Source: Planctomycetia bacterium (GTDB lineage: Bacteria; Planctomycetota; Phycisphaerae; UBA1845; UTPLA1). Taken from it: 64,000 bases of DNA. Of the stretch, positions 1-64,000 are shown in pieces (within the stretch, counting starts at the first letter, position 1; every line of letters begins with the position of its first letter). The notes below the pieces were generated by a model. The model was not told the origin of the DNA. It was given only the letters and a program-made list of their open reading frames with translations, and searched no databases. Position numbers and translations under genes: made by a program. The DNA is taken from positions 1 through 64,000 of the forward strand of contig JABTTW010000001.1 in assembly GCA_015075745.1 (NCBI GenBank). The letters run 5' to 3'.

Positions 1-404
1 GAGTCCGTTAGGCTTCCCGCATTGAACGCAATACGCTCCTTGGCAGCCACCGACTCGTCCACGAATAATTCAAACGGCAGGAGAGGCGGCCCGAACGGAG
101 GCACGCTGCCGGGCACCAGGCCGGTCAATTCCATGAGCTCTTCCCGGGTCGCGAATCGCACTTTTTTGACGGCGCACAGCCTTCGTACGGCATCAGAATC
201 CAGCTTGGCAGCAGCGCTCAGCACGAACAGCCTGAATACGTCGCCTGTCTTAATAAGCAGGGCCTTGCCGCCGATCCGAATGTCCTCTCCCCGGGCCTCG
301 GCCGATGCCTCGGAGGTCAGCGTCGGCCCGTGAGAGGCTGTGCGGTAGGTCACGGCCTGCTCATCGAGAAGGCCACGGATTCTGTCGAACAACGACTCTC
401 TCAA
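1..404 (-). CDS. YbaK/ProX-type aminoacyl-tRNA deacylase-like protein (partial)
   Basis: This reading frame runs off the left edge, so the C-terminus is missing; about 134 residues are visible. Frame and content fit the YbaK family, which hydrolyses mischarged aminoacyl-tRNAs. The visible parts are a GGKALLIKTGD-like strand, the RFATREELMELTG segment and the following GLVPGSVPPFG turn typical of the family. The most upstream plausible start is a TTG at 404, whose bases overlap the TGA stop of the glycosyltransferase gene upstream, so the two are probably co-transcribed. The start codon is an inference because no ATG is available near it. Confidence 0.75.
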   Translation of the reverse strand, partial: MRESLFDRIRGLLDEQAVTYRTASHGPTLTSEASAEARGEDIRIGGKALLIKTGDVFRLFVLSAAAKLDSDAVRRLCAVKKVRFATREELMELTGLVPGSVPPFGPPLLPFELFVDESVAAKERIAFNAGSLTD

Positions 405-1408
405 CTCAGTCCCCGCAATCGAACCCGATCGACTCGCTTTATTCGCAGCGATAAAAGCACCGACTCGCGGAAATACGCAAACACGCGAACGTGATAATAA
501 AGCAACATCAGCGGTAACAGCCATAATGTCTGGAGGGTAGACTTACCCTTTCGTGTCCGTTCGTTAAACCCGATGGCGGCAATCGAGGCTGCAATGAACA
601 CCAACGGAGTCCACCGGGCAGGTCCAGTCGTCAACGCCAAGGGAGCCGTGATGTATGCGAATAGGAGCGGCAGGATGTCGACTCGCGGTGGAAGGCGATA
701 CTTGTGCACGAGAAAGGCGGCGGCTTTTCCCCCGGCCAGGGCATGCCGAAAGAAACTCATCCGATCATAAGCGTGCACATGCATCACCGTTGCTTCCGGC
801 ACGACGCGCATTCGGCGTCCCTGAGCGCGAAACATGAGAAACAGGCTCTCTTCATCGCACACCGGTGAATCGACCGACTCGCCGCGCAACTGGGATCGCC
901 ATTGTCCGTCCTCATCGAACCCATGTCCTGCTAACAGGGCTCGGCGCACCGCCATATTGCCGCCTACCAGTCGCGGTGCATCGCCGCGTCCATGCACCCG
1001 GCAGGTGCCTGCGAGCGCCAGTTCATACACGTTTTCCGGCGGTGGCTCCGTGACGAGACCCGTCACGGCCGCGACATCGTCCGCGTCGAACCCGGCGACG
1101 AGTTTTTCCAGCCAATCCGCCTCGGCAATGCAGTCGCTGTCGAGGAATGCAACAATCTCGCCGCGGGCCTCCTTTATTCCGCGATTCCGGGCGGCGTTCG
1201 CGCCGGCGTGCCGCTCGTTACGCAGCCATCGCAGCCGAAGCGACGGTCGATCGTTCGAGAATGACGTCAGCATCTCAATGGTGTTGTCGGTCGAGCAGTC
1301 GTCGACGACGATGACCTCGAAGTCGGTGAAGGTCTGTTCCGCAAGTGCCGCCAGACATCGCGATAGAATCGTACGTCGATTACAGGTCGGGATGACAACA
1401 CTGACCAT
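401..1408 (-). CDS. Family 2 glycosyltransferase
   Basis: The protein transfers a sugar from an activated donor, probably at the inner membrane during envelope glycan synthesis. From the chosen ATG the protein opens directly with the GT-A beta strand VSVVIPTCNRR, followed by VVDDCSTDNT and the metal-binding FLDSDC motif near residue 90. Two hydrophobic stretches near the C-terminus suggest membrane association. The frame stays open upstream to 1525, but that extension is proline/arginine-rich, resembles no GT2 N-terminus and would overlap the divergent methyltransferase region, so the start at 1408 (335 aa) is preferred. Acceptor and sugar cannot be read from sequence. Confidence 0.85.
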   Translation of the reverse strand: MVSVVIPTCNRRTILSRCLAALAEQTFTDFEVIVVDDCSTDNTIEMLTSFSNDRPSLRLRWLRNERHAGANAARNRGIKEARGEIVAFLDSDCIAEADWLEKLVAGFDADDVAAVTGLVTEPPPENVYELALAGTCRVHGRGDAPRLVGGNMAVRRALLAGHGFDEDGQWRSQLRGESVDSPVCDEESLFLMFRAQGRRMRVVPEATVMHVHAYDRMSFFRHALAGGKAAAFLVHKYRLPPRVDILPLLFAYITAPLALTTGPARWTPLVFIAASIAAIGFNERTRKGKSTLQTLWLLPLMLLYYHVRVFAYFRESVLLSLRIKRVDRVRLRGLS

Positions 1409-1558
1409 CGGAATCTGATCCCTCGGCGGTGCGTCTACGATTGACCCCGCTGGTCGAAATGGCCGTGGAGCCGGCCGGCTTCTTTGACGATAATGAAAGC
1501 CGGCGATTCGGTAAACCGTTGCCACCCAATCGGCGCATCATGTAATCGGAGCAAACAC

Positions 1559-2194
1559 GTGCATCGCCGATCCTACAGGCACTGGACCCCGCGATATCTC
1601 GTCGATCGACTTCGCCTGGAATTCTACGAGCGCCTTCATCCCGACCATCCCTGGCTGACGAAATCAGCAAACGCGATTCTGCAAAGCCAATTACAGAACG
1701 ACTTTGTCGGCCTGGAATTCGGTTCGGGCCGCAGCACGCTGTGGCTGGCCCGCCGGGTTCGATTCCTGACCAGCATTGAACATGACCCGGTATGGTTCCA
1801 GAAAGTCTCCGCAATCCTCGCGGCGAATGATATCTCCAACGTCGCGCATCTGCTCAAGGAGGTCGATCGTTGCGAGCAGGAGGCCGCGACGACCGGCTAC
1901 CTGCGAGTCCTCGATGACTTCGCCGCCGAAAGCCTCGACTTCGTCCTCGTCGACGGCGTGTACCGCGCGGCCTGTGCCAACGAAGCGATCGACAAACTCC
2001 GTCCCGGCAGAATGATGATCATCGACAACATAAACTGGTACCTCCCGTGCGACTCTCATGCTCCCAACAGCCGCCGGCCGGCACAAGGCCCGGTCAGCGA
2101 TGATTGGGCTCGGTTTGAGCATCGCGTCTCGACATGGCGACGGGATTGGACGACCAGCGGCGTGACCGACACCGCGATTTTCTACAAACCCTGA
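1559..2194 (+). CDS. SAM-dependent methyltransferase-like protein
   Basis: About 211 residues with a class I methyltransferase core: LEFGSGRSTLWLA is the glycine-rich SAM-binding loop, TSIEHDPVWF the acidic end of strand 2, and LDFVLVDGVY the strand-4 region. A GTG start at 1559 is chosen because GGAG lies 8 bases upstream; an in-frame ATG at 1484 would overlap the extended form of the divergent glycosyltransferase. Such proteins often decorate glycans or glycan precursors in these loci, which is inference here. It is transcribed away from the GT2 gene and converges with the membrane protein gene that ends at 2207. Confidence 0.7.
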   Translation: MHRRSYRHWTPRYLVDRLRLEFYERLHPDHPWLTKSANAILQSQLQNDFVGLEFGSGRSTLWLARRVRFLTSIEHDPVWFQKVSAILAANDISNVAHLLKEVDRCEQEAATTGYLRVLDDFAAESLDFVLVDGVYRAACANEAIDKLRPGRMMIIDNINWYLPCDSHAPNSRRPAQGPVSDDWARFEHRVSTWRRDWTTSGVTDTAIFYKP

Positions 2195-2206
2195 TTAACC
2201 AGCGAC

Positions 2207-4048
2207 TCACGGCGCAGCCGATGCCGCGGACTCAGACAGGTCCAGCCGCGAAATTACCCACGGTCGCTGGAGCCAGTACTCCGCGACATGCCCGACCGTC
2301 CACTCGATCGGGCAATTCATGGGAAAGAAGAAAGTGACCCCGCGCTTCAGAAACAACTCCCGCCGTCGCGGCCACGGCGTCTGAGGCGCGATCATCTCCT
2401 GCACATCCTCAAATCTCGCCTGCATATCCGGCACGCCATTGCTGGCGCTGATCGAGACGACAACGTGGCAGTCATACACCTGTACCAGGTCCATGCCTTC
2501 CAACGGGTCGGCGATGATGATCGCGCCGGGCGGAACATGCGCCGCCAGAAAATCGCGCAATTGTCGCATCCGATATAGATAGCCGAGTCGTTCCTCGGCC
2601 GGTTTCGCCGCTGCTTTGATCGTCTCCGACCACGTGAGCGGCGACTCGTGTCGGGCGTAGAGCAATCCAGCAGGCAGTGCGAGGAGGCTAAGGAGCGAGC
2701 ACAAGAACCGTCGCTTGATGAGCGGCTCGATGCGTAGTACGAATGCCGGAATAACCAGCGCGCAATACCCCACGATGAAAAATGCGTCCAGCCGCTCAAC
2801 CACCCACGCCTCGCCCGCCTTTTGAATGAGAAACGAACAGACCAGCGGTATCACCAGCAGCAGCGCGCAGATTCCCATCGGGACCAGCACCACCCACGCC
2901 TCCCGCCTGCGCCCGCCCGAGACAATCAAAACGCCCGCGGCGGCAAACACCATAGCGCCGGGAACGCCGCCAAAGGCATCAAGCACCGCGGATGGGCTTC
3001 GCGTCAGCGTACCGTCTTCGCGCGTCACGAATCCCGCCGGCACGGGCGGCGCCGCTGCTCCGTCGGTAGGCGGAGCGCCCATCTTCGTCGTCCAGCGCGT
3101 GACCGCAACAAATGGCAGACCAACCAACAACGTCAAACCGATGACGACAAACCGTCGCCCGACAGGTTCCTTCCGCATCACAGCAAACATCCATCGTCCG
3201 GCAAAAAGTGGTCCAAGCGTCATGACCGCGAAGACCGAGTAAAGCCCGTGAGTCTGCCCCATGACCAGGGCCGCCGCCGCCATCTTGATCGCAATGTGAT
3301 TGCCGCGTTGCGACTTAAGCGATTGAGCGGCGAATCCCAGCATCATCGGCAGGAGCCAGAAGGGCGCGAGTTGGTTCGGATAGATGGCCCACGAAGTCGG
3401 CCCGCGTGCCGCGACGCAGAACAACGCCGCGGTCCATGCAGCCCACCTGCTTCCAAAGACTCGCCACGCAAGATAATACGCGCCGGACGCGCAAAGAAGC
3501 TTGCCCCACGCCAAACTGACGAACCACGCGCCAAATGCATCCGTCCCGAAAAGCTTCGCGCAAGCAGCATACAAGGCGTGGATGATATTCGTGTGATACA
3601 GCGGGAAGAAAAACGGCTCCGCCATGTAGGGGTCGGTGTTGGACAAGCCGTGGTCCAGCAGGAATCGAATTCTCGCCAGGTGCACCTTGGCATCGCCCCC
3701 AAGAAAAGCCCCCATCCGCAGGCCGATGACCGCATCAGCAATGACGATGAGCGCCTCCAGGCGGATGACGCCAGCGCAAAGCCTGCCGATCTCCCGCCAC
3801 GCGCCCCCACGACTCAGGTCAATGATCCCCCATGCGATCATTGCGACGATGACCGCGCAAAGCACGACAACCGGCGCATGCAGGACGTAGCACAAGATCG
3901 TTACCGGCGATAAGACCGCAAGCACCGCCAGGAATGACACGGCAATGACGCCGAGCAAACCCGCGTCGGCTTCCTCCCGGTCCACGCGACGCACAATCGC
4001 ATAGCCCGGCAGGCAAAGCAGCGGCCAGAAGAGCAGCGAAAGATACAT
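2207..4048 (-). CDS. Multi-pass membrane protein, GT-C glycosyltransferase-like
   Basis: A 613-residue protein with about a dozen hydrophobic segments. The first large loop carries GGDAKVHLARIRFLLDHG followed by a conserved-looking aromatic stretch (EPFFFPLYHTN). This resembles GT-C enzymes, which use polyprenyl-phosphate sugars and place acidic residues in the first extracytoplasmic loop. The C-terminal ~150 residues are more soluble and contain IIADPLEGMDL and the VVVSISASNG region. It starts immediately after the stop of the GT2 gene at 4049, so it is the last gene of a three-gene operon read leftwards. The exact family and substrate are not assignable by eye. Confidence 0.65.
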   Translation of the reverse strand: MYLSLLFWPLLCLPGYAIVRRVDREEADAGLLGVIAVSFLAVLAVLSPVTILCYVLHAPVVVLCAVIVAMIAWGIIDLSRGGAWREIGRLCAGVIRLEALIVIADAVIGLRMGAFLGGDAKVHLARIRFLLDHGLSNTDPYMAEPFFFPLYHTNIIHALYAACAKLFGTDAFGAWFVSLAWGKLLCASGAYYLAWRVFGSRWAAWTAALFCVAARGPTSWAIYPNQLAPFWLLPMMLGFAAQSLKSQRGNHIAIKMAAAALVMGQTHGLYSVFAVMTLGPLFAGRWMFAVMRKEPVGRRFVVIGLTLLVGLPFVAVTRWTTKMGAPPTDGAAAPPVPAGFVTREDGTLTRSPSAVLDAFGGVPGAMVFAAAGVLIVSGGRRREAWVVLVPMGICALLLVIPLVCSFLIQKAGEAWVVERLDAFFIVGYCALVIPAFVLRIEPLIKRRFLCSLLSLLALPAGLLYARHESPLTWSETIKAAAKPAEERLGYLYRMRQLRDFLAAHVPPGAIIIADPLEGMDLVQVYDCHVVVSISASNGVPDMQARFEDVQEMIAPQTPWPRRRELFLKRGVTFFFPMNCPIEWTVGHVAEYWLQRPWVISRLDLSESAASAAP

Positions 4049-5071
4049 TTACGCACCGCTCCCCGTACGATGCGCCTTTGAGGTTAGCAAGTAGGCGACC
4101 ACACCCTGCACCATGCCGATGCCCCGCCAGATCGACCTCAGGAAACCAATCGGAACAAACGCCAGGTATCGAACGTTCCGCATCCGCCCGAACAGTCGCA
4201 TAGCCAGGGGCAGTTGAAGTGCGGCCAGTCCCCCGGCGAGCCCCACGGGTATCGTCCAATAGCGATCAGTCGCCAGCAGCGGCAGGCAGGCGAGCATCAA
4301 GATGGCCAGCGGCGGCTGCGCATGATCCACCCATGTGCTGTAGTCGTCGCCCATGGCCGTATGGCGATGGGCAATGTGCAGGAAAACTCGCCAGTAGCCA
4401 TGATGCCGCTGAGAACGGAGATACCGCGACAGCCTTTTCGGATGAAAGTGCCGAACCAGCGAACGCGGCTCAAAGCGCAGTTCATTCCCCGCCGCCGCCA
4501 CGCGATACGACAGTTCCGCATCCTCCGCACCCGGCGAACCGCGGCCGTTGAATCGGCCCTCGTCGAACCCCCCGACCTGCTCGAGCACATTGCGCCGATA
4601 AATGACGTTGAACCCCCCGAGAAAATTCACCCGTGACGACATACGTGCATGCCGCAGCATGATCTCCTCATGGATCACACAGGCCAACAGCGACTCTGGG
4701 CACATGTTGCCGTAACTGCCGCCGACACCGCCGACCCGCGGATCGGAAAGGTGCGGAAGGAGCAGGTCCAGCGCGTCCGGCCTCGCGACACAGTCCGAGT
4801 CAATAAACCAGACCAGCGGCGTCGTCGCCGCCCGCCAGCCGACGTTCCTCGCGGCGCCCGGGCCTCCGCCCGAACCGGTCAGGACCCTCACAGGGAATTC
4901 GCCCGCGATGCGAGCGCTCGCATCGGTCGAGTCGTCGTCGACGAAGATAATCTCCTGCAGATTACAGCGGCCCGCCTGCAAAATGGTGATGACGGCCTCA
5001 AGGCAGTCGTGCAACGTGCCTGCGCAATTTCGACCGGGAATGACAAGAGTGACAGCGTCTTCGTCCACCAT
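4049..5071 (-). CDS. Family 2 glycosyltransferase with C-terminal membrane segments
   Basis: About 340 residues. The GT-A core is clear: VTLVIPGRNCAGTL, then IFVDDDSTDAS and the DxD-type WFIDSDC motif, with a later RGSPGAEDAELSYR acidic motif where the catalytic base lies in this family. The last ~100 residues contain two or three hydrophobic helices. The ATG at 5071 is 13 bases after the stop of the TPR gene; a longer reading to 5290 would run inside that gene and has no GT2-like sequence. It sits in the middle of a tight operon with the TPR/TMTC-like gene upstream and the GT-C-like gene downstream. Confidence 0.85.
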   Translation of the reverse strand: MVDEDAVTLVIPGRNCAGTLHDCLEAVITILQAGRCNLQEIIFVDDDSTDASARIAGEFPVRVLTGSGGGPGAARNVGWRAATTPLVWFIDSDCVARPDALDLLLPHLSDPRVGGVGGSYGNMCPESLLACVIHEEIMLRHARMSSRVNFLGGFNVIYRRNVLEQVGGFDEGRFNGRGSPGAEDAELSYRVAAAGNELRFEPRSLVRHFHPKRLSRYLRSQRHHGYWRVFLHIAHRHTAMGDDYSTWVDHAQPPLAILMLACLPLLATDRYWTIPVGLAGGLAALQLPLAMRLFGRMRNVRYLAFVPIGFLRSIWRGIGMVQGVVAYLLTSKAHRTGSGA

Positions 5072-5084
5072 GTACGGAATGTAA

Positions 5085-7142
5085 TCAGTTCGCGGGGTCC
5101 TGCAATCGCGTGAGCGTCTCCAGGCTCCTGAGCGCGGGAACGTATTCGGGGTTGATGGCCAGCGATGCTCGATATGCGTCGATCGCCTCGGGAATCCGAC
5201 CTTCTGTTTGCAGGGTCCAACCCAGACCGTAATAGGCGGCGAAATGCGACGGGTCGTTTCGAACGGCAGCGCGATAGGCGTCGATGGCATCAGGTCGGCG
5301 GCTCACCTTGGCGAGCGTGTTTGCCAGATTGAAGTATGCCTTCGCCATGACGGCAGGCGGCGTGGACGGCTTGGCCAACTGGATGCCGTCTTGATACTCG
5401 GCAATCGCCTCGTCGTGGCGGATCATGCGCGTCAGCGCATTGCCGGTGACGATATATGCCTCGATCTCCCCGGGGTCGATCGACTTCGCGGTGGCCAGTG
5501 CGTCAATGGCCTCCTGATCGCGCCCGGCCTCGTAATACCCGTTTCCCTGATTGAATGCCGTTGTCCACGACTCCGGCTGCAATTCCGCGACCTTGCCATA
5601 CTCCTGCGCCGCCTCAAGGCTGCGACCTAGCTTGTGCAGCGTCTGCGCCAGGTTGGAGCGTGCCTTGGTATCGTTCGGCACGAGGCGAATCGCTGCCTCA
5701 AAATGCGGTATGGCCTTCTCGTATTCTCCCGATGCGTAGTATGCGACCCCAAGGTTGTTTCGCGCACGGGAATGCTCGGGAAAGCGGCTCACAACCGAAG
5801 ACCACATGCCGATCGAATCGTGATAGTCCTGATTCCTTGAATAACTCCGCGCTCCGAGAGCTGCCGCGACGATAAGAAGCGTCCCGACGGCGATGGGTCG
5901 CGCGGCCGACGGAATTAAGAGGCCCGCCTGGCACAATCGCCCGAGAATCCATCGCGCTCCAATCACGAAGAGAACCGACACCGATGCCAGCGAAAGGTAC
6001 ATCCGGTGCTCGAAGATAACATCCTTAAGCGGAACGAAAGAAGAAGTCGGCAGAAGCACCAGAAAGAACCACACCAACACAAACCCCAGAGCCGGCCTCC
6101 GCAGGAACAGGACCACCGAGCTAACGAGGAGTGCAATGACGATGGTGATTGACCCGATCGCTTCGCCGGGTGAACTCACGACGGGCCATTGATAATCCAG
6201 GCACAGCGCATCCGGCCAAATGGCGAGACTGAGGTAATGAAGGATCACGCCGGGCTGGGTGAGCAGATATTGAGTCGGCGTCATGCCGGCAATAGAGAAC
6301 CCGACAGTCTGTTTTGCATCAGGCTCGCCTGCGAACACGCCGTGAAAGACGCCTGTCCCCAAAAGGATGAGCCACGTCGCCCCAAGCGCCAGATGCAGCC
6401 ATCCGCGCCGCCGCACAACGTCCCGCCAGCTGTCCGCCAAAAACGCGCGGTCATAGAGCACCGCCGCCGCCGGCGCAGTTACCATCACCGGTTTGCACAC
6501 CATTCCCAATGCGCAGGCGGCGACCGTCGCAATCGCCCAGCCGGTCCGGCGCGCCGAGGTGGCAGAGCGAACCAGACAATAGAGCATCAGCAGGTAGAAC
6601 AGCCCCACCATCGACTCGCTGCGCTGGATGATGTACGTCACACTTTCGGTCTGGATCGGGTGGACTCCCCACAGCAGTGCGATGGCAAATGCGGTCCATA
6701 GCGTGGAGTCTGGCGCACGCAGACTGTCGTTGGATGCCGGGTCGCCAACGCCTGAGGACTTGTTTTTGACGAGCGCGATGCTCCGCCGAACGAGACCGAA
6801 TAGGACAAGTGTCGCCAGGACGTGAATGACGAGATTCACTGCATGGTATCCATGCGGCTCCAGTTGGCCGATGGCATGATTCAGCGCGAACGAAATATCG
6901 ACCAGCGGGCGTGCCGAGTGAATCGCGTCACTAAAGGAGTACGAGCCCTTTGACTGCGAGGCCGCGACGATAAGGTTGTCGTCCAGCAGCATGGCCCCGT
7001 CAAAGCTGTTGACGTAGCAGGCGATGACTGCAAGCGCCAGCCCGACGGACGCGACGAGCTGCAGCCGTTTGCCGTCATTTACTGATTGAGACTGCAAGCC
7101 TTGATCCTCGCGCGGTCCCATCGACTTAGTCGATGCCATCAT
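5085..7142 (-). CDS. TMTC-like membrane protein with C-terminal TPR repeats
   Basis: The N-terminal half is polytopic. An acidic LLDDN motif follows the first membrane helix, then SARPLVDISFALNHAIG and YHAVNLVIHVLATLVLF, the signature of TMTC-type proteins, whose eukaryotic members are O-mannosyltransferases of the GT-C fold. The last ~220 residues form about six tetratricopeptide repeats (for example ARNNLGVAYYASGEYEKAIPHF). The start is ambiguous: tandem ATGs at 7142 and 7139 and others up to 7274 are in frame and none has a strong ribosome site; 7142 leaves room for the divergent gene at 7280. It heads the operon with the GT2 and GT-C-like genes. A protein or lipid glycosylation role is inference. 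Confidence 0.75.
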   Translation of the reverse strand: MMASTKSMGPREDQGLQSQSVNDGKRLQLVASVGLALAVIACYVNSFDGAMLLDDNLIVAASQSKGSYSFSDAIHSARPLVDISFALNHAIGQLEPHGYHAVNLVIHVLATLVLFGLVRRSIALVKNKSSGVGDPASNDSLRAPDSTLWTAFAIALLWGVHPIQTESVTYIIQRSESMVGLFYLLMLYCLVRSATSARRTGWAIATVAACALGMVCKPVMVTAPAAAVLYDRAFLADSWRDVVRRRGWLHLALGATWLILLGTGVFHGVFAGEPDAKQTVGFSIAGMTPTQYLLTQPGVILHYLSLAIWPDALCLDYQWPVVSSPGEAIGSITIVIALLVSSVVLFLRRPALGFVLVWFFLVLLPTSSFVPLKDVIFEHRMYLSLASVSVLFVIGARWILGRLCQAGLLIPSAARPIAVGTLLIVAAALGARSYSRNQDYHDSIGMWSSVVSRFPEHSRARNNLGVAYYASGEYEKAIPHFEAAIRLVPNDTKARSNLAQTLHKLGRSLEAAQEYGKVAELQPESWTTAFNQGNGYYEAGRDQEAIDALATAKSIDPGEIEAYIVTGNALTRMIRHDEAIAEYQDGIQLAKPSTPPAVMAKAYFNLANTLAKVSRRPDAIDAYRAAVRNDPSHFAAYYGLGWTLQTEGRIPEAIDAYRASLAINPEYVPALRSLETLTRLQDPAN

Positions 7143-7279
7143 GCACGAGGAGTGTACGTCTCGTAACATGGATTTGCACCCCCAGGGCCCCACCACTTCG
7201 ATGTGGATTCGCGCGTTTGGGTGCGGTAGCATCAGGTGCCGACTACTCACATGACGTTCGTCCGAGAATTGCAAGAACC

Positions 7280-8002
7280 ATGCACAAGAATTCGGAGAAT
7301 CCTGCCGGTCGCCGACCAGAAACGGGAGATGTCTCGGTCTTCGTCGTCGTCCCGGCCTACAACGAATCCGAAGTGGTCGGCCAGGTCGTCGAATCGCTCA
7401 AGCGAGACTACCCCAATGTAGTGGTCGTCGATGACGGCTCCACAGACCAAACGCGTGAAGCTGCCAAGGCCGCCGGTGCCATCGTCCTGCGCCACGTGAT
7501 CAACCGGGGCCAGGGCGCGGCGATTCAGACCGGCATCGAGTTTTCTCTTCTTTCCGGTGCCAGCCACATCGTGACATTCGACGCCGACGGCCAGCACGAT
7601 GTGGCGGACATCGCCCGGCTGCTGGAGCCCATTCTTCGGGGCGATTGCGAGATCGCGATGGGCTCGCGCTTTCTCGGCGAGGCGATCGATCTTCCCGCAT
7701 CGAGACGGATGACCTTGAAGCTGGGCGTCCTCTTCACCAGATTCACCAGCGGCGTCAATCTGTCGGATGTTCACAACGGACTGCGTGCCTTCTCTCGAAT
7801 GGCGGCCGAGCGAATCCACATCCGGCTCGACGGCATGGCCCACGCGAGCGAGCTGATCGATCTCATTCACCGCAGCGGTCTGCCCTACAGAGAAGTTCCC
7901 GTCACCATTCGCTATACCGAGTACTCGCGCGCAAAAGGGCAGTCCACCCGTGGCGCGTTACGAATCGCCTGGCATTATCTGCTCGGAAGGGTTGTACGAT
8001 GA
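7280..8002 (+). CDS. DPM1/polyprenyl-phosphate glycosyltransferase-like GT2
   Basis: A 240-residue soluble GT2 close in pattern to dolichol-phosphate mannosyltransferase and bacterial polyprenyl-phosphate sugar synthases. Motifs are VFVVVPAYNESEVV at the start, VVDDGSTDQT, the FDADGQHDVADI metal site and GSRFLGEA. These enzymes charge a polyprenyl phosphate with one sugar at the cytoplasmic face, supplying GT-C enzymes such as the two membrane proteins in the divergent operon. The ATG at 7280 gives the usual N-terminus; the open frame upstream has no family resemblance. Its stop overlaps the next start by four bases (ATGA), so it is translationally coupled to the DUF2304 gene. Confidence 0.85.
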   Translation: MHKNSENPAGRRPETGDVSVFVVVPAYNESEVVGQVVESLKRDYPNVVVVDDGSTDQTREAAKAAGAIVLRHVINRGQGAAIQTGIEFSLLSGASHIVTFDADGQHDVADIARLLEPILRGDCEIAMGSRFLGEAIDLPASRRMTLKLGVLFTRFTSGVNLSDVHNGLRAFSRMAAERIHIRLDGMAHASELIDLIHRSGLPYREVPVTIRYTEYSRAKGQSTRGALRIAWHYLLGRVVR

Positions 8003-8367
8003 ATGGATATCAAATCATCGCCGTCAGCATCCTCGGTCTGTTACTCCTGATCAGCCTCACGGCCATGTTCCGCGGCTGGGCCACGAGGCGTGAGGGCGCT
8101 GCATGGTCCGCGATTTTTCTCGCTGCGATCGTGGCCACCATCAGGCCGCAAATCACCCAGGACATCGCCAACGCCCTCGATATCGACCGCGGCGCGGACC
8201 TCGTCTTTTACTGCGGTGTCCTGGTCATGATGGTGGGCTTCTGGATGACCTACCTTCGCATGCGCCGTCTCCGCCGAGACGTCACGCTCCTGGTTCGCCA
8301 CATCGCCATTCTCGAGGCACGCGGGTCGCTTGCCCCCGTTGATCGTCCATCGCCTGACGGCCCATAA
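7999..8367 (+). CDS. DUF2304 family small membrane protein
   Basis: A 122-residue protein with three hydrophobic segments (starting QIIAVSILGLLLLISL), a charged RPQITQDIANAL loop and a basic, helical C-terminus (LRMRRLRRDVTLLVRHIAILEAR). This matches DUF2304 proteins, which are commonly encoded directly behind DPM-like glycosyltransferases and are thought to assist them at the membrane. The 4-base overlap with the upstream gene supports the pairing. Confidence 0.75.
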   Translation: MNGYQIIAVSILGLLLLISLTAMFRGWATRREGAAWSAIFLAAIVATIRPQITQDIANALDIDRGADLVFYCGVLVMMVGFWMTYLRMRRLRRDVTLLVRHIAILEARGSLAPVDRPSPDGP

Positions 8368-8432
8368 GCCGGGAATCGCAGGTTTCCCATAAGCCTTGCC
8401 ACGCTTCCCTTTTACATCTATATCTGTGCGTC

Positions 8433-8457
8433 GCGGTCGAGCGTTCGACCGCCTGTT
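8433..8457 (+). terminator. Hairpin, probable terminator after DUF2304 gene
   Basis: A perfect 8-bp stem GCGGTCGA/TCGACCGC with a 4-base loop (GCGT) is followed by CTGTTTT. It lies 65 bases after the DUF2304 stop and just before the aminotransferase gene. The short T tract makes it a moderate terminator; a role as a leader hairpin of the downstream gene is possible. Confidence 0.45.
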
Positions 8458-8478
8458 TTGGCACTGGAACTCCATTCC

Positions 8479-9624
8479 ATGACAACCGCCGCCATGAAGC
8501 CTCCCGCCGTTCAAACTCCCATCCCGCTGCTCGATCTCAAGGGGCAGTACGCTCCCATCCGAGAAGAGATACGCAGGGCCATCGACGCCGTCTGCGATTC
8601 TCAGCGTTTCATCGGCGGCCCTGAGGTGGTTGCCTGTGAGGAGGCCATCGCCGCCTACTGTGGCTGCAAGTACGCCATTGGAATGAGCAGCGGTACCGAC
8701 GCGCTGTTGTGCAGCATGATGGCCATGGGCATCGGGCCGGGTGATGAGGTTGTCGTGCCGTCCTTCACCTTCTTCGCCACGGCCGGCTGCGTGAGCCGAC
8801 TCGGCGCCAAGCCCGTCTTTGTCGATGTCGATCCTGACACCTGCAACACAACGGCGGACTACATCGCGAAGGCGATCACCCCGCGAACAAAGCTCATCAT
8901 CCCGGTGCATCTCTTCGGCCAGTGCGCGGACATGGACCCGATTATGGCCCTGGGCAAGTCTCGCAATATCCCCGTCATGGAGGACGCCGCTCAGTCGATT
9001 GGCGCCACGTACAAGGGCAGGCAGGCTTGTTCGATGGGCGACGTCGGCACGCTCTCGTTTTTCCCCAGCAAAAATCTCGGCGCTTTTGGCGATGCCGGCA
9101 TGGTTTGCACCAACAGGTCCGACCTCGCCGATCGCATCCGCATGTTCCGCGACCATGGCGCATCCCCGAAGTACTACCACAAGTGGATCGGCGGCAATTT
9201 CCGGCTCGATGCCCTCCAGGCCGCCGTGGTGCGGATCAAGCTGCAGTATCTGTCCGGCTGGTCGAAGCAGCGCGGCGAAAACGCCTGCCGATATGGTGGG
9301 CTCTTCGCGGGGAGCGTGGTTCGGCCGCCCGTCATCAATGAGTCGAACATCTCCATCTTCAATCAGTACTGCATTCGCGTGCCCCGGCGCGACGAGCTGC
9401 GCAAGCACCTCGACGCCCATGGCATCGGCAACGAAGTCTATTACCCCGTCCCGCTTCACATGCAGGAGTGTTTCGCCTCCCTGGGCGGCAAGCCCGGCGA
9501 CTGTCCAAACGCCGAGGCGGCGGCCCGTGACATCCTGGCCATTCCGATTTACCCGGAGCTCACCACCGAGCAGCAGGAGCGCGTGGCGGCGACCATTCTC
9601 GATTTCTATAAGTCCGGGGCCTGA
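8479..9624 (+). CDS. DegT/DnrJ/EryC1/StrS-family sugar aminotransferase
   Basis: A PLP enzyme of about 381 residues that transaminates nucleotide-linked keto-sugars for envelope glycans. Recognisable parts are LLDLKGQYAPIREEI at the N-terminus, GMSSGTDALL, VVVPSFTFFATAG, VMEDAAQSIGATYKG and LSFFPSKNLGAFGDAGM, the last containing the PLP lysine. It has the full family length. The ATG at 8479 is chosen over an upstream TTG (8458) and a downstream ATG (8494). The next gene follows after nine bases, so the two form an operon. The particular amino sugar made cannot be inferred. Confidence 0.9.
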   Translation: MTTAAMKPPAVQTPIPLLDLKGQYAPIREEIRRAIDAVCDSQRFIGGPEVVACEEAIAAYCGCKYAIGMSSGTDALLCSMMAMGIGPGDEVVVPSFTFFATAGCVSRLGAKPVFVDVDPDTCNTTADYIAKAITPRTKLIIPVHLFGQCADMDPIMALGKSRNIPVMEDAAQSIGATYKGRQACSMGDVGTLSFFPSKNLGAFGDAGMVCTNRSDLADRIRMFRDHGASPKYYHKWIGGNFRLDALQAAVVRIKLQYLSGWSKQRGENACRYGGLFAGSVVRPPVINESNISIFNQYCIRVPRRDELRKHLDAHGIGNEVYYPVPLHMQECFASLGGKPGDCPNAEAAARDILAIPIYPELTTEQQERVAATILDFYKSGA

Positions 9625-9633
9625 GGAGCTGCC

Positions 9634-10821
9634 TTGACGTTGACTGCCGGCTCGACGGTTGACCTGCTCAAGGCCTACTGCTGGCCGCTCGCGGTTGCGC
9701 TGGCCGTTACTCTCGCTGTCTGCCCTCTCGTGAAGCGCATCGCCATCAAGCTGGAACTTTACGATCGTCCCGATGGCGGCCTCAAGCCGCATCAGGTTCC
9801 AATTCCCTACCTCGGCGGTGTGGCCATGTACGTCGGCTGGGCCGCGGCCCTTGCGGTAACGTACGCATTGGTCCCCGAGGTGCGAAAGACGCTCCCGTGG
9901 ATCATGATCGCCGGGACGGTTCTCATGCTCACCGGCCTGATTGACGACATCCGTCACCTCTCGCCAAAAGTCCGTTTGCTGATTCAGGCCGGCATGGCCG
10001 CCATGCTCGTCTACGGCGGCATCGGGCGTCACGTGTCACGAGCCCTGCTTGTGCCGATTCAATCCATTGCGCCGGACCTGTTTCTTTCCGAGCCGTTTGT
10101 CGCGGCGGTCAGCGTCGGCGTCTGCATATTTGCGCTGGCCGGCGCCATGAATGCGACCAATTTTATAGATGGTCTGGACGGCCTTTGCGGCGGCATCCTG
10201 GCCATTGCCTCCGTCGGGCTGGCCCTGGTGAGCCTCGTCGTGCATCGGCTGGACCCCTCGCATGATCCCAGCGCCGCCGTCCGCTTCGCCCTTTGCGCCG
10301 GCGTGCTCGGCGCGTGCCTTGGTTTCCTCCACTACAACTTCAATCCGGCGTCCATCTTCATGGGCGACAGCGGCTCGCTCCTGCTGGGCTTCAACGTGGC
10401 TGTGCTCCTGCTCCTGCTCGCCGAGCAGCCCCATCACGCCGGTTATGCGACATGGCGCTGGCTCGATGCAGGTCTGATCGTCTTTGCGTTTCCGGTTCTC
10501 GATACAGCCGTCGCAATCACGCGGCGATGGCTGCGCGGCCGTCCGCTGTTCGTCGGCGATCGCAGCCACCTGTACGATCAATTGCGCGATCGCGGCCTAT
10601 CCGTGCGCCGGACCGTGTTGACCTGCTATGCGATCGGCCTCATCTTTGCATTGCTCGGTCCGGCCATCTCGCGTTTGCCGGCGATTCTCCTCTTCGCGGT
10701 CCTCATTGGGATTCCCTCGGCGGCCGGTATTCTCTGCAGGCAGTTCGGACTGCTCCGCGTGGACGACACGGCCTCACGTTCGGCGGCCGCCCGGCACGGT
10801 GATTCGCGCTCGGGGTTGTGA
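9634..10821 (+). CDS. WecA/MraY-family UDP-sugar:undecaprenyl-phosphate sugar-1-phosphate transferase
   Basis: A 395-residue polytopic protein. It has the family motifs: PYLGGVAMYVGW after the second helix, LIDDIRHLSPKVRLLIQ (DDxxD-type aspartates), ATNFIDGLDGLCGGI, and PASIFMGDSGSLLLGF, then the cytoplasmic RPLFVGDRSHLYDQL segment that resembles WecA more than MraY. Such enzymes start glycan chains on the lipid carrier. The start is a TTG at 9634, chosen because AGGAG lies just upstream, overlapping the stop region of the aminotransferase gene. It probably initiates the glycan whose sugars are added by the surrounding transferases. Confidence 0.9.
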   Translation: MTLTAGSTVDLLKAYCWPLAVALAVTLAVCPLVKRIAIKLELYDRPDGGLKPHQVPIPYLGGVAMYVGWAAALAVTYALVPEVRKTLPWIMIAGTVLMLTGLIDDIRHLSPKVRLLIQAGMAAMLVYGGIGRHVSRALLVPIQSIAPDLFLSEPFVAAVSVGVCIFALAGAMNATNFIDGLDGLCGGILAIASVGLALVSLVVHRLDPSHDPSAAVRFALCAGVLGACLGFLHYNFNPASIFMGDSGSLLLGFNVAVLLLLLAEQPHHAGYATWRWLDAGLIVFAFPVLDTAVAITRRWLRGRPLFVGDRSHLYDQLRDRGLSVRRTVLTCYAIGLIFALLGPAISRLPAILLFAVLIGIPSAAGILCRQFGLLRVDDTASRSAAARHGDSRSGL

Positions 10822-10910
10822 CCCTCGCGGGTTTTGGGCTACAATCCGGCGGCCAGGGTCGGTGTTCCGATTGGGCTGCCCGCGGCGATCGGGCGAAAGG
10901 AAGCGCTGCC

Positions 10911-11708
10911 GTGACCAGCAATGTTGCCTCACTTCGCAGGCGTCTCTCCGAGAATTTCAAAAAGGTCAGGGATCGTATCTCCGCGGCCTGCGAGCGAGCC
11001 CGGCGCAGTCCCGACGACGTCCAACTCATCGCCGTTACCAAATCCGTTGATATTGAAGTCATCCGCCAGGTGCTTGAGCTCGGCACCATCGACATCGGCG
11101 AGAGCCGGCCCCAGCAGCTCAACCAGCGCGCCGGCATGATGCACGAATTCATCGAGCGTCGGGCCGTTCTGGGTGGGAGGAGAGAGGGCCCGCCCGCAAG
11201 GCCGCGCTGGCACATGATCGGCCACCTCCAGCGCAACAAGGTCAAGCTTGTCGTCCCCTGGGCGGAGATGATCCACAGCGTTGACAGCCTTCGTCTTGCC
11301 GAGGATCTCCATCTGCAGGCGACGAGGCTCGGCCGGGTCGTCGACATCCTATTGCAGGTGAACACCACCGGTGAACGCTCCAAGTTCGGCGTGGCCGTCG
11401 GCGCGGCGCCGCATCTGACTGAACACCTTGCCGCGTGGCCGGGCGTTCGACTGTGTGGTCTCATGACCATGGCTCCGCTCGATTCGACCCCCGAGGAACT
11501 TCGTCTGGCCTTTTCCCGGCTCAAGGACATCTTCGAAGACATGCGCGGCGACCGATATGTCGGACCGGCGTTTGAGCATCTATCCATGGGGATGAGTAAC
11601 GATTTCGAGTACGCCATTGAGGCCGGCGCCACCATGGTTCGGATCGGCAGCCTCCTCTTCGAGGGGATGACATCTTCGGTTGCGGACAAGGATGATGACG
11701 ACGAGTGA
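10911..11708 (+). CDS. YggS/YBL036C family PLP homeostasis protein
   Basis: A 265-residue single-domain PLP-binding protein of the alanine-racemase-like barrel fold. Family segments are LIAVTKSVDIEVIRQ with the PLP lysine, IDIGESRPQQL, WHMIGHLQRNKVK, LLQVNTTGERSKFGV, LCGLMTMAP and the phosphate-binding LSMGMSNDFEYAIEAGATMVRIGSLLF (quoted in part). It maintains PLP pools rather than catalysing a defined reaction. The GTG at 10911 is preceded by GAAAGGAAG. An insert rich in R, G and P (around RREGPPARPR) precedes the WHMIG motif. The next small gene overlaps the stop. Confidence 0.92.
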   Translation: MTSNVASLRRRLSENFKKVRDRISAACERARRSPDDVQLIAVTKSVDIEVIRQVLELGTIDIGESRPQQLNQRAGMMHEFIERRAVLGGRREGPPARPRWHMIGHLQRNKVKLVVPWAEMIHSVDSLRLAEDLHLQATRLGRVVDILLQVNTTGERSKFGVAVGAAPHLTEHLAAWPGVRLCGLMTMAPLDSTPEELRLAFSRLKDIFEDMRGDRYVGPAFEHLSMGMSNDFEYAIEAGATMVRIGSLLFEGMTSSVADKDDDDE

Positions 11709-11968
11709 GTATTCTCGATCGCGATTTGTTTGAGCTCTGGCGTCTCCTTCTCGGCATCCTTTGCGGGACTTACGCCACCGTGGTAACGGCTCGATCTCTC
11801 TGGGGATGGGTCGTTCATCTTTCCGTTCCCGGCCGCCACACCACGGTCATGCGCAATTACGTCCTTGTCCTACTGCTTCGACTTCGACCGGGCCGATTCG
11901 CCGGCGAACTGCTTCAAATCGGCGGACTCTGTATGATCCTCATCATCCTCTTGCGATATCACGCCTGA
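11705..11968 (+). CDS. Small membrane protein of unknown function
   Basis: An 87-residue protein starting at a GTG that overlaps the YggS stop codon (GTGA). It has two hydrophobic segments, residues ~12-35 and ~65-85, separated by a basic stretch (RLRPGRFAGE). The position next to yggS recalls the YggT neighbourhood of many bacteria, but the sequence is not convincingly YggT. Translational coupling and codon use suggest it is real; no function is claimed. Confidence 0.55.
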   Translation: MSILDRDLFELWRLLLGILCGTYATVVTARSLWGWVVHLSVPGRHTTVMRNYVLVLLLRLRPGRFAGELLQIGGLCMILIILLRYHA

Positions 11969-12022
11969 GCCGATGCAATCCCCTTGTGCCGGGCGGTTTC
12001 CGGCATTGGAGAAACCTCCCGC

Positions 12023-13258
12023 ATGTTGACCGTCCTCTGGTTCTGGCTCGGCTTGACGCTTGTGACCGGCATTGTCTGGTTGATCCGCCACATCCAACTC
12101 AGCAAGGCGGCCCGGGTGATGCCCCCGCTGGATTCGTCGATGTATCCGGGCAAGCCGGCGTCGACGCCCACTGTCAGCTTTCTCGTCGCCGCGAAGGACG
12201 AGGAAGCGAACATTGAGGCCTGCCTTCGCTCGATGGCCGAGCAGGACTATCCCCAGCTCGAACTCATCGCGGTCAACGATCGCAGCACCGACCAGACCGG
12301 ACAAATCATGCAGCGCATCGCGGCCGAGACCGGGCGACTGACGGCGCTCAACGTCACGGCGATTCGCGACGGGTGGTTCGGCAAGAACAATGCGATGCGC
12401 GAGGGCGTCGAGTGTGCCACGGGTGAGTGGCTCTGCTTTACGGATGCGGACTGCGTGCAGGTTTCGCGTCGGTCACTTTCGATCGCCATGAGTTATGCCC
12501 TTGAAAAGAACGCCGATTTTCTGAGCGTGCTGCCGGCCCACGAGACGGGAAGCTTCATGGAGAGCGTGATCCAGCCGGCGTGCAGCGGGATCATGATGAT
12601 CTGGTTCAACCCGCTGCGGGTGAACAATCCGCGTCGTAAGACGGCGTATGCCAATGGGGCTTTCATGCTCATGAAGCGCTCCTGTTACGAGGCCATCGGC
12701 GGCCACGACGCGGTCAAGACCGAGCTGAACGAAGACATGCACATGGCCCGCATCGCGAAGGAGCGCGGGCTGCGGCTGCGTGTCGTGTCCAACGTCGATC
12801 TGTACACGGTGCGGATGTACGACGGCTTCAAGCAGACCATCGCCGGGTGGAGCCGCATCTTTTTCGGCTGCTTCGGGACGCTGGGGCGGCTGGTGGCGAC
12901 GGGGGCGGCGGTCTTCGTGTTCAGCCTGGTGCCGTGGATCAGCCTTGCGGCTGCGGCGGCGCTGGCGCCTGGGGCGAGCGGTGAGATGGCCGGGCCTTTG
13001 TCATCCGTCCTATGGGCTTCCATCGCGGTCTGTCTCCTGCAATGGTCCGTCATGTTTCGCTTTTATCGCCTCAACCGGCTGAACCCCGCCTACGCCATCG
13101 CCTATCCGATCGGCGCGGCGGTGGGGCTTTACGCCGTGTATGGGGCGATCCGCCGGCTGGGCGGGAAGCGCGCCATCACCTGGCGCGGCACCACCTACCG
13201 GAGCAACCGCCTTGACACAGTGCAGGCTGAAACGCGCCTCGAACAGCCGGTTGGGTGA
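12023..13258 (+). CDS. Membrane glycosyltransferase, HpnB/ceramide-glucosyltransferase-like GT2
   Basis: A 411-residue GT2 with an N-terminal membrane anchor (LTVLWFWLGLTLVTGIVWLI) and several C-terminal helices. The catalytic core has VSFLVAAKDEEANIEACL, ELIAVNDRSTDQT, CFTDADC and the acceptor-site KTELNEDMHMARIAKERG with a later GWSRIFFG (QxxRW-like position). This arrangement resembles hopanoid-associated HpnB and ceramide glucosyltransferases. ATG at 12023 follows GGAG at about 10 bases. No hopanoid genes are nearby, so lipid substrate identity remains open. Confidence 0.8.
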   Translation: MLTVLWFWLGLTLVTGIVWLIRHIQLSKAARVMPPLDSSMYPGKPASTPTVSFLVAAKDEEANIEACLRSMAEQDYPQLELIAVNDRSTDQTGQIMQRIAAETGRLTALNVTAIRDGWFGKNNAMREGVECATGEWLCFTDADCVQVSRRSLSIAMSYALEKNADFLSVLPAHETGSFMESVIQPACSGIMMIWFNPLRVNNPRRKTAYANGAFMLMKRSCYEAIGGHDAVKTELNEDMHMARIAKERGLRLRVVSNVDLYTVRMYDGFKQTIAGWSRIFFGCFGTLGRLVATGAAVFVFSLVPWISLAAAAALAPGASGEMAGPLSSVLWASIAVCLLQWSVMFRFYRLNRLNPAYAIAYPIGAAVGLYAVYGAIRRLGGKRAITWRGTTYRSNRLDTVQAETRLEQPVG

Positions 13259-13837
13259 GACACTTCGATTGACGCATTTTCTTCCTCGTTCGGCGCTATC
13301 CGGCGGCCGGGATTCTCCACAAGACCAAGGTGACAATAGGCGAAAAAAGGGGCCGAGGGACTGAGGGGCCAAGGTGTCGAGGGGTCGTGGATGAAGACAA
13401 GGGCGCTGATCGCGCGCAACTCTTGCAAAATTGAAGGTGACATACGGTGACACACGCGATTTTTTTCGTTTGCAACTCTTGTGGCGGGCATGTGTTGGGG
13501 CGCTTCGCATTTCCGGCGGTTTTGCGTGAAAACGCGCAAGGTGAAACACGACCGGTGTATGCCCGAACAGGCGCGGAAAGTCTCGGGGAATTTCGTTTGT
13601 AAGTCCTTGAAAAATGTGCCGGGAAGGTGACACAAGAAGGGGCCAAGGTGTCGAGGTGCCAAGGGGCCGAGAGTGATGCAAGGGGCTGCGGGGCCGAGGG
13701 ACTTTTTCTTGCGTGTTCATCGCGAGCGTCTCTGCGGGGCGTGGATGGATTGAGCTCCATTCGTTAATCCTTGCTCCGCGCCCGCGCGGGAGGACGCCGT
13801 TCCGCTCGACCAAAGGGCCCAAGCGGCCTGGGTATTT
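13259..13837. other. Gene-free repeat-rich region
   Basis: No convincing gene. The stretch is built from degenerate blocks with recurring phrases such as AAGGTGACA and GGGGCCAAGGTGTCGAGG (around 13327-13384 and again at 13624-13660), plus G-rich runs. Open frames on the minus strand here come from skewed composition and show no protein-like pattern. It includes the left arm of a long inverted repeat whose partner lies near 17.3-17.6 kb. Confidence 0.6.
13327..13530. repeat. Left arm of a long imperfect inverted repeat
   Basis: This segment matches, in inverted orientation, the region 17285-17574. The best part (13327-13384) is nearly identical over about 57 bases; matching continues through GAAGACAAG, CGCGCGCAA, GAAGGTGACATA, GGTGACACA and TGTTGGGGCGCTTCG to CCGGCGG. 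The left arm has one copy of a core that is duplicated in tandem in the right arm. Confidence 0.75.
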
Positions 13838-13881
13838 CGCCCGGAGGGCGCACGATGGTTGCCAGTGACTTGAGTCACTGG
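13838..13881 (+). repeat. Left REP-like hairpin repeat
   Basis: Begins CGCCCGGAGGGCGCACGATG and ends in a perfect palindrome CCAGTGACT-TG-AGTCACTGG at 13862-13881. It aligns in inverted orientation with 14447-14491 at roughly 38 of 44 positions. Confidence 0.7.
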
Positions 13882-13931
13882 TAAAAAGTCGCCTCTTTAT
13901 TTCCCCGCCCGGAGGTCGGACGAGGCCAGCG

Positions 13932-14384
13932 ATGCCGACCGCGTACACACAGAACTATTACCATCTCGTCTTCAGCACCAAGGGCCGGTCAAACTACATC
14001 AAGCTGGAACTGGAAGCGCGCTTGTACGCGTTCGTCGGCGGGATCGTCCGCGACCTGCGGTGTCAGCTTCTTGGCATCAACGGAATGCCCGACCACGTCC
14101 ATCTGCTCATTCGCTACCGCGCGGACCTGTCGATTTCGGATTTGGTTCGCCACATCAAGGGGCGATCATCGAAATGGATACATGAGACCTTCCCCGCCTA
14201 TGCCGATTTCTCGTGGCAGGAGGGTTACGGCGGTTTTACCGTCAGCCGGTCCGCCGTGCCGGAGGTTGAGGCCTACATCGCCCGACAAAAGGATCATCAC
14301 CAGCGGCAGAGTTTCAATGACGAGTTTCTCGAACTCCTCTGGCGACACGGAATCGAGTTCGACGAGAATGAAGTCTTCCGGTGA
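13932..14384 (+). CDS. REP-associated tyrosine transposase (Y1_Tnp/IS200-like)
   Basis: A 150-residue HUH single-strand DNA transposase. Residues 8-16 (NYYHLVFST) form the first conserved strand, GMPDHVHLLI holds the metal-binding histidines H55 and H57, and Y115 in VEAYIARQKDHH is the expected nucleophile, so the active site looks intact. In RAYT systems the enzyme recognises hairpin REP sequences; matching hairpins flank this gene. The ATG at 13932 has no strong ribosome site. It lies inside the accessory island and may be domesticated or recently mobile. Confidence 0.9.
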   Translation: MPTAYTQNYYHLVFSTKGRSNYIKLELEARLYAFVGGIVRDLRCQLLGINGMPDHVHLLIRYRADLSISDLVRHIKGRSSKWIHETFPAYADFSWQEGYGGFTVSRSAVPEVEAYIARQKDHHQRQSFNDEFLELLWRHGIEFDENEVFR

Positions 14385-14446
14385 TCGTCGTCCGCCCTGC
14401 CGGGCGGTGGGGAAAAAAAGAAGGGGGTGGTGGTTGGGCTCGTTGA

Positions 14447-14491
14447 CCAGTGGCTGAAGCCACTCGCTACCATCGTGCGCCCTACCGGGCG
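14447..14491 (-). repeat. Right REP-like hairpin repeat
   Basis: Contains AGTGGCT-GA-AGCCACT as a 7-bp stem and, read on the minus strand, starts CGCCCGGTAGGGCGCACGAT, pairing with the left repeat at 13838-13881. Confidence 0.7.
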
Positions 14492-14545
14492 TGGGGCGTA
14501 TTCGTTGGCTTGGATAGCCCATGAACTGCTGAGCGCGATCGCGCT

Positions 14546-15337
14546 TCAGACATTGTCCTGTTGTTCAATTGCGGCAGCGATGTGTCGGGCGAAGGATTGA
14601 AAGTCGCATGCCGCGATAATCCGCCTTGATGGGAGCCAGCCACTTTGTACGCCGACGATCCAATAGGCCATACCCTCCCGCCCGCGCCGGATCCCGAGCA
14701 CCGGACCACCGCTCATTCCCCGTATATTTTGTCCAATTGCACTCCACATAGGAGAAGATTCACTTATGAGTAATCTTCCACAAAACCGGGGATTGGATGT
14801 ACGCAATTCATCTGGAATATCTGTTACTTTTTCCAAGTGAATCACGTATGTAGTTTGTGTTAGCATAGTTGACCTGTCGCCGCATGCCTCAAGGGACACT
14901 GTATTTGCTGCGGTTCCGATCATCACATATGCCTCGAACTCGTCTGGCCAGGTTTTTTGAAAGTGTTCTTCTCCTATGGCTACCACGCCGTTTGCGGAGA
15001 TCAGGTCAACATAGTTCTCACGCAATTGAATAAGGCCATAATCAAGCCCCTCTCCACGCAGACAGTATTTCGGCGCGTCATCGAACGCGAACGGTACAAA
15101 GTGCCGGTCGACTGCTTCCGTGGACCATCCATCCCAAAGTCGAAAACTGTCTATCTGAATCCCACTTCTTCGCTCTTCTTCGATCTCGTCCAGGACATGG
15201 CCAGCCGTAACAAGAAACCAATACCGCCTAGTTCGCATTACGAACGCGGAGCAAACGCATGCCTGAGCCAATCCACCTCGAGTTCGGCTGATTTCGGGAG
15301 AATGTGCGTAGTAGGAAAAATGAAATGTTTCACTCAA
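14546..15337 (-). CDS. Trypsin-like serine protease-like protein, 5' end disturbed by an IS
   Basis: Up to 263 residues are readable. The catalytic triad of a trypsin-like fold is visible: H47 in VTAGHVLD, D99 in LDYGLIQL and S209 in GMSGGPVLG. No signal peptide is seen. The only start upstream of the domain is a TTG at 15337, inside the left terminal repeat of the adjacent IS3 element; the first in-frame ATG falls within the domain at residue 34. The native start was therefore probably removed or separated by the IS insertion and expression is doubtful. The gene is more AT-rich than its neighbours, which suggests transfer. Its biological role is unknown. Confidence 0.65.
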   Translation of the reverse strand: MSETFHFSYYAHSPEISRTRGGLAQACVCSAFVMRTRRYWFLVTAGHVLDEIEEERRSGIQIDSFRLWDGWSTEAVDRHFVPFAFDDAPKYCLRGEGLDYGLIQLRENYVDLISANGVVAIGEEHFQKTWPDEFEAYVMIGTAANTVSLEACGDRSTMLTQTTYVIHLEKVTDIPDELRTSNPRFCGRLLISESSPMWSAIGQNIRGMSGGPVLGIRRGREGMAYWIVGVQSGWLPSRRIIAACDFQSFARHIAAAIEQQDNV

Positions 15338-16404
15338 AGTGAGACAAATTGCCTTTCGGAATTAAGGATGGTTTCCTCTGCCTGGTAGGGCAGTCGTTTT
15401 TGTCGCAGTTTCAAGTTCTCCTGCTTTCGCAGTTCCCTGGCCGTTTTTAATTTCCGGCGTCGCTCGGCCAGGAGCGGCTCCGGATCACCTCGATAATAGT
15501 CCACCGGCCGCAGATAGTTCAGGCTGCTGTGCAGCCGGTGGTGATTGTAATGGTCGATGACGCCGTCGATGACAGCCTCGGCGGCGGCGAAGTCGGCAGT
15601 CTCCAGCACTTCCAACGCCTCATCAATCTTCTCGCCAATGGTCCGGTTGCACCGCTCGATTTCAGCATTGTCGGTCGGCGTGTGCGGCCGGATCAGATGA
15701 TGTCCCACGTCCATGGCGTCCAGGGTCTGGGCGAACTCCCGGGCGATGTAGCAGGAGCCGTGGTCGCTCTGGATGGTCGGGCGAATACCGGCGGGAAGCT
15801 TTCCAATGGCCGTGGCCGCGGCGATCGCGACGCTGCGACCATCCATGAAGCGCAGGAGTTCGTGATGCACGATGTAGCGCGAATACACGTCCAGAAATGC
15901 CAGCAAGTAAAAGTTCCGCAGCCCAACCTTCACATAGCGGAGGTCGGTCTGCCACTGTTCGTTGGGTCGGGTCGGCCGGTCGCCCCGACCGACGCCTTTT
16001 CTCTTACCCCGGGGAACCCAGCGGCACACCAGATTCTCTTCACCCAGGACGCGATAGACCGTCGAGGGACTGAGCGCGACCACGTTTTCATCCAACATTT
16101 TCCAGGCCAATTCGCGGTGTCGCAGGTCTGCGTGGCTCAGGGCATAGTCGATGATCTTCTGCCGTTCACAGAGCAGAATTTCAAACAGCGACCCTGATGC
16201 AGCGCGGGCCGTCGGCGCGGAGGCCCCATCGCCGGCTCTGGTGAGCCATCGGTGGTAGGTGGCCGGGGCGATCTCCAGATGGCGGAGGATTCGCCGCAGG
16301 GGCCATCGGATGCGCTGCTTTGTCTGCGTCACCACTGCTTGCACCTCGCGCTGGAGTTCTGTCGGAAGCTGGGCATGGTCGCTTAGTCCGAGAGCGTTTT
16401 TTTT
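15334..16404 (-). CDS. IS3-family transposase OrfB (DDE integrase core)
   Basis: This part encodes the catalytic domain: an HTH_21-like region, then the DDE triad with D in EQWQTDLRYVKV, D in IQSDHGSCYIA and E in NAEIERCNRTIGE, about 35 residues after the second aspartate as expected. It has no good start of its own. It is probably made as an OrfAB fusion by -1 frameshifting on the run of eight A residues (minus strand, 16397-16404), where OrfA reads CTA AAA AAA ACG and OrfB continues with AAC GCT. Reading frame and active site look intact. Confidence 0.88.
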   Translation of the reverse strand, partial: KKNALGLSDHAQLPTELQREVQAVVTQTKQRIRWPLRRILRHLEIAPATYHRWLTRAGDGASAPTARAASGSLFEILLCERQKIIDYALSHADLRHRELAWKMLDENVVALSPSTVYRVLGEENLVCRWVPRGKRKGVGRGDRPTRPNEQWQTDLRYVKVGLRNFYLLAFLDVYSRYIVHHELLRFMDGRSVAIAAATAIGKLPAGIRPTIQSDHGSCYIAREFAQTLDAMDVGHHLIRPHTPTDNAEIERCNRTIGEKIDEALEVLETADFAAAEAVIDGVIDHYNHHRLHSSLNYLRPVDYYRGDPEPLLAERRRKLKTARELRKQENLKLRQKRLPYQAEETILNSERQFVSL

Positions 16405-16688
16405 AGTTCGAGGTTCTCGGCGATCACCTCGGCGATGACGCTCTTCATCCGCGTATTCTCGGCGGCCATCTTTTCGATCTTGGGGTCCGGCCCACCGTCT
16501 TTGGTCTTGCGGGCGAAGACGCTGTCCGCCGACTTCATCAGGGCCTTGCGCCACTGATAGACCAGGTTGGGCGAGAGACCCTCGCGGCGGCAGATCTCCG
16601 CCAGCTTGGCGTCGGAGTTCATGGACTCCAGCACAATGCGGAGCTTGTCCGCCGGCTTCCAGCTACGACGTGGCTTACGATTGGACAC
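16383..16688 (-). CDS. IS3-family transposase OrfA (HTH_Tnp_1)
   Basis: A 101-residue protein with the typical helix-turn-helix (WKPADKLRIVLESM...LAEICRREGLSPNLVYQWRKAL) followed by a leucine-zipper-like coiled coil (IEKMAAENTRMKSVIAEVIA) for dimerisation. It binds the element ends. It overlaps orfB, with the slippery A8 run located 12 bases before its stop codon. Confidence 0.9.
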   Translation of the reverse strand: MSNRKPRRSWKPADKLRIVLESMNSDAKLAEICRREGLSPNLVYQWRKALMKSADSVFARKTKDGGPDPKIEKMAAENTRMKSVIAEVIAENLELKKTLSD

Positions 16689-16867
16689 GGTACGTTCCTC
16701 CGTGCGACCAAACCTGCTGCCCTCTCCAACAAGGCCTCCCCGCGGAGGGGAAGAAGCTCAAGGAGGGGGAGTCTGAGGGGGAACCTGCGAAGCTGGTTCT
16801 CCCTCAGGGGACTCGGAGCATCCATCACTATACCGGAAGTGCCGACTGTCTCATTTGGCGTGAAACA

Positions 16868-17284
16868 CTACAGAAAACGGAACATAGTGGCGCTGAGCGA
16901 ATAAGGCCGCACCGTTTATTTCATCAATTGAAATTGGCAGCATAGGGCACATATTACCAACCGGTGGTTCAATTGTCGTCGATGAAAGCGGTGCAATTTG
17001 AAGGGCTGGATAATTCGACCCAATTGGAAAATAGGCGACATGATGCAGTCTCTCGATTCCAAATCAAACACGCAGAAGGCGCGGACGCTGAGCAATAATT
17101 CATACATGGAGCCCAATCTGGCCAAAGCCCATGAGGTGCCGCGCGATGAACGAGAATTCACTGACCACGGGCCTGCGCCGCGCGGCTACGAGCCAGCGCC
17201 CTTTCAGGGCTGACAGGAATCCGCCTACAGCCTACCGCCTCATGCCCCGGGCCTTCCGAATTTCGACGTTTCGACGTTTCGATT
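16868..17284. other. Region between the IS and the right inverted repeat; possible gene remnant
   Basis: No complete gene. On the minus strand about 60 codons ending at the IS junction (from roughly 17055 to 16868) read as protein-like sequence (for example LPISIDEINGAALFAQRHYV) but have a stop directly upstream and no good start, so this could be the remnant of a gene cut by the IS. The remainder looks non-coding. Confidence 0.35.
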
Positions 17285-17574
17285 TTTCGCCGTTTCCGCC
17301 CAAAAACCGCCGGAAAATCGAAGCGCCCCAACACGTGCCCGGGGCAGGATTTGCGAGCGATTCGCGAGGGCTTGTGTCACCTTATGTCACCTTCGATTAT
17401 GCACGACTTGCGCGCGGCCATGGTGCTTGTCTTCACCCTGGACCCCTCTGCCCCTTTTTCCCCTTATGTCACCTTCGATTTCGCACGACTTGCGCGCGAG
17501 AAACGCAATTGTCTCCACCCTCGGCACCTTGGCCCCTCAGTCCCTCGACCCCTTTTTTCGCCTATTGTCACCTT
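17285..17574. repeat. Right arm of the long inverted repeat, with internal tandem duplication
   Basis: Inverted counterpart of 13327-13530. It contains two copies, 82 bases apart, of a unit starting CTTATGTCACCTTCGATT and ending GCACGACTTGCGCGCG (from 17381 and 17463). The distal part 17533-17574 is almost identical to the complement of 13327-13368. Confidence 0.75.
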
Positions 17575-17596
17575 CCATCCGCGGCCCTTCGTTCCG

Positions 17597-17624
17597 TTTG
17601 CACAGCGCCGGAAACTGCTATACT
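17597..17624 (+). promoter_or_regulatory. Possible promoter of nuoF
   Basis: TTTGCA at 17597-17602 and TATACT at 17619-17624 are separated by 16 bases, upstream of nuoF by about 50 bases. The -10 is good and the -35 weak. Confidence 0.35.
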
Positions 17625-17674
17625 GCCGGTCCTTAGGAAGTTCGACGAGACGTGTTCACCCCACAGGCGGTCCT

Positions 17675-19039
17675 ATGGCGAAGTTTGAACCCATCCTGCT
17701 GAAAAACCGCGGCGTCGAGGGAATTCGCACCCTGAAGACCTATCGCGAGCGCGGCGGATATGCCCGAGCCGAAAAGGCCCTCAAGAACTACAAGCCCGAC
17801 GAGATTGTCGAGATCGTCAAGGCCAGCAATCTTCGCGGCCGCGGCGGCGCCGGCTTCCCGGCCGGCATGAAGTGGTCCTTTTTACCAGCCGACCGCAAGG
17901 TCACCTACCTGTGCATCAACGCCGACGAGTCCGAGCCGGGCACCTTCTGCAATCGCGTCCTGATGGAGGAAGACCCGCACCAGCTATTGGAAGGCATCAT
18001 CATCGCCGGCTACGCGACGCGGACGACCGTCGCCTACATCTACATGCGCGTGGAGTTCCACGAGCAGTTCCACATCCTGCAAAAGGCCCTCGACGAGGCC
18101 TACGCCGCGGGCCTGTTCGGCAAGAACCTGTTCGGCACCGGCTACGACCTGGAGTGTTACATCCATCGCGGGGCCGGGGCCTACATCTGCGGCGAAGAGA
18201 CCGGCCTGATCGAGAGCCTGGAGGGCAAGCGCGGTTGGCCGCGGATCAAGCCGCCGTTTCCGGCTATTGAAGGATTGTTCCATCGCCCCACCGTGGTCAA
18301 CAACGTCGAGACGATCTGCTGCGTGCCGCACATCATCGAACGCGGCGCCGACTGGTTTAAGTCCATCGGTTGTGAAGGCTCGGCCGGCTCCAAGCTTTAT
18401 ACGGTGAGCGGCCCGGTCAAGCGGCCCGGTTGTTTTGAAGCGCCGCTGGGGCTGACCTGCCGCGAGCTGATCTTCGGCGACGACTACGGCGGGGGCATGG
18501 TCGACGGCAAGCGCATCAAGGGCTGCATTCCCGGCGGCTTGTCAGTGGGTGTCCTGACCGAGGCCGAGCTCGATTGCAAACTCGACTTCGACGACGTACG
18601 CAAATACGGCCTGCTCGGGCTGGGCACCGCCGGCGCGATCGTCATCCCGCACGATGCCGACATCCGGCAGGTCCTGGCCAACATCGCCCGATTTTACTCG
18701 TACGAAAGCTGCGGTCAGTGCACCCAGTGCCGAGAAGGCACCAGTTGGATGCACAAGATCGCCCTGCGCATCGCCCTGGGCGCGGGGCGCATCTCCGATC
18801 TCGACTTGATCTGCGAAGTGACCCGCAACATGGGCATGATGCCGGGGCTGTCGATCTGCGGTTTACCTGACGGAGCGGCGTTTCCGATTCGCACCATCGT
18901 CGAGAAGTTCCGCGACGAGTTCGAGCAGCACATCCGCCGCCAGGAACCCGGGCGCGTCGAGACCGTCCTCAAACGGCTGAACCCCTCGGTTTATGAACTG
19001 CCGATCCTCGGACAGTACGGCCACGCCGTCACGGGGTAG
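17675..19039 (+). CDS. nuoF: NADH-quinone oxidoreductase subunit F (NuoF) / NADH-binding flavoprotein
   Basis: A 454-residue protein with all landmarks of the complex I NADH-dehydrogenase subunit: the NADH loop RGRGGAGFPAGMKW (residues 54-67), the FMN site NADESEPGTF (82-91), GAGAYICGEETGLIESLEG (167-184) and a 4Fe-4S site with C346, C349, C352 and C395. It would pass electrons from NADH to FMN and the cluster chain. The ATG at 17675 is preceded by AGGCGG. No other nuo gene is adjacent: the left flank is a repeat and the right neighbour is a convergent glycosyltransferase overlapping by 11 bases. It may serve complex I encoded elsewhere or a hydrogenase-type partner. Confidence 0.92.
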   Translation: MAKFEPILLKNRGVEGIRTLKTYRERGGYARAEKALKNYKPDEIVEIVKASNLRGRGGAGFPAGMKWSFLPADRKVTYLCINADESEPGTFCNRVLMEEDPHQLLEGIIIAGYATRTTVAYIYMRVEFHEQFHILQKALDEAYAAGLFGKNLFGTGYDLECYIHRGAGAYICGEETGLIESLEGKRGWPRIKPPFPAIEGLFHRPTVVNNVETICCVPHIIERGADWFKSIGCEGSAGSKLYTVSGPVKRPGCFEAPLGLTCRELIFGDDYGGGMVDGKRIKGCIPGGLSVGVLTEAELDCKLDFDDVRKYGLLGLGTAGAIVIPHDADIRQVLANIARFYSYESCGQCTQCREGTSWMHKIALRIALGAGRISDLDLICEVTRNMGMMPGLSICGLPDGAAFPIRTIVEKFRDEFEQHIRRQEPGRVETVLKRLNPSVYELPILGQYGHAVTG

Positions 19040-20195
19040 TCGTTGCGCGTCTGCCGTCGAGGACTTGCTGAACGTAGCCCGAGATGGTCGCCACCTTGGC
19101 CCGCCAGGTCTCTTTTCTCATCGCCGCCGCCCTCGCCTCGACGGCCTCGAGCGTGCTGGAAGTGACAGCGCGCTGGCACTCCGTGACGAAGTCCCCCGGG
19201 CTCCGGGCGATCCGAACCCAATCCCGATAAGCCTCCACCTCCGGCAGCGGCGTCGACACCACCGGCAATCCGGCGGCCAGATACTCGCGCAGCTTGATCG
19301 GGTTCACCGCGCGGGTGAGCTCGTTGGCCCGAAACGGAATCATGCCGACATCAAATCCGGCGGCATAAGCGGGAAGCCGGGCGTAAGGACGACGCCCGAG
19401 CATGTGTACATTCGGCAGCGCGGCAAGAACTCCCGTATCGACCAAAGACTCACCGATGAGAACAATCGACCACTCCGGCCGGGCACGCGCCACGCGCGCG
19501 ATCAGGTCGAGATCGATCCAGTCCTGAATCATTCCCCAGAAACCGACAATCGGTCGCGGTAGCTGCGCGATGTCCGCCGGAACGGTCTGTTCCGATGCGG
19601 ATGCGAAGTGATCGAAATCAACCCCGTGCGTCACCAGCACCGTCTCGTTGCAAAGGCCGCGCTTGGCGTCGTAAAGGGATTGAGAAGTGGTGATCGTCAG
19701 ATCGGCGCGGCCGGCCAGCTCCGCCTCGGCGCGAAGAATCGCCGCCTTGTCGTAACCGGCGAACTCGCTGAACTCATCGACGCAGTAATAGACAAGGCAC
19801 TCTTCATCGAAGCGCCCGGCGAGATAGTCGACATCCGGAGCAAAGCTCCACAGTTGCACCGGCGCGGAAGGCAGAGTCCGCAGCACGGCCCGAATCTGCC
19901 GGGTGAGCAGCTCCTTGTTGAGGTGCAGCGCCGCGCGACTGGCCGGCAGCGGGATAACGAGCGGCGTCACGACGGTGATGTTGTCGGCCACGCGGCGCGG
20001 CCCCCGTACAACCTGCGTGAGCTTTCCGGCGATCGCCCGCGCATCGGCCACGGCGACACGCGGACGGCGAGAACCGTGGTAGTTGACCCAGATGACGCGA
20101 TTGCGCTCCGCGAGGAGTTTCATCACGTGATGTTTGCTGGTGGGGTCATACCACCAGTTACTGGCGATGCAGATGATGTTGCGATCGGCGATCAT
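19029..20195 (-). CDS. GT4-like (GT-B) glycosyltransferase
   Basis: A 388-residue GT-B protein. The N-terminal half (SNWWYDPTSKHHVMKLLA..., VIWVNYHGSRRPR) and the donor-binding half (IVGFWGMIQDWIDLDLI, VHMLGRRPYARLPAYAAGFDVGMIPF, KLREYLAAGLPVVSTPLPEV) resemble TuaH-like envelope glycosyltransferases. Its ATG overlaps the stop of the upstream GT4 gene by four bases (ATGA), so the pair is coupled. Its 3' end overlaps the end of nuoF by 11 bases. Donor and acceptor are unknown. Confidence 0.8.
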   Translation of the reverse strand: MIADRNIICIASNWWYDPTSKHHVMKLLAERNRVIWVNYHGSRRPRVAVADARAIAGKLTQVVRGPRRVADNITVVTPLVIPLPASRAALHLNKELLTRQIRAVLRTLPSAPVQLWSFAPDVDYLAGRFDEECLVYYCVDEFSEFAGYDKAAILRAEAELAGRADLTITTSQSLYDAKRGLCNETVLVTHGVDFDHFASASEQTVPADIAQLPRPIVGFWGMIQDWIDLDLIARVARARPEWSIVLIGESLVDTGVLAALPNVHMLGRRPYARLPAYAAGFDVGMIPFRANELTRAVNPIKLREYLAAGLPVVSTPLPEVEAYRDWVRIARSPGDFVTECQRAVTSSTLEAVEARAAAMRKETWRAKVATISGYVQQVLDGRRATTTP

Positions 20196-21418
20196 TCATT
20201 ACCCGGAGTGCGAGGCGAATCGCGTTTCAATACGCCATTGAATACATCGACGCATTCCTCGGCGACCTGTTGCCATGTCCGCTTCCCCCCTGTCTCCGCA
20301 ATTCGGGCGCGATCCCACGATCGGCTCAGGGCGTCGACGATGCAGGGCTCCAGTTCCGTGCCGGCCTGCTGGTTGACCAGTAGCCCGAGCGAGGGATCAA
20401 CCACGATTTCACGGTTGCCGCCGACATCGGTGGCGACGACCGGGCAGCCGCAGGCCAGGGCCTCGGCAATCGCGTTGCACCAGCCCTCGGACCGACTGGC
20501 TAGGACGAACAGGTCGGCGGCATTGAGCATCATGGCCACCTGCTCGGGCGGGATTCGCCCGGCGAGCGTGATATGGTCGGCCATGTTGAGCGAGACGATC
20601 TGGCGATTGAGCCGCCATTCGTAGTCCGGCTCACCCGCCGAGCCGCCGACGAGAACGAGCCTGGCGTCGCCGATCTGACGTCGAACGGCCGGCCAGATTG
20701 AGACAAGCCGGTGGAATCCCTTTAGCTCCTGAAGATGTCCCACGGAGACGCAGACCTTCGCCCCGGCGGGCCAACCCAGGGCCATTCGTGCATGTGGGGC
20801 GGGCTGATTGTCGTCCTGATCCTGGTCGATACGGTGAAAAGCGGCGGAGTCGATTCCGTTGGGGATGACGGCGATGTCGAGCGGCCTGCCGGCGACCTCG
20901 TTCGCCAGGTCGGCCAGCGATTGGGAGACGGCGATCAAGGCGTCTGCGCCGTGCAGCATCTCGACGATCCGCTCACGCTTGCGATCGTCCTTTATCTGGC
21001 TGACCAACTTGCCACGCAGGGTACAGACGAACGGGATGCCCAGTCGCTTTGCCGCGCGAAAGGCCCCCACTCCATCGGGCCACTCGAAATGGGCATCAAT
21101 GATTCCAATGGTGCGCTGATCCGTGATTTGATTCAGGGCGGAGACCAGGGCGGATTCATAGAATTTTGCGTCCCAGTGCTTGGCCAGCTTCGGAAAGTAG
21201 AACATGCGCGGCTGCCAAAGCGGCGGCTTTCGCGCGTTGTCTATCTCGGTCGGCACTTTCGTGGGGCGGATCAATGGAAACCACGGTTGCGGGGCGATGA
21301 CGCACACGCGCGTCCTCTCGGCGATCGCCTGCAAACGACGCTCCACAAAAACACCGAGCGTCGGGTGTGCCGCGTTGGGGTAACAGAGCGTCGTGGAAAC
21401 GACCAGCATGTCGGACAA
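20192..21418 (-). CDS. GT4 family glycosyltransferase
   Basis: About 408 residues in the retaining GT-B fold. N-terminal HPTLGVFVERRLQAIAER and the C-terminal donor site, CVSVGHLQELKGFHRLV then VLASRSEGWCNAIAEALACG with GCPVVATDVGGNREIV, place it in family GT4; the EX7E acidic motif lies in the latter. The start is either TTG at 21418 or ATG at 21409; neither has a clear ribosome site. It is the first gene of a two-gene operon and divergent from the channel gene. Confidence 0.88.
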   Translation of the reverse strand: MSDMLVVSTTLCYPNAAHPTLGVFVERRLQAIAERTRVCVIAPQPWFPLIRPTKVPTEIDNARKPPLWQPRMFYFPKLAKHWDAKFYESALVSALNQITDQRTIGIIDAHFEWPDGVGAFRAAKRLGIPFVCTLRGKLVSQIKDDRKRERIVEMLHGADALIAVSQSLADLANEVAGRPLDIAVIPNGIDSAAFHRIDQDQDDNQPAPHARMALGWPAGAKVCVSVGHLQELKGFHRLVSIWPAVRRQIGDARLVLVGGSAGEPDYEWRLNRQIVSLNMADHITLAGRIPPEQVAMMLNAADLFVLASRSEGWCNAIAEALACGCPVVATDVGGNREIVVDPSLGLLVNQQAGTELEPCIVDALSRSWDRARIAETGGKRTWQQVAEECVDVFNGVLKRDSPRTPGNE

Positions 21419-21489
21419 GATAGTATCCGCGCCTCAAACCGCCAAGTTGCGCAAGTAGACAACGTAGGCAGCGTTTTTTTTGGAGCGGC

Positions 21490-21518
21490 GAGACAGATTT
21501 CGGCGGGTCGCTTATAAT
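21490..21518 (+). promoter_or_regulatory. Probable promoter of the MscS-type channel gene
   Basis: GAGACA (21490-21495) and a perfect TATAAT (21513-21518) are spaced by 17 bases. Transcription would begin near 21525, leaving a leader of roughly 155 bases before the ATG at 21680. Confidence 0.5.
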
Positions 21519-21679
21519 CCCGGCCTTCACACGATTCTTTAACTGCGCGTGTCTTGAGTTCTTTCGGGATTCGCACTGTTTGGAGTAACGAATTGATTCC
21601 GACGCGATGCATCAGGTCGCTCACATATCGTAGAACGGAGTTCACATCCGCCGGATCGCGCCGATTTCGCCAGAATGTC

Positions 21680-24600
21680 ATGCCCGGCGCGATACTGAGA
21701 CGCCTTTCGGATGTGACTTCGGGATTTGGCTTGTTGAGGAGCGTTCAAGAAAGTCTCAAATCCTGCATCGCTGCGGTCATTCTCCTTACATCCTTTTCGA
21801 TTGCGTCCGGGCAGCAGCCGACCACGAACAGTTCGGTCACTCCGACGGCCCAGCCTGATGAAATCAGGGAACTGCCGCTTGAGTTGCGATACAAGACGGT
21901 CCCGAGCACGGAGGCGGAGATCGCCAAGGCCGTCGCTGAGGTCCGGGCCAGTTTAGAAGCGCTTGCCCCCACGACGCAGCCCGCCACGTCTCAGCCGACA
22001 ACGCAGCCGGACGCCGACCCCGAATCTCAACTTGATGGGTGGCGCCTGGAGCATTGGTCGAGGATGCAAGAGTTCCTGGGGCAGCTTACGGAACTCGACA
22101 CGCAAACGACGGCCCTCCGGCTCATGTCGCAAGACGAGGAGGTTCAGCGACTTACGGAGACGCTGGCCGAATACAAGCGCAAGCTTGGCGAGGTTGAGAG
22201 TCGCTCGCTGCCGGACGAAATCACCGATGACGATGTGGCCAAGGCGAAATCGGAATACGAGGAGTACAACCAGAGCATTGATGCGCTGAACGGCACGCTG
22301 ACTCAACAGGAAACCTTGCTCCGCGAGGGATTCATCGCGCAGCGGGCAAAGATCAGCGAAGATCTCAAGGCGGCCGCCACACGACTTGAGAAACTCGAGA
22401 CCACCTTCGAAGTGGATATGAAGGCGGCGGACACGGATCTGACTCGCAAGATCGTTGAGACCCGTCGCCGAACCGTTGCCGCCCGTGTCGCCGCGCTGGA
22501 AACGGCCCGGGCCGGGGTGGAATTGAAGGAGAAGCGGACCCAGCAGGAATTGGGTCAAAACAAGCTGAAGCGCGACGCGATGGCTCCCTTCGTGGTCGCG
22601 CTGCGCGAGCGAATGAATGCGCTGATTGAGGCCAAGAGTCGCAGCAGCGCGGACCGTCTTCGGGCGAGGATTGAAGACCCAACGGTTCCACCGCTTAAGA
22701 AGGTGTTCTATCAAATACAGTTGCTTCGCGATGAGACCATCGCGACGCTGCAAAAGGATTACGCCAACAACATCAAGGATCGGTTTCGGCAGAGCTCGCT
22801 CACCATGCGCGAGAGCATGGTCAATCGCGACAAGCAGTACTGGGAAGATTTTCGGGATTCACTTTCGCGACGCTCCTCCTCTGAAGTGCTGTCGGCCTAC
22901 CAAGAAGCCGGCGGCGAGTTGAATCAGGCACAGCGCGATCTTTCGACGTTTCAAGGATTGCTGGATCTGAGTATTTCGGAAGGCCGTCATATCGAGCTGT
23001 TCAGCACGAGAGTCAACGACTCGTACCGGGAGCTATCCGCTGAATTTGACAAGCTCAAAGCGGACTCGATGGACGTCGAAACGATCAAGCGTCAGCAGGA
23101 AATCGACCAGGTTCGATTGGACCTCCGGAACGCGGTCGACGGAATCCTCAAGGAAGAGGAGGAACTCATCGATCGGCTTCGTACCGCGGTCACGCTTACA
23201 CAGGAAAACGCTGCCCTTTGGGAGGAGGCCGAAAGCAAACTTTATTGGGTGCATCTGATCACACGAGGACCGACCATCGTTGACCCCGGTACCCTCAAGG
23301 CCGCCCGCGCCGAAGCGAAAGACCTCTTCGAGAGCCGACTCACCGGCAAGCTCGATGAGGTCAGCCGGTTGGTTCGGCGGCGGCTCGAAGTCATCACAAT
23401 TGTCGATTGGCTGGTGCTGGCCCTTTCGATTTGCGCGTCTCTTTATCTCGGTGTCGCGGGAATCTCCCGCTGTCAGGCGTTGGTGAACCGCGGCCTTGGT
23501 GACGCTTCAGCCGGAGCCACATCCGAGGAATCGGCACAGGCGATGACCTTTGCCAGACGACTTCGCTACCATTGCGCCCGTGTGGCGAGGGCCATGCTGC
23601 CCGCGGTGATCATCTCCGTTCTGATCATCATATTTGCGTCGGCCATCGACCTGACCGGGGGGCCTTACAACCTCGCGCGAGCCATCGCCGTCATCATCAG
23701 CGGCACGGCCATCAGCTTTGGGATTCTCAATGGCGCGTTCAAGGCGCCGAAGCCACGTTATCGCCTGGTTCCGTGCAGCAGAACAGTTGCGCGACATTAC
23801 CGTCGTAATGGATATGCCCTCGCCCTGCTCGCCCTTTTTCTGCTCGGTCCCGCCATCCTGCTTCGGGCGATGGAACTTGCGCCGTTGACGGTTGAGCTGC
23901 TCCCGGGTTGGTTTGTGTTTGTGGCGACTGCGCTGGCCATCGTTTTTCTGGTTCGACGGGAAACGGTGCTCAACGTCCTTCCACGTGCGGAGCGCGGGCG
24001 TCTCGCGGGCACGGTGACATTGCTTCGGGCCGCGCATCCGTTCCTCGTGCTGTTGTCGCTGGCGCTACTCGGCATGCACTTGATTGGGTATAAGGCCCTT
24101 GCGATTTACATCACGGTCGGACTTTCTTCAACCATTGCCCTGATTATTCTGGCGACACTCGTATATTACCTGACCGAGGAATTTTCCCGGTGGGCTGCAG
24201 ATCATTTCGCCAAGATTCGCCCGACAACTCCGACTTCGGAGGAGCAGAGCGCAAAACCCGACGAGGCTCCAAGTCTTACGGAAGCAGCGTCCTCAGCGGA
24301 CACGCAGAAGCAGCAATTGAAAACATCCGCCTTCACCCGAGCCTTCGTCGGCGTGGTCCGATGGCTGCTCGCGGCCGTAGTGATCGTCGCCTCTTTGAGC
24401 ATTTGGGGCGTTCGCCCGTATGAATTAAAGCAGCTATTGGACCTGGAGTTGTGGAGTCAGGGTGATCAGAACGTCACGTTGTGGCGTGTGGTCGGCTCGC
24501 TGGCAGCACTGCTGCTGACGATCGTCTTTTCCCGCACACTGCGCCAAACGCTTAATTCTCAGTTTTATCCGCACCATCCGGCCATCGATCGCGGCGCCCA

Positions 24601-25333
24601 GGCGGCGATCAATACCCTCCTGCATTATGTGATGATTGTGATCGGCATCTATGTGGCGCTTCAGACTCTGCGGCTCGACTTCGGCGCGCTCGCGGTGCTT
24701 TTCGGCGGATTGGGTCTTGGAATCGGTCTCGGCCTTCAGCCGCTGATCGTGAATTTCATCAGCGGCCTTTTCATGCTCTTTGAGCGGCATGTCAAGGTTG
24801 GAGACGTTGTGATCGTCCATGACAAACTCGGCGAAGTCACCAAGGTCAGCATGAGGTCAACGACGATCCGTACGCCGGACGGGATTTACATGATTGTCCC
24901 CAACGGCGAGTTCATCAATCAGAAGGTCGAAAACTGGACGCTGTACAACAAACCGATCCGCGGCATCGTCGAGGTGGGCGTCGCCTACGCCGTCAATCCT
25001 CGCCGGGTCAAAGACCTTCTTCTCGAGATTGCCTTTGCCGAAGCGAAGGTGCTGATGGAACCGCCGCCGGACGCACACTTTACTAAATTCGGCGACAACA
25101 GTCTTAACTTTTCCCTTGCCTGCTGGTTTCCGAATCCGGCAGAACGCTGGGCCGGCATGCTTGCCTTGAGATATACGATTACGGAACGATTCCGAGAGGA
25201 AGGCATCGACATTCCGTTCCCGCAGCGCACGCTTAGCTTGATCAGCGGCGAACCTCTTCGGGTATCGATCTCGCCGCCTGCGCAGGACGCGAGAACGCAA
25301 CCGTCATCGCCAAGTCCAACGACCGGGTCTTGA
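21680..25333 (+). CDS. Large MscS-family mechanosensitive channel (MscK-like)
   Basis: A ~1,217-residue membrane channel expected to open under osmotic downshock. The N-terminus is a signal peptide ending near SIASGQ, followed by ~500 residues of periplasmic coiled coil rich in K, E and R, then around ten membrane helices. The pore-lining helix (GGLGLGIGLGLQPLIVNFISG) begins near residue 1010, followed by FERHVKVGDVVIV and the beta domain with SMRSTTIRTPDG and VPNGEFINQKVENW. A cytoplasmic A/E-rich linker sits before the last helices. The ATG at 21680 gives the signal peptide; an open frame up to 21554 adds non-signal-like sequence. It is far longer than E. coli MscS and similar to MscK/YjeP in size. 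Confidence 0.9.
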   Translation: MPGAILRRLSDVTSGFGLLRSVQESLKSCIAAVILLTSFSIASGQQPTTNSSVTPTAQPDEIRELPLELRYKTVPSTEAEIAKAVAEVRASLEALAPTTQPATSQPTTQPDADPESQLDGWRLEHWSRMQEFLGQLTELDTQTTALRLMSQDEEVQRLTETLAEYKRKLGEVESRSLPDEITDDDVAKAKSEYEEYNQSIDALNGTLTQQETLLREGFIAQRAKISEDLKAAATRLEKLETTFEVDMKAADTDLTRKIVETRRRTVAARVAALETARAGVELKEKRTQQELGQNKLKRDAMAPFVVALRERMNALIEAKSRSSADRLRARIEDPTVPPLKKVFYQIQLLRDETIATLQKDYANNIKDRFRQSSLTMRESMVNRDKQYWEDFRDSLSRRSSSEVLSAYQEAGGELNQAQRDLSTFQGLLDLSISEGRHIELFSTRVNDSYRELSAEFDKLKADSMDVETIKRQQEIDQVRLDLRNAVDGILKEEEELIDRLRTAVTLTQENAALWEEAESKLYWVHLITRGPTIVDPGTLKAARAEAKDLFESRLTGKLDEVSRLVRRRLEVITIVDWLVLALSICASLYLGVAGISRCQALVNRGLGDASAGATSEESAQAMTFARRLRYHCARVARAMLPAVIISVLIIIFASAIDLTGGPYNLARAIAVIISGTAISFGILNGAFKAPKPRYRLVPCSRTVARHYRRNGYALALLALFLLGPAILLRAMELAPLTVELLPGWFVFVATALAIVFLVRRETVLNVLPRAERGRLAGTVTLLRAAHPFLVLLSLALLGMHLIGYKALAIYITVGLSSTIALIILATLVYYLTEEFSRWAADHFAKIRPTTPTSEEQSAKPDEAPSLTEAASSADTQKQQLKTSAFTRAFVGVVRWLLAAVVIVASLSIWGVRPYELKQLLDLELWSQGDQNVTLWRVVGSLAALLLTIVFSRTLRQTLNSQFYPHHPAIDRGAQAAINTLLHYVMIVIGIYVALQTLRLDFGALAVLFGGLGLGIGLGLQPLIVNFISGLFMLFERHVKVGDVVIVHDKLGEVTKVSMRSTTIRTPDGIYMIVPNGEFINQKVENWTLYNKPIRGIVEVGVAYAVNPRRVKDLLLEIAFAEAKVLMEPPPDAHFTKFGDNSLNFSLACWFPNPAERWAGMLALRYTITERFREEGIDIPFPQRTLSLISGEPLRVSISPPAQDARTQPSSPSPTTGS

Positions 25334-25424
25334 TGTCGATCCCGATCGATATCAAGTTTGGGAAGCGCTTATCTATCGCGGCGAGCGCGTGAGTGCGGCC
25401 TAATTCTTTCGCTTCGAGGGTACC

Positions 25425-27827
25425 TTAGTTGCTCTTGGATTGGGAGATTTCGTAGATGGGGATCTTCTTGTCGTAAGACGCGAGCCTTTTTCGAAAAGTC
25501 GCAAGGGAAGTTGTCAGGCCGATTCTCGATGCCAGCTTAATGGCATCCTGCTGGATCTTGGAAGCACGAGAATAATTACCGGCAGTTGAATAGGCCGCGG
25601 CGAGGGTGTCGAGCAACTCGGGATCCCGGTATCCGGTGGATTCACATGCCTTCGTCGCCCAGGCGACGGCTTCTTCGCCATTCCTGGCCGACTCGTCATT
25701 CGGCGCTGCGAGTGCCCATGCAAGGGCATTGGCCAACAGGGGCGAATCAGGATTGTTCTTCAGGCCCTCACGGAGTAATTCCTGAGTCTCCTTGTAGCGT
25801 TTTGCGTCCATCAGATCGATCGCCCATGCGAGATAAGCCAACTCAAAACTGGGCGTGGCCGTCACTAATTGGCGCCATTCGGACGCCGCCGCCTGCTTGT
25901 CCCCGGCGGCACTGAGCGTTGAAGCCAGGATGTGGCGAACGCCGGGCGCGTCGGGGCTGGACATTGCGTGCTCGCGGAGGAGCGCGACGACCTTGGGCTC
26001 GCCATGCTTGTGATCGATCAAGCCGACCTGGGCAATCCGCTCGGCCTCGCGATAGGCGCCGTATGCCGCAAACCTGGCTGCGTTGGCGGCAATGAGTTCC
26101 AAGTGTGCCGCGCAGGCCTTTGATGCGTCGCTGATCCCGGCCGTTTCGAAGGCGTGGGCGAGCTCCGTCAATTGACTGAGCTGCAAATGCTGGCTGACTT
26201 GAGAGGTGGCGACTTCTGCGCGACGCTGATCGGCGAGCAGGCGGATCAGTTGCCAAACGTAGTCTCGCGGACCGGACTGATCCTTACCGGAAAGATCGCG
26301 CCAACGCCGGTACTCCTTGACGGCAACGTCATATTTCTTGATGCATACCATTGCCTGGGACAACCGCAGGTGCAACTCGGGGATGTTGGGCTGGGCTTTG
26401 ACGAGCCCCTCGTAGTATCGGCCGGCATCCGAACACCGCCCCATCTGCAAGAGCAAGTGGCCGTACAACATGGACGCGCGGACATCATTGGCATTGCCGC
26501 TGAGGATGTCGCGGAGAAGCTGCTCGGCCTCGGAATAATTACCGAGGCGCGACAGGGCCTGGGCAAGATCGACGATAGTATTGAGGTGGTATGGGTTCTT
26601 TTCCAGTACGGCGCGGTATTCCTGCACCGCCTCGGCGAATCTTCCCTTTGCGGTGAGCAAGACCCCCAGGGCGTGACGAGTACTTACATCCGCGCTGTTG
26701 CGCTGCGTGGCGTTTCTCAGCAAGACGATTCCGTCGTCGATGCGACCGGCCCGCGAAAGCCGTTCCGCAAGCACCAGCAGGTCTTCTCCACCGGGCGCTT
26801 TTCCAAGCAGGTCCACCAGCAGAGGGTCGTTGGCCAGGGGCGCTTTGGCGCCGGCGCGCTCCAGCTCCAGAAAGCTCTCGGCGTGGGCATCCTCGCCGGT
26901 CGCCTTCAGTAGTCTCGCCATCGCGCCATTCGCCGCGGCGTAGTTCAGGCTCAGTCGCAACGACTGTGCCAGATGGGTGCGAGCGGCTGAATAATCCTTT
27001 GACGCCAGGGCGCATTCTCCGAGCCCCAGGTGAGCTCGGGCATCATTCGGCGATACTTCAATCGCGCGATGATAGAGGTCCTGTGCACGCGCCGGATCGC
27101 TGCTTCGCACGAGATCGGCGAGCTCGATCAGGATCGGCGCGTATTGGGGGTCCACCTTCAGCGCAGATTCAAAAGCGAGTTTCGCCAGGTCTTGATCGTA
27201 GGCCTCAAGGGCCGCCAAACCGAGGTAGTAGCACCAGCGAAGGGAACTCGGATCCAACTCTTTGGCTTTTTTGAAACATGGGATTGCGGCGAGATGGGAA
27301 TCCGCGGCGTAATAGAGCATTCCCAATTCGCCCAGTAATTCGGGCTTATCTGGCGAGGCACACGCCGCGGTGTAGGCCGCCTCAATATCGGTACGAAGCG
27401 CGGCTGGAAGGCCGATGAGATCAATGCGCGGAATTTCTTTTGCCGCAGGTGAAAGCGTCTCGGGATCAGGAAGGGATACCTCCGCATTCGTATCCGGGCG
27501 CCTATCGGGCGGCTTGGGTACAGTGGACCGTGCCGGACTCGGATCATCGGAGACATCCTTGGGGACGGACCGGGGAACGACGGGAGCAGAATCCGTAGTC
27601 GAAGGGGCCGGCCGATCTTCATTTTGCACAACGTCCCTTGCTGAGCCGGTTTCGGCGGTATCCTGCGACTTGGCCGTACTGGGCGCCGCAACCGGGGCCT
27701 GCGATGCCTGGGGGGTGTCCGATTCCGGTACCTTTGAGCGATCGCAGGCGAGACCTGGCAATAGGAGGCCGATCGCCATTAACAATCGGCATTTGCTGAT
27801 ACATAAGGATTTACAAACTCTGGTCAT
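25425..27827 (-). CDS. TPR-repeat lipoprotein
   Basis: An 800-residue secreted protein. The N-terminus is a lipoprotein signal with lipobox PGLAC (Cys28), followed by ~90 residues of low-complexity P/S/T/D sequence that probably spans from the membrane. The remainder is made of more than fifteen TPR or TPR-like helical pairs (for example ALGVLLTAKGRFAEAVQEYRAVLEKNP, quoted in part). It likely scaffolds protein complexes at the envelope. The gene converges with the channel gene, 91 bases away, with no strong terminator hairpin seen between them. Confidence 0.85.
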   Translation of the reverse strand: MTRVCKSLCISKCRLLMAIGLLLPGLACDRSKVPESDTPQASQAPVAAPSTAKSQDTAETGSARDVVQNEDRPAPSTTDSAPVVPRSVPKDVSDDPSPARSTVPKPPDRRPDTNAEVSLPDPETLSPAAKEIPRIDLIGLPAALRTDIEAAYTAACASPDKPELLGELGMLYYAADSHLAAIPCFKKAKELDPSSLRWCYYLGLAALEAYDQDLAKLAFESALKVDPQYAPILIELADLVRSSDPARAQDLYHRAIEVSPNDARAHLGLGECALASKDYSAARTHLAQSLRLSLNYAAANGAMARLLKATGEDAHAESFLELERAGAKAPLANDPLLVDLLGKAPGGEDLLVLAERLSRAGRIDDGIVLLRNATQRNSADVSTRHALGVLLTAKGRFAEAVQEYRAVLEKNPYHLNTIVDLAQALSRLGNYSEAEQLLRDILSGNANDVRASMLYGHLLLQMGRCSDAGRYYEGLVKAQPNIPELHLRLSQAMVCIKKYDVAVKEYRRWRDLSGKDQSGPRDYVWQLIRLLADQRRAEVATSQVSQHLQLSQLTELAHAFETAGISDASKACAAHLELIAANAARFAAYGAYREAERIAQVGLIDHKHGEPKVVALLREHAMSSPDAPGVRHILASTLSAAGDKQAAASEWRQLVTATPSFELAYLAWAIDLMDAKRYKETQELLREGLKNNPDSPLLANALAWALAAPNDESARNGEEAVAWATKACESTGYRDPELLDTLAAAYSTAGNYSRASKIQQDAIKLASRIGLTTSLATFRKRLASYDKKIPIYEISQSKSN

Positions 27828-28284
27828 TTGATACGCACCGCGAGGTACCCCCCAGACATCCGCCTAATCTGAAACAGGAAGCGATAATAACGTGTTACAA
27901 CCAAAGCCGGAACGCCCCGGTGATCGGAAATCGTGCAATCCGCCTCTGGCCCCCCTTCCGGGCAGCCGGTCCCGGTTGGGACCTCAAAAACGCCCCTTTC
28001 GGGACGGCTGTGAAATTTTTTGGAAAAAGAGAAGAAAGCACTCGAAACCCTTGAACTGCACAGTTAGTTCTGTTAAGCTCGCTTTCTGCGTGGAGGAAGG
28101 TAGCGCAACGGCGCTCTTCATGCATTGAGCCGACGTTTCATAGCTTTGATCAGTTCTTGCTATTGGATCGTCCTCAAGACTCGAACGTCGTAGAAATTGA
28201 TGCAAATGGCCTTTTGGCTGTATGTGCAGCATGGCTTTGCATGAAGTGGGAAGGACTGGGTCACTCGACATAGGAGTAAGGAAG
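27828..28284. other. Intergenic region upstream of the PEP-CTERM gene
   Basis: No gene seen. A weak promoter-like pair TTGATG (28197-28202) and TATGTG (28221-28226), spaced 18 bases, could drive the downstream gene. AGGAGTAAGGAAG just before 28285 is a strong ribosome site. Confidence 0.3.
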
Positions 28285-28944
28285 ATGCAGAAGAAGACGA
28301 TCATTGGATTAGCTCTGGTAGGCGCGATCGCCCTAACCAGTGTTCCGGCGATGGCTGATGTTGTTTGCCCGGATCAGACACCGAAGGTTTACGTGGTTCG
28401 CCCGACCCCTTCGGTCACGATTCCTGACAACAACCCAGCGGGTGGTAACGTATCGATCATGGTTCCCAATGACGATCCGGCCTGTCCGTTGATCTGGGAC
28501 CTCAACGTTGACGTCATCGTCCGCCACACTTGGCAGGGCGACCTCCGGCTCACGCTGACGGGGCCGGGCGGCCAGCAGGTCGTTCTCATGGATCGCCCTG
28601 GTTACTCGGGAAGCGGCTTCGGCTTCTCGAACAACAACCTCGGTAATCCGGCCGCGCAGACCCCGTTCATCTTCGACGATGAAGCGGCTCTGGTTTATGA
28701 CACCGGTTCGGCCGGCACGAACGTCAACAACCCGGTCGGCAGCTGGCGCCCCGAGAACCCGCTGAGCGGTTTCGACCAGCTCCCGAAGGCCGGTCTGTGG
28801 ACCCTGAACATCACCGACAATGCCGGTGGTGATACGGGCTTCATCGATCAGTTCTCGCTGCACTTCGTGAACAAGGTTCCCGAGCCGGCTTCGCTGGCCC
28901 TGCTTGGCTTCGGCGCTCTGGCCCTCATTCGCCGCCGCCGGTAA
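28285..28944 (+). CDS. Secreted P-domain protein with PEP-CTERM sorting signal
   Basis: A 219-residue secreted protein: Sec signal peptide (KKTIIGLALVGAIALTSVPAMA), then a single proprotein-convertase P domain (DLNVDVIVRHTWQGDLRLTLTGPGG at its start, GLWTLNITDNAGGDTGFIDQFSLHF at its end; quoted in part), then a C-terminal VPEPASLALLGFGALALIRRRR anchor cleaved and sorted by the exosortase system. P domains usually accompany a subtilase or metalloprotease; here the domain stands alone, with no protease in the same protein. It is monocistronic, with a strong ribosome site upstream and a terminator 60 bases downstream. Confidence 0.9.
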   Translation: MQKKTIIGLALVGAIALTSVPAMADVVCPDQTPKVYVVRPTPSVTIPDNNPAGGNVSIMVPNDDPACPLIWDLNVDVIVRHTWQGDLRLTLTGPGGQQVVLMDRPGYSGSGFGFSNNNLGNPAAQTPFIFDDEAALVYDTGSAGTNVNNPVGSWRPENPLSGFDQLPKAGLWTLNITDNAGGDTGFIDQFSLHFVNKVPEPASLALLGFGALALIRRRR

Positions 28945-29004
28945 GTCGCTCGGTTGGAATCTGACGTCGGACTTGCTCTGACGTGACAATTCAGTAGCTA
29001 TCAA

Positions 29005-29038
29005 GGCCTCGGTGGAAACCCACCGAGGCCTTTCTATT
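29005..29038 (+). terminator. Rho-independent terminator
   Basis: An 11-bp perfect stem GGCCTCGGTGG/CCACCGAGGCC with an AAAC loop, followed by TTTCTATTT. It ends the PEP-CTERM transcript. Confidence 0.85.
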
Positions 29039-29347
29039 TCCTGAGTCTCGGATCCGGAGGGATCTCGGCGCCTGAAGCGACCCATTTGGCTCACCGGAGA
29101 GCCGTGCCCGGCCCTTGGCTTATCGGGGTGCTCTTTCGCGTCGGACTGACCTGTTGAATTCGCTCCTGCGGCGATGTGACGCTCTCCAAAGCGTTTTATG
29201 GCGATTAAGTGCCATGCACCGCCCGTTTCGACTCCAATTCAATCAAACGGCAAAGAGGCCCTGAATTGCTTTGGAGCATGCCGCTGTCTGGACCCGTCGG
29301 CCGTTCTGCGGCAGCGGCCCCCACGCAAAAAATCCGGCGCTATTCGC

Positions 29348-29376
29348 TTGCACTGATTGTCGACGGGCGGTATATT
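29348..29376 (+). promoter_or_regulatory. tetR promoter
   Basis: TTGCAC (29348-29353) and TATATT (29371-29376) are spaced by exactly 17 bases. The predicted start of transcription, near 29383, falls within the adjacent palindrome. Confidence 0.65.
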
Positions 29377-29396
29377 AGTTGACTGTTCAACTAATA
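29373..29396. promoter_or_regulatory. Operator palindrome for the TetR regulator
   Basis: Perfect inverted repeat with arms TATTAGTTGA and TCAACTAATA around CTGT. It overlaps the -10 box and the expected transcription start and lies nine bases before the tetR start codon, an ideal place for autorepression. A TTGA...TCAA core fits several TetR-family operators. Confidence 0.75.
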
Positions 29397-29404
29397 GGTC
29401 TCAT

Positions 29405-30007
29405 ATGCCCGAGGAACACATCAGTACGAAGGAACGAATCGTCCTTGCGGCGAGGGAGCTTTTTCACACGCAGGGATACCACGCCACGAGCATGGCGGAG
29501 ATTCTGAAGAAGGCGGAGGCCAACAGCGGGAGCCTTTACTACTACTTCAAATCCAAGAACGAGCTACTCCTGGCGGTGCTGGGGTGGTACGAGCAAATGC
29601 TCCATCCGATGGTCATGGACCCCGCGTTTGCCATTTCAGAGGACCCGATCGAGCGCGTGTTCGCGGTGCTGGCCGGATACCGGGAAATGCTGCTGATGAC
29701 GGAATGCACCGTTGGATGCCCCATTGGCAATCTTGCGTTGGAACTGACTGAGTGCGAGCCGGAAGTCCGAGCCAAAATCGAATTGAATTTCTCCAATTGG
29801 TGCAAGGCGATCGAAAACTGTCTTCGGGAAGCGGCGGATCGGCTTCCGCGGGACATCGATTTCGAGCGGATGTCACGATTCGTCTTGACGGTGATGGAGG
29901 GCGGGATCATGCAGGCCCGCGGCCATCGCGATGTCAAGCGTTACGACGACTCTGTGGCACAGTTGCGGGATTACTTCGATCGCCTGCAAGCCAAAAGTGC
30001 GGCCTGA
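29405..30007 (+). CDS. TetR/AcrR-family transcriptional regulator
   Basis: A 200-residue repressor. Residues ~8-55 form the DNA-binding domain (TKERIVLAARELFHTQGYHATSMAEILKKAEANSGSLYYYFKSKNELL, quoted in part). The ligand-binding part carries CTVGCPIGNLALELTE, which resembles the LmrA/YxaF-type C-terminal domain. It probably represses its own promoter through the palindrome at 29373-29396, and perhaps the following genes, because the next start is only 74 bases away and no terminator intervenes. ATG at 29405 is chosen because the upstream open frame would run through the operator. Confidence 0.9.
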   Translation: MPEEHISTKERIVLAARELFHTQGYHATSMAEILKKAEANSGSLYYYFKSKNELLLAVLGWYEQMLHPMVMDPAFAISEDPIERVFAVLAGYREMLLMTECTVGCPIGNLALELTECEPEVRAKIELNFSNWCKAIENCLREAADRLPRDIDFERMSRFVLTVMEGGIMQARGHRDVKRYDDSVAQLRDYFDRLQAKSAA

Positions 30008-30081
30008 AACGTGTTCAAGAAGTGAGTGAGCCGGGCGACGGCGAAGCGGTCCGTCGGATGTAATCATGAAAGGGAAATGCG

Positions 30082-31134
30082 ATGAGTCGGAAATCGATGA
30101 AGTGGCAACGCGTGGCGATCTGCCTCACGGGGATCGGGTGGTCGGCAGCCGCACAGGCCGGCGAGCCTCGAATGATCCGGAAGGATGTCGAGGTCAAAGG
30201 CACGGCGGAACAGGTCTTCAAACTATGGACGACGCCGGAGGGGATTGCCAAATTCTTCTCGCCCGAATCGAAAATCGAGCTGAGGCTCGGCGGGGCATAT
30301 GACCTTTACATGAGCATGGAGGAGCCCGACAAGCAGGGGAAGCGCGGGGCCGAAGGTTCGCGGATATTGGGCTACATCGAAAACGAGATGCTGGCATTCG
30401 ACTGGACGTTTCCCCCCGCCGTTGAGAGCCTTCGCTACGCCGGCGAGAAGACGCAGGTCGTGCTTCGCTTCATCGACCTGGGTAACGGCCGAGTTCGCGT
30501 CAAGCTCGTGCAGCACGGCTGGGGCGAGGGGGCCGAATGGGACAAGGGGTTTGAGTATTTCGACGCCGCGTGGGGCCATGTCCTTCGACAATTGAAGGAG
30601 TATAAGGACGCGAATCACTCGGCGGCGGACGCCTCGACAGCGAAGTCGAAGACATGGGATGACCGGCACGTGACGATCACTTCGACGGACAGCCCTATCA
30701 AGCGGCAGGAATTCGAGATGAACGTGCCGGTGGCGGTTGAGGATGTCTGGAACCTGCTGGCGACGACCGAAGGCTTCAAGATGCTCGGTGCGAAGGAGCC
30801 GCTGGTCGAATTGAAGCCCGGCGGGGCCTATTCGTTCTGGCCAGGGGCGCCGAACAAGGTCCTGTCTTTCATTCCCGGCGAGATGCTGTGCACGAGCGGC
30901 AGCGCGCCGCCCGAGTTTCCCAACGTGCGCAAGGGCGGCACTTGGAGCGCTTATTACTTCGAGTCCCTCGGGGCGGGCAAGACGAAGTTGCGCCTCTCAT
31001 GCACCGGCTGGCGTCCCGGAGAGAAGGAATGGGACGACGCCTATGACTACTTCCTCAAGAACAACCCTGTGTTTCTGAACAGCGTGTATGGATTGCTGGT
31101 CAAGAACGCGGCACAAGCTAATTCGGCTAAGTGA
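30082..31134 (+). CDS. Secreted tandem SRPBCC (AHSA1-like) protein
   Basis: A 350-residue protein with a signal peptide (cleavage likely after AAAQA) and two consecutive AHSA1/START-like SRPBCC modules, residues ~33-175 and ~205-340. Each begins with the typical VEVKGTAEQVFKLWTTPEGIAKFF or EMNVPVAVEDVWNLLATTEGFKML pattern (quoted in part), and GRVRVKLVQHGW / TKLRLSCTGW mark the late strands. SRPBCC folds bind hydrophobic ligands in a deep pocket. A good ribosome site (AAGGGAAA) precedes the ATG. It is the second gene of the TetR cluster. Confidence 0.82.
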   Translation: MSRKSMKWQRVAICLTGIGWSAAAQAGEPRMIRKDVEVKGTAEQVFKLWTTPEGIAKFFSPESKIELRLGGAYDLYMSMEEPDKQGKRGAEGSRILGYIENEMLAFDWTFPPAVESLRYAGEKTQVVLRFIDLGNGRVRVKLVQHGWGEGAEWDKGFEYFDAAWGHVLRQLKEYKDANHSAADASTAKSKTWDDRHVTITSTDSPIKRQEFEMNVPVAVEDVWNLLATTEGFKMLGAKEPLVELKPGGAYSFWPGAPNKVLSFIPGEMLCTSGSAPPEFPNVRKGGTWSAYYFESLGAGKTKLRLSCTGWRPGEKEWDDAYDYFLKNNPVFLNSVYGLLVKNAAQANSAK

Positions 31135-31182
31135 ACATGGAATCGTTTTGATTCCTTGCACGAAATGGATCGGGATGATGCG

Positions 31183-33801
31183 ATGAAACGACAGCTTCTT
31201 CTCATTGGCACTATCACGTTCGCCGGACTCGTCGGCGGCCCGCTCCAGGTCAGTCATGCCGGTGATCCTGTCGGCAATGCGCTGCGAAGCGAGGGAATCG
31301 TCGATGCGCCGATCGAGGCCGTTTGGGATGCGTTCACCACGAAGGAAGGCATTGAGTCGTGGATGGTCCCGCACGCGGAGATTGACCTTCGCGTGGGCGG
31401 GAAGATGCGCACCACTTATGACCCGAATGGCGTGATCGGCGATGACAGCACAATTGAAAACACCATTCTCAGCTTCGATCCGCCGCACATGCTGTCGATC
31501 AAGGCGACCAAACCGCCGGCCAATTTCCCGATGAAGGAGGCGATCAAGAACATGTGGTCGGTGATCTATCTCGACCCCGTGGATTCGAAGCGAACGCGGA
31601 TCACGGTCGTCGGCATGGGCTATGGCGACGACGAGGCCTCGCAGACACTTCGCAAGCACTTCGACGCGGGAAATACCTGGACGATCAATAAGTTGCAGGA
31701 GCGGTTTGGAAAGGCGCCCGCGACGCAGCCGGTCGACATCTCCGGCCTGCTGCCGGACAAGACTCACTTGCAGCGGCCGGTGTCTGCCTCGTCGGCGGCG
31801 AACTCACATGGGGCGGATGATGACCTGTTCGCTTCGTATCTGGCCCACATTGCAGCGGCGAGCGCCGCTCTTGTGGCAGGTCAGGTCGCGGAGGTCGATC
31901 GATGGCTCAGCAGCGCACCGTCTAGATTCCGTAACTGGGAATGGCGCTATCTCAAAGCGGCCATGGATCAGAGCGTCCGCACAAGTGTGGATCAGGGAGC
32001 GGCCGTCATGTCTGTGGCAATCAGCCCGGACGGCAAGCTGCTGGCCGAGGCGCTCGCGGATGGGACGACGATTCTGCGCGATGCCGAATCGTGGAAGGAG
32101 CTTCGCCGGGTCAAGACGAATGAGAAGTCACTTTGGCATGTCGCCTTCAGCCGGGACGGCCGGCGCATTGCCGCTTCATCGTCTGACGGGGCTGCTCGAG
32201 TCTATGAGGTTGAGACCGGGGAACTGGTTCGCGAGCTTAAGCACGAGAAGACGCAGGTGTACTCCGCGTCATTCAGCCCGGACGGCGAGCGACTGGCGAC
32301 TTCCATGCTCAGCTATGTCAAGGTTTGGAACCTCGAGACCGGCGAGAAAATTCACACGCTCAAGGGACATGTCGAGCGTCCTCCGGTTCCGTGCGTGACG
32401 TACAGCCCGGACGGCAAGCTGCTTGCCTCGGCCTCGTGGGACAACAACGTGATTATCTGGGACGCCGAAACCGGAGCTGAGCTGCACAAGCTGGGTCCGG
32501 GCTACGGCGGCGCCAAGTACACGCCCTACAACGCCGTGGTCTTCAGCCCGGACGGGAAGGAGCTTTGCGCGTGCAGCGGGAACAAGGCGATCACGACATG
32601 GAGCGTGTCGGACAGTAAGCAGATCAACCAATGGGAGGCGCACGATCAGACGATCTACGCCGTAGCTTACAGCCGTGACGGGTCGCACATCGCGTCGACC
32701 GGGGCCGACGGGCGAATCAGGCTCTGGAATTCGAAGACCGGGGCGATTGAGTTTGAGGCGATCGGCCACCGCGACGTTGTCCGCTCTTTGGCGTTCGGCG
32801 CGGACGACCGAACGCTGGTATCTGCCGGGGCCGATCAGCGGATCAAGCAGTGGGCTATTAAGGACCAGCCGCCGTCCGCCATTAAGTGCGCCAAAGGTGT
32901 TTGGGGCTCTCCCTTCTGCACGGATGGGAAACGAATCGCGACCGCATCGTCGGATATGAGCGTAAGGGTCTGGGACCTGTCCAATGGGAAAGAACTGGCG
33001 TCGTTCATCAACCTGCCCGAGCAGGCGACGAGCGCCGCGTTCAGTCCGGACGGCAAGCGGCTGGCCGGTGTGACGAACGATCCGACGGTGCTCATCTGGA
33101 ATCTTGAGACGCAGGAGCTGATTCACGAACTCAAGGGACATACAAAAGGAAATCCGTGCGTCATCTGGAATTCAAAAGGCGATCGCATCGCCACGGCGTC
33201 GTACGACGGCACGATTCGTGTGTGGGACCCGGATCGCGGAGAAACGATTCTCGTGATCGATAAGAAGGAGGCGGGATCGTACCGCATCGCATTCTCGCCC
33301 GACGACAGCTTGATCGCCGCCGCGGGCAATGACGGCATTGTTTATCTCTGGGATGCCAAGAGCGGCGAGGAGAAAGCGGCGATGAAAGGCCATTCGGCGA
33401 AATTGTTCTCAGTGTGCTTCAGCCGCGATGGTTTATTGCTGGCCTCTGCCGGAAACGACAGGGCTATCCGCATCTGGGATGTGAAGTCCCGGGAATGCCT
33501 GCACACGATGACAGGACACGCGCGAGAAATCTGCGGGCTGGCCTTCTCGGGGGACGGCTCTCGGCTGGGTTCAGCCTCATACGACCAGACGGTTCGACTT
33601 TGGGATGTGAGGCGAGGCGTCTGCGTTGCGAAGTTGATCGACTCGGGGGAATCCGCCTATGCGCTGGAATTCGGCCCGGACGGGACGCAACTGGCGGCAA
33701 CTTTCGTGGATGGGACGGTTCGATTGCTGGACACGGTATCGACGGCCGATCGGCAGGCCGGTGGGAATGATGTGATTTCGGCGCGGACGTCGGGTCCATA
33801 G
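31183..33801 (+). CDS. SRPBCC-WD40 fusion protein with 14 WD repeats
   Basis: An 872-residue exported protein. Residues 1-26 are a signal peptide; ~30-180 an AHSA1-like SRPBCC domain (GIVDAPIEAVWDAFTTKEGIESWM at its start, quoted in part); ~205-270 a helical linker (YLAHIAAASAALVAGQVAEVDRWLSSAP then RNWEWRYLK); ~275-865 fourteen WD40 repeats, enough for two seven-bladed propellers. The linker with FRNWEWRYLK is the one normally placed between kinase domain and WD40 repeats in planctomycete kinases, but no kinase is present. The gene follows the tandem SRPBCC gene by 48 bases. Function unknown; ligand sensing coupled to a protein scaffold is one reading. Confidence 0.85.
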   Translation: MKRQLLLIGTITFAGLVGGPLQVSHAGDPVGNALRSEGIVDAPIEAVWDAFTTKEGIESWMVPHAEIDLRVGGKMRTTYDPNGVIGDDSTIENTILSFDPPHMLSIKATKPPANFPMKEAIKNMWSVIYLDPVDSKRTRITVVGMGYGDDEASQTLRKHFDAGNTWTINKLQERFGKAPATQPVDISGLLPDKTHLQRPVSASSAANSHGADDDLFASYLAHIAAASAALVAGQVAEVDRWLSSAPSRFRNWEWRYLKAAMDQSVRTSVDQGAAVMSVAISPDGKLLAEALADGTTILRDAESWKELRRVKTNEKSLWHVAFSRDGRRIAASSSDGAARVYEVETGELVRELKHEKTQVYSASFSPDGERLATSMLSYVKVWNLETGEKIHTLKGHVERPPVPCVTYSPDGKLLASASWDNNVIIWDAETGAELHKLGPGYGGAKYTPYNAVVFSPDGKELCACSGNKAITTWSVSDSKQINQWEAHDQTIYAVAYSRDGSHIASTGADGRIRLWNSKTGAIEFEAIGHRDVVRSLAFGADDRTLVSAGADQRIKQWAIKDQPPSAIKCAKGVWGSPFCTDGKRIATASSDMSVRVWDLSNGKELASFINLPEQATSAAFSPDGKRLAGVTNDPTVLIWNLETQELIHELKGHTKGNPCVIWNSKGDRIATASYDGTIRVWDPDRGETILVIDKKEAGSYRIAFSPDDSLIAAAGNDGIVYLWDAKSGEEKAAMKGHSAKLFSVCFSRDGLLLASAGNDRAIRIWDVKSRECLHTMTGHAREICGLAFSGDGSRLGSASYDQTVRLWDVRRGVCVAKLIDSGESAYALEFGPDGTQLAATFVDGTVRLLDTVSTADRQAGGNDVISARTSGP

Positions 33802-33868
33802 ATTGCAAAGCCCTGGCGGACGAAGAGCGGAATCGGAAGTGACGAGTAAAGATTCTGAGGAGAATGCC

Positions 33869-34249
33869 ATGAGCACAGTGAATCAAGGTAACGGAGCAAT
33901 GGTCAAGTACACGGCGATCGGGACGGTGCTTCAGATCGCTATGGTCGTCGGCGGACACTACAACGAATTCATCCGCATGAACATTTTTGCCCCGGGCGGC
34001 ATGGCGATCTCCATGCTCTTTGGCGCGCTGTGGGCGAAGTCCGCGGCGACATCGAAGGGCGGAGGATTCGTCGGCGGGGCAGTGGTCGGTGGGCTCTGCG
34101 CAATCATCGGCATCGCGGCATCCGTTGCGCTGGGCGACACGGAGGCGGCGGTGCTGGCCTTTGGAACACTCGGTTCGGCGGTCACGGGCGGGCTGGGCGG
34201 CCTGGCGGTCTTGGCGATTTCCGGAAAGCGTGCGGCCCCGGCAGCGTGA
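33869..34249 (+). CDS. Small four-helix membrane protein of unknown function
   Basis: A 126-residue protein with about four hydrophobic, glycine- and alanine-rich helices (VKYTAIGTVLQIAMVVGG, GGMAISMLFGALWA, GGAVVGGLCAIIGIAASVAL, VTGGLGGLAVLAIS). AGGAG precedes the ATG at 33869. Conserved family not recognised. It closes the tightly spaced part of the TetR cluster. Confidence 0.7.
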   Translation: MSTVNQGNGAMVKYTAIGTVLQIAMVVGGHYNEFIRMNIFAPGGMAISMLFGALWAKSAATSKGGGFVGGAVVGGLCAIIGIAASVALGDTEAAVLAFGTLGSAVTGGLGGLAVLAISGKRAAPAA

Positions 34250-34540
34250 CGCAATCCCGGCGCAATCATAGGATTCGCGGCGACGGTCGGTAATGCGTCA
34301 TGCTGCTTACGATTCACCAGAGCGCTTCGGGAATTTGACGTGTTGGACGGCTAATGACTGTGCGTGAGCCTTGCATGGGACGCCGTCAAAATCGGGTTGC
34401 TAACTATGCGGCAGGTTGCATTGACCGGGATAAACCGTTGGGCGGCACGGAGTAAGCGCTTGTCGTGTTTTTACAATCGCTATGCCCGAGGAGTGTTGTT
34501 AGAATACCGGGCTCGGCGGGCAAGAAAACACCTGACATTT
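34250..34540. other. Intergenic region without recognised features
   Basis: Short open frames occur on both strands but none has a ribosome site and protein-like content. No hairpin terminator or promoter is convincing. Confidence 0.4.
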
Positions 34541-34579
34541 AGGAGACAAATCGGATGAAGACCAAATTGTAATTTCACT
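34541..34579 (+). other. Ribosome site and frameshifted signal-peptide start of the DUF1579 gene
   Basis: AGGAGA at 34541 serves an ATG at 34555, but that frame reads M-K-T-K-L and stops. Dropping one T (34570) joins it in frame to the downstream gene and gives MKTKLNFTVIVASAVAMF, a good signal peptide. The present sequence thus carries an apparent +1 insertion. Confidence 0.6.
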
Positions 34580-35209
34580 GTGATCGTCGCATCGGCGGTG
34601 GCGATGTTCAGTCAATCGGCGGTTTCCGAGGACAAGCCGGGCGGCGCGCCGGACCCGGAAATGATGAAGCAGATGATGGAAGGGATGAAGCGCTGGATCG
34701 AGACGACCAAGCCCGGCAAGCATCACAAGGTGCTCGATTCCCACGCTGGAACGTGGGACGTCACGTTCCGCATGTGGATGGACCCGTCGGCGCCGCCCAT
34801 GGAGACGAAGGGCGTGTCCGAGGTGAAGTGGATCATGGGCAAGCGGTTCCTTCTCGAAGAATACAAGGGCGAGATGCTCATGCCTGATGAGACGGGCATG
34901 CAGATGAAGAAAGTCCCTTACGAAGGCATGGGCACGCTGGGGTACGACGTTTATCGCAACATGTACACTGGCACGTGGCTGTCGAATCTTCAGACAAACG
35001 TGCTGACCATGAACGGCAGCATGGAGCCGGGCAGCAAGGTACTTCGAATGTTCGGCGAGATGGATGAGCCGATGCTGAATGTCATCGGTCGAACGGTCAA
35101 GTATGTGACGACCATCAAAGACAAGGACACGCGGATGTTCGAGTGCTTCGATCTTCATGCCTCTGACACACACCGGGTCTTTGAGATCGAGTACAAGCGC
35201 AAGAAATAG
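34580..35209 (+). CDS. DUF1579 family exported protein (5' end frameshifted)
   Basis: About 209 residues from a GTG at 34580. The body matches DUF1579: HKVLDSHAGTWDVTFRMWMDP, WIMGKRFLLEEYKGEML, GMGTLGYDVYRNMYTGTWLSN and MFGEMDEP (motifs partly quoted). The function of the family is unknown. The hydrophobic IVASAVAMFSQSAVS segment at the start is only the second half of a signal peptide; the first half lies in another frame starting at 34555. The protein is either poorly exported, the sequence has an error, or the gene is decaying. It sits in a cluster with SRPBCC and VOC proteins, families that often occur together. Confidence 0.78.
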   Translation: MIVASAVAMFSQSAVSEDKPGGAPDPEMMKQMMEGMKRWIETTKPGKHHKVLDSHAGTWDVTFRMWMDPSAPPMETKGVSEVKWIMGKRFLLEEYKGEMLMPDETGMQMKKVPYEGMGTLGYDVYRNMYTGTWLSNLQTNVLTMNGSMEPGSKVLRMFGEMDEPMLNVIGRTVKYVTTIKDKDTRMFECFDLHASDTHRVFEIEYKRKK

Positions 35210-35301
35210 GCAAACCGCGAAGGAGCCGACCTACGGGCAAGGACGCCTTGCATTTGAAACGATGAAGTTGCACAGAACCTATTTACATGAAAGGAAGAAA
35301 C

Positions 35302-35784
35302 ATGGCAGGCAAGGTAAACCCGATTCCAGAGGGATTTAACTCGGTCACGCCTCACATCGTCGTGAAGGGCGCCAAGGCGGCGATGGAGTTTTACAAGAAG
35401 GCCTTCGGCGCGGAGGAAGTCATGTGCATTCCCGCGCCGGACGGCTCGGTCATGCATGCCGAGATCCAACTTGGGAATTCGCGCGTCATGATCGCGGAAG
35501 AGAACCCGCAGATGGGCTGTCAGTCACCCAAGAGCCTCGGGGGCTCGCCGATCACGGTTCATCTTTACGTCAATGACGTCGATTCGGTGGTGAATCAGGC
35601 GGTGAAGGCGGGGGCAACGTCGGTCATGCCCATTACCGACATGTTCTGGGGCGACCGGTACGGCATGGTTACCGATCCGTTCGGTCACAAGTGGTCAGTG
35701 GCGACGCATACGGAAGACCTGACTCCGGAGCAGATCGGCGAGCGGATGGCCAAGGCCTTCGCCGGCGGCGGTTGCGGCGCATAA
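35302..35784 (+). CDS. VOC-family (glyoxalase/PhnB-like) protein
   Basis: A 160-residue protein of the vicinal-oxygen-chelate fold. The pattern PHIVVKGAKAAMEFYKKAFGAEEV, DGSVMHAEIQLGNSRVMIAEE and MFWGDRYGMVTDPFGHKWSVATH (quoted in part) is that of PhnB-type VOC proteins. A metal-binding His/Glu set is plausible (H in MHAEI, D/E in the last strand) but the substrate is unknown. The ATG at 35302 has AAAGGAAG at the right distance; an upstream ATG at 35287 lies within that ribosome site. A terminator 30 bases downstream ends the cluster. Confidence 0.88.
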   Translation: MAGKVNPIPEGFNSVTPHIVVKGAKAAMEFYKKAFGAEEVMCIPAPDGSVMHAEIQLGNSRVMIAEENPQMGCQSPKSLGGSPITVHLYVNDVDSVVNQAVKAGATSVMPITDMFWGDRYGMVTDPFGHKWSVATHTEDLTPEQIGERMAKAFAGGGCGA

Positions 35785-35813
35785 AACCGGACGAAAGTCC
35801 GACGATAACATTC

Positions 35814-35846
35814 AAAGCCCCGGGCAATCGCCTGGGGCTTTCTTTT
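35814..35846 (+). terminator. Rho-independent terminator
   Basis: Stem AAAGCCCCGGG/CCTGGGGCTTT (one G-U pair) with loop CAATCG, then CTTTT. It closes the VOC gene and the TetR cluster. Confidence 0.85.
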
Positions 35847-36010
35847 GGCGCCTCGCCCCTACCGACGCAGAGCCCGGCGACGGCGGCGGCGCACAACGAT
35901 TTGAGTACCGCGCTCAAAAATCGGTGGAAGACGAGGGACTGCTGACGTAGGCTTGTCCTGTGGCGAGGGCGAATGACACTCGTAGTGTTGCCGGGTAGCG
36001 AGATACGGGC

Positions 36011-37135
36011 ATGGCGACAAGGTCGAATCAGAAATCCGCAAAGGCGCGACCCACGCAGCGCGAAATGCTCCGCGCATTCTCGCGCGGCGACGCATCGTAC
36101 GACGGCATCTTCTTTACGGCCGTTCGAACCACCAGCATATTCTGCCGGCCCTCTTGCCCGGCGAAGAAGCCGCTTGCCAAGAATATTGAGTTCTTTGCGA
36201 CTGCGAAGGATGCCCTGTTTGCCGGGTATCGTCCGTGCAAGCGATGCCGCCCGATGGACACCAACGGCCGTCCGCCGGAATGGGTGCGCAAGCTCTTCCT
36301 GCGTGTCGAGTCGCAGCCGGATGAGCGGATTCGCGATCAGGACCTTCGCGGCATGTCCATCGACCCCGCACGAGCCAGACGCTATTTCCAGGAGAATTAC
36401 GGCATGACTTTTCAGGCGTACGATCGGGCCCGCAGACTGGGACGGGCATTCGCGGCGATTCGCGAAGGCGGCGATCTGACTGATGTCGCCATCGGGTCGG
36501 GCTTCGACTCCCCCAGCGGGTTCCGAGACGCGTATGTCCGGGCCTTCGGCAAGCCGCCGGGCCGCAGTCGAATGAGTACCAAGAATTGCATTGTCACGGC
36601 GATGATTGAGAGCCCGGTGGGTCCACTGCTTGCCGGGGCGACGGATTCGGCGGTGTGCCTTTTGGAGTTCTCCGATCGGCGGATGCTCGAGGCGCAGATG
36701 ACGACGCTGCGAAAACGATTTGCGAGGCCGATCGTGCCGGGAAAGAATCGGTTGCTGACGACTCTACGGAGCGAGCTGGACCGGTATTTCGAGGGCACAC
36801 TCAAGAAGTTTTCAGCACCGTTGGAGTACCCCGGAACGGCGTTTCAGTGCAAGGTATGGGGCGAGCTCCTGAAGATACCCTACGGTGAGACCATATCTTA
36901 CGAAACGCTCGCGCGACGCGTCGGGAGCACAGGCGCACAGCGTGCGGTGGGCACGGCGAACGGCGCGAATCGCATCGCCATTATTATTCCGTGTCACCGG
37001 GTCGTGAATAAGGACGGGAAGCTCGGGGGATACGGCGGGGGCTTGTGGCGAAAGCAGCATCTTTTGGAATTGGAGAAGGCTGCCGTGGTCGGCCGTGAGC
37101 CCCTGCTCTTCGAATCTGCGATGGCAAAGGCCTGA
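36011..37135 (+). CDS. ada: Ada: bifunctional methylation-responsive regulator / O6-alkylguanine-DNA alkyltransferase
   Basis: A 374-residue protein with the complete Ada order. The zinc domain has C45, C49, C76 and C79 (FCRPSCPAKKP and YRPCKRCRP), where the first cysteine accepts a methyl group from phosphotriesters. An AraC-type helix-turn-helix follows (~residues 100-182), then the MGMT domain with the PCHRVV active site (C328). It repairs O6-alkylguanine and, once methylated, activates its regulon. No alkB or alkA gene is adjacent. Confidence 0.95.
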   Translation: MATRSNQKSAKARPTQREMLRAFSRGDASYDGIFFTAVRTTSIFCRPSCPAKKPLAKNIEFFATAKDALFAGYRPCKRCRPMDTNGRPPEWVRKLFLRVESQPDERIRDQDLRGMSIDPARARRYFQENYGMTFQAYDRARRLGRAFAAIREGGDLTDVAIGSGFDSPSGFRDAYVRAFGKPPGRSRMSTKNCIVTAMIESPVGPLLAGATDSAVCLLEFSDRRMLEAQMTTLRKRFARPIVPGKNRLLTTLRSELDRYFEGTLKKFSAPLEYPGTAFQCKVWGELLKIPYGETISYETLARRVGSTGAQRAVGTANGANRIAIIIPCHRVVNKDGKLGGYGGGLWRKQHLLELEKAAVVGREPLLFESAMAKA

Positions 37136-37366
37136 AAAAAACGTCTTCCTATCGCCGCAAACCATCCCTGCTGAACCGCGCGCTGCCTGCGTTCGTAGCA
37201 CTGAAAACCGGAGGCGAAATGCCCTTGTCTAGCGGTGCGCGATTCCATCGTGTGCACGATTCACGGAGTACAGCCATGTGCCCCCTTGGCGGCACTCGCA
37301 GACGTGCCCTATCATGGCATCAAGGTACGTCGTTGGCTTTTTCGTTGAAAGTGATGTGCTGATTTG

Positions 37367-38398
37367 ATGACGGATTCAAGCGGCCTTCCCGCACCGCGCC
37401 TACTGAAGGTGATCCTGGCGTTTCTTGCCATTTATGTCATCTGGGGCTCCACCTACCTGGGGATCAAGTTCTGCCTGGAGACGATCGATTCGGTGTTTCT
37501 GATGCCGGGCGTTCGGTTCGCGACCGCGGGCGCCATTCTTTACGCGTGGGCGCGAAGGGGCTCGACAGCGCCGACGCTCCTTCACTGGCGGAATGCGACC
37601 ATCATCGGCGGAGCGCTTCTATTCATCGCGAACGGGGCCGTGGTCTGGGCGGAGACGCGCGTTGCCAGCGGCCTGACGGCACTCCTGATCGCGGTTGTCC
37701 CGATGTGCATGGTCCTGATGAATTGGCTTCGCCGAGGCGGCAATCCGCCGACACCGATGGTCATCGCCGGACTGATTCTCGGTCTAATCGGGATCGGTGT
37801 GCTGACCGGGCCTGACAGTTTCGCGGGCGGCAAGCGCGTGGACCTTCTGGGCGCCGGGGGCTTGATGCTGGCGTGCGTTGTGTGGAGCGCAGGCTCGCTC
37901 TTCTCAAAGAATGCCGCACGGCCGAGCTCGCCTTACCTGACCGCGGCGATGCAGATGATCGCCGGGGGGGCGCTGCATCTGGTGACCGGCACGGTCGTCG
38001 GTGAGTGGTCGCGGGTGAACTTTGCGACGATCTCGCCCAAGTCCATTGCCGCGCTGATCTATCTGATCGTGTTCGGCTCGATCGTCGCATTCACGGCGTA
38101 TATGTGGCTGATGCAGGTCAGCGACCCGGCGCGCGTGGCGACGTACGCTTACGTTAATCCAGTCGTCGCAGTGCTGCTCGGCTGGGGGTTTGCGGGCGAA
38201 TCGCTGAGCGCGCGAACGTTCATCGCTACGGGGATCATCGTGACCGCTGTTGCATTCATCACGCGAGCGCAAGTTAAGAGGTCAACGAGCGATGCAGAGA
38301 CGGTAAGTCCGAATGCCGCAGAATCGGTAGAGAGCAATAGATCAGAGTCCCGGGACATCGTCGCCTCCGCTGCGGCGTGCGCCAGTTCATGTGATTGA
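37367..38398 (+). CDS. EamA/DMT-superfamily transporter
   Basis: A 343-residue inner-membrane protein with ten hydrophobic helices in two EamA repeats. The first repeat starts VILAFLAIYVIWGSTYLGIKF; the second around VDLLGAGGLMLACVVWSAGSLF; a conserved PVVAVLLGWGFAGE segment ends helix 9. It resembles YedA-type metabolite exporters. The C-terminal tail is hydrophilic and S/E/A-rich. ATG at 37367 is chosen over the TTG three bases upstream. The cargo is unknown. Confidence 0.88.
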   Translation: MTDSSGLPAPRLLKVILAFLAIYVIWGSTYLGIKFCLETIDSVFLMPGVRFATAGAILYAWARRGSTAPTLLHWRNATIIGGALLFIANGAVVWAETRVASGLTALLIAVVPMCMVLMNWLRRGGNPPTPMVIAGLILGLIGIGVLTGPDSFAGGKRVDLLGAGGLMLACVVWSAGSLFSKNAARPSSPYLTAAMQMIAGGALHLVTGTVVGEWSRVNFATISPKSIAALIYLIVFGSIVAFTAYMWLMQVSDPARVATYAYVNPVVAVLLGWGFAGESLSARTFIATGIIVTAVAFITRAQVKRSTSDAETVSPNAAESVESNRSESRDIVASAAACASSCD

Positions 38399-38708
38399 TT
38401 TTCAGCTCCTGCGCCTGTTCCAGGCCGGATTGCGCTTGCGAATTCTCCAATTTCGACTAGAATCCGTATAGATAGAACTTTTTGACGCCCGCGCTTACGG
38501 CAATACATACGCCGATCGCCGGCAGACTGAATCACAGGGCTCGGATCGAATTCATTCGGGGTCAGGCCTGCCCTATATTTGTGCGACATCGTTGCCGGAT
38601 CGCCATATGGCCATCAATAAGGCCGGTCGTTGAAGAGGGCTTGACCCATGAACCGATGAGGCTTCCGGCAGAGAGAAGCCAATTGGCCCGAAACACCGGA
38701 GTCGGACC
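38399..38708. other. Intergenic region upstream of the KamA-type gene
   Basis: No supported gene or terminator. A 76-codon open frame overlapping the next start lacks a ribosome site and family resemblance. Confidence 0.35.
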
Positions 38709-39899
38709 ATGACACAAATCCAATTACCGCAAGCCGGCGGCGGCATCCAGTCACCCCAACGGGTGAAGTATGTCCGCGACATCGACAAGATTCCAAACAT
38801 TCCGTCGCGCGAGCGCGAGAAACTCAAGCGCGTGGCCGAGCGATATGTCTTTCGGGCCAACGATTATTACCTCGGCCTGATCAACTGGGACGATCCGGAT
38901 GATCCGATCAAGCAGTTGATTATTCCCCGTGAAGAGGAATTGAGCGACTGGGGCAAGCTCGACGCCAGCAACGAGGCCGCCGTCACGATTACGCGGGGCG
39001 TACAGCACAAGTACCCGCACACGGTTTTGCTTCTATGTAACGAGGTGTGCGGGGCTTACTGCCGCTACTGTTTTCGCAAGCGGCTGTTCATGGATGAGAA
39101 CGACGAGGTCACCAACGACGTCTCCGAAGGCATCCGCTACATTGCCTCGAATCCAAATGTCACGAATGTCCTCCTGACCGGCGGCGACCCCCTGCTGATG
39201 AGCACGCGCCGGCTGACGGAGATCATCGAGGCACTGCGGGCCATCGATCATGTGCGGATCATCCGTATCGGATCGAAGATGCCCGCGTTCGATCCCTGGC
39301 GTCTGACGAATGATGCCGCGCTGCAGGCACTCCTCCGAAAGCACTCCCTGCCAAGAAAGCGCATCTATCTGATGGCGCACTTCGATCACCCGCGTGAATT
39401 GACTGATGACGCGGTGAATGGGATCGACTGTTTTATCAAATGCGGCGTCATCTGCGTGAATCAGTGTCCGCTGATCAAAGGGATCAATGACGACCCGATG
39501 GTCCTGGCGGATATGTATCGCGAGCTTTCCTGGATCGGCTGCCCGCCCTATTACCTGTTCCAGGGCCGGCCGACGGCAGGCAATGAGCCATACGAAGTGC
39601 CGATCGTGCGCGGCTGGAACATCTTCCGCGAGGCGCTTCGACACGGCTCAGGGCTCGCGCGGCGTGCGCGTTATGTGATGTCACACGAGACCGGCAAGGT
39701 CGAGATCATGGCCGTGGACGAAAAGCATATATACCTGCGGTATCTGCGGGCCAAGGATGCGAGCAACCGCGGCAAGTACATGGTTTACCAGCGCAACGAC
39801 GATGCCTATTGGCTTGATCAGCTTGAGCCGGCCGAGGGGATGGATGCGCCGCGATTCCCTCCGGAATCTATTCCGAGTGAAATGGACGGTCCTGAGTGA
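38709..39899 (+). CDS. KamA-family radical SAM protein (lysine 2,3-aminomutase-like)
   Basis: A 396-residue radical SAM enzyme. The cluster motif is C114-x3-C118-x2-C121 (EVCGAYCRYCFRKRL), followed by NVLLTGGDPLLMS and IRIGSKMPAFDPWR, hallmarks of KamA. K330 in HETGKVEIM is the probable PLP lysine (GGKIPVM in clostridial enzymes). The family interconverts lysine and beta-lysine, but the C-terminal part differs from the clostridial KamA and from EpmB, and neither ablB nor epmA is nearby, so the substrate is uncertain. The hemerythrin-like gene begins 19 bases after the stop. Confidence 0.85.
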   Translation: MTQIQLPQAGGGIQSPQRVKYVRDIDKIPNIPSREREKLKRVAERYVFRANDYYLGLINWDDPDDPIKQLIIPREEELSDWGKLDASNEAAVTITRGVQHKYPHTVLLLCNEVCGAYCRYCFRKRLFMDENDEVTNDVSEGIRYIASNPNVTNVLLTGGDPLLMSTRRLTEIIEALRAIDHVRIIRIGSKMPAFDPWRLTNDAALQALLRKHSLPRKRIYLMAHFDHPRELTDDAVNGIDCFIKCGVICVNQCPLIKGINDDPMVLADMYRELSWIGCPPYYLFQGRPTAGNEPYEVPIVRGWNIFREALRHGSGLARRARYVMSHETGKVEIMAVDEKHIYLRYLRAKDASNRGKYMVYQRNDDAYWLDQLEPAEGMDAPRFPPESIPSEMDGPE

Positions 39900-39918
39900 C
39901 CCTGAGGAGACCTGACCC

Positions 39919-40371
39919 ATGAAACCTCGAGAAGTCGCCAAATGGATCAGTGAAGAGCATTCCCATGTTAAAGAACAGATGTTTCAGCTTCGCAAGTCGC
40001 TCGCCATCCCGCCTGAGACGGGTCGCGCCGCCTGGCTTCCTGACCTGCGGAAGTGCTTTCAGCGACTGGCGACACATTTGAATCAACACATGGAGCTTGA
40101 AGAATCCGGCGGCTATATGCAGGAGATTCTTCAGCTCCGTCCTACGCTGACAAGAGAAGTTGAGCGGCTCTCCCACGAACACGTCGAGATGAGGCGGTTA
40201 ATTGAGCAAATCGACGCGGCCCTGGGGGAGCTCGGACCGAAGGACGCGCTTTTGATTCGCCATGCCATCGCCCGCATCGGGATGTTTCTCGCCTATGTCG
40301 ACCAGCATAAGACCGAGGAGGAACACCTCGTGATGGCGGTCTTCACGAACGATATCGGCGTGGGTGACTAG
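39919..40371 (+). CDS. Hemerythrin-like domain protein
   Basis: A 150-residue all-helical protein with histidine/glutamate spacing typical of the hemerythrin HHE family: EEHSHVKEQMF in helix 1, LATHLNQHMELEESGG in helix 2, LSHEHVEMRRL in helix 3 and YVDQHKTEEEHLV in helix 4. Such proteins bind a di-iron centre used for oxygen or nitric oxide sensing or iron handling. Its short distance from the KamA gene suggests co-expression; a protective role for the oxygen-sensitive radical SAM cluster is speculation. Confidence 0.85.
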   Translation: MKPREVAKWISEEHSHVKEQMFQLRKSLAIPPETGRAAWLPDLRKCFQRLATHLNQHMELEESGGYMQEILQLRPTLTREVERLSHEHVEMRRLIEQIDAALGELGPKDALLIRHAIARIGMFLAYVDQHKTEEEHLVMAVFTNDIGVGD

Positions 40372-40532
40372 CCCATATGTCAGGCGGGCCGGTTTGGCGG
40401 CGATTCCTTCGATAGAGGCGTCGCCGAGCTGGCGCTGCCTAAAAAAATCCGGCCCACAGGATGCGTCGAGCGCGTTATCATTGTGCTCGGCAAGCGGTAT
40501 ACATCGACACCGCCCCGGAGAGTGCCCAGTTC

Positions 40533-41873
40533 ATGGATAACGGAAAGCCGGTCAGCCTTAATCTGAACGTTCGCGGCATGGGCCAGTCGGCGACCTTAGC
40601 CATCAAAGACAAGTGTCGGGAGCTCCGCCGCCTGGGTCGATCGGTCTATGATTTCGGTTTGGGCCAGTCGCCATTTCCCGTGCCGCCGTCCGTGGTTGAG
40701 GCCTTGCGGCTCGCCGCGCCCGAGAAAGACTATCTTCCGGTCAAGGGACTGCCCACTCTTCGCGAGGCCGTCGCCGACTATCACCTTCGCAAAGATCAAA
40801 TTGAGTTTCACCCGGACGACGTCATTGTCGGACCGGGCTCTAAGGAGCTGATGTTCATTCTTCAGCTCGTTTATTACGGCGAGATTCTGCTGGTTCCGCC
40901 ATGCTGGGTATCGTATTGGCCGCAGGCTCGCATCATCGGTCGGCGCATCAGCCTGATCCACGCGTCGCATGCGGCACGATGGCGGCTGACTGCAGAGCAA
41001 CTGGACAAATCGCTGGACATCGTCGGTGATGATCATCGGCCTCGCCTGCTCGTTCTCAACTATCCGAGTAATCCGACCGGTCAAACGTACTCGCCCGATG
41101 AATTGAAGGAAATCGCCGAGGTCTGTCGGAACTACAGCATCATCGTGCTTTCCGATGAGATTTACGGGCAACTGCACTTCAAGGGAGAGCATGTTTCGAT
41201 CGGCCGATACTATCCCGAGGGCACGGTCGTTAGTTCGGGCCTCTCCAAGTGGTGTGGGGCGGGCGGCTGGCGGCTCGGGACATTTGCGTTTCCGAAGGAC
41301 CTTTCCTGGCTGGTGAACGCCATCGCGGCGGTGGCCAGTGAAACTTATACCTCCGTCAGCGCACCCATCCAGTATGCCGCCGTGACGGCTTTTCATTGCG
41401 GCGTGGACATTGAGCGCTACCTCTGGCACGCCCGGAGATTGCTCGCAGAGATTGCTCGTCGCAGCGTCGCGATACTTCAGGATTCGGGCATCCAGGTCTT
41501 TGCGCCGGCTGGTGGGTTTTACCTTTGGCTGGACTTTTCCCGGGTCGCGGCCGAACTCGCCGAGCGCGGTATCAAGGACGGTACGACGCTCTGCGATCGC
41601 ATTGTCGCCGAAACCGGCGTTGCCATTCTTCCCGGGGCAGCATTCGGCCGTGCGCGGTCGGACATGTCTGCGCGGCTCGCGTTTGTGGACTTCGATGGCG
41701 CCAAGGCCCTGGCGGCATCTGAGACGATTCCGCTGGATCAACCGCTTCCGGATGAGATGATCGAGCGGCAGTGCGGGCATCTCTTTGAGGGCATGCGCCG
41801 ACTCGCCTCATGGACTCGCGAGGACGCCGCGGTCCCCGAGCCGACGGGCTCGACTTCTCGAGAAGCTCACTGA
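40533..41873 (+). CDS. Class I/II PLP-dependent aminotransferase
   Basis: A 446-residue fold-type-I aminotransferase, aspartate-aminotransferase-like. Features are YLPVKGLPTLREAVADYH, VGPGSKELMF, LVLNYPSNPTGQTYS, IIVLSDEIYGQLHF and SSGLSKWCGAGGWRLG, whose lysine binds PLP; the arginine of FGRARSDMSARLAF may bind the substrate carboxylate. It is longer than usual at the C-terminus by ~30 residues. It converges with phhA, 39 bases away; an aromatic amino-acid substrate would fit the neighbour but is inference. Confidence 0.87.
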   Translation: MDNGKPVSLNLNVRGMGQSATLAIKDKCRELRRLGRSVYDFGLGQSPFPVPPSVVEALRLAAPEKDYLPVKGLPTLREAVADYHLRKDQIEFHPDDVIVGPGSKELMFILQLVYYGEILLVPPCWVSYWPQARIIGRRISLIHASHAARWRLTAEQLDKSLDIVGDDHRPRLLVLNYPSNPTGQTYSPDELKEIAEVCRNYSIIVLSDEIYGQLHFKGEHVSIGRYYPEGTVVSSGLSKWCGAGGWRLGTFAFPKDLSWLVNAIAAVASETYTSVSAPIQYAAVTAFHCGVDIERYLWHARRLLAEIARRSVAILQDSGIQVFAPAGGFYLWLDFSRVAAELAERGIKDGTTLCDRIVAETGVAILPGAAFGRARSDMSARLAFVDFDGAKALAASETIPLDQPLPDEMIERQCGHLFEGMRRLASWTREDAAVPEPTGSTSREAH

Positions 41874-41912
41874 TCACACCACCTGCCATGATCCGATCCA
41901 CGGAGCATCGGG

Positions 41913-42668
41913 CTACTTCCCCTTCGGCCAGCGAATCGCGTTGCGTTCATTGATCTGGTAGATCAGCACGCGCCCTGCCTCAAGGAGTTGTTCCAGCGAC
42001 TCCGCGATGAAGAGTACATCCTGGAACACGTCGATCCTAAACGGCTGGGCGATCACTTCGGCAAGTCGAAACGGCCTTCGCTCGACCTTGTCGGAAAGGC
42101 AGTGCGCCGCCTCGCCGGGTGATGAGAGCAAGCCCGACCCGAGCAGCCGGGTCTCGCCGCCCTCGCGGATGAGTCCAAACTCAATCGTGAACCAGAAAAG
42201 CCGGGTCATCTCGGTCAGATCCTGATCGGTGGTGATGGCGTCGTGAATATCGCCGAAGTGCTGCATGAGGCGACCGTATGCCGGGTCGGCCATGAGGGCC
42301 ACGTGACCGAAGACATCGTGGAAGATGTCCGGTTCCTCGACGTAGTCCATGGAATCGGCGCTGCGGATGCCGATGGTCGTCGGGTAATTTCGATCCCGAA
42401 GACATTGGAAAAAATAGCGAGCATCGAGGTAGCCGGGCACAGCCGCGGCCCTCCAGCCGGTTATCGGGGCGATGCGGTCGTTGATGTCCGACAGTCGCGG
42501 GAGGCGTTGGAAGTCCAGCTTGATCTGGTCGAGTCCCCGGTAGAACTGTGAGCAGGCCTTGCCGCACAGAGCCGCCTCCTGCCGGCGACAAAGCGCCTGC
42601 CACACTTCGTGATTCTCGGGGGTGTATGAATCAGGGTCTTGCTGAATGAACAGGTTCTTGAGTTTCAT
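41913..42668 (-). CDS. phhA: Phenylalanine 4-monooxygenase (phenylalanine hydroxylase)
   Basis: A 251-residue pterin-dependent aromatic amino-acid hydroxylase converting phenylalanine to tyrosine. The iron ligands H117 and H122 in EEPDIFHDVFGHVALM and E163 in WFTIEFGL are present, as is YFFQCLRDRNYPTTIGIR. The length fits the monofunctional bacterial type. AAGGGA stands 9 bases before the ATG. No pterin-4a-carbinolamine dehydratase is adjacent. The gene lies directly downstream of a terminator preceded by a tyrosine-rich leader ORF and a consensus-like promoter, so expression is probably controlled by attenuation. Confidence 0.95.
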   Translation of the reverse strand: MKLKNLFIQQDPDSYTPENHEVWQALCRRQEAALCGKACSQFYRGLDQIKLDFQRLPRLSDINDRIAPITGWRAAAVPGYLDARYFFQCLRDRNYPTTIGIRSADSMDYVEEPDIFHDVFGHVALMADPAYGRLMQHFGDIHDAITTDQDLTEMTRLFWFTIEFGLIREGGETRLLGSGLLSSPGEAAHCLSDKVERRPFRLAEVIAQPFRIDVFQDVLFIAESLEQLLEAGRVLIYQINERNAIRWPKGK

Positions 42669-42706
42669 AAGAGGATTTCCCTTGCTGGTTGTGGGTAATC
42701 AATGGC

Positions 42707-42737
42707 AATAAAAAAGCCCGCCGGACCGGGCGGGCTT
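42707..42737 (-). terminator. Attenuator terminator upstream of phhA
   Basis: On the minus strand, AAGCCCGCC (42737-42729), loop CGGTCC, GGCGGGCTT (42722-42714) and a run TTTTTTATT: a strong intrinsic terminator located 38 bases before the phhA start codon, in the same direction as phhA. Its 5' arm is complementary to GGCGGGCT at 42788-42781 inside the leader ORF, allowing a mutually exclusive antiterminator. Confidence 0.88.
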
Positions 42738-42767
42738 ACACGACTTGAAATGCGCGTCTCTGGTCTC

Positions 42768-42836
42768 TTACCAGACGGGTAGCCCGCCGGAATATCGTGG
42801 ATAACGATAATAGAGATAGGACGCGTGGGAATTCAT
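42768..42836 (-). CDS. Tyrosine-rich leader peptide of phhA
   Basis: A 22-codon ORF ending in TAA. Its middle reads SYLYYRYPRYSG, giving five tyrosines (residues 7, 9, 10, 12, 15), all encoded by TAT. The codons that follow the last Tyr (16-19) contain the GGCGGGCT that can pair with the 5' arm of the downstream terminator. This is the geometry of a classical leader peptide: stalling at Tyr codons frees this segment for antitermination, while completion covers it. It is too short to be judged by homology. Confidence 0.75.
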   Translation of the reverse strand: MNSHASYLYYRYPRYSGGLPVW

Positions 42837-42844
42837 ATCAGCCT

Positions 42845-42874
42845 ACTCTAGCAAGCCGATATTTAGAATGTCAA
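42845..42874 (-). promoter_or_regulatory. Promoter of the leader-phhA transcript
   Basis: Minus strand: perfect TTGACA at 42874-42869, 18-base spacer, TAGAGT at 42850-42845 with a TGC extension (TGn) immediately before it. Transcription would start near 42838, about two bases before the leader ATG, so the leader ORF would be nearly leaderless. Confidence 0.7.
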
Positions 42875-42951
42875 GCTTTACAGCTATTACTTGGCGAGAA
42901 TGTGTGCGAAGCGATACGATATTGGATTCGCCCGAATAAGAGAGGACCTGC

Positions 42952-43827
42952 TTGCGTAGCCTGCTTCTTGTCATTGCCCTGACGCTCCTGCTCGCACTAC
43001 TTGCCCCCGCCCATCAGAGCGCTGGGCTTGAGGCACGCGTGACCTCCATGGCGTTGCCGGGACGATCCCAGGAGCCCGCAGTGCTGGCCACGATGTACCA
43101 CCGTTTCGTGTCATCGGAAGAATACGGCGGGCTTTCAGGCGACGAGCGCATCTACTCCATCGGTACGGACCAATTCGAGGCGCAGCTTGCAGAACTTCGT
43201 CACTGCGGGATTCGCAGCTTGTCGCTAGCGGAGGTTCTCGATCACGCGACAGGCCGTATGCCCGTGACCGTTGCCTCGGTATTCTTAACGATTGATGACG
43301 GGAACCGAAGCGTATTGACGCTCGCCCAGCCGCTCCTGATGAAATACGGCATGAGGGCGACGCTGTTTATCACGACAGACGCGTCGGCATGTGTATTCGA
43401 TCCGGACCGGCCGGATCAGGCCCGGTTGTCGCGCGAGGAAATCCAGCGGCTTGATCCGATGGTGTTTGATGTCGGCGCGCACGGCACCACACATCGCCCC
43501 TTGAGAGAGCTGACTGATTCAGAACTCATGGGGGAGTTAACGACTTCCCGGGGTAAGCTGGAGCGATGGCTCGGCAGGCCGGTTCGCAGCATGGCGGTTC
43601 CCGGAAACTGGTATGACGAACGGGTGCTGCAATTCGCCCGCAGTGCCGGGTACGAGGCTGTCTTTACGTCTGACAAGGGCCTGATTGTTGAAGGAAGTGA
43701 TATGTATCGCCTTCCGAGGTTCACGGTCCAGGGGTACAAGAAACTGGAGGGGTTTCGGCGGTTGATCGCCCGAGCGATGAATGTCTCGTTGCCTGGAAAC
43801 GACCAGTTATCCTCATCTTCTCAATGA
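42952..43827 (+). CDS. Secreted polysaccharide deacetylase (NodB-like)
   Basis: A 291-residue protein with an N-terminal signal (RSLLLVIALTLLLALLAPAHQ) and a carbohydrate-esterase-4 domain. Motif 1 is FLTIDDG (catalytic base and metal aspartates), motif 2 HGTTHRPL (the two zinc histidines). The late arginine/tryptophan motifs are less clear. The start is a TTG preceded by GAGGA; a weak promoter (TTGGCG at 42891, 18-base spacer, TACGAT at 42915) lies upstream, divergent from the phhA promoter. It probably trims N-acetyl groups from envelope polysaccharide. It overlaps the next gene by four bases. Confidence 0.85.
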   Translation: MRSLLLVIALTLLLALLAPAHQSAGLEARVTSMALPGRSQEPAVLATMYHRFVSSEEYGGLSGDERIYSIGTDQFEAQLAELRHCGIRSLSLAEVLDHATGRMPVTVASVFLTIDDGNRSVLTLAQPLLMKYGMRATLFITTDASACVFDPDRPDQARLSREEIQRLDPMVFDVGAHGTTHRPLRELTDSELMGELTTSRGKLERWLGRPVRSMAVPGNWYDERVLQFARSAGYEAVFTSDKGLIVEGSDMYRLPRFTVQGYKKLEGFRRLIARAMNVSLPGNDQLSSSSQ

Positions 43828-45101
43828 ACCTGCCCGTCATCCTTCCCAAGATTAAGACGCAGCAGTGGGGCTGCCATGGCTGCACGAATTGCTGCCGCGA
43901 GTTGGTCGTACATCTGACGCCGCGCGACCGGCGCGAGATTGACCGACAGGAATGGGGCGACAAGATTGCCGGTCCGGCCTATGTCAAACTGGGCGGCGAA
44001 TACGTCCTGAATCATGCGCCCCACGGGGCCTGCGTCTTTCTCGATGAGGCCGGGAAGTGCCGCATTCACGCGGCCCATGGCTCGGAGGCCAAGCCCCTGG
44101 CCTGTCAGCTCTATCCCTTTTCGCTCCATCGCGCGGGAACGGCAATTCGGGCCAGTCTTCGATTTGACTGCCCATCAGCCGGACGGAATCAGGGCGACAA
44201 GATTTCCACGCATGGTCGAGAAGTGAAGCGCCTGGCGAGGGAGCTCGACGAAGCTGCACCGCTCATGTTCGCCGGTAGCCCCCCCGCTACGCTACTGAAC
44301 AAAGATCGAACCCTCAGTTCAGCGGAGGAAGACGCCCTGTTGGAACGGCTCGACGAGTGGCTTCGAGATACCAACGTCCCGTTCGCCCGTCGACTGGTCG
44401 GTTTGGCGTCGATCACCGAGACGCTCGCCACTGCGAAGCTGGGCGGGTTCGACGAGGACCGGTTTGTCGAGTTGATGTCGCTCCTTTTCGACGACTTGCC
44501 GGCGGCTGTCGACGAGATCCACTCCGGTCCGCTGCCGCCCCCCACCGCAAGACAAATACGACTCCTGCGGATGACGATCTTCGCTCATTGCGAATTCCTT
44601 CGATTTGAACAGGCACGCCAGGGATTCTTCGCGAGCATTCGATATCGCTGGGGACAATTGGGTCGTGCGCGGAGATTCGCTTCCGGCGACGGCAAGATTC
44701 CCGGGCTCTGGGAGAAGTGCCGGAAAGTGCAACACGCCGACATTTCACCCTTGTCGAAGCTGCCGCTCCAGAAAGACGCTGACGAGCTGTTGACGCGGTA
44801 TCTTCGCGCTCGGTTGGCGGGGCGTACGGCGTTCGGCGCGGGCTATTACGGTTTGAGTTTCATCGACGGGATGCGTGCCCTATTGCTGGCGATTTGCGGC
44901 GCTGGTTGGCTTGCGTCCTACGCGACCTTTCAGCGGGAGAAAAAAGTTCGCGACGTCGAGGATTTCGTGCGCGCTGTTGCCGTGGTAGACCGGAATGCGG
45001 GGCGCTCGCCGGAGTTGGGAGCACGGACGGCGATTCTACGCGGCCGATACCTATCGGCGGATCAGGGAATCATCCGACTCATTCTGGCCAACTTCCCATA
45101 G
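43824..45101 (+). CDS. YkgJ-family cysteine-cluster protein
   Basis: A 425-residue protein with N-terminal cysteine cluster WGCHGCTNCCRELVV, then HGACVFLDEAGKCRIH and KPLACQLYPFSL, the CxxCxxCC...C...C...C pattern of YkgJ/UPF0153 zinc- or iron-binding proteins. The ~300 residues after the cluster are helical and unrecognised, longer than simple YkgJ proteins. The ATG overlaps the stop of the deacetylase gene (ATGA), so translation is coupled. Function of the family is not established. Confidence 0.82.
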   Translation: MNLPVILPKIKTQQWGCHGCTNCCRELVVHLTPRDRREIDRQEWGDKIAGPAYVKLGGEYVLNHAPHGACVFLDEAGKCRIHAAHGSEAKPLACQLYPFSLHRAGTAIRASLRFDCPSAGRNQGDKISTHGREVKRLARELDEAAPLMFAGSPPATLLNKDRTLSSAEEDALLERLDEWLRDTNVPFARRLVGLASITETLATAKLGGFDEDRFVELMSLLFDDLPAAVDEIHSGPLPPPTARQIRLLRMTIFAHCEFLRFEQARQGFFASIRYRWGQLGRARRFASGDGKIPGLWEKCRKVQHADISPLSKLPLQKDADELLTRYLRARLAGRTAFGAGYYGLSFIDGMRALLLAICGAGWLASYATFQREKKVRDVEDFVRAVAVVDRNAGRSPELGARTAILRGRYLSADQGIIRLILANFP

Positions 45102-45140
45102 GAGAACCACGAGGTGCGACGAGCAGCGAGTGTGCGGTCG

Positions 45141-45926
45141 TTACTTCGACTTGGGTGACGAAGCAGCCCGATCTGCATCACGGGCGATCGTATCGGGGCT
45201 CGGCTGGGTCGGGGCGTAATCGGCGCGAAGCGCCTGAGTGATGATGATTTCGACGCGGCGGTTGGCGGATCGGCGCATGTCGTCAAAGGTCTGACTGACG
45301 ACCGGCTCATAGGCTCCGGCGGTTGATAGGCGAAAGGCGCGTGGATCTACGCCTGCCTCGACGAGGCGATTTCTCACGGCCCGTGCCCTGGCGTATCCGA
45401 GGTCTAGCGGATCCTTGAAGCCGGAATCCAACGGAAGCGGTTCGTTGGTGGCGTGGCCGCGAATCTCGATTTTATTACTCTTTCCGATCAGCTCGGGGGC
45501 GATTTTGGTCAGGATGGCGTCGGCCTCCGGCTCAATTTTGGCACTGAAGGCGCCGAAGGCGATGGGGCCTCCGACGACGACCTCGACGCCATCTCGAACC
45601 GCCTTCACCCTCGAATACTTTCCATCTATTCCAGGCTCGTCGCTGAATCCCTCGTTCTTGGGTTTGTCAGGCGGAATCAGACTCTGAAGTCGTACCAGGA
45701 GTGACTTGAAATCGACCTCATCATCCGGGAACCAGCCCGTCTGACCGGGTGCGCCGAGGGCCTCGCGGATCGACTCGATCGCGGTCATGAACATCTTGTC
45801 CTGCTTGTCAAAGTTGGCGAACGCCGCGAGCAGAATGAAAAAGCAGAGCAGGAGCGTCATCATGTCGCCATATGTGACGACCCATTCCGGCGCGCCCTGA
45901 GGCGATTCTTTTTTCTTCAGTGCCAT
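45141..45926 (-). CDS. motB: MotB: flagellar stator protein, OmpA-like peptidoglycan-binding domain
   Basis: A 261-residue stator subunit. One N-terminal membrane helix holds the proton-carrying aspartate (WVVTYGDMMTLLLCFFILL); the plug and linker follow; the C-terminal OmpA-like domain (KIEIRGHATNEPLP, LGYARARAVRNRLVEAGV, ANRRVEIIIT) anchors to peptidoglycan. The gene lies 10 bases after motA. No other flagellar gene is in the window. Confidence 0.92.
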   Translation of the reverse strand: MALKKKESPQGAPEWVVTYGDMMTLLLCFFILLAAFANFDKQDKMFMTAIESIREALGAPGQTGWFPDDEVDFKSLLVRLQSLIPPDKPKNEGFSDEPGIDGKYSRVKAVRDGVEVVVGGPIAFGAFSAKIEPEADAILTKIAPELIGKSNKIEIRGHATNEPLPLDSGFKDPLDLGYARARAVRNRLVEAGVDPRAFRLSTAGAYEPVVSQTFDDMRRSANRRVEIIITQALRADYAPTQPSPDTIARDADRAASSPKSK

Positions 45927-45936
45927 GGGTAATTCA

Positions 45937-46719
45937 CTACGACGCCTTGGCGGCGTTCATGCGAGCTCGCTGCTTCGGTTCGAGGAATGCGGCCAGCTTC
46001 ATTTCCAGCACGCGCGGGTTGTCGCCCGCCTGAATGCCGAGGATGCCGGCCTGCGCAATGGTCAGCGACATCATTTCGTGCGAGTGGCGAAGATTGAGCT
46101 TGTCGGCCATGGGCAGACACAGCATGTTGGCGAAGATGGCGCCGTAGAGAGTCGTCAAAATGGCGACGGCCATACCGGGACCGATGGCCTTGGGGTCGTC
46201 CATGTTCTGAAGCATGATGACCAGTCCGATGAGGGTACCGATCATGCCGTAGGCCGGGCCGTACTTGCCGAGCAGGTCGATCACCTGCTTGCCCTCGCCA
46301 TGGCGCATGTCGATGGCGTCCATCTCGAATTGCAACAGCGTCTGGACGGTTGCGGCGTCGGTGCCGTCGACGATCATCTGAAGCCCATTTGCCACGAAGG
46401 GATCCTTGATCTGCTCGACTTGCGATTGCAGCGCGAGGATGCCTTCGCGACGGGCAGTCTCAGCGAGACCGACGAGCGTCTTGATGAGGACCTCGGACTG
46501 CTCAAGCTTCATGAAGAAGGCGTTCTTGAGAATGTGAATGCACGCCAGGAAGCGTTCCAATCTTACGGAAAGCAGCGTGGTGCTGATGCCTCCACCGATG
46601 ACGAGGACGACCGAGGGCGTGTCCCAAAAGCCTGCGACATTTCCGCCGGTGCCGCTGACCAGCGACCATCCGAAGAGCCCCAGGCTCGCAATGAAGCCAA
46701 TAAGTGTTGCAAGGTCCAA
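45937..46719 (-). CDS. motA: MotA: flagellar stator protein
   Basis: A 260-residue, four-helix stator protein. Helix 1 (LATLIGFIASLGLFGWSLV), the GGGISTTLLSV turn, the cytoplasmic domain with VEQIKDPFVANGLQMIVDG and the P-rich KYGPAYGMIGTLIGLVIMLQNMDDP before helix 3, then GPGMAVAILTTLYGAIFANMLCLP, match MotA (quoted in part). The start is TTG at 46719 behind AGAGGGGG. Together with MotB it forms the proton channel powering flagellar rotation. Confidence 0.92.
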   Translation of the reverse strand: MDLATLIGFIASLGLFGWSLVSGTGGNVAGFWDTPSVVLVIGGGISTTLLSVRLERFLACIHILKNAFFMKLEQSEVLIKTLVGLAETARREGILALQSQVEQIKDPFVANGLQMIVDGTDAATVQTLLQFEMDAIDMRHGEGKQVIDLLGKYGPAYGMIGTLIGLVIMLQNMDDPKAIGPGMAVAILTTLYGAIFANMLCLPMADKLNLRHSHEMMSLTIAQAGILGIQAGDNPRVLEMKLAAFLEPKQRARMNAAKAS

Positions 46720-46899
46720 GGAACGCCCCCTCTAGGACTGATACGACGCAGGTGTCGTTTCTTTCGGCCGTGGACCTGTTGAACAAGTCCGCGGAATTGT
46801 GCTTCTAATCGGTCCATTCCCGTCTCAGGTAAAGCTTCGCCCTTGCGAGCCTGCGGGCGGGCTGTTCACTCAAACGGCCGACCGATAAACTGTCGCTGA

Positions 46900-48309
46900 A
46901 TGCAAGACTGCCCAAATGACTCACCTCGCGCCCTGAGTTCACCCATAAATCGACCTTCGATGGCGGCGCTTCTTGCGCCAGTGGGCATCGTTCTTGTCGC
47001 GCTGGCGGTGAGGTTGCCGTTATTGGACGCGCCGGGATTCATGCACGATCAGGAGCAGTTCATCATCTGGGCATATGTGGCCCAGGAAGAAGGACTTTCG
47101 GGCGTTTACAACTTTGTCGAGACCACCGGCGGACCGAGGCGGCTTTCGAATTATCCGCCCGTTCAAATCTACATCTGTCGAGCTCTAGCCGCGTTATATC
47201 CAACTGTGGCAGGTCGGCCGCTTGATGCCGAGGTAATCACGAGCGTCAGCCAGCGGACTCGGACGACAGAGGCGCGGGCGGCGTACACGCTCTTCAAATG
47301 GCCGGCGGTGATGGCGGATGTGGCGTGCGCGTTACTCTTGTTTTACGGCATTCGCAGGCGTACGACGGTGTCGTTTGCGGCACTTGTCGGCCTGACATTT
47401 GCGCTGTTGCCGAATGTCTGGCACAATTCGGCCGTTTGGGGTGCAGTGGATTCATTACCAGTTGTGTTCTTACTAGCAGCGCTGGAATGCTTCACTCGGA
47501 AGCGCCCGGGATGGATGGGTGTTTTTGCCGCACTGGCGGTTCTTACCAAGCCACAGTCCACCATCTTTATCCCTGTCTTCATCATACTTGCTCTCAAGGA
47601 CAATCCTTTGCATAGGGCACGATCGCTCGGCTCCGGAGCACTCGCGGCCCTGATCACTGCCTCGGTGATAGTTATTCCATTCCATGGGGCACTTGACGGG
47701 GTGTGGGATGCATATGTTGGCGCGCCCGGTTTTTATCCACTTACTCATCTGAATGGGTTTTCGGCGTGGTTCCTCGGCGCGCCGCTTCTTGAATCACACC
47801 TCCAGGATAACCTGTTGGAATACTACGTGCGCGACGACCTGGGATTGATCGCATCAATTACGGCGCGACAGTTGGGCCTGATTGCCTTCCTCGCCATCGG
47901 CAGCTTTGCCCTCTACCGACTCTGGGTCCGCGGCACCGACTCATGCGCCATGCGATGGTATGTGCCGATTATCCCGCTTGGCTTTTTTGTGTGCTCGACC
48001 CAGATGCATGAGCGTTACCTGTATCCCGTCGTTGCCATGTGGGCGTGGTCGGCGATGCCGACGTGGCGATGGTTGGGAGGGTTTTGCGCCGTGAGCTTTG
48101 CCGCGGCCGTCAATGTCCTTTGGGTCTGGATTGGCCCGTTCGACAACGAGGCAGTCCAGGGCTTGTCGCAAGCCCTGCATCGCCCCTGGCTCGGTATGTC
48201 GCCGGGGACGATCTGCGCCGGTCTGCTCGTCTGGATTTTGCTATGGATGGTAGTATGGGAAATTCGCCGTATGATGAAGCCTCGCGCGGCAGCGCCTGTG
48301 CCGGGCTGA
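46900..48309 (+). CDS. Multi-pass GT-C mannosyltransferase-like protein
   Basis: A 469-residue protein with about ten membrane helices. The first extracytoplasmic loop carries acidic and aromatic residues (GFMHDQEQFIIWAYVAQEEG) in the position of the GT-C catalytic acid, and the helix-loop region HNSAVWGAVDSLPVVFLLAALECF plus LTKPQSTIFIPVFIIL resembles ALG-type and archaeal/bacterial mannosyltransferases. ATG at 46900 is used; a second ATG at 46960 would remove a 20-residue hydrophilic head. Substrate unknown. Confidence 0.75.
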   Translation: MQDCPNDSPRALSSPINRPSMAALLAPVGIVLVALAVRLPLLDAPGFMHDQEQFIIWAYVAQEEGLSGVYNFVETTGGPRRLSNYPPVQIYICRALAALYPTVAGRPLDAEVITSVSQRTRTTEARAAYTLFKWPAVMADVACALLLFYGIRRRTTVSFAALVGLTFALLPNVWHNSAVWGAVDSLPVVFLLAALECFTRKRPGWMGVFAALAVLTKPQSTIFIPVFIILALKDNPLHRARSLGSGALAALITASVIVIPFHGALDGVWDAYVGAPGFYPLTHLNGFSAWFLGAPLLESHLQDNLLEYYVRDDLGLIASITARQLGLIAFLAIGSFALYRLWVRGTDSCAMRWYVPIIPLGFFVCSTQMHERYLYPVVAMWAWSAMPTWRWLGGFCAVSFAAAVNVLWVWIGPFDNEAVQGLSQALHRPWLGMSPGTICAGLLVWILLWMVVWEIRRMMKPRAAAPVPG

Positions 48310-48322
48310 ACCCTGTCACACC

Positions 48323-48796
48323 ATGATGCATAGAGCATTGACACTCCTGCAGGATGAATCACTTCGGCGGGAAGTCTTCAGGCACGCGGTGGAGGCATAT
48401 CCGCGAGAATGCTGTGGAATGATCCACGACTCGGGCGAACCGCGAAAATGCGAGAATGCCATCGACCGGTTACATGCAAGGGATCCCGAATCATTTCCGA
48501 GGACCTCGGCCGACGGATATGCCTTCGACTTCGGCGACCTTCGTTTTCTCGTCGAGTCGTTGGCCTCGGCCGATCCTGTGCGGATTATCTATCACTCACA
48601 TCCCGACGGTGACACGGCCTTCAGCGCGGCGGACCGGGAAGCGGCGATGCCCGACGGCATCGCGATTTATCCCCAACTGGCGCATTTGGTAGTTGCGGTA
48701 AGTCACGAAGGCGTGCGCGAAGCGAAGCTCTACGCCTACCTGGACGACGACTATCGCGAAGTGTTTCAGTGGCCCGCCGTTGGCGTCAGCCCTTGA
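48323..48796 (+). CDS. JAMM/MPN-domain metalloprotease (Mov34-like)
   Basis: A 157-residue single-domain protein with the complete JAMM signature: E29 (PRECCG), H91 and H93 in YHSHPDGDTAFSAAD, S101 and D104. These bind zinc and hydrolyse isopeptide or C-terminal bonds of ubiquitin-like or sulfur-carrier proteins; bacterial members often process ThiS/MoaD-like carriers. The downstream neighbour, convergent by an 11-base overlap, is a cysteine-synthase-fold enzyme, a partner type seen in sulfur-carrier pathways, but no carrier protein gene is seen here. Confidence 0.88.
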   Translation: MMHRALTLLQDESLRREVFRHAVEAYPRECCGMIHDSGEPRKCENAIDRLHARDPESFPRTSADGYAFDFGDLRFLVESLASADPVRIIYHSHPDGDTAFSAADREAAMPDGIAIYPQLAHLVVAVSHEGVREAKLYAYLDDDYREVFQWPAVGVSP

Positions 48797-50240
48797 GCAA
48801 GCCGGTTTCGTGGTTGAACTGCTCGATTTGCTTATCCCACTCGTGAACTTGGTCGAACGTCTCGGTCCAGAAGTCGGGATCCCACAAGCGACGCAGGTCT
48901 TCGACGCTCCGCTGCTGCTGCTCCACCCAGGTGAAGTATTTGAAGTTGTGCAGGGCCTTGCGGTCGAAGTAACTCAGTTCTCGGATGTGCTCCACCGCCG
49001 CGCCCCGCAGGTATCGCTCGTAGTGCCGGGCAGCGTGCATTTCGGTATATGCGCCGCGCTGCTGCCGGTATTCCTCCATTCGGCTGCCGTAAAGCTCCAT
49101 CGAGTCCGTCAGGGGAACGAAGATGACGTCCCGCGCATCCATCTCGAACATCTTCGCCGCCTTGATCGCCGCGAGCATGTTGCAGATGCCGGAAATGCCG
49201 ACCAGCGGCAACGATTTGATGACTTGTGTGGGAACGCCCTCCTTGCTGAGCAACTGCCGGCCCGCAGGCTCGTTAAAGAGTCGCATAAGCTCAATGCAGG
49301 CCTCGTCATCGATCGCGGCGATGACGTCTGTATTGCGCACGTTGTGAATCCACGGAATGTGCTTGTCGCCGATGCCTTCGATGCGGTGGCCGCCGAAGCC
49401 GCATTGCAGCAGAGTCGGACACTGCAACGCCTCGGTGGCGACGACGCGGATGCTTGGCGAAATCGTGCGGAGGAAGTCCCCCGCCGCGATCGTTCCCGCC
49501 GAGCCGGTCGAGGAGATGAAACCTGACAGGCGGTCGCGTGGTCCGGCGATGCGCCGAAAGACTTCTTCGATGATGCCGCCGGTGACGTGATAGTGCCAGC
49601 AGGCGTTTCCGAACTCCTCGAACTGGTTGAAGATGACGCAGTCCGGCCGGGTGCGCTTTATCTCCCAGCACTTGTCGTAGATTTCCTTGACGTTTGACTC
49701 GCAGCCGGGCGTGGCGATGACCTCTGCGCCGATCTTGTGCAGCCAGTCGAAGCGCTCGCGGCTCATCTCCTCCGGAAGGATGCCGACAGCGTGGCAGCCA
49801 AGCAGGGCGCAGTCGAAGGCTCCGCCGCGACAATAGTTGCCGGTGGACGGCCAGACGGCCTTCTGCGCCGTGATGTCGAATTCGCCGGACACCAGTCGCG
49901 GCGCGATGCAGCCGAAGGCCGCCCCGACCTTGTGGGCACCCGTCGGAAACCACTTGCCGACGATGCCGACCATGCGCGCGGGAACGCCGGTGAGGCTGGC
50001 GGGAAACTCGATCCAGTTGCCATCGTTGTAGAGGCCGCCCTTTTCGACCGGCTCGTTCTTCCAGGTAATGCGGAAGAGATTGATCGGGTCCACGTCCCAG
50101 AGGCCGACGCCCTTGAGGCGATCTTTGATCTTCTGTTGAATCTTTGCGGGATCGCGCATCTGGGCGAAGGTGGGAATGATGACACCGCGTTCGCGACAGC
50201 GGGCGATGGAATTCTTAAGGACGGCTTGGTTGGCTGGCAT
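48786..50240 (-). CDS. Fold-type II PLP-dependent enzyme (cysteine synthase-like)
   Basis: A 484-residue protein of the tryptophan-synthase-beta/cysteine-synthase fold. The PLP lysine is probably in WFPTGAHKVGAAFG; STGNYCRGGAFDCALLG forms the carboxylate loop and SSTGSAGTIAAGDFLR the phosphate-binding glycine loop. It is longer than classical CysK by ~150 residues, with an extended N-terminus and a C-terminal helical tail. The substrate is not assignable by eye. ATG at 50240 follows GGAAGACTCC. It lies 81 bases downstream of the GT2 pair on the same strand. Confidence 0.8.
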   Translation of the reverse strand: MPANQAVLKNSIARCRERGVIIPTFAQMRDPAKIQQKIKDRLKGVGLWDVDPINLFRITWKNEPVEKGGLYNDGNWIEFPASLTGVPARMVGIVGKWFPTGAHKVGAAFGCIAPRLVSGEFDITAQKAVWPSTGNYCRGGAFDCALLGCHAVGILPEEMSRERFDWLHKIGAEVIATPGCESNVKEIYDKCWEIKRTRPDCVIFNQFEEFGNACWHYHVTGGIIEEVFRRIAGPRDRLSGFISSTGSAGTIAAGDFLRTISPSIRVVATEALQCPTLLQCGFGGHRIEGIGDKHIPWIHNVRNTDVIAAIDDEACIELMRLFNEPAGRQLLSKEGVPTQVIKSLPLVGISGICNMLAAIKAAKMFEMDARDVIFVPLTDSMELYGSRMEEYRQQRGAYTEMHAARHYERYLRGAAVEHIRELSYFDRKALHNFKYFTWVEQQQRSVEDLRRLWDPDFWTETFDQVHEWDKQIEQFNHETGLLKG

Positions 50241-50321
50241 GGAGTCTTCCCCAACGATTCGAATTTATTAGAGTCAAGCCCAGTATTGGAGCGGATTGGT
50301 GAAGGATTGAAAAGAGCCGGA

Positions 50322-51110
50322 CTACCGGCCGGGCCGCTGGGGCCATCCACCATGCTTGGCGACAAACCGCATCATGCTGCGGAAGTGATGCCACCCCGCG
50401 GCGGAAAGCGGATTGCCGCTGGAGCGGCGGTGGGCGTGGATGCACTCGATGCCAGGGGCGAGGACCACGCGCCGGCCGCTCTGCCACGTACGCAAACACA
50501 AGTCAACATCCTCAAAGTAGAGAAAGAACCGCTCGTCGAAGATTCCACCGGACTCGCAGTCCGCCCTTCGAAGAAACATCGCCCCGCCGAGGCCCCAATC
50601 GACATCGACCGGCTCCGAATTCGCCGGCAGCGAGGTGAGTTCCTCGCAAAGATACCGCCGAAAAAACTCAGGCCGCCAGCCGAGGGCGCGGAATGGGGAT
50701 CGCGCGTACAGCACGACCAGCCAGGTGTAGAACCGCCGAACCGACGGCTGCACCCGACCATCGGCGTAAAAGAGTCGGGGCAAAACGATGCCGACATCCG
50801 GGTGAGACTTCAGCAGGGCTACAGCGGAATCGAGGGCATGTGCAGTCACCTGCAAGTCGGGATTGGCGAGCATGATGAACTCGCCCTTCGACGCGCGAAA
50901 TGCACGATTGATCCCGGCGGCGAAGCCGGGATTGTCGGCATCAAGCACGGTGACGGCCAGATCGTTTCCCGGGAAGCTCAGATGCTGCGACGGCGAATTA
51001 TTGGTGACGATCAACTCGATCGGCTCGGCGGACCGATGTGCGCGCAGCGACTCGACGAGTTGCGCGAGATCCTCGGCGGAGTGGTAATTCACGGTGAGCA
51101 CGCTGATCAT
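50322..51110 (-). CDS. Family 2 glycosyltransferase (rhamnosyltransferase-like)
   Basis: A 262-residue GT2 beginning ISVLTVNYHSAEDLAQLV, with ELIVTNNSPSQ, GFAAGINRAFRASKGEFIMLANPDLQ (the DxD-like NPD) and the acceptor motif FDERFFLYFEDVDLCLRTWQSG (quoted in part), features of the WcaA/rhamnosyltransferase branch. The ATG at 51110 overlaps the stop of the upstream GT2 gene (ATGA). Coupled translation suggests that the two add successive sugars to the same glycan. Confidence 0.87.
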   Translation of the reverse strand: MISVLTVNYHSAEDLAQLVESLRAHRSAEPIELIVTNNSPSQHLSFPGNDLAVTVLDADNPGFAAGINRAFRASKGEFIMLANPDLQVTAHALDSAVALLKSHPDVGIVLPRLFYADGRVQPSVRRFYTWLVVLYARSPFRALGWRPEFFRRYLCEELTSLPANSEPVDVDWGLGGAMFLRRADCESGGIFDERFFLYFEDVDLCLRTWQSGRRVVLAPGIECIHAHRRSSGNPLSAAGWHHFRSMMRFVAKHGGWPQRPGR

Positions 51111-52099
51111 CGTGGGCCCCCACCACGCCGCCGCGAGCGCACGTGAAGTCCCCACCAGTCAGTTTCCAGTCGCGATGCAAGCTGTTCATCGCTGATCCGC
51201 GATAATTCAGAAATCGCGCGACGCTTCCTGAGGATGTGCCCGACCTGTGCGAATGATGCGAACTTGCCGCAGACGTACGCCGGGCCGACGCCCTGGATAA
51301 TCTTGCGGCCGCACTGCAGGACAAGGAAAAGAATATGCGCGGGCAGGTATCGCCTGCGAAGTCGGCGTGGCATGTTTGCCCACCAGACAACCTCCGCGTT
51401 CCTCGCCGAGTTGAAGTGATATCGCCAGCCTCTGGGACTATACGACGAACTCAGGTGGTGATAGCAGATCGACTTCGGCGCGAAGACGCAGCGGTATCCG
51501 GCCCGGGTCAGGCGGAACCCGAGGTCGACGTCCTCGTAGTAGCTTTGAAATGATTCGTCGAGGAAGCCGACCTGCGCCACAACCCCCCGCCGGTAAAAGG
51601 CCGATACGCCCGATGGGCTGAACGCGTCGGGCGGCAGCCGCTCTGCGTCGGCGCGCGTACCAAGATGCCCCCGCTTCATGGCCCCGCCCACCACTGAATA
51701 GACATCGCCCGCCGTGTCGACGATGTCAGGCTCGCCGGCCAACAGGGTCAGCGACGCAACCGCTCCGACATCCGGCACATCGAATGGGCGAAGACCCTCG
51801 GCAAGCCAGTTTGGATCGAGGTGAGTGTCGTTGTTCAGCAGCACGACATACGGTGTCTTCGCGGCACGGAGGCCGACGTTGCACGTTCCGGCGAAGCCCC
51901 GATTCACCCGATTGACGAGAACCTGGACCGTCGGCCAGTTGGTGTGCAGATATTCGACGCTACCGTCGGAGGACGCGTCATCCACGACAATGGTCTCGAA
52001 CCGCTTCTCCGCCTGATCGGCGAGGGACTGCATGAGTCGCGGCAGGAACGACAGGCCGTTGTAGTTTGGGATGATGACGGTGGCGATGGAGTCGGACAT
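51107..52099 (-). CDS. Family 2 glycosyltransferase (rhamnosyltransferase-like)
   Basis: A 330-residue GT2: TVIIPNYNGLSFL at the start, TIVVDDASSDGSV, NRGFAGTCNVGLRAAKTPYVVLLNNDTHLD with NND at the metal site (quoted in part), and FLDESFQSYYEDVDLGFRL as acceptor/catalytic motif. A basic, aromatic C-terminal region with one hydrophobic stretch follows. ATG at 52099 gives the standard N-terminus; the frame is open to 52156 without family similarity. It is the first gene of the GT2 pair. Confidence 0.87.
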   Translation of the reverse strand: MSDSIATVIIPNYNGLSFLPRLMQSLADQAEKRFETIVVDDASSDGSVEYLHTNWPTVQVLVNRVNRGFAGTCNVGLRAAKTPYVVLLNNDTHLDPNWLAEGLRPFDVPDVGAVASLTLLAGEPDIVDTAGDVYSVVGGAMKRGHLGTRADAERLPPDAFSPSGVSAFYRRGVVAQVGFLDESFQSYYEDVDLGFRLTRAGYRCVFAPKSICYHHLSSSYSPRGWRYHFNSARNAEVVWWANMPRRLRRRYLPAHILFLVLQCGRKIIQGVGPAYVCGKFASFAQVGHILRKRRAISELSRISDEQLASRLETDWWGLHVRSRRRGGGPR

Positions 52100-52247
52100 G
52101 GGTTCTTTGCTGCACGCCGTCCTGTACGAAAAGCCGGCAACGACCGGCATCGGCAATATAATGCCACCCGCGGCAGGATGCGATTACGAGGGCAGGTCCG
52201 ACGCGCCGGCTGGAGATTCCACGATCTAGCCGTTAGATTCCTCGGTT

Positions 52248-53567
52248 ATGGCGATACGCTGGATCATCGTGGGCCTCCTGACGGCCTGGGCCGCCGGCTG
52301 CACCGACTCCGACGGGAATCGCATCACCATGCAACAATGGTGGAATGGGGGATCGGCGTCTTCGGCTCCAACGTCAGAAGAGGCGGACTCGGCTCGTGCC
52401 GTGGGTGAGAGGTCGCCGGAGGAATCTCGCACCGCATCGGATTCAGACCAAGCCCGTCACAGCAAGGAAATGCCGACCAAATCGACGAAGTCCGCGCCAC
52501 GGCGCCCCCCGCCCGGCGCGATCTTCGCCGATACTCTGCCGATTCATGGCGAGACGATTCGCGTCGGGGACATCCTCGAACCGATCCAGCCGAAACTGGA
52601 GAAGATGGCCACGGAGCTTCCCGCCCAGGCTTACTACCAGCGCGCGGCGGATATCGTGCGATTGCAGATCGTGGAAAACGTCGCCCAGCAGCTCATCTGG
52701 CGGCGGGCATCGGCCCAGATCAACGACGATATCAAGCCGCAATTGGAAAAGGCGATTGACAAGACTGAGAAGGACCGCATCAATCGCGAGTTTCAGGGAA
52801 GAGAGACGCTCTATGAGCAATTTCTCTCGAAACACGGTAAGACACGAACGGACGTGCGGGAGCGGCTTCGCAGGGCCATCGTGATTGACAGTTATCTGCG
52901 CGATCGGCTGCTTCCCATGGTACCGCAGCCCCGGCGCAGCGAGCTTCTGGAGTATTACGAGTCGCATCGTGCGGAATTCAGCAGGCCCGAACAACGTGAG
53001 ATGTGGCTCATCGAAGTGCCGGTCGAGGCATTTCTTGACTTTCGCAAGCCAGTCTCACGCGCCGACGAGCAGGAAGCCACGCGGAAAGCGCGCGAGAAGA
53101 TTGAACAGGCTGCTGCCGCCCTGGCGCGCGGCGACGCCTTCGACGTGGTCGCCCGGGAGTATTCCATGGGCCCGCACCGCGAGGACGGCGGGGCCTGGGG
53201 TTCCATCACCGCCGCTTCGGACAATTCGCGCAGCCCGCTTCAAGGAAGATGGGCCGAACCCTCGCGGAAGCTCTTTGAGCTTTCACCGGGCGGCACGAGT
53301 GAGATCGTCGAGGCGGACAAGTGCTTTTTCATCGTGCGCACGGGCGAGATCAAGCCGGGCAAAAACGCGTCGTTTCAGGAGGCCCAGCCGCACATCGTTG
53401 ACAGCCTGAAGCAGCAGCGCTTCGCCCACCTTCGCGCCGACTTTCTTCAGAAGGAGCTGGACAGCGCGACGATTGGTTCGCTCGATGACTTCATGCGGAT
53501 GGTGATGGACGCCATCCCACCGTCCACGGACAAGACGGCCCGACTCGAACGCGGCATGAAACGCTGA
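52248..53567 (+). CDS. Parvulin-type peptidyl-prolyl isomerase lipoprotein (SurA/PrsA-like)
   Basis: A 439-residue exported foldase. The N-terminus is a lipoprotein signal with lipobox AAGC (Cys18); a low-complexity S/E/R-rich linker follows; ~residues 90-230 form a helical SurA_N-like chaperone region; ~245-365 a rotamase domain (REMWLIEVPVEAF, ALARGDAFDVVAREYS, EDGGAWGSI, SPGGTSEIVEADKCFFIVRTGEIKPG, quoted in part). It would assist folding of exported proteins at the outer face of the inner membrane. It converges with dapB, 19 bases apart. Confidence 0.87.
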   Translation: MAIRWIIVGLLTAWAAGCTDSDGNRITMQQWWNGGSASSAPTSEEADSARAVGERSPEESRTASDSDQARHSKEMPTKSTKSAPRRPPPGAIFADTLPIHGETIRVGDILEPIQPKLEKMATELPAQAYYQRAADIVRLQIVENVAQQLIWRRASAQINDDIKPQLEKAIDKTEKDRINREFQGRETLYEQFLSKHGKTRTDVRERLRRAIVIDSYLRDRLLPMVPQPRRSELLEYYESHRAEFSRPEQREMWLIEVPVEAFLDFRKPVSRADEQEATRKAREKIEQAAAALARGDAFDVVAREYSMGPHREDGGAWGSITAASDNSRSPLQGRWAEPSRKLFELSPGGTSEIVEADKCFFIVRTGEIKPGKNASFQEAQPHIVDSLKQQRFAHLRADFLQKELDSATIGSLDDFMRMVMDAIPPSTDKTARLERGMKR

Positions 53568-53586
53568 CCGCCGCCAACTTTACCGC

Positions 53587-54393
53587 TTACGCCTGACCGA
53601 ACAGCACGTCCTGCATGTCGTAAAGACCCGGTTGCTTCCCGGCGATCCACGCCGCCGCGCGGAGTGCGCCGCCGGCAAACGTATCGCGCGAATGAGCCGA
53701 ATGACTGATTGAAATGGTCTCACCCAACGCCCCGAAAGAGATTGTGTGCTCGCCGACTGTGTCGCCGATTCGCAGGGCGTGCATGCCGATCTCGCCGGCC
53801 TTGCGCTCTCCGGTGTTTCCCTGTCTACCGTGCACCACATTACCAGGCTCTTTGCCCGCATCGGCGCGACCGGCTTTGACCGCGTCTCGGATCGCCAGCG
53901 CCGTGCCGCTGGGGGCATCCACCTTGAAGCGGTGATGGGCCTCGATGATCTCGATGTCGTACGAATCATCGAGCGCCGCGGCTGCCTGTCGAACGAGCCG
54001 AAGCATGAGGTTCACGCCCACGCTCATATTCGCGGCTTTGAGGATCGGGATGGATTTGGCTGCACTGCGGAGCTTTGACATCGCCGGTTCATCGTGCCCT
54101 GTCGTGCCAATTACGAGGGCTCGGCGAGTTTCCTGACAGACTCCAATCCACTGGATCGTTCCCGCCGGGCTGGAAAAATCGATTAACACGTCGAATTCTC
54201 CGGGCGGCGCGATCGTAATGGCAAGGCCCAACTGACCGATTCCCGCCAGTTCTCCAGCGTCGCGCCCGAGCAGGTCTGAGCCCGGCGATTCCAGGGCTCC
54301 GACCAAGTTGAATGCCGTATCCGCACAAGCCAGGGCGATGATACGCCGGCCCATTCTGCCGGCCGCGCCTGCTATTGCTATCTTCGTTGCCAT
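53587..54393 (-). CDS. dapB: 4-hydroxy-tetrahydrodipicolinate reductase
   Basis: A 268-residue NAD(P)H-dependent reductase of the diaminopimelate/lysine pathway. The Rossmann motif KIAIAGAAGRMGRRI, LIDFSSPAGT, VIGTTGH, the IIEAHHRFKVDAPSGTALA catalytic segment and GEHTISFGALGETISISHSAHSRDTFA C-terminal signature are all present (quoted in part). AGGAGG precedes the ATG at 54393. thrC lies 30 bases upstream in the same operon; both draw on the aspartate family pathway. Confidence 0.95.
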   Translation of the reverse strand: MATKIAIAGAAGRMGRRIIALACADTAFNLVGALESPGSDLLGRDAGELAGIGQLGLAITIAPPGEFDVLIDFSSPAGTIQWIGVCQETRRALVIGTTGHDEPAMSKLRSAAKSIPILKAANMSVGVNLMLRLVRQAAAALDDSYDIEIIEAHHRFKVDAPSGTALAIRDAVKAGRADAGKEPGNVVHGRQGNTGERKAGEIGMHALRIGDTVGEHTISFGALGETISISHSAHSRDTFAGGALRAAAWIAGKQPGLYDMQDVLFGQA

Positions 54394-54423
54394 TCGCCGC
54401 CTCCTGCGCTTTCGACTCGTCAA

Positions 54424-55821
54424 TTAGGCGCGCTCTTCAATGATTGCGCAAATCGCCTCAAGATCGTCAGCGACCTTTATTGGCTGATTGGCCAGCCGCC
54501 CCAATTGTGCGCCGGCTGACTCGTCCTTCATGGTCAGACCGGTGTGGTAACCGACGGTCGCCCCCGGGTCCTTCAGGCCGTGGCCCGTCAGGATGCAAAC
54601 CACGCGGGCATCCCGGTCAACGACGCCGCGAGAAACGAGTTGACGTAGGCCGGCAAGCGACGCGGCACTCGCTGGTTCACATCCATAGCCGCATCGTCCG
54701 ATCCGGGCCTTTTCCTCGAGAATCTGCTCGTCCGACACCTCGCACACGATACCGTCCATGGCCTCGATGGCCCGCAGCGCCTTGGGAAGGTTCACCGGCC
54801 GCGCAATCTCAATGGCGGTCGCCACTGTCTGGGCCTTCTTCCCGGATTTGGTCAGTTCGTCGTAGAGTCCTTCGACGGCAGGTTGCTCCCAGTGGCCCCG
54901 ATTCCACTTGAGGCCCCGGCGCGTAACCAGTTCGTTGAGTGTGTTAGCCCCCGTCGCATTAACGACGGCCAACTGCGGTATTCTGGTGATGAGTCCGAGT
55001 TCCTTGAGCTCAATGAATGCCTTGCCGAAAGCGCTGGTGTTCCCGAGGTTGCCGCCGGGAACAACGATCCAATCCGGCACATCCCAGCCCAGGCCTTCCA
55101 GGACGCGATACATGATCGCCTTCTGCCCTTCGAGGCGAAACGGATTGATTGAGTTCATCAGATAGAGCCCGAGCCGGTCGGCGACCTCGCGAATCCGCTT
55201 CATGCAGGCGTCGAAGTCGCCCTCGATCTGCAGGGTGAGCGCGCCGGAGTCGAGGGCCTGCGAGAGCTTGCCATAGGCGATTTTGCCGGCTCCCACGAAG
55301 ACAATGGCGCGCATCGGTCGCCCGTCCGGAAGGCTCGTGAGCGCGGCGTACATGGCCAGGCTGGCGCTTGTATTCCCCGTGGAGGCGCAGGCCACGCGAC
55401 CTCGTCCTAGACGGCGTGCCATCGTGAACGCCGCGGCCATGCCGTTGTCCTTGAAGCTGCCGGACGGATTCATGCCCTCGTATTGGAAAAAGACGCGACC
55501 GGCGGCGAGCGGCAGATCGAGCGCCGCGACCTTCGGAGCCTGAAGAAGCGTCTGACCCTCGCCAATGGTCACCAAATCCGCATCGCCCGCTAACGGGAGC
55601 AACTCGCGGAAACGCCAGACTCCCGAGAAATCAAGCGGCTGGTCCCGGCGAGCCCACCGCTCGGAAAAAAAACGGAGCGTTCCGGGAACTGGAAGTTTGT
55701 CCCAGTCATAAACGACGTCCAGCAACGATCCACAGGATCGGCAGGCGTATGCGACCTCATCGAGTGTGTACGTGGCCGCACACTCGGGCCGGATGCACCG
55801 GAGATGAGCAGTCTCGGTCAT
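54424..55821 (-). CDS. thrC: Threonine synthase
   Basis: A 465-residue PLP enzyme that makes threonine from O-phosphohomoserine. The N-terminal CxxxxC...CxxC zinc-ribbon (LRCIRPECAATYTLDEVAYACRSCG in part) is typical of long bacterial/archaeal ThrC; the PLP lysine lies in NPSGSFKDNGM; STGNTSASLAMYAAL and VVPGGNLGNTSAFGKAF are the other fold-type-II signatures. ATG at 55821 gives the usual start ten residues before the ribbon; an ATG at 55851 is an alternative. It forms an operon with dapB. Confidence 0.93.
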   Translation of the reverse strand: MTETAHLRCIRPECAATYTLDEVAYACRSCGSLLDVVYDWDKLPVPGTLRFFSERWARRDQPLDFSGVWRFRELLPLAGDADLVTIGEGQTLLQAPKVAALDLPLAAGRVFFQYEGMNPSGSFKDNGMAAAFTMARRLGRGRVACASTGNTSASLAMYAALTSLPDGRPMRAIVFVGAGKIAYGKLSQALDSGALTLQIEGDFDACMKRIREVADRLGLYLMNSINPFRLEGQKAIMYRVLEGLGWDVPDWIVVPGGNLGNTSAFGKAFIELKELGLITRIPQLAVVNATGANTLNELVTRRGLKWNRGHWEQPAVEGLYDELTKSGKKAQTVATAIEIARPVNLPKALRAIEAMDGIVCEVSDEQILEEKARIGRCGYGCEPASAASLAGLRQLVSRGVVDRDARVVCILTGHGLKDPGATVGYHTGLTMKDESAGAQLGRLANQPIKVADDLEAICAIIEERA

Positions 55822-56071
55822 GGGAGCGATGTTATCCGCCCATCGCGACATTGTTTAGCCCTGATGCCCGACCTCGCAAAATGCACAGATATGGGAGGCA
55901 GACTCACGCCGTGCGACTTGAATGGTTGTGTGGAATTCCCATAGACTAGATCATGGCCTTGGACGGGTTCTCCGATTCAGGCCCGGTGAGAGGACGCCGA
56001 AGTCCATAGATTCACTGATTTTGGGACCGTCGGTCGATCTTTCAACAGGCCGAGCCGTCCGGAGTTAGCTC

Positions 56072-57745
56072 ATGCGATGCCGATTGGCCCGTTTTCTTTC
56101 CGTCTGCTTCATATCCATTCTTGCCTGTAACGGAATTGCCACGGCCGAAAACGGTCCAATACTCGTGGACGGCGAACTGGTATATCCCGAGGGCGGGCAT
56201 GTTCCGAGGTCCCTGACGGAAGCCGAGCAGCAATACATGGCGACTCATCCTTCGGCCGCCCCGCGCGCGGTCACACCGCCTCCGGAGGGCCCGATCCATT
56301 GTGTCGCCGAGTATGAGCCGATGGAAGGCATTCTGATCGCCTGGGAGAACGCCACCAACGGCATCGACACGATCCTGAAAAACATGGCGCTTCAGATCAC
56401 CACCAACGCCGCTTCCGGCGGGGCGAAGGTCTATTGCGTCGTGGACACCGCAGGCGAACAGACTTCCGTGAACTCTGCTCTTTCCTCGTGGGGCGTCAAC
56501 ATGAGCAAGGTGTCGTTCGTCGTCCGCACGACCGACACCATCTGGATCCGCGATTACGGCCCGCGCTACATCTACCTCGGGCAGTGCCGAGCGATCATCG
56601 ATCATGACTACAACCGCCCCAGGCCGAACGACGACGCCCTGCCGTCTTATTTCTCCTCCATCAAGAAGCATGCGTATTACGAACACCAGCTCATCCACGG
56701 CGGCGGCAATTATCACCTCGACGCCAACGACCGCTCGTATGCAACTGAGCTGATTTGGAACGAGAACCCCGGTCTGACGCATACACAGGTGCACGATATC
56801 TGGCAGGACTACCAGAACGTCGATACCCATATCTTCCCCCCCTTTCCGACCAGCATCGACTCGACGCAGCATCTTGACATGTGGATGCAGGTGATCGCAG
56901 ACGACAAGGTCATCATCAGCGATTGGCCCAACAACGTCGGCTCTACGCAGGATGTGATTTGCGACAACGCCGCCACCTACATGGCCGGCCGGGGCTACAC
57001 GGTCATTCGCGTCCCAGCCCGCAGCGTCAGCGGCACGCACTACACGTACACCAACGTCGTAATGTGCAACGATTTGGTCCTTGTCCCCTCCTACACGAAC
57101 GCAACCGTCTCCCCGCACAATTCACAGGCGCTCGCGGCTTGGCAGTCGGCCCTGCCCGGCAAGACGATCGTGCAAATCAATTGTCAAGCCATCGTAACAT
57201 TGGCCGGAGTGATGCACTGCATCGTCATGCACGTCCCGGTCAACCTCGGCGGCACGAACCCGACAGCCTATCTCCAGTCGCTGCGCGGTCCTGAAACGCT
57301 GACTCCCGGCCAGATGGCGGAAATCAAGTGGATCAGCGACGACGATGTCGGCGCTGTTGAGGCAGACATTCTGTTGTCAACGAACGGGGGCGCAAGCTAC
57401 GACACCATCATCGCTTCGGCGACAGCGGACGACGGATCGTTCATGTGGACCGTGCCGAACGTCTATACGAATCAGGCGAGGATTCGCGTCGTCGTTCGCG
57501 ATGCCGTTTTCAAGACGGGCCAAGACCAGAGCGAGGCAGACCTGATCATCGACGGCGCCGCCATGCCCGGCGACTTGAACTGTGATGTCGTTCTGGACTT
57601 GGACGACGTTCCGCCGTTTACGACGGCCTTGATCGACGCAGGGGCGTTTACCGAGTGCAATATCGACGCGGCGGACATGAACGGGGACACAAACTTCGAC
57701 GGCGCCGACATCGCCCCGTTCGTGGACGCGCTGCTGGCCCCCTGA
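56072..57745 (+). CDS. Secreted agmatine/peptidyl-arginine deiminase-like protein with dockerin-like tail
   Basis: A 557-residue exported protein. After a signal peptide (cleaved near IATAE) comes a PAD_porph-type domain: TIWIRDYGPRYI, a His in HGGGNYHLD near residue 209 and the catalytic Cys383 in GVMHCIVMHVP, the residues that hydrolyse a guanidinium group. Residues ~415-490 resemble a beta-sandwich module; the end carries two calcium-loop repeats (GDLNCDVVLDLDDV, DMNGDTNFDGADIAPF), dockerin-like, probably for surface assembly. Secretion makes polyamine metabolism less likely than action on peptides or extracellular agmatine. GGAG precedes the ATG. Confidence 0.83.
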   Translation: MRCRLARFLSVCFISILACNGIATAENGPILVDGELVYPEGGHVPRSLTEAEQQYMATHPSAAPRAVTPPPEGPIHCVAEYEPMEGILIAWENATNGIDTILKNMALQITTNAASGGAKVYCVVDTAGEQTSVNSALSSWGVNMSKVSFVVRTTDTIWIRDYGPRYIYLGQCRAIIDHDYNRPRPNDDALPSYFSSIKKHAYYEHQLIHGGGNYHLDANDRSYATELIWNENPGLTHTQVHDIWQDYQNVDTHIFPPFPTSIDSTQHLDMWMQVIADDKVIISDWPNNVGSTQDVICDNAATYMAGRGYTVIRVPARSVSGTHYTYTNVVMCNDLVLVPSYTNATVSPHNSQALAAWQSALPGKTIVQINCQAIVTLAGVMHCIVMHVPVNLGGTNPTAYLQSLRGPETLTPGQMAEIKWISDDDVGAVEADILLSTNGGASYDTIIASATADDGSFMWTVPNVYTNQARIRVVVRDAVFKTGQDQSEADLIIDGAAMPGDLNCDVVLDLDDVPPFTTALIDAGAFTECNIDAADMNGDTNFDGADIAPFVDALLAP

Positions 57746-57757
57746 TCGCGCAAACGA

Positions 57758-59119
57758 TCAGTACGGTGGATGACAAGAGCAGGCGCCCTCGCCATCGTCG
57801 CAATTGACACTTTCAACTTCTGCAATGTTCGTTTCGAGCCACTGCGGTTCAGGAAATCTGATGAGCGGCGGCGACATGAGCCCGTCCGTAAACATCTGAA
57901 TGTCGGCGCCATCAAGCAGACTATCGCCGTTTGCATCGAAGCTCAGTGCGTTCGGGCCAGGATCGAGCATCTCCGAGACGAAGGCGGCAACCATTGCGAT
58001 CTCTGGGGGATTCTGAGGATCGCCGCCAACGCCCGGACCCAGCGTGAAGGGCTGCGAGTAAAGAGTCCCAAACTCGTTGGATATCTCGGCCCGCACATAG
58101 ACGGCGGTTTCCGGCAGAGTAGTGAGGTTTAACACGGACGACTCGGACACCACGGCGCCGTTGCTGATCCACTTCACGGAGCCCGGCGTAGAGATCGTGA
58201 TGATGCTCTGCGATTGAACGGAGATAGAATTGATAACGGGAAACTGGCGCTTGACGATACCGATGTCCTTTATGGCAAAAAAGGCGCCTCGTGTCAGGGC
58301 GTCCCGATACTCTTGCAGGCTCCAATCTCGCACCATGACAAGAGTCTTGCCGCTGTCTTTCACCTCGCGATATTGCCCATTGTTGTTCCATTGTGGGCCG
58401 TACCAATCGTTCGCCGCAATTCCCCAGATAAGCGTCGATCTGTTTTGCAATAGAGAGTCCCAAACCGAGAGAATTCTCGCGTTGCCGTTGTAGGTGCTCC
58501 CCCCACTGGCGTATGAATAAGCAAGGTAGGCACTGTATATCTCGATCCCGGAATACCCAGACAACGCATAGTAGTATGAGGGCGTTGGCAGGTTAATGGG
58601 GTGAGCAATGAATGCCATCCCACCATTGTTTCTGATCAGATCAATACATTCCTGAGCATTTGCATAGTGCCACGGCTCCCGTTGGGCGTAATAGGCGGGC
58701 TCCCACTTCGCGATGTAGGTCGTGAGAAACGGTGAGGTAATGTGGTCGTAGCCTACCTCCTCTGCATTTGGAATCAGCGTTCTTAAGTTTTGACATGTGG
58801 CAAGGAACGCCTCATCGGAATTGTAGTTGGGGAGATAGTCCGATAGAGGCCAACGCCTCCACTGCCAGGCGCTTCCCTGATAGGAGCCCAATACCCCCGA
58901 ATAATGCATCACGCTTACCGCGTTATATCCAGCCGCGTCGTATGCTCGATAGTTCGATTCGGTCGTATAGACGTGGTCGTGCTGCTGCGACAGGGATCGA
59001 TGGTTTTTCGTCCAATCCACGGCACCGTACGGATTATATGTAACGACCAAGTCAGCTTGCGCTGTCTGAAACATGTAGACCAAAACTCCAAACCCGATGG
59101 ACCAAACAGCCAGACGCAT
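57758..59119 (-). CDS. Secreted PHP-like protein with dockerin-like calcium repeat
   Basis: A 453-residue exported protein. After a signal peptide (LAVWSIGFGVLVYMFQTAQA) the first ~260 residues resemble a PHP-type metal phosphoesterase: SQQHDHVYTTESNYRAYDAAGYNAVSVMHYSG (quoted in part), MAFIAHPIN and WGIAANDWYG provide histidine/aspartate positions, although the first motif is not a perfect HxH. A beta-rich module follows (~residues 285-350), then a calcium-loop repeat DANGDSLLDGADIQMF and a 40-residue tail with CDDGEGACSC. GGGAGGATTTC precedes the ATG at 59119. It converges with the deiminase-like gene, 12 bases apart, which carries the same kind of tail. Confidence 0.65.
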   Translation of the reverse strand: MRLAVWSIGFGVLVYMFQTAQADLVVTYNPYGAVDWTKNHRSLSQQHDHVYTTESNYRAYDAAGYNAVSVMHYSGVLGSYQGSAWQWRRWPLSDYLPNYNSDEAFLATCQNLRTLIPNAEEVGYDHITSPFLTTYIAKWEPAYYAQREPWHYANAQECIDLIRNNGGMAFIAHPINLPTPSYYYALSGYSGIEIYSAYLAYSYASGGSTYNGNARILSVWDSLLQNRSTLIWGIAANDWYGPQWNNNGQYREVKDSGKTLVMVRDWSLQEYRDALTRGAFFAIKDIGIVKRQFPVINSISVQSQSIITISTPGSVKWISNGAVVSESSVLNLTTLPETAVYVRAEISNEFGTLYSQPFTLGPGVGGDPQNPPEIAMVAAFVSEMLDPGPNALSFDANGDSLLDGADIQMFTDGLMSPPLIRFPEPQWLETNIAEVESVNCDDGEGACSCHPPY

Positions 59120-59325
59120 GAAATCCTCCCTTGATTTCGTCCGTTTGAACTGACTCGTACCCGTCATTCGCGCGCTTGCGGCGCTTGTCTCGAACGTCGC
59201 TCAAGATGGGAAAGCCACTCGGCAACGCGACGGGCGCTCTCCGCCACCTTACCAGCTAATTCTCGGCTGGATCCGGGCTATTCTGCGTCCCCCGATGGGA
59301 TGATTGGTGGATGGGGCGCGACGAG

Positions 59326-59943
59326 TCACCCGTTCGGGTGATGTTGAGCGGCATTGTCGCCGGGAGAATCCCGCCGAGCTGACCAAAGCCGTGCCAAGTC
59401 GACGCGCCTGTGCAGGCGAAGCTTACTTAGGATATGCGATAGATGCGTTTTGATGGTATTTTCGGATACAAACAACGCCTTGGCGATCTGGGAGTTGGTC
59501 AGTCCTTCGCTAACGAGCCGGGCTACCTCAAGCTCACGGGCGCTTAGTGGCGATTCGGGCGGCATGACCGCCGAATCAATGGCGGCGAGGTTTAACACCG
59601 TCCTGGTGAGGTGATCCGAGGCCGTCTGCTTGTCGACAAAAGCGTCCGCGCCGCATCGCCTGGCAATCTGCTCCGTGACATCAGCCGAGCCGGTAAAAAC
59701 GACAATCTTGGCAGTCGCACACATCCCCTTCGTCGAAATAATGGTATCGGCCCCCTTCGAATCCGGCAGTCGAAGATCGAGGACGATGATATCCGGCGTT
59801 TGTTGCTGCAGGATGACTCGCAACTCCTGAAGACTGCGGGCGCGGCCCACGACCTCAATCTCGCGGGAGACCGCAAGTACCCTTTCGAGGGCTTCAATGA
59901 CGATTGCATGATCATCCACGAGTATGACGCGGACAGTTCTCAT
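59326..59943 (-). CDS. NarL/FixJ-type response regulator
   Basis: A 205-residue regulator. The receiver has D10 and D11, phospho-acceptor D56 (IVLDLRLP), T84 and K105; the C-terminal LuxR-type helix-turn-helix spans ~138-185 (LSARELEVARLVSEGLTNSQIAKALFVSENTIKTHL, quoted in part). The ATG overlaps the stop of the sensor kinase gene by four bases, so the pair is one signalling unit. The target genes are unknown. Confidence 0.93.
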   Translation of the reverse strand: MRTVRVILVDDHAIVIEALERVLAVSREIEVVGRARSLQELRVILQQQTPDIIVLDLRLPDSKGADTIISTKGMCATAKIVVFTGSADVTEQIARRCGADAFVDKQTASDHLTRTVLNLAAIDSAVMPPESPLSARELEVARLVSEGLTNSQIAKALFVSENTIKTHLSHILSKLRLHRRVDLARLWSARRDSPGDNAAQHHPNG

Positions 59944-61364
59944 CCCACTCCCTCGAATTCTGCCCGGAGGACCGCTCCGCGCGATTTGACAGGGCTAAAT
60001 GATAACCGCCCTCCCTGCTGTTCAACAATCTGGGTCAGGCGAGACAGGCCGTGGCCATGCCGAACCGGCGCTGCGAACTTTGCCCCGTCGTCCGAAAGCG
60101 TGCAAATCGTTCGGCCATTCTCCTTGGTGATGTGAAGGATGATCTTGCGAGCCTTGGTCGCATGCTTCGCGACATTATTCAGCCCCTCGCGCACAAACAT
60201 TTCAATGACGCGCCATCGCTCGTCCGACAGCTCCAAATCGGCGGCGATTTCAACGTCAGAATCCCCAAGCCATCGCTCCGACAGCACGGAACGAACGGCG
60301 TCCGGCCCGGGCGGCAGCGGATTACATAGAATCTCGGTGATCTCCCGAGCCTGCTTTCCCGCCACTCGAATCAAGTCCTTGATCTCTCGCAGCTCTCCTT
60401 CTGATGGATCGTTGGTGGCTGCGGCGTGCTGAATAATGGCGGCGGTCCTCAGGTCTATCGCCGCGAGAGTCTGCACATAGGTGTCATGGAGATGATCGGA
60501 AACACGGAGCCGTTCGGCGGCGGCGGCCGACCGAACCAGCGACTCCGAAAGATCGATTCTAAGAAGCGCAGAGGCAGCCCGATCGCAGCAAAGCCGCAAG
60601 ACGGAATCCTCTGTACGCGCCAACGCCGATTGTCGCCAAACCCTCAGCGTCCCGAATGACCGGCCGCCCGCGCTGAGAACCACGGTGTCCTGCAGCGGTG
60701 ACTGATCGATTTCGCCAAAATCGATGCTCTCGCCATCTGACAATGTTACGCTGGCCCCATCGGGGCGCAACCTCGCCATGATGACTTCCAACAGTGTCTC
60801 GCAAGCCGATCTCGGCGTCCTCGAATCTGAGAGCCTTCTGCCGATTTCCTCAAGTGAGGCCAGAATCAACGATTGCCTGGACTGATATGTTCCAATTGTT
60901 GAAAGGACGCCCGCAACACCAAACAAGAACCCCGTTCGCACGATAAAGATCGCTTTGTCGAGCGGTTCAGCCTGGGGAATAAAGGCAATCAGACAATGTG
61001 CCAGCAGTCCCAGGAGCGCCGTTGTCCAGGGCAACAATCGTTGACCGCTGGTTGCCGATGCGACGACAGCAATCACCAGCCAAAGCGTAAACGGACTCTG
61101 GTAACCTTCCGTGCCAAGGATGAGTCCTGCACCGAACAGTACATCAAGCACGGCCGCCGCACGGTACCACCTTTCAACGTCTAAATAGTCGGCCCTCAAG
61201 GCCAGATACATCAAACCCGCGTAGGCGACGAGCAGAACTGACGCCGATAGCGCCGACTTGTGTGAGGCAAGCGTCTGTAGCGCGGGAAGAGCCCAATCCA
61301 AAACAACGACGATAAGACTTGCCGCCGCAAGGAACAGGCGAACAATTGCCACATGAACGGCCAT
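59940..61364 (-). CDS. NarX-like sensor histidine kinase
   Basis: About 474 residues. The first ~165 hold five or six membrane helices with little periplasmic sequence; a GAF-like region follows (~190-275); HisKA_3 has the phospho-acceptor histidine in DHLHDTYVQTL (about residue 293) and the ATPase has EGLNNVAKHA, LSDDGAKFAAPVRHGHGLSRL (quoted in part). The start is ATG at 61364; a TTG at 61406 is possible. It phosphorylates the adjacent NarL-type regulator. The signal is probably sensed in the membrane. Confidence 0.9.
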   Translation of the reverse strand: MAVHVAIVRLFLAAASLIVVVLDWALPALQTLASHKSALSASVLLVAYAGLMYLALRADYLDVERWYRAAAVLDVLFGAGLILGTEGYQSPFTLWLVIAVVASATSGQRLLPWTTALLGLLAHCLIAFIPQAEPLDKAIFIVRTGFLFGVAGVLSTIGTYQSRQSLILASLEEIGRRLSDSRTPRSACETLLEVIMARLRPDGASVTLSDGESIDFGEIDQSPLQDTVVLSAGGRSFGTLRVWRQSALARTEDSVLRLCCDRAASALLRIDLSESLVRSAAAAERLRVSDHLHDTYVQTLAAIDLRTAAIIQHAAATNDPSEGELREIKDLIRVAGKQAREITEILCNPLPPGPDAVRSVLSERWLGDSDVEIAADLELSDERWRVIEMFVREGLNNVAKHATKARKIILHITKENGRTICTLSDDGAKFAAPVRHGHGLSRLTQIVEQQGGRLSFSPVKSRGAVLRAEFEGVG

Positions 61365-61599
61365 TGCCTGTTCTGCGGCGAGCCCGGATTGTGGTCTCGT
61401 ATCCAAGTCAGAGACTCAACGGTTCAAGCCCTACGCGGCGCTCGCGCCTTCGTTTTCCGCGGAGAGGCTATTTCACGATGTGCCTATTCGCAAGTAATCC
61501 CTCGAACCGTCCTATGCAGGATTGAATTAAAGCGGCCCTTTTTCCCGACGCGTGCGAACGCCATTGCAGACCACATGTAATAGAGGACAATCGCCGATT

Positions 61600-61923
61600 A
61601 TGCCGTCGCGTGAATGGACTCGGTTGCTTCCAGTCGCAGATTGCCGCCAGGGCTGCGCCCGATTCGTCGCCGTCGGCGACTTTGAACTTGCGGTCTTCAG
61701 GCTTTCAGACCCGGATCGATTTGTGGTCACGCCGAACAGTTGCCCGCACGCCGGCGGCAACCTCGCGGCAGGAGAGGTCGCGGATGGGAAAGTAACGTGC
61801 CCCTGGCATCATTGGGAATTCGACCTGGCATCCGGTCATTGCACCCTCTCCGAATCAGTCTCGCTGATTCGCTACGAGACCTGTATTGAAGATGGGGTGC
61901 TCTATGCAAAGCTTCCGGTCTGA
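61600..61923 (+). CDS. Rieske [2Fe-2S] ferredoxin-like protein
   Basis: A 107-residue protein made of one Rieske domain. The cluster ligands are in CPHAGGNLAAG and CPWHHWEFDLASG, the pattern found in dioxygenase ferredoxins and nitrite-reductase small subunits. No oxygenase partner is adjacent. AGAGGA lies upstream of the ATG at 61600, somewhat distant. It probably works as a free electron carrier. Confidence 0.9.
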   Translation: MPSREWTRLLPVADCRQGCARFVAVGDFELAVFRLSDPDRFVVTPNSCPHAGGNLAAGEVADGKVTCPWHHWEFDLASGHCTLSESVSLIRYETCIEDGVLYAKLPV

Positions 61924-61996
61924 CCGAAGGCGGACGCGGAACCAGACGAAGGCGATGCGACTGCGGCTTTCGTCAATCTCCGGGACTGTCGTGTCG

Positions 61997-63280
61997 TCAG
62001 GACGCGGCCTTTGCTTCGCCGGCCGCCGTTGCATAGGCCTTGCTGCCCAGTTCGAGCGCGACGAGTTTCTTCTTGTCGCGTAGATAGAGCTTCGCTCCCA
62101 CGAGCGTCGGCACGGTCCACGAGACGCGATCCAGCACTTTCGCCTGCGCAAGGATATCAAACTTTTCCGGCGTGGCCTCGACCAGTCCAAGCTTGCCGTC
62201 CTCGTCGAGCAGAATGAATTTGTCCCCCGCCATCAGCAGTGTGGACTTTGAGAAGCCACGCTTTCGATAAGCCATGTCGCCCGTCTTCGCATTCACCGCG
62301 AAAAAAAGGCCCGGCCCCTGCCCGCCGGTCGAGGTGTAGATGTAGTCGCCAACGCGGATCGCGTTGCTGTGATGCACGGCCACCTTTCGATTCGCCCAGA
62401 CTTCCTCAACTTCAAACTTGCCGTCCTTTTTGGAAAGCTTGAGTCCCTTGCTGCCCGCAGTGTCGACCGAGGTAATGAAGACCATGTGATCGTCACCGAT
62501 AATCGGCTGACAAATATTCTGGCCCCACCGATTCTTGTGCTCAAAGCTCCACAGCAGCTTCCCGTTCTTGGGGTTGATGGCGATCACTTCCGAAGCCATG
62601 AAGCAGACCAGATGCTCTTCACCATCGACCTTGATGAGCTTGGGGGAGGAATAACTGTTATCGAAGTCCAGCCCCTTCCAGACTTCCTTTCCCGTTTTCT
62701 TGTCAAAAGCGACGATCGAATGACCCTTGCCGCCGACGAGGGCGATCGCCGTGTCGCCATAGACAAAGACGCTCGACGAGTAACCGTGATTCAGGAAGTT
62801 ACCCTTGTACTCTTCCCAGAGATCGTGCGACCACAGGATTTTCCCGTCTTTCATATTCAGGCAGTGCATCTTTCCCGATACACCAATCGTATAGATCCGA
62901 TCACCGTCGATCGTCGGCGTGCCGCGCGGGCCTTCGCCGAATTCCCTGACATGCCCCTCGCGTGGCGGCGAGTCGTATCCCTGCTGCCAGATCGTCTTGC
63001 CGTCCTTCGAATTGATCGCCAAGACCGATTCCTTGTCGCCCTCGCGGCCCATGGTGTAGAGCACATCGCCATCCATGACGATACCGGAGTAACCCTCGCA
63101 CAAGTCGCGGCTCCAAAGTTGCTTCGGTCCTTCGTCAGGCCACTCCATGGCCAGCGTTCCGCAACTCGCCTTGAAGTCCTGCGCCGGGCCGCCGAACTGG
63201 CCCCATTGTCCGTTCGCAGGGCTGGCCACCAACGCTACCGCTGTAAGTGCTCCCATGGAAATCAAAGTCTTCGTCGTCAT
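61997..63280 (-). CDS. Exported PQQ-like beta-propeller protein
   Basis: A 427-residue exported protein. A signal peptide (LISMGALTAVALVASPANG) precedes seven or eight PQQ/YvrL-type blades with recurring AINSKDGKTIWQ, LNMKDGKILWSHD, FDKKTGKEVWKG, INPKNGKLLWSFE and VNAKTGDMAYRK. Proteins of this type in planctomycetes are usually scaffold or sensor propellers rather than PQQ dehydrogenases; no dehydrogenase active site is evident. AGAGAG precedes the ATG. Confidence 0.88.
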   Translation of the reverse strand: MTTKTLISMGALTAVALVASPANGQWGQFGGPAQDFKASCGTLAMEWPDEGPKQLWSRDLCEGYSGIVMDGDVLYTMGREGDKESVLAINSKDGKTIWQQGYDSPPREGHVREFGEGPRGTPTIDGDRIYTIGVSGKMHCLNMKDGKILWSHDLWEEYKGNFLNHGYSSSVFVYGDTAIALVGGKGHSIVAFDKKTGKEVWKGLDFDNSYSSPKLIKVDGEEHLVCFMASEVIAINPKNGKLLWSFEHKNRWGQNICQPIIGDDHMVFITSVDTAGSKGLKLSKKDGKFEVEEVWANRKVAVHHSNAIRVGDYIYTSTGGQGPGLFFAVNAKTGDMAYRKRGFSKSTLLMAGDKFILLDEDGKLGLVEATPEKFDILAQAKVLDRVSWTVPTLVGAKLYLRDKKKLVALELGSKAYATAAGEAKAAS

Positions 63281-63605
63281 TTGGATTCTCTCTTTATGGG
63301 TTGAAAATGCTTCGTGGGGCGGCCTCGGGCAACTTTAACCAGCTTCAGCGCCGCTGGTCCAATCGCCGTTATCGATCGCCAAACCCTCCGCTCCGGCTCG
63401 CAACTTCCACATGCTAAACGATTGGCCGGATCGCGCCTAACTCCCATACCCGACTGAATGGCGGTTTGCTGTGTCTTTCCTTCTTCAATCCTGTCAATAC
63501 TTTGGATTAGTTGCCCGCCAGGACCGCGAAGAGTGATACCCCCATTGAGTCTGACCATTTTATCGTCCGACTTGACCAGCCCGGTATTCACGCCAAACTG
63601 CCCTC
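63281..63605. other. Divergent intergenic region without clear features
   Basis: It separates the beta-propeller gene and the partial methyltransferase gene, which are read in opposite directions. Promoters for both are expected here but no consensus pair stands out, and no ORF is convincing. Confidence 0.35.
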
Positions 63606-64000
63606 ATGAGCGAAACCCCCGCAACCGCGTCCAACCGGCCCCTGGCCATCTTGCTGATCGTTTGCTTAACGGTCTGGCTGATTCGCAGCGGAGGCGGATG
63701 CGATCCCGCACTCTACGAGCAAAGCGTCAAGCCCGGCATCAACGCAGACTATGCCAACCCGGACATCCCCCAATGGATGGGCCGATTCGAAAGCGAAAGC
63801 CGGGAGATCTACAAAGCTCGGCATGAGATCGTCGGCGATTGCCGCATTGCTGAAGGCGATGTTTTGGCCGATATCGGCGCTGGAACGGGCCTATTTACCC
63901 TCCTGTTCGCCAGAGCCGTCGGTCAAGATGGAAAGGTGATGGCGGTCGACATCGTTCCCGAGTTTCTCGACCTCATCCAACAACGCGCAAGCGATGAGTC
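63606..64000 (+). CDS. SAM-dependent methyltransferase-like protein with membrane anchor (partial)
   Basis: About 131 residues before the right edge. An N-terminal hydrophobic segment (LAILLIVCLTVWLI, ending in a glycine-rich GGGC) is followed by PDIPQWMGRFESESREIYKARHEIV (quoted in part) and the SAM-binding loop LADIGAGTGLFTLLFAR, then VMAVDIVPEFLDLI. This is a class I methyltransferase fold with an export or lipoprotein-like N-terminus, unusual for a SAM-using enzyme. The C-terminus lies outside the window. Confidence 0.8.
   Translation, partial: MSETPATASNRPLAILLIVCLTVWLIRSGGGCDPALYEQSVKPGINADYANPDIPQWMGRFESESREIYKARHEIVGDCRIAEGDVLADIGAGTGLFTLLFARAVGQDGKVMAVDIVPEFLDLIQQRASDE

Follow-up and report, generated by a model that had tools for sequence, protein, structure and literature searches.

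A probable tyrosine-codon attenuator before phhA in a planctomycete and its likely kinship with trp leaders

The phhA locus and its leader

The window, a stretch of 64,000 nucleotides from a planctomycete genome (G000), carries on its minus strand at 41913-42668 the gene phhA for a phenylalanine 4-hydroxylase of 251 aa. The protein matches Pfam Biopterin_H (PF00351) at 2e-44 and PAH sequences of the PDB at E 6e-51, and it scores over the cut-off of NCBIfam NF008877 (phenylalanine 4-monooxygenase). Judged by these sequence matches this is a genuine phenylalanine 4-hydroxylase gene, as the first-pass annotation had named it. A class I/II aminotransferase gene at 40461-41873 (+) is convergent to phhA, 39 nt from the phhA end; its product might use aromatic amino acids, and no specific family was matched over its cut-off.

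Upstream of phhA on the same strand lies a leader ORF of 22 codons, MNSHASYLYYRYPRYSGGLPVW followed by a stop (42768-42836). Its Tyr codons are codons 7, 9, 10 and 12 (within 42801-42818) and codon 15 (42792-42794), and all five are TAT, as annotated before. The probability of at least five Tyr codons among the 21 codons after the start is 4e-6 at the random-triplet Tyr frequency of 0.012. In 464 kb of sequence (the window and a further 400 kb from the same genome), 182 combinations of a short ORF with a terminator-like structure were found, and a single one of these, the window leader, has at least three Tyr codons. The enrichment in cognate codons that marks the leader ORFs of leader-peptide attenuators is present here and in a relative of another genus of the same family, G008 (Tyr 5/22 and 5/18 codons, respectively).

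Between the leader ORF and the gene, where an attenuator has its terminator, an intrinsic terminator is located at 42737-42707 (-), and it is kept in G008. It comprises a 9-bp stem with a 6-nt loop (AAGCCCGCC-CGGTCC-GGCGGGCTT, 42737-42714) and directly thereafter the T tail TTTTTTATT, which is separated from the phhA ATG (42668) by 38 nt. The 5' arm of the terminator contains segment C, AGCCCGCC (42729-42736), and the 3' arm contains segment D, GGCGGGCT (42715-42722). An identical copy of segment D, segment A, is found within codons 17-19 of the leader ORF (42781-42788). Segment A can serve as the 5' arm of an antiterminator by pairing with segment C, and the A:C duplex has a calculated energy of -20.2 kcal/mol. 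The terminator, its distance from phhA, the repeat and its pairing partner had all been described correctly.

Two further hairpins overlap the end of the ORF. The A:B hairpin GGCGGG-CTA-CCCGTC (42774-42788) offers segment A an alternative local partner; five of its pairs are kept in G008 in the same alignment columns, with a G-U to A-U change. The hairpin TCTGGT-AAGAG-ACCAGA (42758-42775) surrounds the stop codon.

A consensus scan recovered the annotated promoter (TTGACA, 18 bases, TGC-TAGAGT) at 42874-42845 (-). The -35 hexamer TTGACA (42869-42874) and the -10 hexamer TAGAGT (42845-42850, with TG just before it) together match the consensus at 10/12 positions across an 18-bp spacer, and shuffled sequences contain 0.3 such sites on average. 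The -10 hexamer ends 8 nt 5' of the leader ATG.

Ribosome position and the choice between hairpins

For the switch model, the RNA 3' of the ribosome was folded as it would be before segment D exists, with the ribosomal footprint taken to reach 15 nt beyond base 1 of the P-site codon. With the ribosome at Tyr codon 7, 9, 10 or 12 segment A is left free, and the probability that segment C is sequestered upstream before D is made is 0.91. This value falls to 0.04 at Tyr codon 15, where the ribosome covers segment A, and to 0.00 at the stop codon. The alternative pairing expected of an attenuator, set by the position of the ribosome, is thus found in silico, and folding codon by codon, the check suggested earlier, reproduces the proposed switch. 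The first-pass annotation had argued that a stall at early Tyr codons frees segment A and that a ribosome at the stop covers it. The latter agrees with our folds; the former is right for the first four Tyr codons, whereas the fifth masks segment A. Since a stall at codon 15 hides the antiterminator, the signal in this model is carried by the first four Tyr codons. The terminal TGG codon was also considered as a sensor of Trp and was rejected, as a ribosome located there masks segment A.

When the region from the stall edge to segment C was dinucleotide-shuffled 300 times, 5 shuffles reached the value of 0.91 and none showed the drop. Two features of the window RNA have to be set against this. 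In the absence of a ribosome the RNA before D also favours A:C (0.88), which we count against the attenuator reading. Furthermore, full-length folds prefer the terminator in every state, so the switch must be a kinetic one, with the antiterminator as a kinetic trap. Classical attenuators likewise work by a kinetic trap. The A:B hairpin and the one at the stop codon may delay the RNA polymerase, or may hold segment A when no ribosome is present; even so, A:C keeps its 0.88 in the ribosome-free fold of the window.

The switch is weaker in G008, where the corresponding probabilities are 0.74, then 0.40 and 0.49, and 34/300 shuffles reach this result. The antiterminator of G008 has an A-C mismatch in its core and partly different pairs, and this also counts against the attenuator reading.

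Leaders at phhA and trpE loci

Among 114 genomes of the order, a PhhA of more than 60% identity occurs only in the window genome, in G008 (71%) and in G395 (72%), which belongs to another family. Searches at the level of order, class and phylum found none of that identity beyond these two relatives; genome contigs yielded one close PhhA relative and viral contigs none.

The G008 phhA is preceded by an 18-codon leader, MNCKASYYYYGVTPYPDG, with five Tyr codons at positions 7-10 and 15, and by a nearly identical terminator, AAGCCCGCCCATGTCGGCGGGTTTTTTT, at the same place. The expectation that Tyr codons should be conserved at orthologous loci is borne out by this leader. Tyr codons 7, 9, 10 and 15 are common to both genomes, with a synonymous TAT/TAC difference at codon 10. 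Aligned with G008, the window leader shows 74% identity over the opening 54 nt of its ORF (z 4.7 relative to shuffles) and 84% in the terminator (z 5.3). For the 60 nt preceding the ATG the identity is 42%, about what shuffles give (z -1.4), and for fourfold sites of phhA it is 40%. Conservation among relatives, as expected of an attenuator, is therefore seen in the Tyr codons and the terminator. The Tyr type of leader is known from these two genomes only, and we count this against the attenuator reading, together with the G395 phhA (L019/L020), before which neither a leader ORF nor a terminator was found. The PhhA protein tree pairs the window genome with G008 (support 81/77) and places G395 as their sister, which calls for no more than a single gain or a single loss in G395. 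With ORF and terminator missing from G395, the attenuator is, as far as these loci tell, a lineage-specific gain or loss. Upstream of more distant PhhA homologs (35-52% identity; one locus, L031, truncated and read out of frame) no Tyr leaders were found.

The domains PDH_N and PDH_C of prephenate dehydrogenase were not detected in the window genome or in G008, in searches whose controls were positive in 14/14 and 13/14 genomes and which found the enzyme in several relatives. Because no prephenate dehydrogenase was detected, PhhA is plausibly the sole source of tyrosine in both genomes. Across the family of the window genome (G000-G015) prephenate dehydrogenase is undetected in most members, many of which also lack PhhA. 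As most members without PhhA likewise have no detectable prephenate dehydrogenase, another Tyr route or auxotrophy must occur in the family, and a missing gene is no proof that tyrosine comes from PhhA alone. In G395, too, no C-terminal domain of prephenate dehydrogenase was found.

R1, a covariance model made from only the two phhA leaders, was used to scan the 114 genomes of the order. Besides its two parents it matched one locus in G091 (E 2.7e-6 per genome) and one in G028 (E 0.008, which alone is not significant across 114 genomes). Both matches lie directly 5' of trpE and are Trp leaders, MTMTQRNYWWWFEAGGFPAW in G091, where a trpE-trpG-trpD cluster follows, and MRIASRRAWYWWYSLNGGPPVW in G028. 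A search with the G091 TrpE singled out nine genomes with a TrpE of a separate subfamily, and in seven of these the leader before trpE has a run of Trp codons, a terminator and a segment A located at the end of the ORF or close to it. In the other two, G027 and G058 (L071, L072), the terminator is kept with one Trp codon only, as in decaying or altered attenuators. A broader model (R2), run over 397 genomes of the class, returned no further Tyr leader and one additional Trp leader, MTREITHFGWWRPVEIN before trpE of G229, a member of another family; the other matches inspected were mostly plain terminators. The Trp-run leaders of trpE in this planctomycete class (loci L064-L072 and L112) are probably leaderless; they stay below the Rfam threshold where scanned (the G091 leader scores 20.9 bits against Trp_leader, cut-off 41) and have no precedent in the literature searched.

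Upstream of two trpE genes the unit of Trp-codon ORF and terminator occurs twice in a row. In G091 (L066, reverse-complement 1044-1166 and ~1305-1413) the peptides carry WWW and then ...CGWWWYADPGGPPPR, and in G092 (L065, 980-1102 and ~1296-1424) FWW and then ...RRRWWRKEQSGPPKF. These arrangements are possibly double trp attenuators.

A:C pairing can be drawn in all 14 leader units compared (the window and 13 others) with varying letters, for example GGCGGGU:ACCCGCC as against GACAGGU:ACCUGUC in G229; the segments were picked by eye, so this comparison illustrates the pairing and is no test of significance. The window leader and that of G028 are both 22 codons long, have GG at codons 17-18 and end in P-V-W-stop (CCC GTC TGG TRA), and the CTGGT...ACCAG core of the stop-codon hairpin is common to the window, G028 and G091.

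The phhA leaders and the trpE leaders also agree in where they begin. Measured from the best sigma-70-type -10 of each leader, the distance to the leader ATG is 8 nt in the window, 9 in G008, 8 in G091, 9 in G028, 9 in G092 and 7 in G046. It is 10 nt in G085 and G083 (7 if an earlier in-frame ATG is used); G229 fits if a downstream ATG is taken, as do G027 and G058 by eye, and G079 is an exception. With nearly all leader ORFs beginning 7-10 nt past the -10, the mRNAs of the phhA leaders and of most trpE leaders are probably leaderless, and the window transcript probably starts at the leader ATG or no more than about 2 nt from it. No clear Shine-Dalgarno sequence was seen for the window leader ORF; the phhA start is preceded by an AAGG-type site in the window genome and in G008. 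The first-pass annotation was right about the promoter and the ORF and overlooked both the probably leaderless start and the lack of a clear Shine-Dalgarno. In planctomycetes, as in some other groups, few genes have a Shine-Dalgarno sequence, and there are signs of leaderless mRNAs or RPS1-dependent starts (PMC5397173).

Before trpE of the window genome, of G008 and of other family members no leader was seen, so in the first two genomes the donor unit is absent at that gene. The simplest reading, as Trp leaders are the more widespread, is that a trp attenuator gave rise to the Tyr leader through replacement of its codons; this is probably correct, although the direction of descent is itself inferred. 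Convergence of GC-rich arms is possible and would leave the shared ORF end unexplained. We lean, with appreciable reserve, towards the fuller view that the phhA leader is a trp attenuator re-targeted in nature: one planctomycete lineage would have exchanged the Trp run for Tyr codons and set the unit before phhA, giving a Tyr sensor on a leaderless mRNA where no prephenate dehydrogenase is detectable. This kinship had escaped the first-pass annotation, whose attenuator reading our results otherwise support.

Reading of the leader and known systems

In our judgement the leader very probably acts as a ribosome-mediated transcription attenuator through which phhA responds to the charging of tRNA-Tyr. 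The transcript would begin close to the leader ATG, and a ribosome would load onto the leaderless ORF. When charged tRNA-Tyr is scarce, the ribosome would stall at Tyr codons 7-12 and leave segment A (GGCGGGCT) free to pair with segment C (AGCCCGCC) before segment D is made; the terminator would be blocked and phhA transcribed. When tyrosine is ample, the ribosome would move beyond codon 15 to the stop and mask segment A, C:D would pair, and transcription would end about 130 nt from its start. PhhA would in this way produce tyrosine from phenylalanine only on demand.

Three other explanations have to be weighed against such an attenuator. The leader might encode a nascent peptide that arrests the ribosome, as in tnaC, with phenylalanine, tyrosine or another metabolite binding to stall a Tyr-rich peptide and induce phhA for catabolism. 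PhhA is catabolic in some bacteria, and the core AS-Y-x-YY is kept in the window and G008. The peptide is, however, poorly conserved off the Tyr positions (L/Y at 8, RY/GV at 11-12, a different C-terminus), and the trp leaders of the same RNA architecture have another peptide, again with a run of cognate codons, which argues for codon sensing; we regard arrest as improbable. Scarcely better placed, and if anything a little less probable, is a remnant of a trp attenuator blind to its new codons, that is a constitutive partial terminator with incidental Tyr codons. The likeness to the trp leaders and the terminal TGG codon would suit it, and the trpE leaders of G027 and G058 show that a codon run can be lost. 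Yet Tyr codons 7, 9, 10 and 15 are kept in two genera with a synonymous TAT/TAC change while neutral positions have mostly changed, and five Tyr codons are improbable through drift. Chance, meaning that a GC-rich repeat and an ORF that happens to be rich in Tyr lie beside an ordinary upstream terminator, is hardly credible even in a 60% GC genome where GGCGGG/CCCGCC motifs are not rare, for ORF, position, terminator and segment A recur in G008 and the trpE leaders, shuffles seldom give the switch, and the orthologs make chance very unlikely.

A T-box was sought in the window and no Rfam match was obtained at E<=1; nor did any other Rfam family reach its threshold. Among Rfam leaders the best score was that of Phe_leader (RF01859, 21.2 bits, cut-off 55), and Trp_leader (RF00513) was not listed.

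Leader-peptide attenuation has been described for Trp, Phe, His, Leu and others in the literature searched. Tyrosine appears among the T-box-regulated cases in a survey of 2005 (PMC1262725), and according to a survey of 2010 leader peptide systems were unknown beyond Proteobacteria and Actinobacteria before its own Firmicutes cases (PMC2965389). The open-licence papers searched, a basis that makes for a weak negative, contained no Tyr-sensing leader peptide, no attenuation of phhA and no planctomycete trp leader; the first-pass annotation, too, named no precedent for phhA or for planctomycetes. The proposed mechanism is of a known kind; its specificity, its target and the phylum are new.

Leader-peptide attenuators are textbook devices, in the literature searched mainly from Proteobacteria, Actinobacteria and some Firmicutes, with the sensing of tyrosine left to T-boxes. 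If our reading is true, classical attenuation is in use in this planctomycete class, with Tyr before phhA and Trp before trpE, and the specificity of an attenuator can be rewritten by few codon changes while the RNA switch is retained. The mechanism needs a ribosome close behind the RNA polymerase, and the system would thus allow the coupling of transcription and translation in Planctomycetota to be tested by simple genetics, and likewise initiation on leaderless mRNAs in that phylum.

Several known systems share parts of this design. Tyr T-box riboswitches, like the proposed leader, sense uncharged tRNA-Tyr and control termination (PMC1262725); unlike it, they bind the tRNA directly and do not need translation. 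Corynebacterium glutamicum aroR has an aromatic Phe-Tyr-Phe run before aroF; according to the passage of PMC11802643 concerned, which cites Neshat et al. 2014, it responds when Phe is limiting but not when Tyr is, and it differs from the window leader also in phylum and target. The attenuator transcript of Sinorhizobium meliloti trpL starts at the ATG of the leader ORF (PMC7298713), as the window transcript probably does; in contrast to the window leader it has Trp codons, has trpE(G) as its target and belongs to an alphaproteobacterium. With Escherichia coli trpL (RF00513) the window leader shares a short ORF with a run of pathway-product codons directly before the structural gene, and mutually exclusive antiterminator and terminator; it differs in that it is proposed to sense Tyr, precedes phhA, is probably leaderless and has the 5' arm of its antiterminator inside the ORF end. 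The planctomycete trpE leaders (G091, G028, G092, G046, G085, G083, G079, G229) have their parts in the same order as the window leader, with segment A at or near the ORF end, a terminator and, in nearly all, a -10 located 7-10 nt before the ATG, and they differ from it in carrying Trp codons before trpE instead of Tyr codons before phhA.
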